Part shown: piece by piece, positions 1 to 40,815 of the stretch
How the letters are laid out: each line of letters opens with the position of its first letter
How positions within the stretch are numbered: position 1 is the first letter of the stretch
IMG/VR virus record: IMGVR_UViG_3300037549_000160
Coordinates: 1-40,815 of that record
From: a virus
Strand: one strand, 5' to 3'
DNA: 40,815 bases
The notes under the pieces: generated by a model
The model's input: only the letters and a program-made list of their open reading frames with translations
Told to the model about the DNA's origin: nothing
Database searches by the model: none
Made by a program: the position numbers and the translations under genes

Positions 1-127
1 CGAATTCAGCGACCGGCTGCTGCTGACCCGGCCGCCGCCGCCCGCCCGCGAAGCGGATGCGCCGGCCGCCGGGCCCTATCCGCGCGCCTGGGGGCCGGAG
101 GATGTCGCCCTGGTTCAGGCGCACATG
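1..127. repeat. 127-bp direct terminal repeat, left copy
   Basis: Bases 1-127 are identical to bases 40689-40815. The reading frame of the VirE gene continues exactly from the right copy into the sequence after the left copy, so the repeat is best read as the overlap of a circular assembly. 127 is a common largest k-mer in short-read assemblers, which favours assembly overlap over a biological terminal repeat. Confidence 0.97.
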
Positions 128-1132
128 CAGCGCCGCTGGGCGCCCCGCTTCAACCGCATGACGGTCGAGGAAGCGATGCCGGTGGAAGCCCGGCGCAACA
201 GCTTTCACCCGGTGCGCGACTATCTCGATGCTCTGGCCTGGGATGGCCGGCCCCGTCTCGATTCCTGGCTGCGGGCGGCCTTCGGCTGCCCGGCCGATGC
301 CTACCATGCCGCCGCTGGCGCGAAGATGCTGATCGCCAGTGTGCGGCGCATCCGCCAGCCCGGCGTGAAATGGGACCATACGCCGGTGCTGGAAGGATTG
401 CAGGGCCTCGGCAAATCCGCCGCGTTGCGCGAGCTATTCGGGCACGACTGGTTTTCCGACGCCATGCCTGATGACCTCGCCGGCAAGGATGCCGCGATGT
501 CGCTGAATGGCGTCTGGTGCCTGGAGATGGCCGAGCTGCAGCAGATCATCCGGGCCGAGCCGGCAACCGTGAAGGCGTTCCTCACGCGCCAGGTCGATCG
601 CTACCGGCCGCCCTATGGCCGAAGCTATGTCGATCGCCCGCGCTCCTCGGTTTTCGTCGGCACCACCAACAACGACGAATGGATGAACGACCCGACCGGC
701 AACCGCCGCTACTGGCCGCTGGCCTGCAAGCACGCGGACCGGGACTGGATCGCCGCGAATCGGGACCAGCTCTGGGCCGAGGCAGCGGCACGCGAGGCGG
801 CGCATGAGGTGAACTGGCTCGATGTCGAGGAAGCTCGCTCCGGCGCCGCCCTGGCGCAGGATGGCCGGCTGATCACCGATGCCTGGGCTGATCGCGTCGA
901 GGCGATCCTGAACGATGGCCGCACCCGCGCGACGGTCGCCGAGCTGCTGACGGATATCGGCGTACCGGTGTTCCAACAGAACAAGGCGGCACAGATGCGG
1001 GTGGCCGACATTGTGCGCGGCGCGGGCTGGCGGAAGGATCGCAGCGCCCGCTCGCGCTACTGGCTGCGGCCGGAGGTGGACACGGACTCGGCCGGTTTCG
1101 GAGGTGGTCACGATGACTACCCCCCAGAATGA
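1..1132 (+). CDS. VirE-family primase/helicase, main part (starts at 40489 across the junction)
   Basis: This is the C-terminal 376 residues of a 443-residue protein that begins at ATG 40489 and reads through the circle junction in frame (base 2 continues base 40689). It is a virulence-associated-E type ATPase, the SF3/D5-like replicative helicase found with phage primases. The Walker A motif EGLQGLGKS lies near residues 198-206, an acidic Walker B region VWCLEMAEL near 238-246, and a sensor-like segment FVGTTNN followed by TGNRRYW near 285-305. It is expected to unwind the phage origin. No separate primase gene is evident; the 220-residue protein at 39827 directly upstream is a possible partner. 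The stop is at 1130-1132 and the next gene starts inside it at 1113. Confidence 0.9.
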   Translation, partial: EFSDRLLLTRPPPPAREADAPAAGPYPRAWGPEDVALVQAHMQRRWAPRFNRMTVEEAMPVEARRNSFHPVRDYLDALAWDGRPRLDSWLRAAFGCPADAYHAAAGAKMLIASVRRIRQPGVKWDHTPVLEGLQGLGKSAALRELFGHDWFSDAMPDDLAGKDAAMSLNGVWCLEMAELQQIIRAEPATVKAFLTRQVDRYRPPYGRSYVDRPRSSVFVGTTNNDEWMNDPTGNRRYWPLACKHADRDWIAANRDQLWAEAAAREAAHEVNWLDVEEARSGAALAQDGRLITDAWADRVEAILNDGRTRATVAELLTDIGVPVFQQNKAAQMRVADIVRGAGWRKDRSARSRYWLRPEVDTDSAGFGGGHDDYPPE

Positions 1133-1203
1133 CGACCTCTTCCGAGGTGGTCACACCGAGGTGGTCACGCTGAAAGGCGCGGCTGCCTTGGCTTGTGACC
1201 ACC
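1101..1203. repeat. GGTGGTCAC repeats, possible iterons
   Basis: Three direct copies of GGTGGTCAC lie at 1103-1111, 1146-1154 and 1160-1168 (each preceded by GA), and one inverted copy GTGACCACC lies at 1195-1203. They cluster over about 100 bp at the end of the helicase gene. Repeats of this size next to a replication gene could bind an initiator. They are translated as EVVT-type peptides in the 1113 gene, so the sequence is also coding. Confidence 0.45.
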
Positions 1204-1505
1204 ATGACAACCAACCTGCCCCGACTTCCTCTAATACCCCACAGGGGCACGTAGGGGGTTTTAGAAAAGGCAGTCAGGTGGACATGGTGGTCAGGCAAGC
1301 GCGCGGCCTGATCGAGAGCGGCGAGATCAGCCTGGCAGTCGCGGCGCTGGCCGAGGATGGCCGGCATCCCTGCGCGCTCGCCATGCTCCGCCACGGCTTC
1401 CCCGACTACGCCGTGAACTTCCTGGATACGCTGGCGCCGATCGATCTCACCGACCCAGCCGCCGTCCGTCACCAGCACCAAAGGATCCGCGATGATGCCG
1501 CTTGA
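1113..1505 (+). CDS. hypothetical protein downstream of the primase/helicase
   Basis: A 130-residue protein, not recognised. Start ATG 1113 was chosen because a GAGGTGG ribosome-binding sequence lies at 1101-1107; the frame is open further upstream. The first 45 residues are low complexity and come from the GGTGGTCAC repeats. The C-terminal half (SQVDMVVRQARGLIESGEIS, then a helical segment ending in DLTDPAAV) looks folded and mostly helical. It overlaps the helicase gene by 20 bases and its own end overlaps the NusG-like gene, so the three are probably translated from one early message. Confidence 0.6.
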   Translation: MTTPQNDDLFRGGHTEVVTLKGAAALACDHHDNQPAPTSSNTPQGHVGGFRKGSQVDMVVRQARGLIESGEISLAVAALAEDGRHPCALAMLRHGFPDYAVNFLDTLAPIDLTDPAAVRHQHQRIRDDAA

Positions 1506-2088
1506 CACGACGCACGCAGATCAGGCAGCAATAGCTCGCGCAGACTCAGTGCCTCGGCACTCGGTCTGCGGTAGCCATTCCGCCGCCCGCTGGTACGTGG
1601 TGGAGACCCATTGGGGTCAGGAAGCCCGGGCCGCCTCCGAGATCGAGAACCAGGGCTTCGCGGCCTTCCTGCCGGTCTTCACCGTAATGCGCCAGCTGCG
1701 GGGCGAGGCGCGGCCCAAGCCGCACCATACGCCGCTGTTCCCGCGCTACCTGTTCACCCGCTTCGACTGCACGCTGCCGGGCTGGCCGTCCATCGCCTAT
1801 AGCCGCGGCGTACGCCGGCTGATCAGCACACCATCGGGCCGGCCGATCTCCGTGCCGGCCGTCGAGGTGGAGCGCCTGATGGCTGAGGTAGGGGCGGGCC
1901 AGCAACCGGCGCCGGTGCCCGACCTCGATGACCTGACGGCCAAGATCGTGCTGGTCGAGATCACCGGCGGTATCACTGTCCAGGCGCTGTGCACCATGGG
2001 GGAGGGTGACCGGCTGCGGGTGCTGATGTCGTGGCTCGGTGGCGAGCGCGAGGTCGAGTTGCCCCGCTCACGGGTGACTGTTGCATGA
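1492..2088 (+). CDS. NusG/RfaH-like transcription antitermination protein
   Basis: A 198-residue NusG paralogue. Residues 25-125 match the NGN domain: RWYVVETHWGQEARAASEIE, then GFAAFLPV, then PLFPRYLFTRFD and GVRRLIS. The C-terminal part ends with GDRLRVLMSWLGGEREVELP, the typical closing strand of NusG-like proteins, while the KOW loop before it is poorly conserved. NusG-type proteins bind RNA polymerase beta-prime/beta clamp helices and alter pausing or termination. The gene sits between the replication genes and the terminase genes, the place of the late antiterminator Q in lambda, so a role in late-gene read-through is inferred. Start ATG 1492 or 1495, both inside the end of the previous gene. 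Confidence 0.85.
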   Translation: MMPLDTTHADQAAIARADSVPRHSVCGSHSAARWYVVETHWGQEARAASEIENQGFAAFLPVFTVMRQLRGEARPKPHHTPLFPRYLFTRFDCTLPGWPSIAYSRGVRRLISTPSGRPISVPAVEVERLMAEVGAGQQPAPVPDLDDLTAKIVLVEITGGITVQALCTMGEGDRLRVLMSWLGGEREVELPRSRVTVA

Positions 2089-2199
2089 AAGGCACGCATT
2101 GCACGGGTCCCTTCCGTGGATTGGCAAATGCGGCAGCCAAGCCCGCCCGATTTTGGGCTGGGTCGCCATCGCCATACCGTGCGTTTGTTGTTCATTTTC
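2089..2199. other. intergenic region before the small terminase gene, possible cos site
   Basis: This 111-bp non-coding gap precedes the Nu1-like gene. In lambda the cohesive-end site lies in exactly this position. Short inverted repeats are visible: CACGG at 2102-2106 with CCGTG at 2114-2118, and AGCCC at 2140-2144 with GGGCT at 2155-2159. No clear promoter was found. The cos assignment rests on position and on the GpA/Nu1 terminase type; the nicking position cannot be read from the sequence. Confidence 0.35.
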
Positions 2200-2763
2200 A
2201 TGGCCTTAGCGGTGACTGATCTCCGCTCGCTTGCCGATACCGCGGCCTTCTTCAGCGTGTCCCAGCCCACCGTTCGGCGCTGGATCGAGGCCGGATGCCC
2301 CGTTGCGGAGAAGGGCAGCAGCGGCACCGCCTACAAAATGGACCTCTCGGCGGTCGCCAACTGGCGCGCCGGGCAGCGCCAGGCCGAAGACCTCGCCGCC
2401 CAGACCCGCGCGGAACGCGACGCCCAGCTTCGCCTGGAACTGCTGGGCGATGAGGCGCTCACCGCCAACGATGACGCCGCCGCCCTCACCTGGCGGCAGC
2501 GGACCGAGGCCCTGCAGGGCGAAGTCGCCCGCACCAAGCTTGCCCAGCTGCGCCGTGAGCTGGTGGCCGCCGAACCGGTCTCGCTCCAGGCGGCCGAGAT
2601 CATGGCCCAGTTGAAAACCCGACTGCGACAGATCCCGGATGTCGCGGCGCCGGAACTGAGCCTGACCGAAACCCAGTCCGGGCGCCTCGCCGCCTTGATC
2701 GATGATGCGCTCACCGATGCGGCCGATGCGCTGGAGGCCATGTTGACCGATGAAGCTGCGTGA
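2200..2763 (+). CDS. terminase small subunit, Nu1 family
   Basis: A 187-residue DNA-packaging protein. Residues 1-40 form a winged helix-turn-helix (LADTAAFFSVSQPTVRRWIE), which in lambda gpNu1 binds cosB. The middle is a long helical, charged region, and the C-terminal third probably contacts the large subunit. ATG 2200 was chosen over an in-frame ATG at 2116 because it starts directly before the helix-turn-helix. The stop overlaps the start of the large-subunit gene by 14 bases, the arrangement seen in lambda. Confidence 0.85.
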   Translation: MALAVTDLRSLADTAAFFSVSQPTVRRWIEAGCPVAEKGSSGTAYKMDLSAVANWRAGQRQAEDLAAQTRAERDAQLRLELLGDEALTANDDAAALTWRQRTEALQGEVARTKLAQLRRELVAAEPVSLQAAEIMAQLKTRLRQIPDVAAPELSLTETQSGRLAALIDDALTDAADALEAMLTDEAA

Positions 2764-4825
2764 AGACCCGTTGCCGGGCTTCGTTCGCCCGGCCCGCGTC
2801 TTCCGCGCTGCCATCGCATCGCTCCGGCCGCCGCGCCGGGTGACCGTGGCCGAGACTGCCGAGGCCTGGCGCGTGCTGCGCAACCCCGGCGGCGGCTATT
2901 CCGGCCCCTGGCAGAATGCCCTGACGCCCTACCTGGTCGAGCCGATGGAGGCGCTGACCCGCCGCGATGTCGCCATGGTGGCCGTGCTCGGCCCCTCCCA
3001 GTTCGGCAAGACCGAGCTGATCCTCAACCTGGCGGTGTACGAGGCCGCCGAGGGAGGCGCCGACCTGCTGATCTTCCAGCCAACCCAAGCGCTGGCCCTC
3101 GATTTCAGCGAGCGCCGCCTGGACAAGGCCTTCGCCGCCTCGCCGCGGCTCGCCGAGCTGATCGGCGCCGATCGCGGCGACGACAAGCGGCTGTCCAAGC
3201 TTTGCCGCAACGGCGCGCGCCTCACCATCGGCTGGCCGGTCTCCGCCCAGCTTGCCAGCCGCCCAGTGCCGAAGGTGGTGCTGGACGAGTTGGACAGCAT
3301 GGCGCCCGACATCGATGGCGAGGGCGATCCGGTCGACCTGGCCCGCCAGCGCACCACCACCTTCGGCCGGCAGGCCAAGGTTGTGGTGATGTCGACGCCC
3401 AAGCGCCAGGACGGCAGCGGCATCATCGCCCGCTGGCGGCAGGGCGATCGGCGGCTCTGGCACTGGCCATGCCCCGACTGCGGCGAATACTGGACGCCGG
3501 GCTTCGACGCCCAGCGCCGCCCGACCCTGGCGCACCTGAACGTGCGGCCCGACGCCACGGAGGAACAGGCCCGCGCCGAGGCCTGCCTGATCTGCCCGCA
3601 CTGCGGCGTGCTGATCCAGGAACACCACAAGGCCGGCATGAATGCCCGCGGCACGTGGCTGCCGGAAGGCGCCACCATCAGCGCCGACGGCGCGATCGGC
3701 GGCGTCCCGCTGCGCAGCCGGACCGCCAGCTACTGGTTTTCGGGCATTGCAGTCCGCCAGCGGTCCTGGGGCGACCTCGCTGCCAGCTACGTGAAGGCGC
3801 TGCGCGAGCTTGAAAACCGCCAGGACGAAAACGCCCTGCGGACCTTCTGGAACACCGACCTCGGTGCGCCCTATCGCAGCGTGCTGGCCGGCGCCGAGGC
3901 GCTGGACCCGGATGCGCTGAAGGAACGGGCCGAGGCGCTGGAAATCGGCCGCGTCCCGGCCTGGGCCGGCTTCCTGACCACGGCAGTGGACGTGCAGGGC
4001 AACCGCTTCGACTGCCAGACGCTCGCCTGGGGCCCCGATGGCACCGCCCAGGTGATCGAGGCCTGGCAGATCTTCAAGACCCGGGATCCCGACGGCACCG
4101 AACGCCTGCTCGAGCCCGCCCGCCGCGCCGAAGACTGGGAATTGCTCACCGCCGGCGTCGTGGCGAAGGCCTACCAGGGCGAGGGCGGCACGGAATATCG
4201 CGCCATCACCGTCGCGGTCGATACCGGCGGCGCCGATGGCACCACCGGCCAAGCCTATGACTGGTGGCACCGCATCCGGCGCGACCGGCCGGACGACCTC
4301 CGCCGGGTCATGCTGATCAAGGGCGAAAGCCGCCGGGATGCGCCGCTGCTCTCGGTGCGGAAGATCGAGACCGACAACCGGGGCCGCCGCATGAAGCGCG
4401 GCATTGCCCTGGTGCTGGTGAACACCGAGGCGCTGAAGGACCAGGTGGATATCCGCCTGCGGATGCACCGCCCGGGCCCCGGCTGGCTGCACTTGCCACG
4501 CGGGCTGCCCGACCGGTTCTGGGAAGAAGCCACCGCCGAGGTCCGCGGTCCCAAGGGCTGGACCAAGCTGCGCAGCAGGAACGAGAGCCTCGATCTGCTG
4601 GTCTACAACCTAGCCGCCTGGCACCGCCGCGGCGGCCCGCGCCTCGACTGGGCCCACCTGCCCGACTGGGCGAAGCCCCGCGCGCCGGCGCCGCTGCTGG
4701 CCGCGGCCGAGATGGGCAGCCCCACCTCGGCGCCCGCGCTGCCGCCGCCGCCCCTGGTGCCGGTGCCCGGCCGGTCGCGCTTCTGGAAGACCCGTTCCCC
4801 TGGCCGCGTCGGCGCGCGGTTCTGA
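2750..4825 (+). CDS. terminase large subunit, GpA family
   Basis: A 691-residue packaging motor and endonuclease of the lambda gpA type. Walker A GPSQFGKTE lies at residues 81-89 and Walker B VVLDELDS at 176-183. Two CxxC pairs (CPDC at 241-244 and CPHC at 282-285) form the zinc-binding insert typical of GpA terminases. The C-terminal half has the aspartate-rich nuclease region, with AVDVQGNRFD and VAVDTGGADG as likely catalytic segments. It cuts concatemers at cos and pumps DNA into proheads through the portal encoded at 5414. The last 45 residues are proline- and alanine-rich and probably disordered. Confidence 0.95.
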   Translation: MKLREDPLPGFVRPARVFRAAIASLRPPRRVTVAETAEAWRVLRNPGGGYSGPWQNALTPYLVEPMEALTRRDVAMVAVLGPSQFGKTELILNLAVYEAAEGGADLLIFQPTQALALDFSERRLDKAFAASPRLAELIGADRGDDKRLSKLCRNGARLTIGWPVSAQLASRPVPKVVLDELDSMAPDIDGEGDPVDLARQRTTTFGRQAKVVVMSTPKRQDGSGIIARWRQGDRRLWHWPCPDCGEYWTPGFDAQRRPTLAHLNVRPDATEEQARAEACLICPHCGVLIQEHHKAGMNARGTWLPEGATISADGAIGGVPLRSRTASYWFSGIAVRQRSWGDLAASYVKALRELENRQDENALRTFWNTDLGAPYRSVLAGAEALDPDALKERAEALEIGRVPAWAGFLTTAVDVQGNRFDCQTLAWGPDGTAQVIEAWQIFKTRDPDGTERLLEPARRAEDWELLTAGVVAKAYQGEGGTEYRAITVAVDTGGADGTTGQAYDWWHRIRRDRPDDLRRVMLIKGESRRDAPLLSVRKIETDNRGRRMKRGIALVLVNTEALKDQVDIRLRMHRPGPGWLHLPRGLPDRFWEEATAEVRGPKGWTKLRSRNESLDLLVYNLAAWHRRGGPRLDWAHLPDWAKPRAPAPLLAAAEMGSPTSAPALPPPPLVPVPGRSRFWKTRSPGRVGARF

Positions 4826-4840
4826 TGCCCGGAGCACACC

Positions 4841-5410
4841 ATGGCCACCGCATCCGCGCCGCCGATCCAGATCACCGCCGGCGATAGCGTCAGCTTCACC
4901 TATGAGGCCGACGACTATCCGCCGACCTCTGGCTGGACCATGTCCTGGCGGTTGGTCGGCGCCGGCGTCGCGCTGACGCTCACCACCACGGTCTCCGGCA
5001 ATCTCTTCTCGGTCTATGCGGCGCCGGCCGCCACCGGTGCGCTCACCGTGCCCAGCACCGGCATCGCCTGCCGGCTGTTCGGCATGGTCAGCAACGGTAC
5101 CGACCGCTTCCAGCTCTACTCCGCCGACTGCTTCCTGGCGCCGAACCCGGCGACCATCACCGGCGACACGCGCGGCCACGCGCAGCGGACCTATGACGCG
5201 ATCAAGGCGCTGCTCGAAGGGCGGGCGACCAAGGATCAGCAGATGTACAAGATCGGCGACCGCGAGTTGCAGCGGATCCCGATTCCCGAGCTGCTGAGCC
5301 TGCAGGACTACTACCGCGTCCAGGCGCACCGCGAGATGGATGCCGAGGCGCTGGCGCAGGGGCGCAAGGGCCGCAACCGGACGATCCTGACCCGCATGGC
5401 GCGCGGCTGA
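4841..5410 (+). CDS. gpW-like head-tail joining protein with an extra N-terminal domain
   Basis: A 189-residue protein in the place of lambda W, between the large terminase and the portal. The C-terminal 80 residues (AIKALLEGRATKDQQMYKIG then RELQRIPIPELLSLQDYY) resemble the gpW fold: a helix, a short hairpin and a second helix. gpW stops DNA leakage and builds the site where tails attach. The N-terminal 110 residues are beta-rich and threonine/serine-rich, like an immunoglobulin-type domain. Lambda gpW is only 68 residues, so this is an enlarged version. The family match is from remembered patterns, not a search. Confidence 0.6.
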   Translation: MATASAPPIQITAGDSVSFTYEADDYPPTSGWTMSWRLVGAGVALTLTTTVSGNLFSVYAAPAATGALTVPSTGIACRLFGMVSNGTDRFQLYSADCFLAPNPATITGDTRGHAQRTYDAIKALLEGRATKDQQMYKIGDRELQRIPIPELLSLQDYYRVQAHREMDAEALAQGRKGRNRTILTRMARG

Positions 5411-5413
5411 GGC

Positions 5414-6967
5414 ATGGCGCGCTGGAATCCCTTCAGCCGCCGCCCGGCGGCCTCCTCGGCCGTCGGCGCGATCGGCGCCGTGGCGCGCTGGGAAGATGCC
5501 GGGCCGCGAGCCCAGGCCGGCCAGCGCACCTGGCTGGCCGCGCAGCCGTCCCGCCTGCTGGCGGACCTGCCGGGCGCCTATATGCGGGCGCCGAATGCGG
5601 ATATCCGCTGGGCGCTGGCCTATCTGCGCAACCGGTCGCGCTGGCTGGCGCAGAATGACGGCTTCACCCGCGGCTATCTCGGCACGCTCCGCCGCAACGT
5701 GGTCGGCCCCGGCGGCTTCACGCTGCAAATGGCGGTGAAGAACGAGAAGGGCGATGGCGAGGATGCCAACGCCAACAAGCGGATCGAGGCGGCCTGGGCG
5801 GAATGGGCGCCGGCCTGCGAGGTGACGGGCAAGCTGACCTTCACCGATCTCTGCCACGCCGCGATCATGGGCGTGCCGCGCGACGGCGAGGTGATTTTCC
5901 GCAAGGTGCGCGGCGGCGGCTTCAACCGCTCCGGCTTCGCCCTGCAGGTGATCGATCCGGCCCGGCTCGATGAAACCTGCAACGGCCGGCCGAACATCGC
6001 CGGCTTCAGCGTCGCCGGCGACAACCTGGTGCGCGCCGGCGTGGAACTGACGCCCTGGGGGCGGCCGGCGGCCTATTGGCTGCGGACCTATACCCCGAAC
6101 GACGATCCGCTGGTGCCGGTGCCGAAACGGCTGGAACGGGTGCCCGCGGACGACATCATCCACCTCTTCGTGCATGAATGGCCGGACCAGATCAGGGGCG
6201 TGCCCTGGCTTTCGGCCTCCATCCGCACCCTGGCCATGCTGGACGGCTACAGCGAGGCGGAATTGACCGCCGCCCGGGTCTCCGCCGGCAAGATGGGCTT
6301 CTACAAGCAGGGCGAGGTCGAGGATGTGCCGGCCGAGCTGCAGAATGATGGCTCCCTGGTGCAGGAATCGACCGCCGGCAGCTTCGAGCTGCTGCCGAAG
6401 GGCGTGTCCTTCGAGTCCTATGACCCGCAGCACCCGAACACCGCCTTCGGCGCCTTCGTCGCGGCCCAGCAGCGCCAGGCGGCGGCCGGCGCCGGCCTTT
6501 CCTACGCCGCCTTCGCCAATGATCCCGGCAGTCTGAACTATTCGGGGCTGCGGCACGTCGCCCTGGAAGACCGCGACGAATACCGCACGCTGCAAAACTG
6601 GATGATCAACAACTTCTGCCTGCGGTTCTTCCCGGAATGGCTCACCGAGACCCTGGTCGCGGGCGTCACGGGACTGCCGCCGGGCAAGTTCTGGAAGTTC
6701 AACGCGCCACGCTTCATCGGCCGCGGCTGGGATTGGGTGGACCCGCAGAACGAGATCAAGGCGGCGCGGGAGGCGGTGGCCCTCGGCATCAAGAGCCGGA
6801 CGCAGATCGTGGCGGAAAAGGGCGGCGACTTCGCGGCGGTGATCGCCGATCTCGAACGCGAACAGGCGGCGATGGCGAACCTGATCCCGCCGCCCGACCT
6901 GGTGGACGAAAACCTGACGCCGGCCGACGCGACGGCGAAGCCCCAGGCGGGCGCAAGCGGAGCCTGA
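5414..6967 (+). CDS. portal protein, lambda gpB family
   Basis: A 517-residue portal protein. It forms the dodecameric ring at the capsid vertex through which DNA enters and leaves. Recognisable family segments are the N-terminal ARWNPFSR, the region YMRAPNADIRWALAYLRNRS, then LRRNVVGPGGFTLQ, VPRDGEVIFRKVRG, FQVIDPARLDET-like sequence and FAAFANDPGSLNYSGLRHV-like sequence near residue 370. The C-terminal tail is alanine-rich and probably flexible. It lies 3 bases after the gpW-like gene and one base before the capsid gene. Confidence 0.93.
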   Translation: MARWNPFSRRPAASSAVGAIGAVARWEDAGPRAQAGQRTWLAAQPSRLLADLPGAYMRAPNADIRWALAYLRNRSRWLAQNDGFTRGYLGTLRRNVVGPGGFTLQMAVKNEKGDGEDANANKRIEAAWAEWAPACEVTGKLTFTDLCHAAIMGVPRDGEVIFRKVRGGGFNRSGFALQVIDPARLDETCNGRPNIAGFSVAGDNLVRAGVELTPWGRPAAYWLRTYTPNDDPLVPVPKRLERVPADDIIHLFVHEWPDQIRGVPWLSASIRTLAMLDGYSEAELTAARVSAGKMGFYKQGEVEDVPAELQNDGSLVQESTAGSFELLPKGVSFESYDPQHPNTAFGAFVAAQQRQAAAGAGLSYAAFANDPGSLNYSGLRHVALEDRDEYRTLQNWMINNFCLRFFPEWLTETLVAGVTGLPPGKFWKFNAPRFIGRGWDWVDPQNEIKAAREAVALGIKSRTQIVAEKGGDFAAVIADLEREQAAMANLIPPPDLVDENLTPADATAKPQAGASGA

Positions 6968-6968
6968 C

Positions 6969-8804
6969 ATGAGCGACATCCCTGCCGGCATCCCGCGCAG
7001 CCTCCGGCGCGCGGCCATCCTGAATCGCGCCACCGTCAACCTCGAAACCAGGACGGTCGAGCTTGCGTTTTCCTCCGAGGAGCCGGTCGACCGGCCCTGG
7101 GGCATCGAAATCCTTGGTCACGACGCCGGCGAGGTGGATCTGACCTGGATCGGCGGCGGCACTGCGCCGCTGCTCATGGAGCACGACACCGAAGACCAGA
7201 TCGGCGTCGTGGACAGCGCCACCATCGGGGCGGACCGGAAGGCCCGCGCCATGGTGCGCTTCAGCAGCAGCCCCTGCGCCAGCGAAGTGCTGCAGGACGT
7301 GGCGGACGGCATCCGCGCGAATGTCTCGGTCGGTTACGAGGTCCTGGAATGGCAACAGAGCCAGGCCCCCGGCATGCCGCCCGAATATCGCGCAACCAAA
7401 TGGCGCCCCCTCGAAATCAGCCTCGTCGCCCTGCCCGCCGACCAGACCGTCGGCGTCGGGCGTGGCGCAGAGCCGATCATCACCACCACCCCGCAACCTG
7501 AACCCATCGTGAAGGAGGTCCGCATGGCGGACGAAATCCAGGCGCCCCCGGCGCCGATCAACCCGGATGTCACGGCCGCCGTCGAGGCGCGCCGCCAGAA
7601 GGAAATCCTGGACCTCGCCGCCCTGGCGAATGTCCGGGACATGGGCGTCGACGCCATCATGGCTGGCGATTCGGTCGAGCTGTTCCGCGGCAAGGTGCTG
7701 CTCGCCCGCCAGGGCCAGCAGCGCCCGCTCGGCACCCCGCCGACCGCGCTGGACCTGACGCCGAAGGAGACCCAGCGGTACAGCCTGCTGCGCGCCATCC
7801 GCGGCATGGTCGACAAGAACTGGGATGAAGCGGGCTTCGAGCTCGAATGCTCGCGCGAAGTCGCCAAGCGGCTCGGCCGCGACGCCCGCGGCAGCAGCTT
7901 CTTCGTGCCCCTGGAAGTCCAGGAGCGCAGCGGCGCCGCCCCCAGCCAGCGCGCCCTTGCCGCCGACTTCGCCGCCCAGGGCGGTTTCCTGGTGGCGACG
8001 CAGAACCAGGGTTTCATCCAGGTGCTGCGCAACCGCTCGGTGGCCATGAAGATGGGTGCCAGCTCGCTGACCGGCATCGTCGGCAACATCACCATCCCGA
8101 AGCAGACTGCGCCCGCCACGGCCTACTGGCTCGGCTCGGAACAGACGGCGGCGCCCACCAGCCAGCAGACCTTCGGCCAGCTCTCGCTGACGCCGCACAA
8201 TGTGGCGGCCTACACCGAGGTCAGCCGGCAGCTGCTGCTGCAATCCAGCCCCTCCGCCGACCAGCTCGTGATGAACGACCTGGCCGCCGTGGTGGCGCTG
8301 GCGGTCGACCTTGCCGCCATCAACGGCTCCGGCGCCGCCGGCCAGCCGCTCGGCATCGTCAACACCACGGGCATCGGCTCGGTCTCGGGCGCCCTGCTCT
8401 CGACCATCGCCTATGCCGGCGTCATCAACTTCCAGACCCTGGTGGCGACCGCGAATGCGCTGATCAACCCGGATGCCGCCGGCTATGTCGCGGCGACCGG
8501 CGTGGCGGCGCTGCTGATGGGCCGCAACCGTTTCACCAACACGGACACCCCGCTCTGGTCCGACAACCTCTTCGACGGCAAGATCGGCGGCAGCCGCGGC
8601 ATGTCCAGCAACCAGATGACGAGCGGCACCATGCTGTTCGGCGACTGGTCGCAGCTGATCATCGCCGAATGGGGTGCGCTGGAACTGGAATTGAACCCCT
8701 ACGCCAACTTCCCGGCGGGCATCCAGGGCATCCGCTGCTTCTACACCGTGGATGCGGGCGTGCGCTACGCGGCCTCGTTCTCGTACGGCACGAGCATCGC
8801 CTGA
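6969..8804 (+). CDS. fused HK97-type prohead protease and major capsid protein
   Basis: A 611-residue fusion. Residues 1-165 are a prohead serine protease of the HK97/U35 type, with the catalytic histidine in LLMEHD (H72) and the serine in EISLVALPAD. Residues 186-611 are an HK97-fold major capsid protein, with a helical delta (scaffold) region near 190-300 and family sequence such as RSVAMKMGASSLTG, ATAYWLGSEQ and the final YTVDAGVRYAASFSYG. An in-frame ATG at 7524 (residue 186) has a strong AAGGAGG sequence before it, so the capsid part can also be made alone (426 residues). The protease presumably removes itself and the delta region during maturation. Confidence 0.9.
   Translation: MSDIPAGIPRSLRRAAILNRATVNLETRTVELAFSSEEPVDRPWGIEILGHDAGEVDLTWIGGGTAPLLMEHDTEDQIGVVDSATIGADRKARAMVRFSSSPCASEVLQDVADGIRANVSVGYEVLEWQQSQAPGMPPEYRATKWRPLEISLVALPADQTVGVGRGAEPIITTTPQPEPIVKEVRMADEIQAPPAPINPDVTAAVEARRQKEILDLAALANVRDMGVDAIMAGDSVELFRGKVLLARQGQQRPLGTPPTALDLTPKETQRYSLLRAIRGMVDKNWDEAGFELECSREVAKRLGRDARGSSFFVPLEVQERSGAAPSQRALAADFAAQGGFLVATQNQGFIQVLRNRSVAMKMGASSLTGIVGNITIPKQTAPATAYWLGSEQTAAPTSQQTFGQLSLTPHNVAAYTEVSRQLLLQSSPSADQLVMNDLAAVVALAVDLAAINGSGAAGQPLGIVNTTGIGSVSGALLSTIAYAGVINFQTLVATANALINPDAAGYVAATGVAALLMGRNRFTNTDTPLWSDNLFDGKIGGSRGMSSNQMTSGTMLFGDWSQLIIAEWGALELELNPYANFPAGIQGIRCFYTVDAGVRYAASFSYGTSIA
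7511..7526 (+). promoter_or_regulatory. internal ribosome-binding site and start for free major capsid protein
   Basis: GAAGGAGGT at 7511-7519 followed by ATG at 7524-7526 lies in frame inside the protease-capsid fusion, exactly at the domain boundary. Spacing and match to the 16S anti-Shine-Dalgarno sequence are near ideal and better than at most true starts in this genome. It would let the phage make far more capsid subunit than protease. Confidence 0.7.
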
Positions 8805-9106
8805 TGCCGGGTGCTCTCCCGGTGGCTCCGGGGCCCGGCCTTGTCCGGGTCCGCGTGGTCACCGATTTCCTGGTCTCCGGCATTCCGGCGGAGACCGGCC
8901 TCGAGCTGTTCTTTTCGAGCGGCCAGGCCAAGGAACTCGAAGCCTTCGGGCGCGTCGAGATCCTGCCCGACCCGCCGCCGGCCGAGCCGGTGGCGGAGAT
9001 CGCCCCCGAACCCGCGCCGGAGCCTCCGGCGCCTCCCGCCAATCCTGAACCGGACCCGGCGCCGCCGGCGCCGACGGAGGAACCCGCCCATGACCGCCTT
9101 CTATGA
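8804..9106 (+). CDS. small head-associated protein with proline-rich tail
   Basis: A 100-residue protein, not assigned to a named family. Its ATG overlaps the stop of the capsid gene (TGATG). Residues 8-50 look folded (VRVRVVTDFLVSGIPAETGL, then LFFSSGQAKELEAFGRVE). The second half is a proline/glutamate/alanine-rich tail that should be disordered. Lambda-like phages encode head decoration or completion proteins in this position, so a capsid-surface or connector role is inferred. The next gene starts inside its end. Confidence 0.7.
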   Translation: MPGALPVAPGPGLVRVRVVTDFLVSGIPAETGLELFFSSGQAKELEAFGRVEILPDPPPAEPVAEIAPEPAPEPPAPPANPEPDPAPPAPTEEPAHDRLL

Positions 9107-9488
9107 CCTCGGCACCAATGTGGTGCAGCTCGACACCCTCTCGCCGACCCAGGCCATCACCTCCACCACCAACGGCTCCTCGGTGGATGTCCGCACCCGC
9201 AAGGGTGCCGGCCTGATCATCCTGGACAGCGCGGCGGGCACCGGCACCACGCCGACCAACACCGTGACGATCCAGGACAGCGCGGACGGCTCGACCGGCT
9301 GGGCGGCGGTGGTGCACCCGATTTTGGGCGCCGCGGCCTTCACGCAGCTGACGACGGTGGCCAGCCAGCAGGCGATCACCTTCGATTTCGATAACTGCCG
9401 CGGCTTCATCCGGGTGGTGGATACCCTCACGGGCACCACCCCCAGCTACACCCGCAGCATCAACGCGGTCTCCCGCAAGGGCGTCTGA
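9090..9488 (+). CDS. hypothetical beta-rich structural protein
   Basis: A 132-residue protein, not recognised by name. The start ATG 9090 follows a GGAGGAA sequence at 9076-9082 and lies inside the end of the previous gene. The sequence is threonine/serine-rich with regular alternation and a motif NTVTIQDSADGSTGWAAV that recalls immunoglobulin-like or jelly-roll proteins decorating virions. Position between capsid and head-tail attachment genes supports a head or neck component. Confidence 0.7.
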   Translation: MTAFYDLGTNVVQLDTLSPTQAITSTTNGSSVDVRTRKGAGLIILDSAAGTGTTPTNTVTIQDSADGSTGWAAVVHPILGAAAFTQLTTVASQQAITFDFDNCRGFIRVVDTLTGTTPSYTRSINAVSRKGV

Positions 9489-9512
9489 CGCAACTGCCTG
9501 AAGGTGCCCAGC

Positions 9513-9905
9513 ATGTCGTTCGAGACCGATGCCGATGTGCTGGGCATGTTCAGCGCCGATGATTTCGGCACCACCATCACCTATGCCCGGGTCGGCGCGG
9601 CATGGTCGCCGCTGGCCTTCCCGGTGATCATCGATAACCAGATCGAGGAGCTTGGCATCGCGGCCACCCGCGGCGTCGCGGCGCCGCACCTGGTGGCGCG
9701 GCTGGCGGCGACCAGCCTGCCGGACACCCCGACGCCGCTGGATACCGTGACCCTGGCCGATGCCAGTGTCTGGGAAGTCTCGATCGCGGAAATGGACAGC
9801 AACGCCGCCACCTGGACGCTGCACCTGAAGCGGCTTTCGGCCGCGCTGACCGATGATGCGGGCCGCCGCCTGACGGACGACCTGCGCGCCGGCCTCACGG
9901 CCTGA
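9513..9905 (+). CDS. head-tail attachment protein, FII-like
   Basis: A 130-residue protein with the pattern of lambda gpFII-type attachment proteins: an N-terminal acidic helix (FETDADVLGMFSADDFG), then short beta strands in which a new stretch of DNA-free surface meets the tail (FPVIIDNQIEEL, ASVWEVSIAEM, ATWTLHLKRL). These proteins complete the head and receive the tail. Start ATG 9513 has AAGG eight bases upstream; a GTG at 9504 is an alternative. Position fits the lambda head-to-tail order. Confidence 0.6.
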   Translation: MSFETDADVLGMFSADDFGTTITYARVGAAWSPLAFPVIIDNQIEELGIAATRGVAAPHLVARLAATSLPDTPTPLDTVTLADASVWEVSIAEMDSNAATWTLHLKRLSAALTDDAGRRLTDDLRAGLTA

Positions 9906-9921
9906 CGAAAGGGATTTTGCG

Positions 9922-10314
9922 ATGACCGTCCAGTGCAGCACCACGGTGCGCAATGCGATCCTCGACGTGATCGAGACCACGATCGGCACCGCCCCCAGCC
10001 TGCTGCTGATCAGCGGCACCGAGCCGGCGAATTGCGCGGCGGCCCAGACCGGCACCACGCTGGCGACCATCACGCTGCCGTCGGATTGGATGAGCAATGC
10101 CAGCGCGGCGTCGAAGGCGCTGCTGGGCACCTGGTCGACCACGGCCAGCGCTGCGGGCACCGCGACCCATTTCCGCATCAATGCCGGTGCGACCTGCCAT
10201 ATGCAGGGCACGGTCGGGACCAGCGGCACGGATATGGTGATCACCAACACCGTGCTTGCTATCAGCGACCCCATCACCGTCTCCGCCTTCACGCTCGGCG
10301 CCGGGAACGCCTGA
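9922..10314 (+). CDS. hypothetical beta-rich virion protein
   Basis: A 130-residue protein of a type often seen in siphophages of proteobacteria, without a known function. It starts with a helix (VRNAILDVIETTIGTAPSLL) and continues with strands, including EPANCAAAQTGTTLATITLP and the closing SDPITVSAFTLGAGNA. The composition suggests a compact beta-sandwich on the virion surface or neck. AAAGGGA at 9907-9913 is its likely ribosome-binding site. Confidence 0.65.
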   Translation: MTVQCSTTVRNAILDVIETTIGTAPSLLLISGTEPANCAAAQTGTTLATITLPSDWMSNASAASKALLGTWSTTASAAGTATHFRINAGATCHMQGTVGTSGTDMVITNTVLAISDPITVSAFTLGAGNA

Positions 10315-10317
10315 GCC

Positions 10318-11262
10318 ATGGCATTCTCTACCGCGACGCCGGGCAGCAACCCGGCCGTAACCGTTGATGTTGTCAGCAGCGGCGATACGCAGGTCATCAA
10401 GATTGATGGCGGCGTGTCCGGCAGCAGCACGCCGATTGTCGCCGGCCAGAACACGATGGCGAACAGCTTGCCGGTAGTGCTGGCGAGCAATCAGACCAAC
10501 GTGCCAACGCTGCCTAGCGATGCTGTGCTGATTTCCAGCGCAAGCCAGACGGCGCTTGGCAACCTGTTTTCGCAGGATGTGACCGGCTACAACTCGGTTA
10601 GTGTGCAGGTTACTTCTGCCGGCACCGCTACCATCAGCTACGAGGTCAGCAACGACAATACGACTTGGTATGCGATCCAGGGCTATAACACCACCAACGC
10701 CGGCACGAGCGGATCGCTCTCGACGTCTGCCGCTGCGCTGACCGCGACGTTTCCCTGCCCTTGTCGGTATTTCCGCGCTCGCGTCAGCGCCTATACCAGC
10801 GGCACGGTCACGGTTGTCGCCTATATGCGGGCGGCGCCCTTTCCAGTGGTATTCAGCGGACTGGTCACCGTTAACTCTGGCACCCAGCTAATCGGCGACG
10901 TCTCGCTGCAAAGCCGTGCGAACAACTCCGGCACCGCGAGCAAGTCGCATCTGGTTAGCGCGGCCACCACGAATGCGACCATCATCAAGGCCTCGGCGGG
11001 AAAAGTGCTTTCCGCCCGGGTCAGCAACACCAACGCCGCCTGGCGCTACGTGAAGTTGCACAACATTGCCACCACCCCGACCGCCGGTTCCGGTGTGGTC
11101 GAGACCATCGGCGTGCCTCCCGGCGCCACGGTGTCCTGGGAATTGCTTTACGGCTCCGGGTTCTCGACCGGCATCGGCATGACGATGGTAACCGGCAGCG
11201 CAGACAGCGACGCTACGGCCGTGGCTGTTGGCGATCTGATCGCGGACATCTTCTACTCATAG
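10318..11262 (+). CDS. hypothetical serine/threonine-rich virion surface protein
   Basis: A 314-residue protein, unrecognised. It is rich in serine, threonine, valine and alanine with repeated short strands, and holds SNDNTTWYAIQGYNTTN followed later by ATFPCPCRYFRARVSAYTSG, a pattern seen in carbohydrate-facing beta-sandwich domains. The C-terminal part (residues 200-314) could be a second sandwich. Its codons use T and A at third positions clearly more often than the flanking genes, which suggests recent acquisition. It may be a decoration, collar or fibre protein. It starts 3 bases after the previous stop. Confidence 0.65.
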   Translation: MAFSTATPGSNPAVTVDVVSSGDTQVIKIDGGVSGSSTPIVAGQNTMANSLPVVLASNQTNVPTLPSDAVLISSASQTALGNLFSQDVTGYNSVSVQVTSAGTATISYEVSNDNTTWYAIQGYNTTNAGTSGSLSTSAAALTATFPCPCRYFRARVSAYTSGTVTVVAYMRAAPFPVVFSGLVTVNSGTQLIGDVSLQSRANNSGTASKSHLVSAATTNATIIKASAGKVLSARVSNTNAAWRYVKLHNIATTPTAGSGVVETIGVPPGATVSWELLYGSGFSTGIGMTMVTGSADSDATAVAVGDLIADIFYS

Positions 11263-11271
11263 GGGCACGCC

Positions 11272-11421
11272 ATGGTTTGGAACCTCTACCGCGAAGGGCC
11301 GCCAGGCCAGTTCTTGCCGACCGGCGAGACTTTCACCGGCACAATGGATGAAGTGGTGACCTACATGGCCGCGCTGCGCGATGCCACGGGGGTTTGCTAC
11401 GGCGCAGACGCCGCCGGGTAA
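11272..11421 (+). CDS. small protein, 49 residues
   Basis: A short gene with AGGGGC at 11261-11266 before ATG 11272 and stop TAA 11419-11421. The product begins MVWNLYREGPPGQFLPTGET and continues FTGTMDEVVTYMAALRDAT. It looks like a real compact or tail-like peptide rather than noise: it fills the gap between two genes without leaving space on either side and has no rare codon runs. Function unknown. Its base composition matches the preceding less GC-rich gene. Confidence 0.55.
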   Translation: MVWNLYREGPPGQFLPTGETFTGTMDEVVTYMAALRDATGVCYGADAAG

Positions 11422-11424
11422 GCC

Positions 11425-12303
11425 GTGCTCACGCTCCTGCTCACCACGACCGGGGGCAACACCGCCAGCCTTTCGGTCACGCTCGATGCGATCACCCTCG
11501 CCGCTACGGCGACCAAGGGCGCGACGGCGACGCTCTCCGCGACGTTCGATCCGATCACCCTGGCCGCCACGGCAACCAAGGCTGCGACGGCGACGCTCTC
11601 CGCGACGCTCGATCCGATCACCCTGGCCGCCACGGCGACCAAGGGTGCGACGGCAACGCTCTCCGCGTCGCTCGACCCGATCACCCTGGCCGCCACGGCA
11701 GCCAAGGGTGCCGGCAAGCTGGCCAGCCTCTCGGTCACGCTCGACCCGATCACCCTGGCTGCCTCGGCGACCAAGGGCGCGGCGGCAAGCCTTTCCGTCA
11801 CGCTGGCGCCGATCACCCTGGCCGCCACGGCGACCTCGGGCGGCGCTGCCCGGGTCACCGAACCGATCCGCAGCATCGCCTATCGCATGCTGGCCGATGC
11901 CATCACCGCCGCGCTGCCGGCCGTCACCGTCGCCCGCGATCGGGCCGCCCCGGTCAGCATGGCCGCGCTGCCCTTCGTCACCATCGCCACCGGCGACCAC
12001 ATCGCCGCCGCCACCGCGCTGGGCGAGGTCACGCTGGCCTGCCAGATGCAGGTGACCTGGCTGGGTGAGGCGGATGCCGACGAAACCCGCCTGGACGCTG
12101 CCTCCGACGCCTACGCCGCCCTGGCCGCGGCACTGGGCCAGCAGTTCACCCTGCCGAATGGCATGCCGTTCTGGCCGGAGGAAACCGGCTTCGCGCCGGA
12201 CATCGAGGGCGGCGAGGAATCGAGCGAGCGGCTGGTCGGCTTCACCGCCAGCTACGCCTTCGACCTGCTGATGCCGGACGGTGTTTTCACCCTGACGCAT
12301 TGA
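11425..12303 (+). CDS. tail-terminator-like protein with six 21-residue N-terminal repeats
   Basis: A 292-residue two-part protein. Residues 16-142 are six tandem repeats of about 21 residues with core TLDPITLAATATKGA; the fourth unit is two residues longer. They probably form a beta-rich stalk. Residues 145-292 are homologous to the whole next gene, sharing VTLACQ, FWPEE/FWPIE and GGEESSER-VGF. Location between neck and tail-tube genes suggests a tail terminator or tail completion protein (lambda Z/U position). It starts with GTG 11425 three bases after the previous stop. Short size and order support the role, which is inferred. Confidence 0.6.
   Translation: MLTLLLTTTGGNTASLSVTLDAITLAATATKGATATLSATFDPITLAATATKAATATLSATLDPITLAATATKGATATLSASLDPITLAATAAKGAGKLASLSVTLDPITLAASATKGAAASLSVTLAPITLAATATSGGAARVTEPIRSIAYRMLADAITAALPAVTVARDRAAPVSMAALPFVTIATGDHIAAATALGEVTLACQMQVTWLGEADADETRLDAASDAYAALAAALGQQFTLPNGMPFWPEETGFAPDIEGGEESSERLVGFTASYAFDLLMPDGVFTLTH
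11470..11850 (+). repeat. six tandem 63-bp repeats inside a coding region
   Basis: Six consecutive units of 63 bp (one of 69) encode the repeat domain of the 11425 gene. Each contains a near-constant core CCGATCACCCTGGCCGCCAC. Units differ by a few bases each, so they are related by duplication followed by some drift. Copy number could change by slippage or recombination. Confidence 0.95.
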
Positions 12304-12310
12304 GGCCCCG

Positions 12311-12769
12311 ATGGCCCGAGAGCTGATCCGCAGCGTCGCGGCCCGCCAGATCGCGCAGGCGGTGCGGGCGGCCTTCCCGGGCGCGGTGGTCGAGACCAAC
12401 CGCGCGGCACCGGTCGCCTTCCTGGTGCTGCCGGTGCTGCTGGTGAACGAAAGCGAGCACAGCAGCACGCCGGGCCCCGAGCTGGGCTTCGTCACCCTGG
12501 CCTGCCAGGTGGTGATCTCCTGGTTCGGGGTGGCGGAAGGCGAGACCAACCGCACCGGCGCCGCGCATGCCGCGCATGCTGCCCTGGCCCATGCCGTCAC
12601 CGGCGGTTGCCTGTTCCTGCCGGACGGCCAGCCCTTCTGGCCCATCGAATCCGATTTCACGCTGGACCTGACGGGCGGCGAGGAATCGAGCGAGCGGATT
12701 GTCGGCTTCCGCGCGACCTATGGCTTCGAGCTGGTCGCGCCGATCGGCGCCCTCACGGTTTCCTTCTAG
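12311..12769 (+). CDS. tail-terminator-like protein, paralogue of the preceding gene
   Basis: A 152-residue protein homologous to the C-terminal half of the gene before it. Shared segments are the N-terminal IRS-A-R-A-A pattern, VTLACQ, FWP-E and GGEESSER-VGF-A-Y-FEL; a 24-bp stretch coding GGEESSER is identical between the two genes. Small proteins in this position cap the tail tube in lambda-like phages. One copy may cap the tail and the other carry the repeat stalk. Start ATG 12311, seven bases after the previous stop. Confidence 0.65.
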   Translation: MARELIRSVAARQIAQAVRAAFPGAVVETNRAAPVAFLVLPVLLVNESEHSSTPGPELGFVTLACQVVISWFGVAEGETNRTGAAHAAHAALAHAVTGGCLFLPDGQPFWPIESDFTLDLTGGEESSERIVGFRATYGFELVAPIGALTVSF

Positions 12770-12789
12770 CCGCGACTGCGGAGATCCCC

Positions 12790-14544
12790 ATGAAACTTGC
12801 CGAACTGACGGATCTGGGTGTCCCCGACCCTTCGGCCGTGGTGACGCTGGCGGGCACCGTCAACGGCGTGGGGGGCCGGTTTTCAGCGGCGGCGGTCGCG
12901 GCCTATCTGAATACCGGCGCCGGCGCGGTGCACCTCGCCGATATCGGCACCGTCACCGGCGGCAACAACGGGCCGCTGGTCCGCGCCGCCCTGGCCGAGT
13001 GCATGGCCGTCGGCGATTCGGCGCTCGGCCAGAAGGTGCTGGTCCTGCCGCCCGGCACGACGCAGATCGATTACATGACCATCAACCGCCCCGTGCGGGT
13101 CGAGGGTTGCGGTCGCGGCATGACCACCCTGATGCAGATCGCCGGCCAGACGCTGCCGGTGATCACTGTCAAGCCCGACTACACCACGACCGACCCCAGC
13201 ACCGGCGGCACGAATGGCGCCGTGCAGGTCGCGCTGGAGGGCTTCGGCATCATGTCGCCGTCGCGGATAGGCGCCGGCTCGGGCCTCGCGCACGGCATCC
13301 AGGCGACGCATATCGGGGTGGCGAAGCAGCTTTATACCCAGCTTCGGCTGCGGGACATATACATCAACCAGGTCGCGGGCGACTGCCTGCAGACCGCCAG
13401 CTTCCTGGGATGGCTCGACGCCGACGGCATCTATACACTCTACGGCGGCGCCGCCTGCATCAACCTGAACAGCGTCTATGACGACATCCTGCGGAATTTC
13501 GTGGTCGGCGGGGCGCTCACCCATAACGTCATCGCCGCGGCAGCTGGGACAATCTATTTCGACCAAAGCACCTTCTTCGCTTCGACGCTCTCGAATCTGC
13601 TGGTCGCCGGCCTCACTGATATCACCGTTGCCAATAGCTTCCTTGATGTGGCGGGCAATTGGGGCGCCTACATGGGCATGTCTGCCGGCGGCTATGCCCG
13701 GTTCCCGGGAACCAGCTTCCGCTACAATGGCCAGGCGGCGAACACCTATGCAGATGTTTACTGCCAGGCCACGAATGCGGGCGTCGTGGACCTGACGAAA
13801 GCGATTTTCCGCACGCAGGAAAGCAACACCAGCAGCGTGTGGCCTGGCGGCCCGCTGCACAATATCCAGATCGATGCGGGCTTCCTCGGCGAGGTCATGG
13901 TCTCGCCGGAAACGGTGCTCTGGGGATCGTCGGGACGCGCTTCGCGGAGCAGTTCCGGCTTCTGCAACAACCCCTCGGCCCTAACGCAGACGGTGCAATC
14001 GGGCACGAACACCACCGTAACCCCCGATGGCGTCGTGAATGCGGCGGCCCAAATGGTCTATCCGCCATCCGGCGTTCCGTACAGCACGGGCACGGGATGG
14101 GGTGGCGGCAGCTACACGACCGCCGGCAATGGCACCGTGCTGGCTTTGGCGGCAAACCCCACATTCGCGGGCACGACCAGTCTGACGGCAGCCGCATCCG
14201 CCGATGCGACCGATACGATGGTTTCCGTCTCGGGAAAGGGCGCATTCAAGCGGTTCCGCGATGCCTCCAACAACGGCTGGGATTTCGGGACGGACAGCGC
14301 GGGCAAGCTGGTCATCAACCAGTTCAGTTCCGGCAGCTATACGGCAACCATCGGCGCCTTCGATCCGGCGCTCGGCGCCTTCGCCACCATTCTCGCGCCG
14401 GCGGCGGCATGGTCCCTCACCAGCGGGACCTATCCCGTCAGCAACAAGCAAATGGTGTTCGAGCTGGTCTCGGACACCTCGCTGCGCGTCAAGGTCAGGG
14501 GCTCCGACGGCACGATTCGCAGCGCGACCCTGGCGCTCGCCTAA
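12790..14544 (+). CDS. tailspike/beta-helix protein, pectate-lyase-like
   Basis: A 584-residue protein. After an N-terminal adaptor of about 55 residues comes a right-handed beta-helix start typical of pectate-lyase-3 domains: VLVLPPGTTQIDYMTI, VRVEGCGRGMTTL, then repeated short turns through DGIYTLYGGAACINLN to about residue 400. The C-terminal part (GAFKRFRDASNNGWDFGTDS and on) looks like a separate trimerisation or binding domain. Such proteins bind or cut surface polysaccharide. Its place between tail terminator and tail tube genes, rather than at the tail tip, is unusual. ATG 12790 chosen; the frame is open upstream but that part overlaps the previous gene. Confidence 0.75.
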   Translation: MKLAELTDLGVPDPSAVVTLAGTVNGVGGRFSAAAVAAYLNTGAGAVHLADIGTVTGGNNGPLVRAALAECMAVGDSALGQKVLVLPPGTTQIDYMTINRPVRVEGCGRGMTTLMQIAGQTLPVITVKPDYTTTDPSTGGTNGAVQVALEGFGIMSPSRIGAGSGLAHGIQATHIGVAKQLYTQLRLRDIYINQVAGDCLQTASFLGWLDADGIYTLYGGAACINLNSVYDDILRNFVVGGALTHNVIAAAAGTIYFDQSTFFASTLSNLLVAGLTDITVANSFLDVAGNWGAYMGMSAGGYARFPGTSFRYNGQAANTYADVYCQATNAGVVDLTKAIFRTQESNTSSVWPGGPLHNIQIDAGFLGEVMVSPETVLWGSSGRASRSSSGFCNNPSALTQTVQSGTNTTVTPDGVVNAAAQMVYPPSGVPYSTGTGWGGGSYTTAGNGTVLALAANPTFAGTTSLTAAASADATDTMVSVSGKGAFKRFRDASNNGWDFGTDSAGKLVINQFSSGSYTATIGAFDPALGAFATILAPAAAWSLTSGTYPVSNKQMVFELVSDTSLRVKVRGSDGTIRSATLALA

Positions 14545-14582
14545 CCCCACCCATCCGCCCCAACCAACCGGAGGCCTCCGCT

Positions 14583-15551
14583 ATGGCACGCAGTCGCGGG
14601 CAAGATTTCATCCTCCTCATGGGCGAGGAAACCACCTATGGCGTCCAGCCCGCCTCGCCCTGGCGCCGGCTGCCCTGCATCAGCTTCGACCTCGGCGCCG
14701 AGCAGACGCTGCAGACGGAAGACGTGCTCTCCGCCGGCCTCGGCCGCGAGGATATCGACCCCTACCTGAATCTGCAGGATGTGCGCGGCACGGCCGTGGT
14801 GCCGATCGATGTGCGCAACATCGGCTACTGGCTGAAGGGCGTCTTCGGGCCGGCCACGGTCACCGGCGCCAGCAACCCCTATACCCACACCTGGGCGGTC
14901 TCCGGCGCGCAAGTCAGCCTGCCCTCGCGCAGCTTCGAGAAGGGCTTCCCGGGCGCCCTGACCAACAACAAGTACCTGCAGCCCTCCGGCGTCAAAATCG
15001 ACAGCATGGAGATGACCTGGACCAATGGGTCAGACCAGCGCCCAACCGCCAGCTTTGGCCTGATCGGCCAGAAGGAAGCGGTCGCCAGCTCCTCGGCCGG
15101 CGGTACGCCGACCACCCAGACCTATACCCGCTTCCTGCAGCGCACCGGCGCCCTGAACTACGCCAGCACCTCGCTGACCGATATCATGAGCGCCACGCTG
15201 CGGCTCTCCAACGGTCTGGAGCCGATCAAGACCGTGAACGCCCTCGGCCTCGCCGAAGGGGTCGATGAAGGGCAGTTCAGCTGCTCCGGCGAAATCACGG
15301 TGCGCCACAACGACCCGACGCTTATGGGCAACGCCATCAACACCACCTCCGCGCAGCTCTCCCTCACCTGGACTTATGACGCGAACTGGCAGCTCGCCCT
15401 CACGCTGCCCCGCATCTTCATGGGGCGGCCGAAGGTCGGCGTGCGCGGCCCCGGTGGCGTCGAGGTCACCTATCCCTGGCGCGCGGTGATGAACTCGGCG
15501 CCGGGCGATACCCTCAGCGTCGTGCTGAAGTCGCCGGTGGCCGTTTACTGA
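14583..15551 (+). CDS. major tail tube protein
   Basis: A 322-residue tail tube protein of the gpV-like group. Typical segments are MARSRGQDFILLMGEETTYG at the start, ENI-type central strands, SFEKGFPGALTNNKYLQPSG and VDEGQFSCSGEITVRHNDPT. Copies stack into the tube between the head connector and the tip. GGAGG at 14570-14574 precedes ATG 14583. The following chaperone gene starts inside its stop codon, as in many siphophages. Confidence 0.85.
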   Translation: MARSRGQDFILLMGEETTYGVQPASPWRRLPCISFDLGAEQTLQTEDVLSAGLGREDIDPYLNLQDVRGTAVVPIDVRNIGYWLKGVFGPATVTGASNPYTHTWAVSGAQVSLPSRSFEKGFPGALTNNKYLQPSGVKIDSMEMTWTNGSDQRPTASFGLIGQKEAVASSSAGGTPTTQTYTRFLQRTGALNYASTSLTDIMSATLRLSNGLEPIKTVNALGLAEGVDEGQFSCSGEITVRHNDPTLMGNAINTTSAQLSLTWTYDANWQLALTLPRIFMGRPKVGVRGPGGVEVTYPWRAVMNSAPGDTLSVVLKSPVAVY

Positions 15552-16042
15552 TGTTCAGCCTCACCCTGCCGACCGCGCCGCGCTGGCTGGACCTGCCGCA
15601 CGGCATCCGCGTGCAGGTCAAGCCGATCGACGGCCTGGTGCGCGCCGCGGCCGAAGCCTCCGTGCATCGCACGATCCGGGAGGCGGAGGCGGAGCGGACG
15701 GATCGCATCGAGGTCGGGGCCGGCGTCGCCGACCTGGTCGACCTGGCCGATGCGGATATGCGCCGCGCCTTCATCAGCCTGACCTTCGCGGCCAAGCTCG
15801 CCCGCTACGGGATTGTCGCCTGGGAAGGGATCGAGCAGGACCACACCGGCGACCTGGCGGAGCAGCTGATGCTGCAGCAGGACACCATCGCCGAGGCCTT
15901 CATCGCGGCCTACCTCGCCCCGGTCGCCGCGCTGGCCGCGGAGGGAAACGCATCCGCGCCCGCGCCGAATGGATCTTCGGCGGGGGCGCCGATTACTGCC
16001 GAGGCTGCGCCACCGCCTGCCCCACCTGCCCCCAAGAGCTGA
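15551..16042 (+). CDS. tail assembly chaperone, G-like
   Basis: A 163-residue protein in the place of lambda gpG, between tail tube and tape measure. The body is helical (LVRAAAEASVHRTIREAEAE, then FISLTFAAKLARYGIVAWEG) and the last 30 residues are alanine/proline-rich. It keeps the tape measure in solution during tail assembly. A slippery heptamer at 15943-15949 near its end allows the longer GT product. ATG overlaps the tail tube stop (TGATG). Confidence 0.85.
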   Translation: MFSLTLPTAPRWLDLPHGIRVQVKPIDGLVRAAAEASVHRTIREAEAERTDRIEVGAGVADLVDLADADMRRAFISLTFAAKLARYGIVAWEGIEQDHTGDLAEQLMLQQDTIAEAFIAAYLAPVAALAAEGNASAPAPNGSSAGAPITAEAAPPPAPPAPKS

Positions 16043-16266
16043 ACGCCCCGCATTCGGTCGAGGGGTGGGCGGTCTGGGAGGCCGGCATGGCCTCGCTCCG
16101 GGCCGGGATGGCGGGCGCCGAGCCGGACACCGCCGGCGCCTTCGCCCTGGCCACCGCCTCCGGCGCCGAGCCGCGCATCGTCGCGCCGCTGATCGCGGCC
16201 TTTTCCGCCGGCATCGCCAGCGGTCGCGCCAAGAAAGCCGAGGGGCAGGATGAACCAAACGAGTGA
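15551..16266 (+). CDS. tail assembly chaperone GT, made by -1 frameshift
   Basis: A 238-residue product. Ribosomes read 133 codons to AAC at 15947-15949, slip back one base and continue in the next frame from 15949 to the stop at 16264-16266. The T part holds EWIFGGGADYCRGCATACPT, with four closely spaced cysteines (CxxC-type), then a helical tail that recruits other tail proteins. The T frame is open without interruption from the slippery site to its stop and overlaps the start of the next gene. This matches the lambda G/GT system in place, direction and heptamer. Confidence 0.88.
15943..15949 (+). promoter_or_regulatory. -1 ribosomal frameshift site GGGAAAC
   Basis: The zero-frame reading is G GGA AAC, a canonical X XXY YYZ heptamer. 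Slipping lets the two tRNAs re-pair on GGG AAA. The -1 frame is open from here to 16266. The sequence downstream is very GC-rich (for example TTCGGCGGGGGCGCCGA at 15975-15991) and can form strong structure, which would raise slipping. Confidence 0.88.
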
Positions 16267-16492
16267 CCGGGCCGCCGGCCAGTCGCGCCGCCATTCGCTG
16301 CTCGAGGCCGCGGCGAATGTCGCCGTCGGCTATGGCGTGGCATTGGCAGCGCAGGCGGTGATCTTCCCGGCCTTCGGCATCCATATCGGCGTCGCGGAGA
16401 ATCTCGGCATCGGTGCGGCCTTCACCGCCGTGTCGCTGGTCCGCTCCTACGCCCTTCGGCGCGTCTTCAACGGATGGGGGCGCCGGCCATGA
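16250..16492 (+). CDS. small membrane protein, DUF7220-like
   Basis: An 80-residue protein with two hydrophobic helices (residues 24-45 and 50-66) and a basic end RRVFNGWGRRP. The order LLEAAANVAVGYGVALAAQ, IFPAFGIHI, AFTAVSLVRSYALRRVF matches a family of small phage proteins known as DUF7220, often found among tail genes. Function unknown. It starts inside the T frame and ends in an ATGA overlap with the next gene. Confidence 0.75.
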   Translation: MNQTSDRAAGQSRRHSLLEAAANVAVGYGVALAAQAVIFPAFGIHIGVAENLGIGAAFTAVSLVRSYALRRVFNGWGRRP

Positions 16493-17157
16493 TCACGGCG
16501 ACGGGCCCGGATATCACCGAGCAGTCCAAGGCGATGCGCAAGGCCATCCTGGTCGCGCTGAAAGCAGCCTTCACCGGCGCGACCGCCTTCGCCCAGCAGG
16601 AGCTGCGGCTGCAGGTGCTGAATGCCGGGCTGGGCACCAAGATGGCGAATGCCATCCGCTCCCGCATCTACCCGGCCGGCGAGGCATCCCTGGCCTATGG
16701 CCCGGCCGGCGAGGTCTATGCCAATGGCCAGTCGGCGGCGCGCATCATCAACGCCTTCACCGAGGGCGCCAACATCGTCGGCAAGCGCGGCCAGATGCTG
16801 GCCATCCCGCTGCCGGCGGCGCCGACCGCGCGCTACGGCACCGCGATGACGCCGGCGCAGGTCGAGAGCCGCTATGGCCGGAAGCTGGTGACGGTGCCGC
16901 TGAAGGGCCACAAGGCCCGCGCGATGCTCTGCCTGCCGATGCCGACCACCAAGGCCGGCAAGGCCAACCCCAAGGGCCTGAAACTGGCCGCCGCCGGGGC
17001 CAAGGGCGCCGATCGCCGCAACCGCCTGGTGCCGATGTTCCTGCTGGTGCCGAGCGTGACGCTGAGCAAGCGGCTGAAGCCGGCCGATGCCATCGCCGCG
17101 GCAGCAGAGTCCAAACTGCCCGGCCTGTTCGATGCCGCATTCGGGAAGGCGATCTGA
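16489..17157 (+). CDS. DUF6441-like tail protein
   Basis: A 222-residue protein resembling the DUF6441 family of phage tail proteins. Family-like segments are LGTKMANAIRSRIYPAGEAS, then SAARIINAFTEGANI and GQMLAIPLPAAPTARYG. It lies directly before the tape measure gene, where minor tail or tail-completion proteins are made. ATG 16489 is preferred because it forms an ATGA overlap with the upstream stop; an ATG at 16474 is possible. The stop overlaps the tape measure start. Confidence 0.75.
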   Translation: MITATGPDITEQSKAMRKAILVALKAAFTGATAFAQQELRLQVLNAGLGTKMANAIRSRIYPAGEASLAYGPAGEVYANGQSAARIINAFTEGANIVGKRGQMLAIPLPAAPTARYGTAMTPAQVESRYGRKLVTVPLKGHKARAMLCLPMPTTKAGKANPKGLKLAAAGAKGADRRNRLVPMFLLVPSVTLSKRLKPADAIAAAAESKLPGLFDAAFGKAI

Positions 17158-19142
17158 TGGCTGCGAGTTATTCCTTCCGGATCGAGACCGCCGAATTCAC
17201 CCGCTTCGCCGCGGTGCTGAAGGAGGTCGGGGCATCGTCCGGTGAGGCGCAGCAGGCGCTGAACCAGCTGATGAACAGCAGCCCGCAGCTGGCCGATTCC
17301 ATGCAGCGGGCGGAGCAATCCGCGCAGCGGGTGGTGGCGGCGCATCGGGAGATCGAGACGGCGACGACGGCCAGCAGCCGCGGCTTTGCCAGCATGGGCC
17401 AGATCGTCCAGTCGGCCGGCTACCAGATGCAGGATTTCGTGGTGCAGGTGCAGGGGGGCACCTCCGCCCTGGTCGCGCTGTCCCAGCAGGGCAGCCAGTT
17501 CCTCGGCATGTTCGGCCCGGCCGGCGCGATCGCCGGCGTGGTGCTGGCGATCGGCAGCGTCGCCGCGAAATTCCTGTTCACCGGCGACAGCGCGAAAAGC
17601 ATGGCGGACTCCGCCGAAGCCGCCTTCAAGGGGATCTCGGCCGCGGCCGAGTCCACCGCCAGCATCATCGAGAAGGTGAATGCGCTGTTCCGCAGTACGG
17701 CGCAGAATGCCATCGCGGCACGCCAGGCGACGATCGAGGGGCTCAGGGCGCAGGTCGCTTCCACGCAGTCCAGCACCCTGGCGCGCCAGGATGAAGCGGC
17801 CAGCGACCTCCAGACGGCGCGGACGAAAATTGCGGAGACCCAGCGGCAGCTCGACACGCCGGGCCTACCGCTGCTGGCCCGCCGCCGGCTGGAACGCGAC
17901 CTGCAAGGCTGGCAGGAAACCGCGGTCGGTGCGGAGCGATGGCTGGGCCAGCAATCGACGCAGATGGGCGCGCTGAATGAGCAGGCCGCCAGGCTGGCGC
18001 AGATCGGCCCCGAGCAGCTCGGCCCGGAAGCGCCGGACGGCCTCAGCCGTCGTGCTGGCGGCGGTGGCGGCGGCGGTGGCCGGCGTCGTGGCGGCGGCGG
18101 CGGCGGCAGCGCCCGCATTCCCCGGCCGCCCGCGGACCCCGCCATCGCGCAGGAAAAGGATGATGAGCGGATCGCCAGCGAGGCGGCCCGGGTGGTGGAA
18201 TCGGTCGACCCGGCCACCCGCGCCCTGAACCAATTCAACGATGCCGTCGCCAAGATCGGCGCTGCCGGCGCGCTGTATGACCGGACCCAGAATCGCGATG
18301 GCGGTGCGCTCGGCCTATCGCCCGACCAAGTCGAAAAGACCTATGCCGAGCTGAAGGACAAGTTCCTGACCACGATCGATGACGGCAAGGCCCGCACCGA
18401 TAACCTCGCCGCCTCCGCCCGCTCCTTCGGCTCCGCCTTCACCGGCGCCTTCGACAATATCCTGGCCAGCAGCAACCGCACCTGGGGCGGCGTTTTCGCC
18501 GGCACCAACCGGGCCTCGCAGGCGGTGCACCAGCTGGAGCAGGTGGCGGCCAAGTTCCTGACCCAGACCTTCATCACCAAGCCGCTGGAAAATGCCGCGA
18601 ATGGCCTGTTCGGCGGCAACCAGGGCGGCGGCAAGTTCAGCCAGGCGGGTGCCGGCGGGGGCGGCCTCGGCGGCTTGTTCAACAACCTCTTCGGCAGTTG
18701 GTTCGGCGGCGGCGCGAAGGGCGACGTCAAGCCGGATGCGCTTTCCGGCCTGGACAGCATGGCGGTCGGCGGCGATGTGAAATTCGCGGGCGGCGGCGTG
18801 ATGACCCAATGGGGGCCGGTGCCGCTGCGCGCCTATGCCGGCGGCGGTGTTGCCAGCAGCCCGCAGGCGGCGATCTTCGGCGAGGGCGCCCAGCCCGAAG
18901 CGTATGTGCCGCTGCCGGATGGCCGGCGGATCCCCGTGGCCATGCAGGGCGGCGGCGGCGGCCACCAGATATTCATCGATGCGCGCGGCGCCGAGGTTGG
19001 CGTCGAGCAGCGGGTGAATGCCGCGATCCAGCGCCAGCTGCCCGGCATCGTCAACATCACCAAAATGAGCCTCGGCGCGGATGTGCAGCGCGGCGGCAAT
19101 GCCGCGGCGATGTTCGGCCGCCGCCAGGGCGCGCTGCAATGA
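17157..19142 (+). CDS. tail tape measure protein
   Basis: A 661-residue tape measure protein, lambda gpH-like. The first 100 residues are helical, then a hydrophobic segment FGPAGAIAGVVLAIGSVAAK (about residues 122-141) that can enter the host membrane. Coiled-coil stretches follow (DLQTARTKIAETQRQLD). Around residues 302-325 is a low-complexity glycine/arginine linker. The C-terminal part has the family motif AAIFGEGAQPEAYVPLPDGR. Length sets tail length, so a short tail of roughly 100 nm is expected from the usual proportion. ATG 17157 overlaps the previous stop. Confidence 0.9.
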   Translation: MAASYSFRIETAEFTRFAAVLKEVGASSGEAQQALNQLMNSSPQLADSMQRAEQSAQRVVAAHREIETATTASSRGFASMGQIVQSAGYQMQDFVVQVQGGTSALVALSQQGSQFLGMFGPAGAIAGVVLAIGSVAAKFLFTGDSAKSMADSAEAAFKGISAAAESTASIIEKVNALFRSTAQNAIAARQATIEGLRAQVASTQSSTLARQDEAASDLQTARTKIAETQRQLDTPGLPLLARRRLERDLQGWQETAVGAERWLGQQSTQMGALNEQAARLAQIGPEQLGPEAPDGLSRRAGGGGGGGGRRRGGGGGGSARIPRPPADPAIAQEKDDERIASEAARVVESVDPATRALNQFNDAVAKIGAAGALYDRTQNRDGGALGLSPDQVEKTYAELKDKFLTTIDDGKARTDNLAASARSFGSAFTGAFDNILASSNRTWGGVFAGTNRASQAVHQLEQVAAKFLTQTFITKPLENAANGLFGGNQGGGKFSQAGAGGGGLGGLFNNLFGSWFGGGAKGDVKPDALSGLDSMAVGGDVKFAGGGVMTQWGPVPLRAYAGGGVASSPQAAIFGEGAQPEAYVPLPDGRRIPVAMQGGGGGHQIFIDARGAEVGVEQRVNAAIQRQLPGIVNITKMSLGADVQRGGNAAAMFGRRQGALQ

Positions 19143-20293
19143 CCATACTGACCTTCCCCAGCATCCGCGCGCCCTCCAGCGTCTCCGGCCCGGCGCTGCG
19201 GGCCAATACCCAATCGGGCGGCATCAGCCCCTTCGACGGCACGGAACAGACCCTGGAACTGCCCGGCGCCAAGTGGCAGGCGGAGCTGCGCTTCGACCGG
19301 CTGCGGGAGAGCGAATGGCGCCAGATGCAGGCCTTCCTTTCCGCGCTGCGCGGCAAGGCGGGCCGGTTCTACTGGGGGCCGAACGGCTACCAGCCCCGCC
19401 GCGGCACGGACCCCGCGAACTGGTCGGGCGACCTGCCGCGCATCCGCACCTCGGGGCAGACCGGCACCAGCCTGGACACCACCGGCTGGCGCGGCCAGGC
19501 GATGCCGGCGCGCATCGGCGACTGGATCCATTGGATCGATTCCTCCGGCCGGCCATCCTTCCACATGGTCACCGCCGATGTCGGCGCCATGGATCGCACC
19601 AGCACCAACCTGCAAATCTACAGCTCTGACCTGTTCAACGCCGCCTTCACCACGGTGAACCTGACCAATGCCGGCAGCAACTTCATCGCCGGTAGCACCG
19701 CCTACTGGACCGGCGGCTGCTACACCCGGCTGGTGAGCCGTACCTCCGCCGGCGCGGCCTATCTCGAGACCTCCGGGACCATCGCGGTCACCGCCGGCAG
19801 CCAGATCACCGCCAGCATCATCGCCCGCCTTGCCTCCGGCTCGACCACCTCGGGCAACCTGTTGCAGGTCGATGAATACAACGGCGGCACCTATACCCAG
19901 ACCACCTTGGGGCCGGCGCTTACGACCGTGACCGGCACCATGACCAAGTACCAGCTCACGATGACCCTGCGCGGCGATACGACCGCGATCCGGGTGTTCT
20001 ACCTGACGGGGTTGAACGGGGGCACCTTCGAACTGCAATGGCCGCAGGTGGAATATGGCGGCTGGGCGACCGCCACCATCCTGACCGGCGCCACCACGGT
20101 GACCCGCACGCAATCGGTGATCCTGCCGATCTCGCCGCCCATCCGCCGCGCCACGGTCGCGGATACCGCGCTGGAATACACCTATCCGGCCGCCATCTGG
20201 CGGCTTTCCCAGGACGTGGTGCTGCCGGAATTCCAGCCCGGCGCCGGCCCCGTTGCCTCCTTCACCCTGCCGATCGAGGAAGCCATCTGGTGA
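19139..20293 (+). CDS. distal tail protein with an inserted carbohydrate-binding-like domain
   Basis: A 384-residue minor tail protein. The N-terminal 120 residues and the last 60 look like the two halves of a distal-tail or gpM/gpL-type protein (FDRLRESEWRQMQAFLSALR, FYWGPNGYQPRRG; end LSQDVVLPEFQPGAGPV, LPIEEAIW). Between them, about residues 160-305, lies a serine/threonine-rich jelly-roll sequence ending in NGGTFELQWPQVEYGGWAT, the pattern of CBM4/9-like carbohydrate-binding domains in phage tails. It may make first contact with host sugars. ATG overlaps the tape measure stop (ATGA). Confidence 0.7.
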   Translation: MTILTFPSIRAPSSVSGPALRANTQSGGISPFDGTEQTLELPGAKWQAELRFDRLRESEWRQMQAFLSALRGKAGRFYWGPNGYQPRRGTDPANWSGDLPRIRTSGQTGTSLDTTGWRGQAMPARIGDWIHWIDSSGRPSFHMVTADVGAMDRTSTNLQIYSSDLFNAAFTTVNLTNAGSNFIAGSTAYWTGGCYTRLVSRTSAGAAYLETSGTIAVTAGSQITASIIARLASGSTTSGNLLQVDEYNGGTYTQTTLGPALTTVTGTMTKYQLTMTLRGDTTAIRVFYLTGLNGGTFELQWPQVEYGGWATATILTGATTVTRTQSVILPISPPIRRATVADTALEYTYPAAIWRLSQDVVLPEFQPGAGPVASFTLPIEEAIW

Positions 20294-20871
20294 CCCGCCC
20301 CATGACCTCCGCGGCGCAGGCCGCCGTTGCCGCCGAAGTGGTGCCCCGCACCGTCGCCATCGAGATGGATTTCGACAGCGCGCCGGTGCGGGTGAACGGC
20401 AGCCCCATGGATATGACGCTGTTCGGGAACACCTTCATCGGCGTCGGCGGCCTGGGCAGCATCACCGCCGTGCAGGAGAGCAACGAGAATCGCAGCTACG
20501 ACTGCACCTTCACGCTCTCCGGCATTCCCCGCGATGCCATCGGGCTGGCGATGACGGAGCAATACCAGGGCCGCGCCGCGACCATCTGGGAAGTGCCGCT
20601 GGACCCGGCCAGCTACCTGCCGATCGGCGATCCCATCGTGATCTTCCGCGGCCACATGGACCAGTTGAACCCGACCCTGGGCGAGACCGCGACCTGTTCG
20701 GTGCGGATGATCAACCGCCTGGCGGATTGGGAGGTCGCGCGCAACAGCATGTACACCGATATCGAGCAGCAGCGGCTGCATCCCGGCGATCTCGGGATGC
20801 AGTTCGTCTATGGCGTGGTGAATAAGAACCTGATCTGGCCGGCCCGGGCCTGGTGGGATCACAATTCGTGA
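20290..20871 (+). CDS. minor tail protein (tail hub region)
   Basis: A 193-residue protein of a widespread siphophage type. Recognisable runs are VAIEMDFDSAPVRVNGSP, NTFIGVGGLGSITAVQE, then TFTLSGIPRDAIGLAM, YQGRAATIW and the closing LHPGDLGMQFVYG. These proteins lie between the distal tail protein and the tip. Start GTG 20290 overlaps the previous stop (GTGA); ATG 20302 is a possible start four codons later. Function is inferred from family and order. Confidence 0.75.
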   Translation: MTRPMTSAAQAAVAAEVVPRTVAIEMDFDSAPVRVNGSPMDMTLFGNTFIGVGGLGSITAVQESNENRSYDCTFTLSGIPRDAIGLAMTEQYQGRAATIWEVPLDPASYLPIGDPIVIFRGHMDQLNPTLGETATCSVRMINRLADWEVARNSMYTDIEQQRLHPGDLGMQFVYGVVNKNLIWPARAWWDHNS

Positions 20872-21359
20872 GCGGCACGGAAGCCCCGGCCGCGCCCGCC
20901 GCGCCGCCGCAGCTGCGGAAGCGCCCGCAGGACTGGCCGGACCGGCTGGCGGCCGTGGTGCATGACGCGCTCGATCTGCCCTTCGTGCTGGGCCAGCATG
21001 ATTGCGGCCGCTTCGCCTGCCAGGTGGCGGAGGCGATCACCGGCCGCAACCCGGCGCCCTGGCTGGAGGGCTACACCACCGAGGCCGAGCTGGACGCGCT
21101 GCTGGCCCAGCACGCCGCCCCGGCCGCCGAGGGCAGCACGGCCAGCCTGCTGGAGCGGGCGGTGGCAGCGACGATGCAGGCGTTCGGCGCGACGGAGATC
21201 CCGGTGCTGATGGCCCAGCGCGGCGACTGGGTGATCCTGCAGGTGGGAAACGAGGATTTGCTGGCGGTGGTGATCGGCAAGGATGCCGTGGCGCCAGGGC
21301 CGGACCGGCAGCGGCATGTGCCGGTGGCGAAGTTCGCCAAGCGCGCCTGGGCTATTTGA
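20868..21359 (+). CDS. DUF6950/NlpC-P60-like tail assembly protein
   Basis: A 163-residue protein. The motif VLGQHDCGRFACQVAEAITG carries a likely catalytic cysteine (C46), as in NlpC/P60 cysteine peptidases that open peptidoglycan during DNA injection; lambda gpK is the positional counterpart. The later histidine partner cannot be fixed by eye. Start GTG 20868 forms a GTGA overlap with the previous stop. Its end overlaps by 8 bases with a gene on the other strand, marking the border of the regulatory island. Confidence 0.75.
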   Translation: MSGTEAPAAPAAPPQLRKRPQDWPDRLAAVVHDALDLPFVLGQHDCGRFACQVAEAITGRNPAPWLEGYTTEAELDALLAQHAAPAAEGSTASLLERAVAATMQAFGATEIPVLMAQRGDWVILQVGNEDLLAVVIGKDAVAPGPDRQRHVPVAKFAKRAWAI

Positions 21360-21708
21360 CCTTGGGGCGGCGGGGTTTCTGGTAGGGCGGCGGGTCCGTC
21401 AGGGCGGGCGAGAATCGCGCAACCACCGCCTCTCGTGAGGCTGCCACGCCTTCGCCAAACAGCCGCGCCGGTTCGGACTGCGGCTGCCCAGCAACGCGCT
21501 GGATGCTGGCGGCCAGGTCCGCCATCGCACGTTCCAGCCGATCCAGGCGTTCGCGCTCTACGGTGGCCGGGGCCGGAGAAAACGAGGCTTCGATCCGCGC
21601 GACGATCTCGGCATTCATGGAGCGATTGGCAGCCTTCGCAGATGCCGCAATCCTGCCTTTGAGATCGAGCGGCAGGCGCACGCGCATCATCGGGTCATCT
21701 GCAGCCAT
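21352..21708 (-). CDS. Arc-type ribbon-helix-helix repressor, leftward
   Basis: A 118-residue DNA-binding protein. Residues 6-45 are an Arc/Mnt-like ribbon-helix-helix: DDPMMRVRLPLDLKGRIAAS then ANRSMNAEIVARIEASF. The C-terminal part has a coiled-coil helix (ERLDRLERAMADLAASIQRV) for tetramer formation, like Mnt, and a basic proline-rich end. Start ATG 21708 was chosen because the domain begins there; the frame is open up to 21783. It is divergent from the 21798 Arc-like gene, and both probably bind the palindrome between them, as arc and mnt do in P22. Confidence 0.82.
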   Translation of the reverse strand: MAADDPMMRVRLPLDLKGRIAASAKAANRSMNAEIVARIEASFSPAPATVERERLDRLERAMADLAASIQRVAGQPQSEPARLFGEGVAASREAVVARFSPALTDPPPYQKPRRPKVK

Positions 21709-21714
21709 GGCCCA
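21707..21714. promoter_or_regulatory. half-operator ATGGCCCA over the leftward start codon
   Basis: ATGGCCCA at 21707-21714 repeats the arm sequence of the large palindrome (21743-21750) and overlaps the start codon of the leftward Arc-like gene. It may be a secondary repressor site. Confidence 0.4.
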
Positions 21715-21732
21715 TGGTGAGGCATAAACCCA

Positions 21733-21761
21733 TTGACAGGGAATGGCCCAAAATGGTTCAT
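21733..21761 (+). promoter_or_regulatory. putative rightward promoter of the Arc/Ant island
   Basis: A perfect -35 TTGACA at 21733-21738 is followed after 17 bases by a weak -10 GTTCAT at 21756-21761. The spacer and -10 lie inside the 42-bp palindrome, so binding there would block transcription of the Arc-like and antirepressor genes. Confidence 0.5.
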
Positions 21762-21781
21762 GGACCATGTTGGGCCATTCC
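21740..21781. promoter_or_regulatory. 42-bp near-perfect palindrome, repressor operator
   Basis: Bases 21740-21760 pair with 21761-21781 as inverted repeats with only two mismatched positions of 21. The outer arms are GGAATGGCCCAA and TTGGGCCATTCC. It lies between two divergent Arc-type genes and covers the rightward promoter, and is the obvious binding site for one or both proteins. Arc-family repressors bind as dimer pairs to adjacent half-sites, which suits a long composite palindrome. Confidence 0.85.
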
Positions 21782-21797
21782 AACGGAAGGAGGTCAA

Positions 21798-21998
21798 ATG
21801 GGCACCCATACGGACCTGCAGTTCAAAGTCCGGTTGCCGCGGGATATCCACGATTGGATCGAAGCGCAGGCAAAGGGAAACTGCCGGAGCAAGACCATGG
21901 AAATCGAATATCGGCTGAGGCAAGCAATGCAGATTGCCGAGGCCGGTAGCTGCCGTTCCGGCAGCGCCCCGGGGGCGGGGCCAGCTTTGCAGGCGTAG
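21798..21998 (+). CDS. Arc-type ribbon-helix-helix repressor, rightward
   Basis: A 66-residue protein. THTDLQFKVRLPRDIHDWIE then QAKGNCRSKTMEIEYRLRQA is a typical ribbon-helix-helix, close in size to P22 Arc (53 residues). GAAGGAGGT at 21786-21794 precedes ATG 21798. It is the first gene of a rightward unit that continues with the antirepressor gene, as arc precedes ant in P22. The stop lies inside a long hairpin arm. Confidence 0.85.
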   Translation: MGTHTDLQFKVRLPRDIHDWIEAQAKGNCRSKTMEIEYRLRQAMQIAEAGSCRSGSAPGAGPALQA

Positions 21999-22010
21999 CC
22001 CCGCCCCCGG
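21969..22010 (+). terminator. long GC hairpin at the end of the rightward Arc-like gene
   Basis: CCGGGGGCGGGGC at 21969-21981 pairs perfectly with GCCCCGCCCCCGG at 21998-22010, loop 16 bases. No run of T follows, so it may slow or stop polymerase only in part, or protect or occlude message between arc-like and antirepressor genes. A smaller hairpin, GCCCG 22026-22030 with CGGGC 22037-22041, follows. Confidence 0.5.
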
Positions 22011-22074
22011 CTTCACTGACCCAGGCCCGTAGGAGCGGGCGGAAGGTCTTCACCATCTCAAGAGGACTGAGACG

Positions 22075-22617
22075 ATGAGCGAGCAAAGAATTACCCCTTT
22101 TCTGTTCGAGGGGGAAGCAATGGTGCGTGTGGTCGAGCGCGGCGGGAACCCGTGGTTCGTGGCGGCCGATGTCTGCAAGGTGCTGGGCATCCGGAACGCG
22201 ACCCAGGCGGTCGGGGCACTCGATGACGACGAACGGGCTATGTTGAACATAGGCCCCCAGGGGAACGCGAACTGCATTTCGGAGGGCGGCCTCTACACCC
22301 TGATCCTCCGCAGCCGGGATGCGACCAAGCCTGGCACAGTGGCCCACCGCTTTCGGAAGTGGGTGACCGCCGAGGTACTCCCAGCCCTCCGGCAGCACGG
22401 TGGCTATGGCGCTCCGCCATCGCTCCCGCCGCAGCGGCCCGATGAAGATGGCGAGCTTCCCGAGGGCACGCGCGTCCGGCTAGTGACGGAAACACGCCAG
22501 AGCTTTGGTATCCAGGCGGCGCAGCAGATGTGGTTCACCATGAAGCTGCCGATCGTCCCGGCCATGTTGGCCGAGCAGCAGCACCCTGACCTGTTCCGGC
22601 CGGGCGGCACCCACTGA
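22075..22617 (+). CDS. ant: antirepressor, BRO-N domain
   Basis: A 180-residue protein. Residues 5-110 are a BRO-N domain: TPFLFEGEAMVRVVERGGNP, WFVAADVCKVLGIRNATQAV, LDDDERAML, ISEGGLYTLILRSR and FRKWVTAEVLPALRQHGGY. Phage antirepressors with this domain bind and disable the prophage repressor. The C-terminal part (about 60 residues) is short and lacks a known partner domain. It follows a divergent Arc-type pair, as ant follows arc in the P22 immI region. AGAGGA at 22061-22066 is the ribosome-binding site. Confidence 0.85.
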   Translation: MSEQRITPFLFEGEAMVRVVERGGNPWFVAADVCKVLGIRNATQAVGALDDDERAMLNIGPQGNANCISEGGLYTLILRSRDATKPGTVAHRFRKWVTAEVLPALRQHGGYGAPPSLPPQRPDEDGELPEGTRVRLVTETRQSFGIQAAQQMWFTMKLPIVPAMLAEQQHPDLFRPGGTH

Positions 22618-23009
22618 TGCCCGCCCTCTCGCGCCGCCAGATGGCGGGCGCTGCGGCCGGGCTGGCGATGGTGCCAGCCGCGGCTAAGGCCGACCCTGAC
22701 GCCCGGCTGCGGGCGCTGTGCGCGGAGTTCATCGCCTTGCAGCGCCAGATGTCCGACATGGATCAGCCCTTCCGGGACCAGGATGAGGATGTGCCGGACG
22801 ACATCCTGGAATTCCAGCGGGACCACCTGGTGCCGCGGGTCTATGAAATCCGCAGCGCGGTAGCGGGTTTGCCGGCGCAGACCTGGCTCGGCTGCGCGGC
22901 CAAGGCCCGCATGGTCTTCGCCGACCTCGGCGAGTACGGGGTGCCGGCCGACCAGCCGGATCGCCATGCGGCCTGGAGTCTTGCGCGCGATGTGATGGCG
23001 CTGGGGTGA
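22617..23009 (+). CDS. hypothetical protein with an N-terminal signal-like segment
   Basis: A 130-residue protein, unrecognised. It starts MPALSRRQMAGAAAGLAMVP with a twin-arginine-like SRRQ and a weakly hydrophobic stretch ending in AAAKA, which may be an export signal with cleavage near residue 24. The rest is helical and charged. ATG overlaps the antirepressor stop (TGATG), so it is made with that protein. If exported, it could alter the envelope of the host, as many accessory phage proteins do; this is inference. Confidence 0.65.
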   Translation: MPALSRRQMAGAAAGLAMVPAAAKADPDARLRALCAEFIALQRQMSDMDQPFRDQDEDVPDDILEFQRDHLVPRVYEIRSAVAGLPAQTWLGCAAKARMVFADLGEYGVPADQPDRHAAWSLARDVMALG

Positions 23010-23010
23010 G

Positions 23011-23055
23011 CCGATGGGACCTGCACGGGTATAATAACCGTGCAGGTCCCATCGG
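23011..23055. terminator. perfect 18-bp stem hairpin between convergent genes
   Basis: CCGATGGGACCTGCACGG at 23011-23028 pairs with 23038-23055 without mismatch; the 9-base loop is GTATAATAA. It lies one base after the stop of the rightward gene and two bases before the stop of the leftward lipoprotein gene, the place of a two-way terminator. There is no T run on either side, so termination would rest on the stem alone or on another factor. Confidence 0.7.
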
Positions 23056-23057
23056 GA

Positions 23058-23429
23058 CTATTTGAAGAGGATTTCCTCGACCGAGCCCGGAGGCAGATCC
23101 CGCTCGAAGCCCTGATCGAGATATTCAGCGTTCATGAATAGCTTGCCGTCCACATAACGGTGGCAAAGCTGGCGAGTTTCGGTCGCAAGGTCACGAATAA
23201 CCAGCGGGCCGCAATAAAGTACCGCCCCATCCTTGGTCCTCACGCGATCAGCAACTAGAACGGTTCCCGCTGGGAACTCCCAGGTATTCCCGACTGCTCC
23301 GCGCATTCGGACAGTCTCTTTGAAGCGGAGCGCAGCGAGCCCCTCCGGCGACCGGGGAACAAGGGTTGTTGGCATCGCACAACCGGCCAAGGTCAGCGCA
23401 GAAAAGACCACAGCTATCGAAAATCGCAC
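23058..23429 (-). CDS. lipoprotein, possible superinfection-exclusion or conversion gene
   Basis: A 123-residue lipoprotein on the strand opposite to the tail genes. The signal runs VRFSIAVVFSALTLAGC with lipobox LAGC, cysteine at residue 17. The mature part is about 107 residues with short strands (TWEFPAGTVLVADRVRT, GAVLYCGPLVIRD) and two further cysteines. Start GTG 23429 is preceded by GGAG at 23437-23440. Small phage lipoproteins often block receptors against further infection (T5 Llp is an example). It has its own promoter and terminator-like hairpin, the arrangement of a gene expressed in the lysogen. Confidence 0.75.
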   Translation of the reverse strand: MRFSIAVVFSALTLAGCAMPTTLVPRSPEGLAALRFKETVRMRGAVGNTWEFPAGTVLVADRVRTKDGAVLYCGPLVIRDLATETRQLCHRYVDGKLFMNAEYLDQGFERDLPPGSVEEILFK

Positions 23430-23455
23430 GAGGAATCTCCAACCTGGAGCGCCCG

Positions 23456-23484
23456 CATATAGGTGCCCGGGGATAGCCTCGCAA
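23456..23484 (-). promoter_or_regulatory. promoter of the lipoprotein gene
   Basis: On the minus strand TTGCGA (23479-23484) and TATATG (23456-23461) are separated by 17 bases. Each box matches the sigma-70 consensus at 4 of 6 places. The expected start point lies about 20 bases before the lipoprotein start codon. It is the only clear promoter between the two divergent genes. Confidence 0.6.
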
Positions 23485-23500
23485 TCGGAACCGAAACGCA

Positions 23501-25852
23501 ATGCCCCCATTGATTGTCGCAGCGGTCGCGGCGTTGGCGACCATCGCCACAACGGCGGTGCTCGCCTCCGGTGTGCTGGGTTTCGTCATCACGGGCTTCG
23601 CCGCCGCGGCCATCGCCGCCGCGGTCGGCCTGGTGGTCTCCTTCGGCCTCACCTCGCTGCTGCACCTGAACAAGAACAAGCACGCCCCGAACACCACCGT
23701 CGACCAGCAGCAGCTGATCCGCGCCGCCACCGAGCCGCGCCGCATCATCTACGGGGAGGCCCGCGTCGGTGGCACCATCCTCTATGCCGCCAGCTCCGGC
23801 GAATACAGCGAGTATCTGCACCTGGTCATCGCGATCGCGGCGCATCCCTGCCACAGCATCGGCAATATCTGGTTCGATGACCAGTTGATCCAGCCCTACC
23901 AGATCGAGAGCAGCGGCAATGTCTGGTCCGGCACCTACACCAACGTCGCCCGGATCAAGAAATACCTGGGTGACCAGACGGCGGCCGACAGCGATCTGGT
24001 CTCGGAAAGCCCGGATGGGTGGTCCAGCAATCACAAGCTGCTGGGCATCACCTATCTCTATGTTCGGCTGAAGTACAATTCCAGCATCTACCAGGGCATC
24101 CCGAACATCACCTGCCTTGTCGAAGGCAAGAACGATATCTACGACCCGCGCAGCAGCAGCACCGGCTACACCATGAACTGGGCGCTCTGCGTCCGGGACT
24201 ACCTGAAGGCAGATTTCGGGCTGGCCTGCGCCGATGCCGAGATCGATTCCGCCAGCTTCATCGCCGCCGCCAACCTCTCGGATGAAGCGGTGGCCGAGGA
24301 TGAATCCGGCGCCACCACCCAGCCGCGCTACCAGATTTCCGGCACCTTCACGCTGGACCAGACGCCGATCGACATCATCGACAGCCTGATGGCCGCCGGC
24401 GCCGGGGCGCTCACCTATGTGCAGGGCGCCTACCAGCTTTTCGGCGGCGCCTATGCCAGCGCCAGCGCCAGCCTCGGCATGTCGGATTTCGCCGGCACGC
24501 TGGAGGTCACCACCCAGCCGCCGCGCAGCCAGTTGTTCAACAGCATCAAGGGCACCTTCACCGACAAGGATAAGAACTGGATCACCAGCGACTATCCGCC
24601 CATGCAGTTCAGCAGCTACATCACCGCCGATGGCAGCCAGATCTGGCGGCAGATCGATCATCCCTGGATCACCAACGCCATCCGCGCGCAGCGGCTCTCG
24701 AAGCAGATGCTGTTGCGGTCCCGCCACGGCATCACGGTGAAGGTGCCGCTGCGCTATGCGTCGCTGACCCTCTGCGGCTGGGATGTGGTGGCGCTCACGG
24801 TGCCGGACCTCGGCTGGACCTCGAAGCCCTTCCGCATCGTGGCCTGGGAATACGATCCGGCGCGCGGCCAGTGCAGCGCCTCGCTGCAGGAGGAACAGGC
24901 CACCGATTTCTCCTGGACCTATGATGCCGCCGCGGCGGCGCTGGACACGCCCTCGACCACCCTCACCAGCCCGCTGGGGCTGCCGCAGCCGAACACCCTG
25001 GTGCTGTCCAGCACCACCCAGATCAACGCGGATGGCAGCGTGCTGCCGGCCCTGCAGGTGACCTGGGCCGAGGCCTACTCCGCCTTCGTCAACGCCAATG
25101 AGGTCCAGTGGCGGCAGGGCAGCGGGGATCCCTGGCACAGCATGCAGGTGGCCGTCGGCGTCGGCCGCGCCATCATCATGCCGGTACAGATGAACGCCGA
25201 TTACGATGTGCAGGTGCGCGCCATCGGCGGCCTGGTTTATGGCCCTTTCACCAGCATCGCCAGCATCACCATCGGCACGCATGTGGCCTCCCCGCCAGTG
25301 CCCACCGGCGCCAGCTGCACCGGCGTGCAGGGCGGCTTCACGGTGCAGTGGACCAACCCGACCAACACCGATTTCGACCGGGTTTGGGTGCAGGCCTCGG
25401 CCGATGGCGGCAGCACCTGGACCACCATGGCCCAGACCAAGGCCAGCTATGTCCGGCTCTCCGGTTTCAATCCGGATGACGTGCGCAGCTTCCAGGTCGC
25501 CGCGGTCGATACCTCTGGCAATTTCTCGAGCTGGGTCTCGGCCGGCGCGGCGACCGTGCCGCGGCTGGTGACCAACGACCTCGCCTCCGGCAGCTTCAGC
25601 AGCCTCGGCGTGGCGCAGGCCTGGACCACGCAGAGCCTCACGCGACCCGGCTCCGGCTACAGCATGTCGACCATCGTCAGCACCACGGTGACGCTGGCCG
25701 GCGATGCGCGGGTGAGCATCCGCACCAAGCTGCCGGCCAAGCTGGTGACCTGGACGGCGACCGGCGGCGGCTCCGGCTCGACCGGCGGCGCCGATAGTGG
25801 CGGCGGCGGCGGCGGGGCTTCCGGTGATGGCGGCGGCGGGGGAGGATTCTGA
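23501..25852 (+). CDS. tail tip / host-specificity protein, J-like
   Basis: A 783-residue tip protein. The first 60 residues are hydrophobic (residues 1-50, two helices), recalling a gpI-type segment fused to J. The core follows (RIIYGEARVGGTILYAASSG, HPCHSIGNIWFDDQLI, KYNSSIYQGIPNITCLVEGK, YDPRSSSTGYTMNWALCVRD), typical of J and gp44-like tip proteins. Two fibronectin-III-like domains span about residues 495-690. The end is glycine-rich: from residue 755 onwards mostly glycine, finishing in phenylalanine. It is expected to bind the receptor and start DNA release. ATG 23501 has only a weak ribosome-binding sequence. Confidence 0.88.
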   Translation: MPPLIVAAVAALATIATTAVLASGVLGFVITGFAAAAIAAAVGLVVSFGLTSLLHLNKNKHAPNTTVDQQQLIRAATEPRRIIYGEARVGGTILYAASSGEYSEYLHLVIAIAAHPCHSIGNIWFDDQLIQPYQIESSGNVWSGTYTNVARIKKYLGDQTAADSDLVSESPDGWSSNHKLLGITYLYVRLKYNSSIYQGIPNITCLVEGKNDIYDPRSSSTGYTMNWALCVRDYLKADFGLACADAEIDSASFIAAANLSDEAVAEDESGATTQPRYQISGTFTLDQTPIDIIDSLMAAGAGALTYVQGAYQLFGGAYASASASLGMSDFAGTLEVTTQPPRSQLFNSIKGTFTDKDKNWITSDYPPMQFSSYITADGSQIWRQIDHPWITNAIRAQRLSKQMLLRSRHGITVKVPLRYASLTLCGWDVVALTVPDLGWTSKPFRIVAWEYDPARGQCSASLQEEQATDFSWTYDAAAAALDTPSTTLTSPLGLPQPNTLVLSSTTQINADGSVLPALQVTWAEAYSAFVNANEVQWRQGSGDPWHSMQVAVGVGRAIIMPVQMNADYDVQVRAIGGLVYGPFTSIASITIGTHVASPPVPTGASCTGVQGGFTVQWTNPTNTDFDRVWVQASADGGSTWTTMAQTKASYVRLSGFNPDDVRSFQVAAVDTSGNFSSWVSAGAATVPRLVTNDLASGSFSSLGVAQAWTTQSLTRPGSGYSMSTIVSTTVTLAGDARVSIRTKLPAKLVTWTATGGGSGSTGGADSGGGGGGASGDGGGGGGF

Positions 25853-26124
25853 TGTCGCTCGACACGACGGCACTGACCAACGGTTTCGGGTGGGTGCTGA
25901 CCCGGACGAATACCAGCACCGGCGACGAGACCATTGTCGACTGGTGCAATGGCGACATGGACGAATCGCTCGATTGGCCCGGCCCCGGCACCTACACCTA
26001 TGCCGTGAAGATGGTGGTAGGCTCGGCCGCCGCGATCACCGGCTACACCATCAACAGCGTCGCGTATGGCCAGGCCGGCTACACCCAGCTGGCGCAGATG
26101 GTGGTGCAGGAACTGCGGCGGTGA
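25852..26124 (+). CDS. hypothetical small tail-tip partner
   Basis: A 90-residue protein, unrecognised. It has several short strands (FGWVLTRTNTSTG, GTYTYAVKMVVGSAAAITGY) and an aspartate-rich middle DWCNGDMDESLDWPG. Its ATG overlaps the stop of the tip gene (TGATG). A small protein coupled to the tip gene may be a chaperone or a tip subunit; no family was recognised. Confidence 0.65.
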   Translation: MSLDTTALTNGFGWVLTRTNTSTGDETIVDWCNGDMDESLDWPGPGTYTYAVKMVVGSAAAITGYTINSVAYGQAGYTQLAQMVVQELRR

Positions 26125-26312
26125 TCAGCTACCTGCTCTATGCCCCTGCCACCGGCGCGATCGCCGTGGTCGGCACCTGCGCCACCGAGCTGCTGGCCCT
26201 GCAGGCCTATGGCGACCTGGTCGCGCTTGCGATCACCCGCGCGCAATCCGAGGCCATCCGCGCCAATCGCGCGGCCTGGCATGTGGTGGCGGGCGTGCTG
26301 ACGCCAGCCTGA
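26121..26312 (+). CDS. hypothetical small protein
   Basis: A 63-residue protein beginning at GTG 26121 in a GTGA overlap. It reads VISYLLYAPATGAIAVVGTC, then helical ELLALQAYGDLVALAITRAQ. Not recognised; probably made together with the tip proteins. Most of the sequence looks like a small folded domain rather than a membrane protein. Confidence 0.55.
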   Translation: MISYLLYAPATGAIAVVGTCATELLALQAYGDLVALAITRAQSEAIRANRAAWHVVAGVLTPA

Positions 26313-26350
26313 CCGCCAGGCGTTTCCGCACCGATCAAGGATTGAACCGG

Positions 26351-26650
26351 ATGGAAGATCCCGAGGGCGCCGCTGTGGGTGGAGTTCTGAAGAAAACCGA
26401 GCATGCGCTGATCGGCACGCTGATCGCCAACCTGCTCGCCGGCGTGATCGCCGCCACGCTGCTGTGGGCGCAGGTGCATGAGCACGATCGGCGGCTCGAC
26501 CGGCTGGAATCGGCCGACCAGGCGGCGGTGCAGAAAACCGCCGAGATGGCGATGGCCGTGGTGGAGCTGCGCGGCGTCATCGCGGCCTTGAAGGAAACGG
26601 TCGGGGATCTGCGCAGCACGGTGCGCAGCGGCGGCGGCCTGCAGAAATAG
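26351..26650 (+). CDS. membrane-anchored coiled-coil protein, lysis region
   Basis: A 99-residue protein with one transmembrane helix (about residues 20-41, ALIGTLIANLLAGVIAATLL) followed by a coiled coil (HEHDRRLDRLESADQAAVQK to SGGGLQK). It precedes the holin and may act as a holin partner or antiholin. Order, size and topology recall XhlA-like lysis helpers but with the helix at the other end, so the assignment is open. It starts 38 bases after the previous stop. Confidence 0.65.
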   Translation: MEDPEGAAVGGVLKKTEHALIGTLIANLLAGVIAATLLWAQVHEHDRRLDRLESADQAAVQKTAEMAMAVVELRGVIAALKETVGDLRSTVRSGGGLQK

Positions 26651-26659
26651 GGGGCATCG

Positions 26660-26917
26660 ATGATCCGATGGGTGATGCGCGGGCTGGCTTATTGGCCGAG
26701 CACGCTGCTGGCGGCTGGCATCCTGGCCGCGCTGGGCTGGCTGCACTGGATTGGGCCGGATCGGGTGAACGCGCTGGCCGCCGAGGTCTCCGGCATCGGC
26801 AGCCTGCTGACCGCGATCAGCGGCGCGCTTGGCGCGGTGCCGGGGCTGTTCGCGGTGGGCCTCGCGCTCTACCGGCCGCGCCGGGATGGGGAGGATCGTC
26901 ATGGGGCTGATCAGTAA
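26660..26917 (+). CDS. holin-like membrane protein
   Basis: An 85-residue protein with two hydrophobic helices (about residues 8-27 and 47-70) and a charged, basic end (YRPRRDGEDRHGADQ). Size, topology and position before the endolysin gene are those of a class II-type holin, which opens the inner membrane and sets lysis time. Assignment by context, since holins share little sequence. The end overlaps the endolysin start. Confidence 0.7.
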   Translation: MIRWVMRGLAYWPSTLLAAGILAALGWLHWIGPDRVNALAAEVSGIGSLLTAISGALGAVPGLFAVGLALYRPRRDGEDRHGADQ

Positions 26918-27647
26918 CCTCGCCGCGCTGTTCCGGCCCCCGCTGCCGCTGCCGGCCCCTGCGGCCGCGCCAGCGGCGCCGATGGCGGCCCCCGCTGCCG
27001 CCGCGCAGGCTTGGCCGCAGGCGGCCGATATCCAGATGCTGCTGGAAAACCTCGGCGCGCATGACCCGGCCATCTGGGCCGAGGCGATGCTGCCGGCGAT
27101 GCGCGAGCGCGAGATCAACACCCCGCGCCGCATCGGGGCCTTCGTCGCCACCTGCATGGTGGAGAGCGCCGGATTCAGCAAGCTGTTCGAGGATCTGCGC
27201 TATCGGCCCGAGACGCTGCTGCGGATGTGGCCGAGCCACTTCACCCCGGCGCAGGCCTATCAGTGGGGCCAAAGCGGCGCGCATGTCGCCGATGTCCAGG
27301 CGATCGCCAACGCCGCCTATGGCAACCGCATGGGCAACCTCAGCCCGGGTGATGGCTGGGCATTCCGCGGCCGGGGCATCGTTCAGTTGACTGGCCGGGC
27401 CGAGTACCGCGCGGCCGGTGCGGCGTTGGGGCTGCCGCTGGAAGCGCGGCCCGACCTGGCCGTGCAGCCGCCGGTGGCCGCGCGAATCGCCGCCTGGTAC
27501 TGGGCAACGCATGGCTGCAACGCCATGGCGGACCGTGGCGATATCGCCTCCTGGCGGGCAGCCGTGAATGGCGGCGAGAATGGGCTCGGCGAAGCTGAGG
27601 TGATCTACCAGCACGCCGAGCGCGCGATGCAGGGGCACGCGGCCTGA
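26901..27647 (+). CDS. endolysin, glycoside hydrolase family 19
   Basis: A 248-residue cell-wall hydrolase. After about 40 alanine/proline-rich residues comes a GH19 (class I chitinase-like) domain. The likely catalytic glutamates are in CMVESAGF (E88) and LFEDLRYRPETLL (E97). The family signature FRGRGIVQLTGRAEY lies around residues 154-168 and NGGENG near the end is also typical. It cleaves peptidoglycan glycan strands after the holin fires. GGGAGGAT at 26889-26896 precedes ATG 26901. The stop is overlapped by the next gene (TGATG). Confidence 0.9.
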   Translation: MGLISNLAALFRPPLPLPAPAAAPAAPMAAPAAAAQAWPQAADIQMLLENLGAHDPAIWAEAMLPAMREREINTPRRIGAFVATCMVESAGFSKLFEDLRYRPETLLRMWPSHFTPAQAYQWGQSGAHVADVQAIANAAYGNRMGNLSPGDGWAFRGRGIVQLTGRAEYRAAGAALGLPLEARPDLAVQPPVAARIAAWYWATHGCNAMADRGDIASWRAAVNGGENGLGEAEVIYQHAERAMQGHAA

Positions 27648-28069
27648 TGCCCGCGTTCCTGATCCCATACCTGATTGGCGCCATCGCGGCGCTCGGTCTC
27701 GGCGGGTGGCTCACTTTGGAAATCAGCGGTCGGCACCGCGCCGAGGCTGCCGCATCTGCTGCCACGGCCGAGCTACGCCAAAACGCCGCCGCGCTCGCCG
27801 AGGTCAAGGCGCACGCTGCCGCGGTCGAGACTGCGATGGCTGGTCTCGCCGCCGATACCGCCGCGCGGGTGGCGCGGAACACCCAGACCAGACAGGTGAT
27901 CTATGCCGCTGCGCCGTCCAAGGCTTGCGCTGCTGTGCCTGCTATCCGCGCTGCTCTCGACGGGCTGCGCCGCCCCGCTGCCGCCGCCGGTGCAGGTGGA
28001 GCGGCTATCGGTGCCGGCGGAACTGCTGGCCTGCCCGCCGCAACCGGAGCCGCCCGCCAGTCCCGATGA
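27647..28069 (+). CDS. inner-membrane spanin, Rz-like
   Basis: A 140-residue protein with an N-terminal membrane helix (residues 3-22, AFLIPYLIGAIAALGLGGWL) and a helical periplasmic part rich in alanine and charged residues (coiled coil about residues 28-80). This is the Rz topology. It links with the lipoprotein Rz1 encoded in another frame from 27903 to disrupt the outer membrane at the end of lysis. The last 50 residues are alanine/glycine-rich. Confidence 0.75.
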   Translation: MPAFLIPYLIGAIAALGLGGWLTLEISGRHRAEAAASAATAELRQNAAALAEVKAHAAAVETAMAGLAADTAARVARNTQTRQVIYAAAPSKACAAVPAIRAALDGLRRPAAAAGAGGAAIGAGGTAGLPAATGAARQSR

Positions 28070-28166
28070 CCGCGCACTGGCTGGTTATATCCTCGACCTG
28101 GCCGATGCCGGCGACGACTGCCGGGCGAAGCTCGGCCGCGTCGCGGATCTGGTCGCCGGGCCATGA
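27903..28166 (+). CDS. outer-membrane spanin lipoprotein, Rz1-like, nested in Rz
   Basis: An 87-residue lipoprotein in the +1 frame of the Rz-like gene, which it overlaps by 167 bases. The signal LRRPRLALLCLLSALLSTGC carries the lipid-binding cysteine at residue 22 and the mature part is proline-rich (APLPPPVQVERLSVPAELLA), as in Rz1. Such overlapped pairs are typical of the two-component spanin system. Its end overlaps the next gene (ATGA). Confidence 0.82.
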   Translation: MPLRRPRLALLCLLSALLSTGCAAPLPPPVQVERLSVPAELLACPPQPEPPASPDDRALAGYILDLADAGDDCRAKLGRVADLVAGP

Positions 28167-28489
28167 AGCCCTACCGGCTGATCACTCTGGACGATCTGCG
28201 CCGGGCCGGGGCGTGTCCCTATGGCCAGTGGTCTCTGCAACGCGCGCATGGCGGGGCGCTGGTGCTGACCGAGGAACACGTCGAGTGGGGGTCGCGCTGG
28301 CTCGAGTGGATGGGCCACACGCTCCCGGCGCGCGATCTGGCGGCAATCCGGCGCGATGATCGGGAGCGATGGCGCGAGGCTGCGGCGAGGCTCGGCGTGG
28401 AAGCGATCCATCTGCCGCCAGCCGAGGCCGCGGCGCTGCGGGAAGAACAAGTCCGGGCGGTGCTGCGGGCGGTGATCGCCGCGAAATAA
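28163..28489 (+). CDS. hypothetical protein after the lysis genes
   Basis: A 108-residue helical protein, not recognised. It begins MKPYRLITLDDLRRAGACPY and has a charged centre (LAAIRRDDRERWREAAARLG). It is coupled to Rz1 by an ATGA overlap and is the last gene before a strong terminator, so it belongs to the late operon. Function unknown. Confidence 0.75.
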   Translation: MKPYRLITLDDLRRAGACPYGQWSLQRAHGGALVLTEEHVEWGSRWLEWMGHTLPARDLAAIRRDDRERWREAAARLGVEAIHLPPAEAAALREEQVRAVLRAVIAAK

Positions 28490-28492
28490 AAG

Positions 28493-28531
28493 AAGGCCGC
28501 CCGGGGAAGCCTGGGCGGCCTTTCGCGTTTT
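28493..28531. terminator. intrinsic terminator at the end of the late operon
   Basis: AAGGCCGCCC at 28493-28502 pairs perfectly with GGGCGGCCTT at 28513-28522 (loop 10 bases). TTT at 28521-28523 and TTTT at 28528-28531 follow. It lies 3 bases after the last late gene and 7 bases before the stop of a convergent gene, so it may stop both. Confidence 0.85.
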
Positions 28532-28537
28532 CGGGGG

Positions 28538-28741
28538 TTATTTGGAATGCGGCGAGCGGCGCACGTCGGCGAGCGCGCGGGATAGGTCCATACTGGACCG
28601 CTTCATCGCGGCGCGGGCGCGGGATGGCCGGAGCCCCTGCGGTCCCTCGGCGCGAGTTGCGGCAATACGCTTCAAGAACCGCTTAGCCTCGGCCTCCGCG
28701 GTAGCAAGGCGTTCGGCCTCGCGCTTGTCCCATTCATCCAT
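28538..28741 (-). CDS. hypothetical small protein, leftward
   Basis: A 67-residue very basic and helical protein (MDEWDKREAERLATAEAEAK, RFLKRIAATRAEG). Ribosome-binding sequence GAAGGAG lies at 28750-28756 on the minus strand. Not recognised; the basic composition is compatible with nucleic-acid binding. It is the second gene of a short leftward unit ending at the shared terminator. Confidence 0.6.
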   Translation of the reverse strand: MDEWDKREAERLATAEAEAKRFLKRIAATRAEGPQGLRPSRARAAMKRSSMDLSRALADVRRSPHSK

Positions 28742-28761
28742 GCGCTAGTCTCCTTCGGGGT

Positions 28762-28998
28762 TTACTTGGACGCCGCGCGGATCGCCGCGCGGACGTGATG
28801 CGCCTCGCTGTCATGCGCGCGGAATTGCTCGGTACCGTCATCGTTGAACAGCCGGACCACGCTGCGGGCAAAGGCGGGGATGAGGGCGGCTACGGCGTCG
28901 CCCATAGCCGCGGGCATCGGAGCCGTGATGCGGTACTGCGTATCGGTCGGCACCGTCGTCATGCGGGCGGCGGCGCTGCGGTTCGGGTGATTGGTCAT
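28762..28998 (-). CDS. hypothetical small protein, leftward, first gene of unit
   Basis: A 78-residue protein (MTNHPNRSAAARMTTVPTDT, later MGDAVAALIPAFARSVVRLF). It is driven by a promoter with a perfect -35 just upstream (29047-29075). It is followed by the 28538 gene in the same direction. No family recognised. Confidence 0.6.
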   Translation of the reverse strand: MTNHPNRSAAARMTTVPTDTQYRITAPMPAAMGDAVAALIPAFARSVVRLFNDDGTEQFRAHDSEAHHVRAAIRAASK

Positions 28999-29046
28999 CG
29001 GTCTGTTTCCTGCCCCTGATCCGCGAGGCGCCGGTAAGCCCTGCCA

Positions 29047-29075
29047 TGTTTAATGCCTTGCGCGCGGTGTGTCAA
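29047..29075 (-). promoter_or_regulatory. leftward promoter overlapping a rightward promoter
   Basis: Minus strand TTGACA (29070-29075) with a 17-base spacer and TAAACA (29047-29052). The -35 is a perfect match. It serves the leftward genes from 28998. The region is shared with the rightward promoter at 29058-29086. Confidence 0.6.
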
Positions 29076-29086
29076 GAGGCTATAGG
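29058..29086 (+). promoter_or_regulatory. rightward promoter, possibly leaderless
   Basis: Plus strand TTGCGC (29058-29063), 17-base spacer and TATAGG (29081-29086). The expected start point, about 7 bases downstream of the -10 box, coincides with ATG 29093, and there is no ribosome-binding sequence at the normal distance, so the message may have no leader. Confidence 0.5.
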
Positions 29087-29092
29087 TATGGC

Positions 29093-29725
29093 ATGAAGAT
29101 TGGCTATGTGAGAGTGGACCGGACCGGCCCATCCCCCCTGGAGCAGCAGAAGGCTCTTAAGGAGGATGGCTTCGACAATTTCGGCGACGATGGCCCGATC
29201 TATGTGGACGGGCTGCGCACCAAGAAAGTGAAGGCCGGCGAGGATGCGCTGCCGCAGCGCACCGAGGCCCTACGTGCGCTGCGCCCCGGCGACGTGCTGG
29301 TGGTGGCCAACGCCGGCCGGCTCGGGGCCTCCCGCGAGGACATTCTGCGGGTGCTGGGCCTGATCGGACAGGCTGGCGCCGGGGTGCTGTCCATCGCCGA
29401 ACGCAGCCACTTCGAGCCTGTGCCGCAGGTGCATGATGCCGCGGTGTTCGCCGATACGGCACACCAAACGCAGATGGCCGAGCGCGCCGCGAAGGCCAGG
29501 CGAGGCGCCAAGGCGTTCGGCAGCAAGCGCGGCCCCCCGATCAAGTTGAAGCGGGCGCGGCTGGATGATCTGCGCCCCATGTGGGGCGACCCTGACGTGC
29601 GGATTGAGCTTGTCGAGGCCGAAGCTGGCGTGAAACGCCGCACCCTCTACCGGCTGCTTGGCCCGCGAGGGACGCCGTTCTTCGGCCGGCCCGGCGCCCA
29701 GCCAAAGGGGAAGAAACGGAAATGA
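29093..29725 (+). CDS. serine-recombinase-like protein lacking the catalytic serine
   Basis: A 210-residue protein with the fold pattern of resolvase/invertase proteins: MKIGYVRVDRTGPSPLEQQK at the start, ALRPGDVLVVANAGRLGASR around residues 60-80 and a C-terminal helix-turn-helix (VEAEAGVKRRTLYRLLG, about residues 175-190). Active family members read GYARVS at the start with the catalytic serine; here aspartate takes that place. The usual DRLGRS is AGRLGAS. Catalysis is therefore unlikely, and a DNA-binding regulatory role is inferred. First gene of the rightward accessory operon. Confidence 0.75.
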   Translation: MKIGYVRVDRTGPSPLEQQKALKEDGFDNFGDDGPIYVDGLRTKKVKAGEDALPQRTEALRALRPGDVLVVANAGRLGASREDILRVLGLIGQAGAGVLSIAERSHFEPVPQVHDAAVFADTAHQTQMAERAAKARRGAKAFGSKRGPPIKLKRARLDDLRPMWGDPDVRIELVEAEAGVKRRTLYRLLGPRGTPFFGRPGAQPKGKKRK

Positions 29726-30129
29726 GGCCCTGGGTCTACGTCATCGCCAGCACGGCCGGCATGGTGAAGGTCGGCATATCCAGGGCGCCGGCAGCGCGCC
29801 TTGCCGCGCTCCAGACCGGACACCCCTTCAAGCTGACGCTGTTCCGCCAGGTTGAGCGCCCCAAAGGCGACGCGCTGCGGGTGGAGCAGACGGCGCACCG
29901 CATCTTGCGAGCGCACCGGCAGCATGGAACCGAGTGGTTCAAGGTGACGCCAGAGGAAGCGGCGAAGGCCGTCGAGACTGCCTGCGAAGCGTCAGAGGCG
30001 CGCGAGGCGGCCAAGATACCGCGGCGCATCCGGTACTACGGCGACGATCCGAAGGAGGCCGAGGAATGGGTGAAGGAAAATCCGGGGCAGTTGGCCCGCG
30101 AGATCAGGAAGTGGAGCAACCTGCCGTGA
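29722..30129 (+). CDS. T5orf172 / GIY-YIG-like protein
   Basis: A 135-residue protein. Residues 3-80 match the T5orf172/Mug113 group, a GIY-YIG nuclease relative: WVYVIASTAGMVKVGISRAP, then RLAALQTGHPFKLTLFRQVE and EQTAHRILRAHRQHGTEWFK. The YVI...KVG pattern corresponds to the GIY-YIG core, and R (in AARL) and E (in VEQTAH) are likely catalytic residues. It may nick or cut DNA. The last 50 residues are charged helix. It is coupled to the previous gene (ATGA). Confidence 0.8.
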   Translation: MRPWVYVIASTAGMVKVGISRAPAARLAALQTGHPFKLTLFRQVERPKGDALRVEQTAHRILRAHRQHGTEWFKVTPEEAAKAVETACEASEAREAAKIPRRIRYYGDDPKEAEEWVKENPGQLAREIRKWSNLP

Positions 30130-30347
30130 GTGACACACAGCGTCCGGTATCGACCCCGACCATGACGCGCGAGCATGTCGATGAGCTGTTTCGCGCGGCC
30201 GATCCCCGGCTGGTCGATGACTTGGCGCAGGCCATCGCCCGCGGCTGCGTGGCGCATGGCGCGAAACTACCGTCCGGCTGCCTCACCGGGATCGTCAAGA
30301 GCCTGCTGTTCACCCTCGACCAGCGTAGGAGGTCCGCTGATGCCTGA
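30126..30347 (+). CDS. hypothetical small protein
   Basis: A 73-residue helical protein from GTG 30126 (GTGA overlap): MTREHVDELFRAADPRLVDD, LAQAIARGCVAHGAKLPSGC, LTGIVKSLLFTLDQRRRSAD. Not recognised. The body looks like a compact helical domain. Member of the tightly packed rightward operon. Confidence 0.6.
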   Translation: MSDTQRPVSTPTMTREHVDELFRAADPRLVDDLAQAIARGCVAHGAKLPSGCLTGIVKSLLFTLDQRRRSADA

Positions 30348-30489
30348 CCACCAAACCACCCGCTGGCGGCGGCGCCTGTTCATCGTTGCCGTGGCGCCAG
30401 TTGAGATCGTCGCTTGCGCATTCATCGCCGCATGGCGGCAGGTGGGGGACAGCCTCCTTGTGATCCGCGACGAATGGAACGACGCATGA
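30340..30489 (+). CDS. small membrane protein, 49 residues
   Basis: A 49-residue protein with one membrane helix (about residues 13-33, LFIVAVAPVEIVACAFIAAW) after a basic N-terminus MPDHQTTRWRRR. AGGAGG at 30327-30332 is an excellent ribosome-binding site. Small single-helix proteins in early phage operons often act on host envelope or membrane enzymes; no specific target is visible. Confidence 0.6.
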   Translation: MPDHQTTRWRRRLFIVAVAPVEIVACAFIAAWRQVGDSLLVIRDEWNDA

Positions 30490-30683
30490 CCGACGACCAC
30501 CAAACCACCCATCTCACTTTCGATGAATGGTGCGACCAGCTTAGGAAGCTGTCGGCCGCCGATCCGAACCGCTACGGCGCCGATGCGATCGCCAACTGCG
30601 GTGCCGAGTGCTGGCGTATGTATTACGACACCGGGCACAGCCCGGTCGACGCCTGGGCAGAGGACGGCACCTATGTCGAGTGA
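30486..30683 (+). CDS. hypothetical small protein
   Basis: A 65-residue protein: MTDDHQTTHLTFDEWCDQLR, KLSAADPNRYGADAIANCGA, ECWRMYYDTGHSPVDAWAED. It starts in an ATGA overlap. The N-terminus repeats that of the previous gene (DHQTT). The rest looks like a small alpha/beta domain with two cysteines. Not recognised. Confidence 0.65.
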   Translation: MTDDHQTTHLTFDEWCDQLRKLSAADPNRYGADAIANCGAECWRMYYDTGHSPVDAWAEDGTYVE

Positions 30684-30927
30684 TGCCCCCGCTCCGAAAA
30701 CCACCCCGGCCAGCGCCACGGGTATCCGCTTCAAGACGTTCTTTCGGCCGGGCGGTGGTCCCTCCGGTACGACGTGTGTGGCCCCGAGCACGCCGGCCGA
30801 AGGGTCGGGGCACCTGTTTTACTGGAACCGGCGGAACATCGAGCGGTGGCGGCAAACGCATTTGGCGGATGCTCAAGCGCTCCGAGATCGGATCGTAGAC
30901 CGCATATCGAAGGGTCGTGCCACATGA
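30673..30927 (+). CDS. hypothetical small protein
   Basis: An 84-residue protein (MSSDAPAPKTTPASATGIRF, later HLFYWNRRNIERWRQTHLAD). It begins inside the previous gene and ends in an ATGA overlap. Not recognised. The N-terminal PKTTP is shared in kind with other genes of the operon. Confidence 0.6.
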   Translation: MSSDAPAPKTTPASATGIRFKTFFRPGGGPSGTTCVAPSTPAEGSGHLFYWNRRNIERWRQTHLADAQALRDRIVDRISKGRAT

Positions 30928-31148
30928 GCGAAGTTCCGAAACCCACCGGCTGGCAGCCGGTTGAAACCGCGCCGCATGGCGTGGACGTGCTGCTGTTCTG
31001 TCCCGACCGGGGATGCGAAAGCAACCGCGCACGGATCGAGCTTGGCCCCTACAGCCACGGGAAGCGGACCCCGCACGGCAGCACCGTGAGCTACCATTCG
31101 TGGGCAACGCACTGGATGCTGCTGCCGGAGATGCCCGATGTCGAATGA
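30924..31148 (+). CDS. DUF551-like small protein
   Basis: A 74-residue protein like the DUF551 family of phage proteins: GWQPVETAPHGVDVLLFCPD in front and THWMLLPEMP at the end. The core is an aromatic-rich beta structure. Function of the family is unknown. It starts in an ATGA overlap, and the next gene starts within its end. Confidence 0.75.
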   Translation: MSEVPKPTGWQPVETAPHGVDVLLFCPDRGCESNRARIELGPYSHGKRTPHGSTVSYHSWATHWMLLPEMPDVE

Positions 31149-31419
31149 CCAGATCAAAACCACCCCGGTCGAGCTTCCGCGCGTCATCGACCCGGGCGCT
31201 GTGTGGGATGGGAAGTGCGGCAAGTGCGGCGCGGAGGGAAACCGGCACCGGGCTTGCTGGCGTTGCGGGATGCATGCCGGAGTCGAATATCCGGCGGCGG
31301 CTCGGCAAACGACCGTGCCGCGGCGCATCGATACGGCGCCGCGGGATGGTCGGAGGCTGCTCGCGTTCGGCCCCGTCGAGATTACCGCCGCCGGCCGGAG
31401 GTCTGCCAATGTCCGATGA
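31138..31419 (+). CDS. small zinc-ribbon-like protein
   Basis: A 93-residue protein with two cysteine pairs, KCGKCGAEG and CWRCGMHAG, about 13 residues apart, a likely zinc ribbon. The N-terminus is MSNDQIKTTPVELPRVIDPG and the C-terminus IDTAPRDGRRLLAFGPVEIT recalls the DUF551-like sequence of the gene before it, so it may have arisen by fusion. Function unknown; nucleic-acid or protein binding is possible. Confidence 0.65.
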   Translation: MSNDQIKTTPVELPRVIDPGAVWDGKCGKCGAEGNRHRACWRCGMHAGVEYPAAARQTTVPRRIDTAPRDGRRLLAFGPVEITAAGRRSANVR

Positions 31420-31654
31420 TCGGTCCGCAACCACCGACATAGATGACTGGCGAGCATTTCTTGGCCGGTTCGGCATCCCTTTTGCCGAGGCTACTGCACC
31501 CGGCGAAGCTATCGGCTTTCGCGGCGATGGCGTGGCGACAACCCTCGAAATAACGGCGAAGTCTGCGGAGCAGGTTGTCGGCTATACAGGCTTCGCTGTT
31601 GACATTGAATTTGATGCCACGGGCCGCTTTCTCCGGTTCGGGATTTGGGAGTAG
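31409..31654 (+). CDS. hypothetical small protein
   Basis: An 81-residue protein (MSDDRSATTDIDDWRAFLGR, FGIPFAEATAPGEAIGF, then strands ending RFLRFGIWE). The alternating pattern suggests a small alpha/beta fold. It is less GC-rich than its neighbours. Not recognised. Confidence 0.65.
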   Translation: MSDDRSATTDIDDWRAFLGRFGIPFAEATAPGEAIGFRGDGVATTLEITAKSAEQVVGYTGFAVDIEFDATGRFLRFGIWE

Positions 31655-31658
31655 GCCA

Positions 31659-31850
31659 ATGCCCAATTCAGACCCACAACCCGGTCCCGGCGAGGGCTTT
31701 GCCCTCATGCCGTTAGAGCCGACTGTCGCCATGGTGAAGGCCGGGCGTCAGGCGATTTCGCATCTGCCGATGGAGCGCAACGCGCTCCAGGTCGCGCTAC
31801 TGGCGTGGCGCGCAATGGCACAGGAGGCCGCCCGTGCCGCAGGTAGCTGA
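31659..31850 (+). CDS. hypothetical small protein
   Basis: A 63-residue protein starting four bases after the previous stop. It reads MPNSDPQPGPGEGFALMPLE, PTVAMVKAGRQAISHLPMER and a helix NALQVALLAWRAMAQEAARA. Not recognised. The pattern PLEPT-MV-AG resembles a helical motif common in short phage early proteins. Confidence 0.6.
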   Translation: MPNSDPQPGPGEGFALMPLEPTVAMVKAGRQAISHLPMERNALQVALLAWRAMAQEAARAAGS

Positions 31851-32037
31851 CCAGCCGCCCACCGACTGCCCCGAGTGCGACGGCCAGGGCTGGCTGTGGC
31901 GGCCCATTCAATTTGCTGTTTCTCCGGTCCCGAAGCGCCTGGACGCGCCGGTCAATCTCGACGTGTTCAAGGAGCGCATCGTTTGCAGGTGTGCCGCTGG
32001 TATGGCGTACATGCGCCACCACTCGCGCCGCGCTTGA
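31834..32037 (+). CDS. small zinc-binding protein
   Basis: A 67-residue protein from GTG 31834 with AGGAGG at 31822-31827. CPECDGQGWLW near the start and CRCAAG near residue 51 look like half of a DnaJ-type zinc site. Not assigned. It is the last gene of the rightward operon, which meets the integrase gene convergently. Confidence 0.6.
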   Translation: MPQVADQPPTDCPECDGQGWLWRPIQFAVSPVPKRLDAPVNLDVFKERIVCRCAAGMAYMRHHSRRA

Positions 32038-32106
32038 TTTATACCGCATTGAATTTGCCCGCTGTATTATTGGGCACCGTGATGTAGAGCCTCGGGAAAC
32101 CGGCCT
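32038..32106. other. AT-rich gap at the integrase end, possible attP
   Basis: This 69-bp non-coding stretch separates the last accessory gene from the integrase gene. It contains the most AT-rich run in the area (TTATACCGCATTGAATTTG, TGTATTATTGGG). attP often lies next to int, so this is a candidate core region. No tRNA-like sequence or clear repeat was seen, so the assignment is weak. Confidence 0.3.
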
Positions 32107-33162
32107 TTAACCTTGCTTTCCGTCGCCTGATTTGCCGTTTGCTCTACGGGTCGGCAAACGCAGAATCGCCGCCTCGCCCATGCGATCGCGGTTCACCGCA
32201 GCGGTGTATCTCTCGACCTCGCGCAGCGTCCTGTGCCCGGTAATGGCGGCGATCTCGGTCGCGCTGCACCCGGCCTCGGCCAGTCGCACGGCGGCGAGTT
32301 TCCGCAGGCCGTGCAAATTCAGATCCCGGCCGGGCCCGCGCAGGCCGAGCCCGTCGAGGTGGCGCGCGAGCGTGTTCGACAGGTTGATCCGATTCCACGG
32401 CACGCCGGTACGGCCGACCAGGATATGCGTGGAGCCTGCTTCCGCACGCCATGCGGTTAGCTCTGGCAGCAGGTCTGGGTGGCACGGGACGCGCATCGCC
32501 ATCCCGGTCTTTTCCTGCGTCAGCCGCAGCGCCCGGCCATCGAACGCGGCCCAGGTCAGCGCGCACAGGTCGCCGCGGCGCTGGCCGGTATAGACCGCCA
32601 GCACCACCATGCGGCGCAGGTGTTCCGGCAAGCCGGCGACGGCGATCGCGTACTCGGCTTCGGTCCATGTCGGGAAAGTGCCGCCGGCGATCGGCCGCAT
32701 GCGCGCGGCGGGGCTGTATTCGATCCAGTCGCGGTCGACGGCCCAGGCGAGCAAGGCGGCGACCTTCTGCGCCCAGGCATTGCCGGCGGCGGGGCCTCTC
32801 GCGCCGGCCACGGCATCGCGCAGCGTCAGGAGATCGCGGCGCTTGATGGCCGTCACGGGCAAGTGGTCGATTTTCGCCAGCAGGCCGAGGTAGCGGGTTG
32901 TCGCTGTCACGGTGCGAGACTTGAGGGCGGCAAACTCGGGGCTGGCGCGGTAGGCCCGGATCAGCGCGCGGAGTGTGTCGGCATCTGGTCGTGCTCCGAC
33001 CTGTCGCTCTGCTGCGGCGAGGGCGTCGGCAAACCCTGCATCGTCCAGCCCCGGCAGGCGCCGGCCGGTCGCGCGATGGTAGAGGTACTCGACCTCGGAC
33101 CCGTCAGCGAGCCGCGCCTTGACGGCCCGCACGCCGCGGGGATGACGCGATGGTCTGGGCAA
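32107..33162 (-). CDS. int: tyrosine recombinase, phage integrase
   Basis: A 351-residue integrase. The catalytic set is present: arginine in TGQRRGDL (about R195), lysine in TQEKTG (K218), H284 and R287 in LHGLRK, H310 in GHRT and tyrosine Y319 in VERYT. An N-terminal arm-binding part and core-binding domain precede (residues 1-155). It joins attP and attB. Start TTG 33162 is uncertain; GTG 33132 is an alternative. It overlaps the excisionase-like gene by 59 bases, which links their translation. Last gene of the leftward operon. Confidence 0.92.
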   Translation of the reverse strand: MPRPSRHPRGVRAVKARLADGSEVEYLYHRATGRRLPGLDDAGFADALAAAERQVGARPDADTLRALIRAYRASPEFAALKSRTVTATTRYLGLLAKIDHLPVTAIKRRDLLTLRDAVAGARGPAAGNAWAQKVAALLAWAVDRDWIEYSPAARMRPIAGGTFPTWTEAEYAIAVAGLPEHLRRMVVLAVYTGQRRGDLCALTWAAFDGRALRLTQEKTGMAMRVPCHPDLLPELTAWRAEAGSTHILVGRTGVPWNRINLSNTLARHLDGLGLRGPGRDLNLHGLRKLAAVRLAEAGCSATEIAAITGHRTLREVERYTAAVNRDRMGEAAILRLPTRRANGKSGDGKQG

Positions 33163-33376
33163 GGGCTTCTATCGCCTGTCTGGGGTCTGTGGACGCTACG
33201 CCGCCGCCCATGGCCGCGTCCAGGGCAAGGCGGTCCCATCGTGGGCAGGCGGCGCCGAGGGCTGCGGACGGGGCTGGGATGGCGCCGGCGCGGACCTTGC
33301 GGCGAAAGCCGTCCACGCTCAGCCGCAGGTAGCCGGCGGCTTCGTCAGCGGTGAGCCAGCGGGTGGGATCAGCCAT
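33104..33376 (-). CDS. excisionase-like helix-turn-helix protein
   Basis: A 90-residue protein with an AlpA/excisionase type domain: WLTADEAAGYLRLSVDGFRR, KVRAGAIPAP, then PRWDRLALDAAM. Such proteins bend attP and steer integrase to excision. It lies directly before and overlaps int, the usual xis position. Start ATG 33376 falls at the end of a tiny upstream frame (33369-33452). Confidence 0.75.
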   Translation of the reverse strand: MADPTRWLTADEAAGYLRLSVDGFRRKVRAGAIPAPSAALGAACPRWDRLALDAAMGGGVASTDPRQAIEALAQTIASSPRRAGRQGAAR

Positions 33377-33452
33377 TGGGTGATCCCCAGGGATCGTAGC
33401 GCGGCGTCTGTAAGCCGGCCAGCACGCCCGCGATAATCTCCCGGTCCGTCAC
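33369..33452 (-). CDS. tiny coupled ORF, 27 residues
   Basis: From GTG 33452 (GTGA overlap with the stop of the gene before it) the frame reads TDREIIAGVLAGLQTPRYDP and ends with a stop at 33369-33371, inside the first codons of the excisionase-like gene. Both ends are joined to neighbours by overlap, as expected for a translated coupling peptide. Real function uncertain. Confidence 0.45.
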   Translation of the reverse strand: MTDREIIAGVLAGLQTPRYDPWGSPNG

Positions 33453-33805
33453 TGCCCGCCCTCCGCAGCCAGCGCGCGGATGGCGGCGGCGCACTCAACC
33501 GCAGTTTCGTCGCTGTTGATCCATGCTTCTTTCCATGCGTCGGGAATGCCGCCCTCGCTGTTTTTCCACATTTCGCAGCCTTGCTCGAAACTTTTGCCGC
33601 TCTCATCACACACCCGCGCCGCTTCCTCCAGCGCATCCCGCCGCGCCGTCGCCAGCGCAGCGCGGGCCGCGTCGCGCTCGGAAAGCAGGGCGCGCAGCAT
33701 GTCGGCAGCGTCACCAACGGGCGGCAATATCAGGCCGCCGCTCTCTGCCGCATCCTGAAGCGTCCATGCCATGTAGCGCACGCTCTCGGCATCGGTCGCG
33801 GTCAT
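33449..33805 (-). CDS. hypothetical protein in the leftward operon
   Basis: A 118-residue helical protein (ESVRYMAWTLQDAAESGGLI, RALLSERDAARAALATARRD, then ALEEAARVCDESGKSFEQGC). The central coiled coil and the following EAARVCDE motif are common in short phage proteins of unknown role. ATG 33805 forms an ATGA overlap with the previous gene. Confidence 0.7.
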   Translation of the reverse strand: MTATDAESVRYMAWTLQDAAESGGLILPPVGDAADMLRALLSERDAARAALATARRDALEEAARVCDESGKSFEQGCEMWKNSEGGIPDAWKEAWINSDETAVECAAAIRALAAEGGQ

Positions 33806-34131
33806 GCGCCGGCCTCCGATGGGAATGGCGCCGGTTGGAAATCGACCAGCCGCAACCCAGCGCCGCACTCATTGGCGCGAACCAACATCGCGGCGTGAAC
33901 GGGATGCACCGTGCCCTTCGGCAGCGTCAAATGACGTGCGTGCTGTTCCGACCATACCGCGAGGAACGGCGCCAAATCGCGCACCATCTCTCTCAGCCTT
34001 TCAATCTCCGCATGCGCCACCGCCAGCCGGTCATCATCGCCGGCCGCCGGGATCGCCACCGGATCGGCCTGGCGCGCAACCGCCAGCGCGTCTAGCTCGG
34101 CGCGGATGCGGGCTTCTAGGTCGTCGCTCAT
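33802..34131 (-). CDS. hypothetical protein in the leftward operon
   Basis: A 109-residue protein with an N-terminal helix (DDLEARIRAELDALAVARQA) and a coiled coil (DRLAVAHAEIERLREMVRDL) followed by FLAVWSEQHARHLTL. Not recognised. Start overlaps a 13-residue leader frame; end overlaps the next gene. Confidence 0.65.
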   Translation of the reverse strand: MSDDLEARIRAELDALAVARQADPVAIPAAGDDDRLAVAHAEIERLREMVRDLAPFLAVWSEQHARHLTLPKGTVHPVHAAMLVRANECGAGLRLVDFQPAPFPSEAGA

Positions 34132-34169
34132 TCCTGCGGCTCCTCAATCTGCGGCTCGGCGTCAGCCAT
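34128..34169 (-). CDS. tiny coupled ORF, 13 residues
   Basis: From ATG 34169 the frame gives MADAEPQIEEPQE and ends in an ATGA overlap with the 34131 gene. GGAG at 34178-34181 may serve as its ribosome-binding site. It could be a leader peptide that couples translation of the two neighbours. Weak evidence. Confidence 0.3.
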   Translation of the reverse strand: MADAEPQIEEPQE

Positions 34170-34174
34170 GGTGC

Positions 34175-34300
34175 TCACTCCGGCCAGTATCCGAGGCTGA
34201 GCACGCACCGCGTCAGGGCGGCGGCGGCCCAGAACACGGCTGCGAAAAAGCCGCCCAACAGCAGCAGGGCGACGATGCGGTGGCCCCATTGGTCAGGCAT
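34175..34300 (-). CDS. small membrane protein, 41 residues
   Basis: From ATG 34300, inside the stop of the gene before it (TGATG), the frame reads MPDQWGHRIVALLLLGGFFA and AVFWAAAALTRCVLSLGYWP. Residues 9-29 are one membrane helix. It fills a gap of about 130 bp that otherwise would be empty. Likely real; function unknown. Confidence 0.55.
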   Translation of the reverse strand: MPDQWGHRIVALLLLGGFFAAVFWAAAALTRCVLSLGYWPE

Positions 34301-34638
34301 CAGGCGCCGCGCTTTTCCATCCGCACCTTCGTGGCAAACTCCTGCGCGCGGCTGAGCGTCCAGCCGAATTCCTCGGCCACATCTTTCGCGCCCCGGCCGG
34401 CGAGGATCATGGTCCGCGCTTCGCCTTCGTCCTCCTCCTCGACGGTGCGGCCTTGGGGCTGTCCCGAGTTCGCGTTCCGCACCGCCGGCAGGCCCAGCCG
34501 CTTGGCCGCGCTGTAGAGCGAGGTCGGATTGTTGATGTGCGCCCCGTCCAGCGCGTTGATCCGCCGATGGATGTCCTTGACGGTCAGGTCGGTCTGCGGC
34601 CAGAGCGTGCGCAGCAGCTCGTCGGCGCCCCGTTCCAT
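34300..34638 (-). CDS. helix-turn-helix protein, GcrA-like N-terminus
   Basis: A 112-residue DNA-binding-type protein. MERGADELLRTLWPQTDLTV then SLYSAAKRLGLPAVRN recalls the start of GcrA, the alphaproteobacterial cell-cycle regulator that binds methylated DNA, though the match is partial. A second helix-turn-helix-like segment follows (GRGAKDVAEEFGWTLSRAQE). A linker EEEDEGE separates them. Start ATG 34638 chosen by domain start. It could influence host or phage transcription. Overlaps the upstream gene by 55 bases. Confidence 0.6.
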   Translation of the reverse strand: MERGADELLRTLWPQTDLTVKDIHRRINALDGAHINNPTSLYSAAKRLGLPAVRNANSGQPQGRTVEEEDEGEARTMILAGRGAKDVAEEFGWTLSRAQEFATKVRMEKRGA

Positions 34639-34934
34639 GGCGAGCCCGGCCAGGTCGGTTCCTCGGCCGGGACCGCGACAGTTGGGGCGGCAGCGCACGG
34701 CGCCGGCTCGGCCTCAGCGGCGGCCTCTTCTTCCACCTCCTCCTCCGGCTCCTCCTCGAGGAGGTCCGCCTCCGTCTCCTCCTCGGTGATCGCCTCGGCG
34801 TCGTTCTGCGGGTCCAGCAGGAAGGCCAGCAGGTCGATGCCGGCCTGGGCGTATTGGTAGCTGCCGGACAACTCTGCGCCCTCCCGCAGCGTCGTCACCA
34901 GCCGGTGCATGCCGGCGCGATCCAGCGTGATCAT
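34584..34934 (-). CDS. acidic hypothetical protein
   Basis: A protein of about 116 residues. The first 45 residues are helical (LDRAGMHRLVTTLREGAELS, QYAQAGIDLLAFLL) and then comes an extremely glutamate-rich stretch (EEETEADLLEEEPEEEVEEE). The acidic tail may mimic DNA, a trick used by several phage inhibitors, but this is only a guess. Start ATG 34934 or GTG 34937, coupled to the previous gene. Confidence 0.6.
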   Translation of the reverse strand: MITLDRAGMHRLVTTLREGAELSGSYQYAQAGIDLLAFLLDPQNDAEAITEEETEADLLEEEPEEEVEEEAAAEAEPAPCAAAPTVAVPAEEPTWPGSPWNGAPTSCCARSGRRPT

Positions 34935-35128
34935 CACGGCCAGCCTCCCGCCACCTGCATCGCATCCACGCGCAGCAGCTGGTCGAGGCAGAGCAGGATC
35001 ACCACGATGCCCGCGAAGAAACAGAGGCCGCCGATCGCCCGCTCGATCCGGTCGGGCAGCGGCGCGGGCGGTGGCGTCATCAGCCGGCGGGCATTGCCCG
35101 GAACCGGGGGAATGCGCAGGTCATCCAT
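34934..35128 (-). CDS. small membrane protein, 64 residues
   Basis: A 64-residue protein: MDDLRIPPVPGNARRLMTPP, then one membrane helix (about residues 30-48, AIGGLCFFAGIVVILLCLDQ). Ribosome-binding sequence GGAGG at 35136-35140 on the minus strand. Role unknown; member of the leftward early operon. Confidence 0.65.
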   Translation of the reverse strand: MDDLRIPPVPGNARRLMTPPPAPLPDRIERAIGGLCFFAGIVVILLCLDQLLRVDAMQVAGGWP

Positions 35129-35468
35129 GGCGAACCTCCGTCGCCGCATCGAAGCGGATACCGCGCTCGCCCAGCGCGCGGCTGTAGGGACAGAGCGGGA
35201 CGTCGCCGTAGAGCGGCGCCAAGGCGCGGCAGAATTCGGCGCCGGCCAGCCGATCGGCCTTTTCCGGGCCGCCCTGGCAGGCTTCCTGCACCCAGCTATC
35301 GGCAATGGTCAGCAGCCCGTCGCTGGTGAGGTAGCGGGCCCGCAGAATCTCCCGCAGCACGCCGCGCAGCGGGCTGCTGGCGGCCGGCATCGGCAACGGG
35401 CTGGCCCATTCCGCCGGGTTGTCCCAGCCGGGGATCGGCCCGGCGAAGGCCGCCTGCTCCTCCGGCAT
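35121..35468 (-). CDS. hypothetical protein in the leftward operon
   Basis: A 115-residue protein (FAGPIPGWDNPAEWASPLPM, LREILRARYLTSDGLLTIAD, then AGAEFCRALAPLYGDVPLCP). Mostly helical with a few cysteines. Not recognised. Start ATG 35468 overlaps the previous stop (TGATG). Confidence 0.65.
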   Translation of the reverse strand: MPEEQAAFAGPIPGWDNPAEWASPLPMPAASSPLRGVLREILRARYLTSDGLLTIADSWVQEACQGGPEKADRLAGAEFCRALAPLYGDVPLCPYSRALGERGIRFDAATEVRHG

Positions 35469-35725
35469 CACAGCGGATCCCCGATCATCTCGCCGAGGGC
35501 GAAGGCCGCGTCGAGAAAGGCCTTGGTCTGGAAGCGGTCGAGCGCGCGGGCGGCGCTGCCGCGGCCGGTCTCGAAGCTGAGGGTGACGGTATCCTCGCCG
35601 CCGAAATGCAGGCCGAGGATGCGGCCCTGCGTGTCCACCACGCGGACGAAGGGCAGCCCGGCCGGCGGCGTCGCGCCGGCTATGGGTGCTGCGTCAGACG
35701 GGTCTTCCAGGAGATCGGATGGCAT
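35468..35725 (-). CDS. hypothetical protein, first gene of the leftward operon
   Basis: An 85-residue protein with a beta-rich centre (FVRVVDTQGRILGLHFGGED, TVTLSFETGRGSAARALDRF). First gene after the leftward promoter and operator. Its ribosome-binding sequence GAGGGA lies in the arm of a hairpin (35730-35749), so its translation may be controlled. Not recognised. Confidence 0.65.
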   Translation of the reverse strand: MPSDLLEDPSDAAPIAGATPPAGLPFVRVVDTQGRILGLHFGGEDTVTLSFETGRGSAARALDRFQTKAFLDAAFALGEMIGDPL

Positions 35726-35729
35726 GGGT

Positions 35730-35749
35730 CCCTCGCGGTTTGGCGAGGG
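35730..35749 (-). promoter_or_regulatory. hairpin covering the ribosome-binding site of the first leftward gene
   Basis: CCCTCGC (35730-35736) and GCGAGGG (35743-35749) pair perfectly with a 6-base loop. On the minus strand the arm nearest the start codon contains GAGGGA, the likely ribosome-binding sequence of the gene starting at 35725. Folding would hide it. Confidence 0.5.
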
Positions 35750-35751
35750 TA

Positions 35752-35780
35752 ACTTTGGCGTGACCGAAATTTCGGGTCAA
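35752..35780 (-). promoter_or_regulatory. leftward early promoter (PL-like)
   Basis: Minus strand TTGACC (35775-35780, 5 of 6 to consensus), 17-base spacer and CAAAGT (35752-35757, weak). The spacer holds the palindrome at 35762-35778. Repressor binding there would shut the leftward operon. Confidence 0.55.
35762..35778. promoter_or_regulatory. repressor operator, left side
   Basis: CCGAAATTTCGG (35764-35775) is a perfect 12-bp palindrome, extended by GA before and GTC after. It overlaps the -35 box of the leftward promoter. A further half-like AAATTCGG lies at 35784-35791. The same arms CCGAAA/TTTCGG occur right of the repressor gene. Confidence 0.75.
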
Positions 35781-35797
35781 GAGAAATTCGGCCAGAC

Positions 35798-36184
35798 TTA
35801 ATTTTTCTTTTTGGCCTCGGCCAGCAACCGGGCATTCTGAATAACCGCTTCCCATTCTTCGGGCGCCAGGGCGTCCATCAGGGCGAGCGCCTCCTCGACC
35901 TTTGGGCTGAGTTCCGCATCGGCCGGTGCCCGAAGCAGATCGCCAGGCTGGGCTTTCAATAGGACTGCAATCTGACGCAGCTGACCGACGCTCATACCGT
36001 GCTTCCCGCTGATCCAACCTGAGACAGTTGCATCCGATACGCCGAGGGCGGCGGCGATGTGCTTCTGCCGTAAGCGTCGCAGCTTAAGCCATGTGGGAAG
36101 ATGTTCCAACATTGTTCTCTGTTCCGTGAGTTGAGCGAGCCGACGTAGCTCGATCTCTTCGGGAGTCTCGGGGATTGCGGTCAT
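35798..36184 (-). CDS. CI-like repressor, short form
   Basis: A 128-residue protein with an XRE-type helix-turn-helix (about residues 35-75: LRQKHIAAALGVSDATVSGW, then HGMSVGQLRQIAVLLK). The remaining 50 residues are helical and acidic then basic (ALMDALAPEEWEAVIQNARL). It has no room for the S24 autocleavage domain of lambda CI. It lies opposite to a Cro-like gene and between matching operators, so it is the likely prophage repressor. Start ATG 36184 or ATG 36205; neither has a good ribosome-binding sequence. Confidence 0.8.
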   Translation of the reverse strand: MTAIPETPEEIELRRLAQLTEQRTMLEHLPTWLKLRRLRQKHIAAALGVSDATVSGWISGKHGMSVGQLRQIAVLLKAQPGDLLRAPADAELSPKVEEALALMDALAPEEWEAVIQNARLLAEAKKKN

Positions 36185-36229
36185 GCCGCCATGGTGTTGG
36201 GCCATGGACCGGGCTGGAACGCAGCCACG

Positions 36230-36242
36230 CCGAAAATTTCGG
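36230..36242. promoter_or_regulatory. repressor operator, right side
   Basis: CCGAAAATTTCGG, arms CCGAAA and TTTCGG around a central A. Two further half-sites CCGAAA (36248-36253) and TTTCGG (36274-36279) follow, facing each other across the rightward -35 box. The set matches the left operator and probably serves repressor and Cro-like protein. Confidence 0.75.
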
Positions 36243-36261
36243 GCATGCCGAAAAATCACTC

Positions 36262-36291
36262 TTGCGGGAGTTCTTTCGGTCTGGCTAAAAT
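36262..36291 (+). promoter_or_regulatory. rightward early promoter (PR-like), possibly leaderless
   Basis: TTGCGG (36262-36267), 18-base spacer, TAAAAT (36286-36291, 5 of 6). The half-operator TTTCGG lies in the spacer. The expected start point falls at or next to ATG 36299, so the Cro-like message may have no leader. Confidence 0.6.
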
Positions 36292-36298
36292 TAGAGCC

Positions 36299-36544
36299 AT
36301 GGACCTCGACATCAAAGCAATCCTCCGCGAACGGGGCCTTCGGCAGAAAGACATCGCCGAGGCCATGGGCGTGAGCGCCGCGACCGTTAGCGAATGGATC
36401 GCCGCGCTCGGTCAGGGCCAGCACCGCCGCGTCCCGGCGGAACGCTCTCGGGAGCTGGCGACGGCGCTCTCTGTGCCGGTCAGTCGCATCCGGCCCGATC
36501 TGTTTGGCGCCCCGGCAGCAGTCGCTTCGGATGTCGCCGCGTGA
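36299..36544 (+). CDS. Cro/YdaS-like helix-turn-helix protein
   Basis: An 81-residue DNA-binding protein: MDLDIKAILRERGLRQKDIA, EAMGVSAATVSEWIAALGQG, QHRRVPAERSRELATALSVP. The helix-turn-helix and following SRELATALSVP resemble YdaS/Cro-type proteins. It is divergent from the repressor gene and shares its operator zone, the position of cro. First gene of the rightward early operon. No ribosome-binding sequence precedes the start. Confidence 0.82.
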   Translation: MDLDIKAILRERGLRQKDIAEAMGVSAATVSEWIAALGQGQHRRVPAERSRELATALSVPVSRIRPDLFGAPAAVASDVAA

Positions 36545-36681
36545 CCGCCCGCAGCCCGCTCCCCTCGGCGTTCTGCCGGGCTGCGGTCGCAGGCGGCGAG
36601 GGTGTTCCCTGCACCCTCGCCGCCCCTTCCGCCTCTCCTGCTGGTCCATCGCACAGGCCCCAGAGTGGAGAATCCGCTTGA
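36541..36681 (+). CDS. small coupled ORF, 46 residues
   Basis: From GTG 36541 (GTGA overlap with the Cro-like stop) to the stop overlapping ATG 36681 (TGATG). The product TARSPLPSAFCRAAVAGGEG and on has little fold pattern; the region holds two strong hairpins. It may exist mainly so that ribosomes pass through the hairpins and couple the flanking genes. Confidence 0.4.
   Translation: MTARSPLPSAFCRAAVAGGEGVPCTLAAPSASPAGPSHRPQSGESA
36592..36624 (+). terminator. perfect 13-bp hairpin after the Cro-like gene (tR1-like)
   Basis: GGCGGCGAGGGTG (36592-36604) pairs with CACCCTCGCCGCC (36612-36624), loop 7 bases. Just before it GCAGCCCG (36551-36558) pairs with CGGGCTGC (36577-36584). A pyrimidine-rich stretch CCTTCCGCCTCTCC follows. 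Place matches lambda tR1 between cro and cII. No T run, so strength is uncertain. Confidence 0.5.
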
Positions 36682-37058
36682 TGCCCACAACGTTGCAGAT
36701 GGGGCACGGAATGCCCCCACTTTTGCGGGAGGCGTATCCCCGCCACGCCGCCAAGCGCGCCGCCGCCGCCGCCGACGTGCCGGTGGAAACCGCCCGCAAC
36801 TGGGTCCGCGGCCGCGCCGCACCCTCCGCCGATGTCCTGCTGTTCATGGCCGATCGCTGCGAAGCGATGGCATCCGCACTCCGCCGGAGGCTCGATGATC
36901 GACACACTGCTCCGGCTGCTCATCCTGCTGCTGGAAGCCCTGGCCCGGTGCTGCCGACGCTGGGCGAGGCGGTCCGCCGATGGCGACCGGCGCGCCTGAA
37001 TCGGCAGCGGCGGCAGACCGTGCGGCGCGGCTGCGCCAGCTGTTCGCCGACCCGATGA
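36681..37058 (+). CDS. CII-like or other helix-turn-helix regulator
   Basis: A 125-residue protein. The N-terminal half is a helix-turn-helix (YPRHAAKRAAAAADVPVETA, RNWVRGRAAPSADVLLFMAD), followed by a helical segment RCEAMASALRRRLDDR. The C-terminal 50 residues are basic, proline/arginine-rich. Position after Cro is that of lambda cII. Its end overlaps the next gene by 79 bases. Real regulatory role is inferred. Confidence 0.6.
   Translation: MPTTLQMGHGMPPLLREAYPRHAAKRAAAAADVPVETARNWVRGRAAPSADVLLFMADRCEAMASALRRRLDDRHTAPAAHPAAGSPGPVLPTLGEAVRRWRPARLNRQRRQTVRRGCASCSPTR
36895..36999 (+). CDS. small hydrophobic ORF, 34 residues
   Basis: ATG 36895 follows CGGAGG at 36885-36890 with ideal spacing. 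The product MIDTLLRLLILLLEALARCC then RRWARRSADGDRRA is a hydrophobic helix with a basic tail. It lies inside the 36681 gene in another frame and overlaps the start of the next gene. The good ribosome-binding sequence argues it is made. Confidence 0.4.
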   Translation: MIDTLLRLLILLLEALARCCRRWARRSADGDRRA

Positions 37059-37687
37059 TGACGGTGACCCGCGCGGCGCGCGAGATGCAGCTGTCCCGCG
37101 TGCGGATTTATCAGATCGCCCTCCGCTTCGGCATCCCGATGCCCGTCTCGCCCTTTTCGCGCAACGCCGATAGCGGGCTGCTGCCGCGCCGGCCGAACTC
37201 GGTTCAGGCCGAGGCCTTCGAGGGTCGGGTGCAGCGACTGGTCGCGCTGATGCGCGAGGCGGCGCTGGCCGGGCTGGTGGCGCCGACCAATGTCTCCCTG
37301 GCCGCAACCCTCGACCTGAAAAGCAAGGGCACGCCCAGCGCGCTGCTGCTGATTGCCGCGCAGCGCGGCCTGCTGGTGGTGGAGCGCACCAGCACGAACA
37401 GCCGCGTGGTCCGTGCCCCCGATGGCAGCTGGGCCACCCGGTCGGCCCTGGCGAAGCGTGCGGCCTCGGCCGCCGTGCCGACGGGCTTCGCGGGCGCGCC
37501 GCTCGCGCCGCCCCGCATGGTGCTGGTGGACGATCAGGCGGCCGGTGAGCGGGCGCTGGCGGAGCGGCTGGTGCGGGCGCGGCGGATGCTGCTGGATCGC
37601 GTGGCGGAGGAGATCATCGCCACCCGGGCCCGGCTGCCGCTGCGGGAGGTCTATCGGCTGAAGGCCGAGGCACGGAGGGCCGCATGA
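36980..37687 (+). CDS. helix-turn-helix protein of the early operon
   Basis: A 235-residue protein. Residues 25-55 look like a helix-turn-helix (DPMMTVTRAAREMQLSRVRI then YQIALRFGIPMP). Residues 75-140 resemble a winged-helix (VQRLVALMREAALAGLVAPT, NVSLAATLDLKSKGTPSALL, GLLVVERTSTNSRVV), and the C-terminal part is a long helix. Likely a DNA-binding early regulator or replication helper; no exact family recognised. It ends in an ATGA overlap. Confidence 0.65.
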   Translation: MATGAPESAAAADRAARLRQLFADPMMTVTRAAREMQLSRVRIYQIALRFGIPMPVSPFSRNADSGLLPRRPNSVQAEAFEGRVQRLVALMREAALAGLVAPTNVSLAATLDLKSKGTPSALLLIAAQRGLLVVERTSTNSRVVRAPDGSWATRSALAKRAASAAVPTGFAGAPLAPPRMVLVDDQAAGERALAERLVRARRMLLDRVAEEIIATRARLPLREVYRLKAEARRAA

Positions 37688-37875
37688 ATTTCCTGACCGC
37701 GGCCGGGCAGCCTTCGCGGCTGCCGGAAGATTGGCTGGCGATCGCCCGGCTGGATCGCCTCGCCGCGCGGGAAGCGCCGGACCTGCGGCGGGAGATCGTG
37801 CAGATGGCCCTGCAATACGGCGTCGCCGCCGTCACCGCGCTGCTCGACCGGCCGCCCAGGCGGAGGGCAGCATGA
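37684..37875 (+). CDS. hypothetical small protein
   Basis: A 63-residue helical protein (MNFLTAAGQPSRLPEDWLAI, ARLDRLAAREAPDLRREIVQ). Coupled to both neighbours by ATGA overlaps. Not recognised. Confidence 0.6.
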   Translation: MNFLTAAGQPSRLPEDWLAIARLDRLAAREAPDLRREIVQMALQYGVAAVTALLDRPPRRRAA

Positions 37876-38120
37876 GCGCGGCCGAGCATGCGTACCGCCA
37901 GGGGCTGCGCTACGCGGTGACCTATGGCGGTTATCTCGACACGCCCGCGCTGCTGGAGAGCCTGCGGCGGCGGTTGGCCGAGATACCGCACCTGACGCAC
38001 TTCCTGCATTTCGAACATGATTGCGGCGTCGCCGATGGCGTGGCGAAGCTGCTGCTGGAACGCGGCGTCGGCCATGAGCTGCTGCACGGGACGGCCTTCG
38101 CGCGGCGGTGCGGCGCATGA
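37872..38120 (+). CDS. hypothetical small protein
   Basis: An 82-residue helical protein (MSAAEHAYRQGLRYAVTYGG, LRRRLAEIPHLTHFLHFEHD, CGVADGVAKLLLERGVGHEL). It carries several histidines and one cysteine, which could bind metal. Not recognised. Coupled by ATGA overlaps. Confidence 0.6.
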   Translation: MSAAEHAYRQGLRYAVTYGGYLDTPALLESLRRRLAEIPHLTHFLHFEHDCGVADGVAKLLLERGVGHELLHGTAFARRCGA

Positions 38121-38266
38121 CCGCGCTCCGCATGCTGGGCCATGCCTGGCTGATCACCTTCGCCATCGTCACGCTCTCCGCCGCCATCGGCATCGCCGAG
38201 CGCCGCCGCGCCTGCGCGGATGGCGATGATCCCGTCGATGTGGCGATGCGGGAGGCGCGGCAGTGA
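38117..38266 (+). CDS. small membrane protein, 49 residues
   Basis: ATG 38117 to stop 38264-38266. One membrane helix (about residues 7-27, LGHAWLITFAIVTLSAAIGI) then a charged end. It is linked to neighbours by an ATGA overlap in front and a GTGA overlap behind, and without it there would be a gap. Likely real; role unknown. Confidence 0.6.
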   Translation: MTALRMLGHAWLITFAIVTLSAAIGIAERRRACADGDDPVDVAMREARQ

Positions 38267-38607
38267 CGCGCCCGGCCCTTTCCGCGGCGAATGAGAATCG
38301 GCCGGCGGCGCCGGTGCTCTTCGTCGTCTGCGGCGCCGACCATCGCCCGGCTTTCGTGCGCTGCACCCGTGCCGGCGGGGCTTCGGCACTGACACCGATT
38401 CCGCCGTCGCTGGTCGACCATCCGGGCGCGCTGCGCGCCTGGGCGGAAGGCCTGCCGATGGTTTCCGAGATTGGCGTTCCGGGTCACCCGGTCGCCAATG
38501 CGCGCCCGGGCGCTTCCCGGGCCTCTGCCCATGGCAGAGCCGTGCGTGGCGTTCTCCTCCGAACAAACTGCGCCGCTCCGGGTCCGCCCGGGGCGGCGGC
38601 TTTTTGA
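38263..38607 (+). CDS. hypothetical protein ending in a terminator
   Basis: A 114-residue protein from GTG 38263. The first 70 residues look folded (PVLFVVCGADHRPAFVRCTR, later ALRAWAEGLPMVSEIGVPGH). The last 30 are low-complexity and the final codons lie in a hairpin with a T run. The true end could be earlier in evolution, but no earlier stop exists. Not recognised. Confidence 0.6.
   Translation: MTRPALSAANENRPAAPVLFVVCGADHRPAFVRCTRAGGASALTPIPPSLVDHPGALRAWAEGLPMVSEIGVPGHPVANARPGASRASAHGRAVRGVLLRTNCAAPGPPGAAAF
38571..38605 (+). terminator. intrinsic terminator in the early operon
   Basis: CGCCGCTCCGGG (38571-38582) pairs with CCCGGGGCGGCG (38587-38598), 12 bp with one G-T pair and a 4-base loop, followed by GC and TTTTT at 38601-38605. 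A textbook intrinsic terminator. It lies between the regulatory genes and the replication genes, like lambda tR2. Confidence 0.8.
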
Positions 38608-38644
38608 TCGAGGGCGCCAGGTCAACGAACAAACAGGAGATTTC

Positions 38645-38986
38645 ATGCCGGACGATGCCAGGCCTTTCCACGACTACCTCCGCGAGCACCGCAATGGCGC
38701 GACGCACGACAAGCTTTCCGACATGCTGCAGGAGCTGGTCGAAGCGGTCGCCGCCGAAGGAAAGGCCGGCAGCGTTACGCTGAAGGTCACGGTGAAGCCG
38801 TCGGATGCCGGCCGCGACGCCGTCGTGATGCTGATGGAGGCGAAGGCTTCCCTGCCGAAGCCGGCGGAGCACGGCTCCATCTGGTTCATCACGCCGGACC
38901 ACAACCTGCAGCGCGATGATCCGAAGCAGGCGCGGCTGCCGCTGCGCGATCTCGGCGCGCCTGCTGCTGCGCGCAACCTCGCCTGA
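38645..38986 (+). CDS. hypothetical protein paired with DUF2303 gene
   Basis: A 113-residue protein (SDMLQELVEAVAAEGKAGSV, TLKVTVKPSDAGRDAVVMLM, then SIWFITPDHNLQRDDPKQAR). The strand pattern in the middle suggests a small beta sheet. Proteins of this kind lie next to DUF2303 genes in other phages, as here. CAGGAGA at 38633-38639 precedes ATG 38645. Possibly an early DNA-metabolism protein. Confidence 0.7.
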   Translation: MPDDARPFHDYLREHRNGATHDKLSDMLQELVEAVAAEGKAGSVTLKVTVKPSDAGRDAVVMLMEAKASLPKPAEHGSIWFITPDHNLQRDDPKQARLPLRDLGAPAAARNLA

Positions 38987-39002
38987 ATCGGAGGAAACCG
39001 AC

Positions 39003-39824
39003 ATGGACGACGATATGCAGGCGGTGATCGAGGTTGCGCAGAAGGCGCTGGCCCCCGTGCCGCTCGATGGCTTTGTCGAGCACGCTGCTGTCACCTACGA
39101 CGGTGAGGTGAAGATTTTCCCGAAGAACCTGGCCGCGCCGACGCGGAAGCGCGGCGCCGTGACGGTCTTCGACGCCGCCAGCTTCAATGAGGTGGTGCGC
39201 GACAATGCCGACGCGGGCAACGCCGCGGTCAATGTCGACCGCAACCCGCAGGCGCCGTCCATCTGGGCCGTTCTGAACGGTCACGGGCCGAAGGGCGCCG
39301 GCTGGGGCGACCTGCGGGTAAAGCTGGAATTCCGCCCCACGCCGCAGTGGCTGCGCTGGAAGGGCATCGATGGCCAGCTGCTTCCGCAAGCCGACTTCGC
39401 CGAGTTCATCGAAGACAACCTCGAAGATATCGCCAGCCCGACCGGCGCCTCGATGCTGGAAATTGCCACCCAGCTGGAAGCAAAGCGCAGCTTCGATTTC
39501 CGCTCCGCCATCCGGCTGAGCACCGGCCAGATCCAGTTCACCAATGTGGAGAACCTGGAAGCCCGCGTTGGGCCATCGCAGATCGAGGTGCCGGAGAGTT
39601 TCACGCTTGGCATTGCGCCGCTGTTCGGCGCGCCGCCCTACTCCGTGCCGGTGCGGTTTCGCTACCGGCTGACGGAGGGCAAACTCAAGCTCGGCGTCAA
39701 GCTCCAGCGGGTCGAAGACCTGATGGGGAAGGTGCTGGAAGATGTGATCGCCAAGATCGAGCGCAGCACCGATGTCGTGATGCTCAACGGGCTGCCGCCG
39801 GCCGTCGTCACGCCGCTGGGCTGA
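39003..39824 (+). CDS. DUF2303 family protein
   Basis: A 273-residue protein of the DUF2303 family (YfdQ-like). Segments GFVEHAAVTYDGEVKIFPKN-like sequence, APSIWAVLNGHG, WGDLRVKLEFRPTPQWLRWK and the central FAEFIEDNLEDIASPTGASM are typical. The function is unknown; it usually lies in early operons near recombination or replication genes. GGAGG at 38991-38995 lies 7 bases before ATG 39003. Confidence 0.88.
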   Translation: MDDDMQAVIEVAQKALAPVPLDGFVEHAAVTYDGEVKIFPKNLAAPTRKRGAVTVFDAASFNEVVRDNADAGNAAVNVDRNPQAPSIWAVLNGHGPKGAGWGDLRVKLEFRPTPQWLRWKGIDGQLLPQADFAEFIEDNLEDIASPTGASMLEIATQLEAKRSFDFRSAIRLSTGQIQFTNVENLEARVGPSQIEVPESFTLGIAPLFGAPPYSVPVRFRYRLTEGKLKLGVKLQRVEDLMGKVLEDVIAKIERSTDVVMLNGLPPAVVTPLG

Positions 39825-39826
39825 CC

Positions 39827-40489
39827 GTGGACCTCGGGGCCCTCTTCGAGGCTGCGCGCCATGCCGCGGTCGCCGGCCGCGTCGGCCCGGCGATGTTCGG
39901 CCAGCGCGCCTGGCTGATGCGTGGCGTGCTCGGCGTGCTGCCGGTGCGGGCCGTCGGCAGCGATGGCTGGGAACCGACCGAGCCGCGCCTCGCCCGCGAG
40001 CGCGCGCTGCGGCCGATCATCGCCGTGCGCGCCGGCCTGCCGGAAGCCTGGGGCGATGCCATCCCGGATTGTGTCGAGCGCCATCCCGCTGGCATGCCGA
40101 CGCCGCGCGGCCGGACCATGATCGAATCCTGGTCCGCGCTGCGTGGCGCCGAGATCATCGATCTGCTCGCCTGCGACTGGGCTCTGGCCAAGCCGCCGCG
40201 CCGGCTGGTCGGCGCCGCCGCCACGCTCGGCTTCGGTGCCGATGGCCAGGAAGATACCTGGGAGGGTGACGTGCCCGTGCAGCTGTGCCGCAGCATCGGG
40301 GAATGGGTCGGCACGCTGTTCCGCGCGCGCGCCAGCGTGCTGCTGGGCAATGCGGGCGAACAGCAGGCGACGGTGCTGCGCTTCGCCGGCGGCGTGGTGT
40401 GCCAGGACCTGGCGCATGGCGAGACGGTCGAGCGCCTGATGCGCCGCCAGTTGCCCGCGCCGCCGCGCATCCTGGTGCAGGCGGCCTGA
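39827..40489 (+). CDS. hypothetical protein upstream of the VirE helicase
   Basis: A 220-residue protein starting at GTG 39827. Recognisable pattern is lacking; there are an N-terminal helix (ALFEAARHAAVAGRVGPAMF), a middle with WGDAIPDCVERHPAGMPTPR, and a final helical part FAGGVVCQDLAHGETVERLM. It is coupled to the helicase gene by an ATGA overlap, so it may act in replication initiation. No primase motif was seen. Confidence 0.7.
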   Translation: MDLGALFEAARHAAVAGRVGPAMFGQRAWLMRGVLGVLPVRAVGSDGWEPTEPRLARERALRPIIAVRAGLPEAWGDAIPDCVERHPAGMPTPRGRTMIESWSALRGAEIIDLLACDWALAKPPRRLVGAAATLGFGADGQEDTWEGDVPVQLCRSIGEWVGTLFRARASVLLGNAGEQQATVLRFAGGVVCQDLAHGETVERLMRRQLPAPPRILVQAA

Positions 40490-40815
40490 TGGCGGACCCG
40501 ATCTCGATCGAAGCCGCCAAGCGGGCGCGGCGCGAGGCGCAACGTGCCGCGAAAAGCCAGCAGAATGCCGGCATCGGGGAGATCATGGAGGCGCTGATCA
40601 CCGAGAAGGGCGCCATCCTGCCGATCCTGGCGAATGCCCTGGTCATCCTGGCGACCGATGAAGACCTGGCGGGAATGCTCGCTTATGACGAATTCAGCGA
40701 CCGGCTGCTGCTGACCCGGCCGCCGCCGCCCGCCCGCGAAGCGGATGCGCCGGCCGCCGGGCCCTATCCGCGCGCCTGGGGGCCGGAGGATGTCGCCCTG
40801 GTTCAGGCGCACATG
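40489..40815 (+). CDS. VirE-family primase/helicase, N-terminal part (continues at base 2)
   Basis: The first 67 residues (MADPISIEAAKRARREAQRA and a helical stretch EIMEALITEKGAILPILANA) are encoded by 40489-40689; bases 40690-40815 repeat bases 2-127. The full protein has 443 residues. GTG/ATG alternatives upstream are not needed because ATG 40489 sits in an ATGA overlap with the previous stop. Confidence 0.9.
   Translation, partial: MADPISIEAAKRARREAQRAAKSQQNAGIGEIMEALITEKGAILPILANALVILATDEDLAGMLAYDEFSDRLLLTRPPPPAREADAPAAGPYPRAWGPEDVALVQAHM
40689..40815. repeat. 127-bp direct terminal repeat, right copy
   Basis: Identical to 1-127. Removing one copy gives a circle of 40,688 bp with an intact helicase gene. 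Confidence 0.97.

Follow-up and report, generated by a model that had tools for sequence, protein, structure and literature searches.

A P22 immI-like module with a Bro-N gene and candidate operator box pairs between the tail genes of a phage linked by its nearest relatives to Acetobacterales

The question raised by this locus is whether a small group of regulatory genes lying between the tail genes of a virus forms an immunity module of the P22 immI type and, if so, how far the likeness to P22 extends. The DNA analysed, hereafter the window, is a whole stretch of 40,815 bases from an IMG/VR virus record. Given that it encodes an integrase (32107-33162) and a helix-turn-helix repressor of 128 aa (35798-36184, minus strand), the phage is very probably temperate, and its nearest relatives point to Acetobacterales as the host group. 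A first-pass annotation had placed a P22 immI-like module at 21352-22617, within the tail gene cluster. The features of the locus are as follows.

21352-21708, minus strand: arcL, a Mnt-like ribbon-helix-helix (RHH) repressor of 118 aa whose C-terminal tail is extended (Pfam Arc, 2.5e-9)
21708-21714, no strand: TGGCCCA, an operator-like box set apart at the start codon of arcL; exact match to TGGNCCA
21733-21738, plus strand: TTGACA, a putative -35-like element for arcR-bro, by sequence
21740-21781, no strand: 42-bp palindrome, the proposed composite operator, with two 21-nt arms complementary at 19 of 21 positions and no spacer
21784-21792, plus strand: arcR ribosome-binding site GGAAGGAGG, by sequence
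21798-21998, plus strand: arcR, a short Arc-like RHH repressor of 66 aa (Pfam Arc, 7.3e-6)
21969-22010, no strand: GC hairpin over the arcR stop, 13 bp and perfect, from a repeat search; a putative attenuator or terminator, or sar-like
22075-22617, plus strand: bro, a Bro-N antirepressor-family protein of 180 aa (Pfam Bro-N, 3.6e-20; PHROG anti-repressor Ant, 1.3e-39)
22617-23009, plus strand: small protein whose ORF overlaps the bro stop, with an SRR...AxA signal of the export type seen by inspection
23058-23435, minus strand: putative lipoprotein moron adjoining the tip gene, with a lipobox-like LAGC by inspection

The two repressor genes are divergent, with a spacer of 89 bp between them, and the Arc matches of both proteins exceed the curated Pfam cut-off, so that the divergent Arc-type pair flanking a palindrome, as first annotated, is upheld. 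The best solved relative of ArcL is Mnt of P22 itself (1mnt; E 1.3e-5, alignment covering residues 2-66), and the gene starts with the ATG at 21708. For arcR, AAGGAGGT stands immediately 5' of the start at 21798, which makes it unlikely that the gene begins instead at 21714, in a longer reading frame that would engulf the palindrome. A search of viral contigs for arcR relatives gave one weak match. The bro gene lies downstream of arcR on the same strand, and its product scores 72.8 bits against a Pfam cut-off of 25.6 for the Bro-N domain, which is followed by a tail of about 60 aa in what is a short protein. The expected antirepressor gene after the Arc pair is thus present at the level of family, and the protein is an antirepressor by family name only. 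No solved-structure relative of it was found. Bro-N proteins sharing about 40-45% identity over most of its length are known from N15 (gp30), phiKO2 (gp27) and phiV10 (gp23) (phrog_130, phrog_245); gp23 of phiV10 likewise adjoins tail-fibre genes, but in none of the three phages is an adjacent divergent repressor pair annotated.

In the annotated record of P22, immI comprises mnt (14519-14770, minus strand), Oarc (14798-14818), Omnt (14822-14844), arc (14861-15022, plus strand), the sar antisense RNA (15021-15090), whose terminator falls on the stop codon of arc, and ant (15091-15993, plus strand). The order and strands of the genes are the same in the window, where a Mnt-like and an Arc-like repressor diverge from candidate operator DNA and an antirepressor-family gene follows arcR, and the distance from start to start is 90 nt in the window and 91 nt in P22. 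Also, a hairpin spans the arcR stop in the window, the position taken in P22 by the sar terminator. The antirepressors differ in family, as P22 Ant is composed of P22_AR_N and P22_AR_C whereas the Pfam P22_AR models gave no match to the window protein, which matched Bro-N only. P22 moreover has separate Oarc and Omnt sites where the window has one composite 42-bp candidate operator of repeated boxes, and the small export-signal ORF that overlaps the antirepressor gene is unlike P22. The likeness to P22 therefore lies in the architecture of the module and not in every part; the immI-like reading stands for order, strand, spacing, the Mnt-like ArcL, the palindrome and the hairpin, and fails for the antirepressor family.

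The placement between the DUF6950 protein and the tip protein is borne out by the flanking matches. On the 5' side are genes for Dit, a phrog_2048 tail protein and DUF6950 (20853-21359) (Pfam, PHROG), and on the 3' side is a tip/fibre protein (23501-25852; phrog_5616, 2e-90), so that the module, together with the exported-protein and lipoprotein ORFs, sits in the late genes. The first-pass annotation had presented this interruption of the tail operon as a contrast to P22, which is mistaken, since immI in P22 falls within the interval from late gene 16 to late gene 9, beside sieA, and has been described as "inside the late operon" (PMC8022706). The same kind of region, shared with other non-virion genes, is thus occupied in both phages, although the setting is a tape-measure/Dit/tip cluster here and gene 16/gene 9 in P22. 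Work on phage epsilon34 (PMC2629481) names this P22 region the "ant moron".

The palindrome was confirmed as annotated, with 19 of 21 symmetric pairs, and it scores highest in the whole window; in 100 dinucleotide shuffles of the window, the best palindrome per shuffle averaged 15.4 pairs and never exceeded 17. Its internal structure was revealed by a sister phage, L003 (IMG/VR contig 3300049135_000018), which carries the whole module at the same tail slot, from DUF6950 to the tip protein. Alignment of the two spacers splits the palindrome into 7-bp TGGNCCA boxes at 21744, 21754 (TGGTTCA), 21761 and 21771, with a spacing of 10/7/10. Four exact TGGNCCA boxes lie within about 70 bp, a density that none of 300 shuffles of the window reached. 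In L003 the boxes are found at 5678, 5688, 5702 and 5712 (CGGGCCA), spaced 10/14/10, and an outlying box (TGGGCCA, 5652) lies 26 bp ahead of the first paired one. A central 7-bp insertion in L003 breaks the symmetry of the palindrome yet both box pairs with 10-bp spacing are retained, so that constraint probably acts on the box pairs rather than on the palindrome as a whole. RHH proteins of the MetJ and Arc type bind as dimers side by side on DNA, and constrained pairs of boxes are what such binding would lead one to expect. TTGAC stands 5-6 nt ahead of the first box in both phages, so that occupancy of the boxes would cover a predicted rightward promoter; a scan of the module region for sigma-70-like promoters returned none, and by consensus no acceptable -10 lies near TTGACA. 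An additional box pair with 10-bp spacing, TGGACCACCATGGCCCA, occurs at 25418-25434 inside the tip gene, and as an operator it was rejected as probably a chance occurrence within coding sequence.

The order of genes in L003 is TMP-Dit-phrog_2048-DUF6950, followed by arcL, arcR, bro, the exported-protein ORF, two extra genes and the lipoprotein gene, and then the tip gene; the overlap of bro with the exported-protein ORF, the box pairs and the hairpin are shared with the window. Between the two phages Bro is 67% identical, ArcL 49% and ArcR 45%. Changes at codon positions 1/2/3 number 36/40/82 in bro and 35/29/56 in arcL, an excess at third positions that is a sign of selection on these proteins, and 23/24/29 in arcR, where the bias is weak. 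The two extra genes (L003:7014-7872) are an ORF with weak HNH similarity and a phrog_4652 gene; they separate the exported-protein ORF from the lipoprotein gene and are lacking in the window, which suggests that this tail gap gains and loses genes.

The hairpin folds at -40 kcal/mol, and its counterpart in L003 at -47. Twelve of the 13 pairs are retained in L003, one of them through changes on both sides, a covariation that, with two sequences and one changed pair and a value often reached by shuffles, is suggestive only. The element has no T-run, and a terminator scan gave nothing useful. Compared with sar, it is a conserved hairpin at the matching place, the arcR stop, but without an antisense promoter recognisable in a sigma-70 scan; it may serve as an attenuator or a terminator, or belong to an antisense system. 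A NusG/RfaH-like antiterminator is encoded upstream of the terminase at 1492-2088 (Pfam NusG, 1.1e-17; the RfaH model gives 8.2e-16, yet below its cut-off), and could permit late transcription to read through the module and hairpin.

The wider distribution of the module was assessed with an Arc profile built for this analysis and applied within fetched loci. Among the 80 top-ranking viral relatives of Bro, 55 loci contain a divergent Arc pair, and 78 of 80 ArcL relatives have a divergent partner. Among Bro-N loci from sequenced genomes, such a pair was detected in 8 of 65. Long palindromes are common in these spacers: in 55 of 108 distinct ones, no more than one of 30 shuffles matched the best palindrome. 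A nucleotide search of phage records returned short Bro-N matches only. Position in the tail region is recurrent: the module stops just before a tape-measure gene in L027 and about 900 bases before one in L063, it comes after tail-fibre genes in L004, and in L175, a prophage of Falsiroseomonas tokyonensis, the tape measure is preceded, at a distance of a few genes, by a bro for which no Arc pair was recognised. The view that a tail location is unusual was hence rejected on P22, epsilon34, L003, L004, L175, L027 and L063, and such a location is standard for these modules.

We contend, with good confidence, that the module is an ant moron of the P22 immI type working as an antirepressor switch. 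In the lysogen, ArcL and ArcR dimers would occupy the TGGNCCA boxes in pairs one helical turn apart and would thereby repress the rightward promoter of arcR, bro and the 22617-23009 ORF, with ArcL additionally controlling its own leftward promoter. Infection or loss of ArcL would lead to brief expression of the rightward operon, which ArcR would then switch off again, while the Bro-N protein would act as an antirepressor and release a prophage repressor; the hairpin at the arcR stop would limit or time bro expression. As immI does in P22, the module may provide a second immunity region. The repressor at 35798-36184 is a plausible target, offered as a guess, and since it is without a peptidase domain (Pfam), cleavage by RecA is improbable and the protein is probably not RecA-cleavable.

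The end of the module probably requires revision. The content first assigned to 21352-22617 holds, but the end coordinate excludes two further non-virion-like ORFs of the same gap, at 22617-23009 (plus strand) and 23058-23435 (minus strand). The bro gene terminates in TGATG, the ATG of which is the start of the 22617-23009 ORF, and the overlap is identical in L003, L004 and L175, which makes four loci with the window; most likely this ORF is part of the bro operon, which carries the module past its first-pass limit. Single-sequence searches of viral contigs with the exported protein and the lipoprotein found no relatives, an alignment-based search of viral contigs found L003 and L004 only, and the exported protein had no tblastn match in phage records. 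Of 299 genomes of Acetobacterales, the order of Falsiroseomonas, 65 encode the exported-protein family, some in tandem copies; 30 loci from that search were read, and in 6 of them bro lies in the same locus of about 3.4 kb. It can be speculated, tentatively, that an enlarged immI exists in Acetobacterales-associated phages, in which bro may be coupled translationally to the exported protein and both repressors may share one composite operator. If true, the switch that releases a prophage repressor would also export a protein, for example to block or sense superinfection, and the composite operator of boxes spaced by 10 bp would be a single switch and not separate Mnt and Arc sites.

The lipoprotein ORF is divergent from the tip gene, and its homologue at the same place in L003 is 37% identical, with a third-position excess of changes; a superinfection-exclusion or conversion gene is a candidate function. 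Together with the TGATG overlap in four loci and the carriage of sieA by P22's own ant moron, this recurrence speaks for a cassette for superinfection exclusion or lysogenic conversion, in which the repressors would chiefly control the exported protein and the lipoprotein, and Bro would be an accessory regulator. We regard such a reading as unlikely, because members of the exported-protein family are also found in Acetobacterales loci that show no bro in the stretch read, and because the lipoprotein gene is on the opposite strand, outside the operon.

Still less probable is a decayed or repurposed moron, a former immI whose short Bro no longer antagonises a repressor, so that only the repressor pair, or nothing, would be in use. 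Degraded copies of ant and arc are on record in related late-operon morons (PMC2629481), and Bro is much shorter than P22 Ant. Nevertheless, all reading frames are intact, divergence from L003 is biased towards third positions in bro, arcL and the flanking ORFs (weakly so in arcR), and the operator boxes and hairpin are conserved. An RHH/Bro addiction pair resembling toxin-antitoxin systems can hardly be credited: Makarova et al. (2009) count Bro antirepressors and adjacent HTH regulators among the TA-like pairs and note that some Ant-domain proteins are toxic (PMC2701414), but the association described there concerns Xre-type repressors, its authors favour a regulatory reading, and the divergent arrangement of two repressors resembles immI, not a TA operon.

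As an antirepressor switch of the immI type, the window module is a good but ordinary example of a textbook kind, and the immI or ant-moron layout appears as a recurrent plug-in of phage tail regions rather than a peculiarity of P22. To this layout the window adds a different antirepressor family, in a phage that, to judge by its nearest relatives, infects Acetobacterales. The conserved box pairs provide a directly testable operator candidate, and the exported protein, probably coupled to bro, goes beyond the immI layout of P22.
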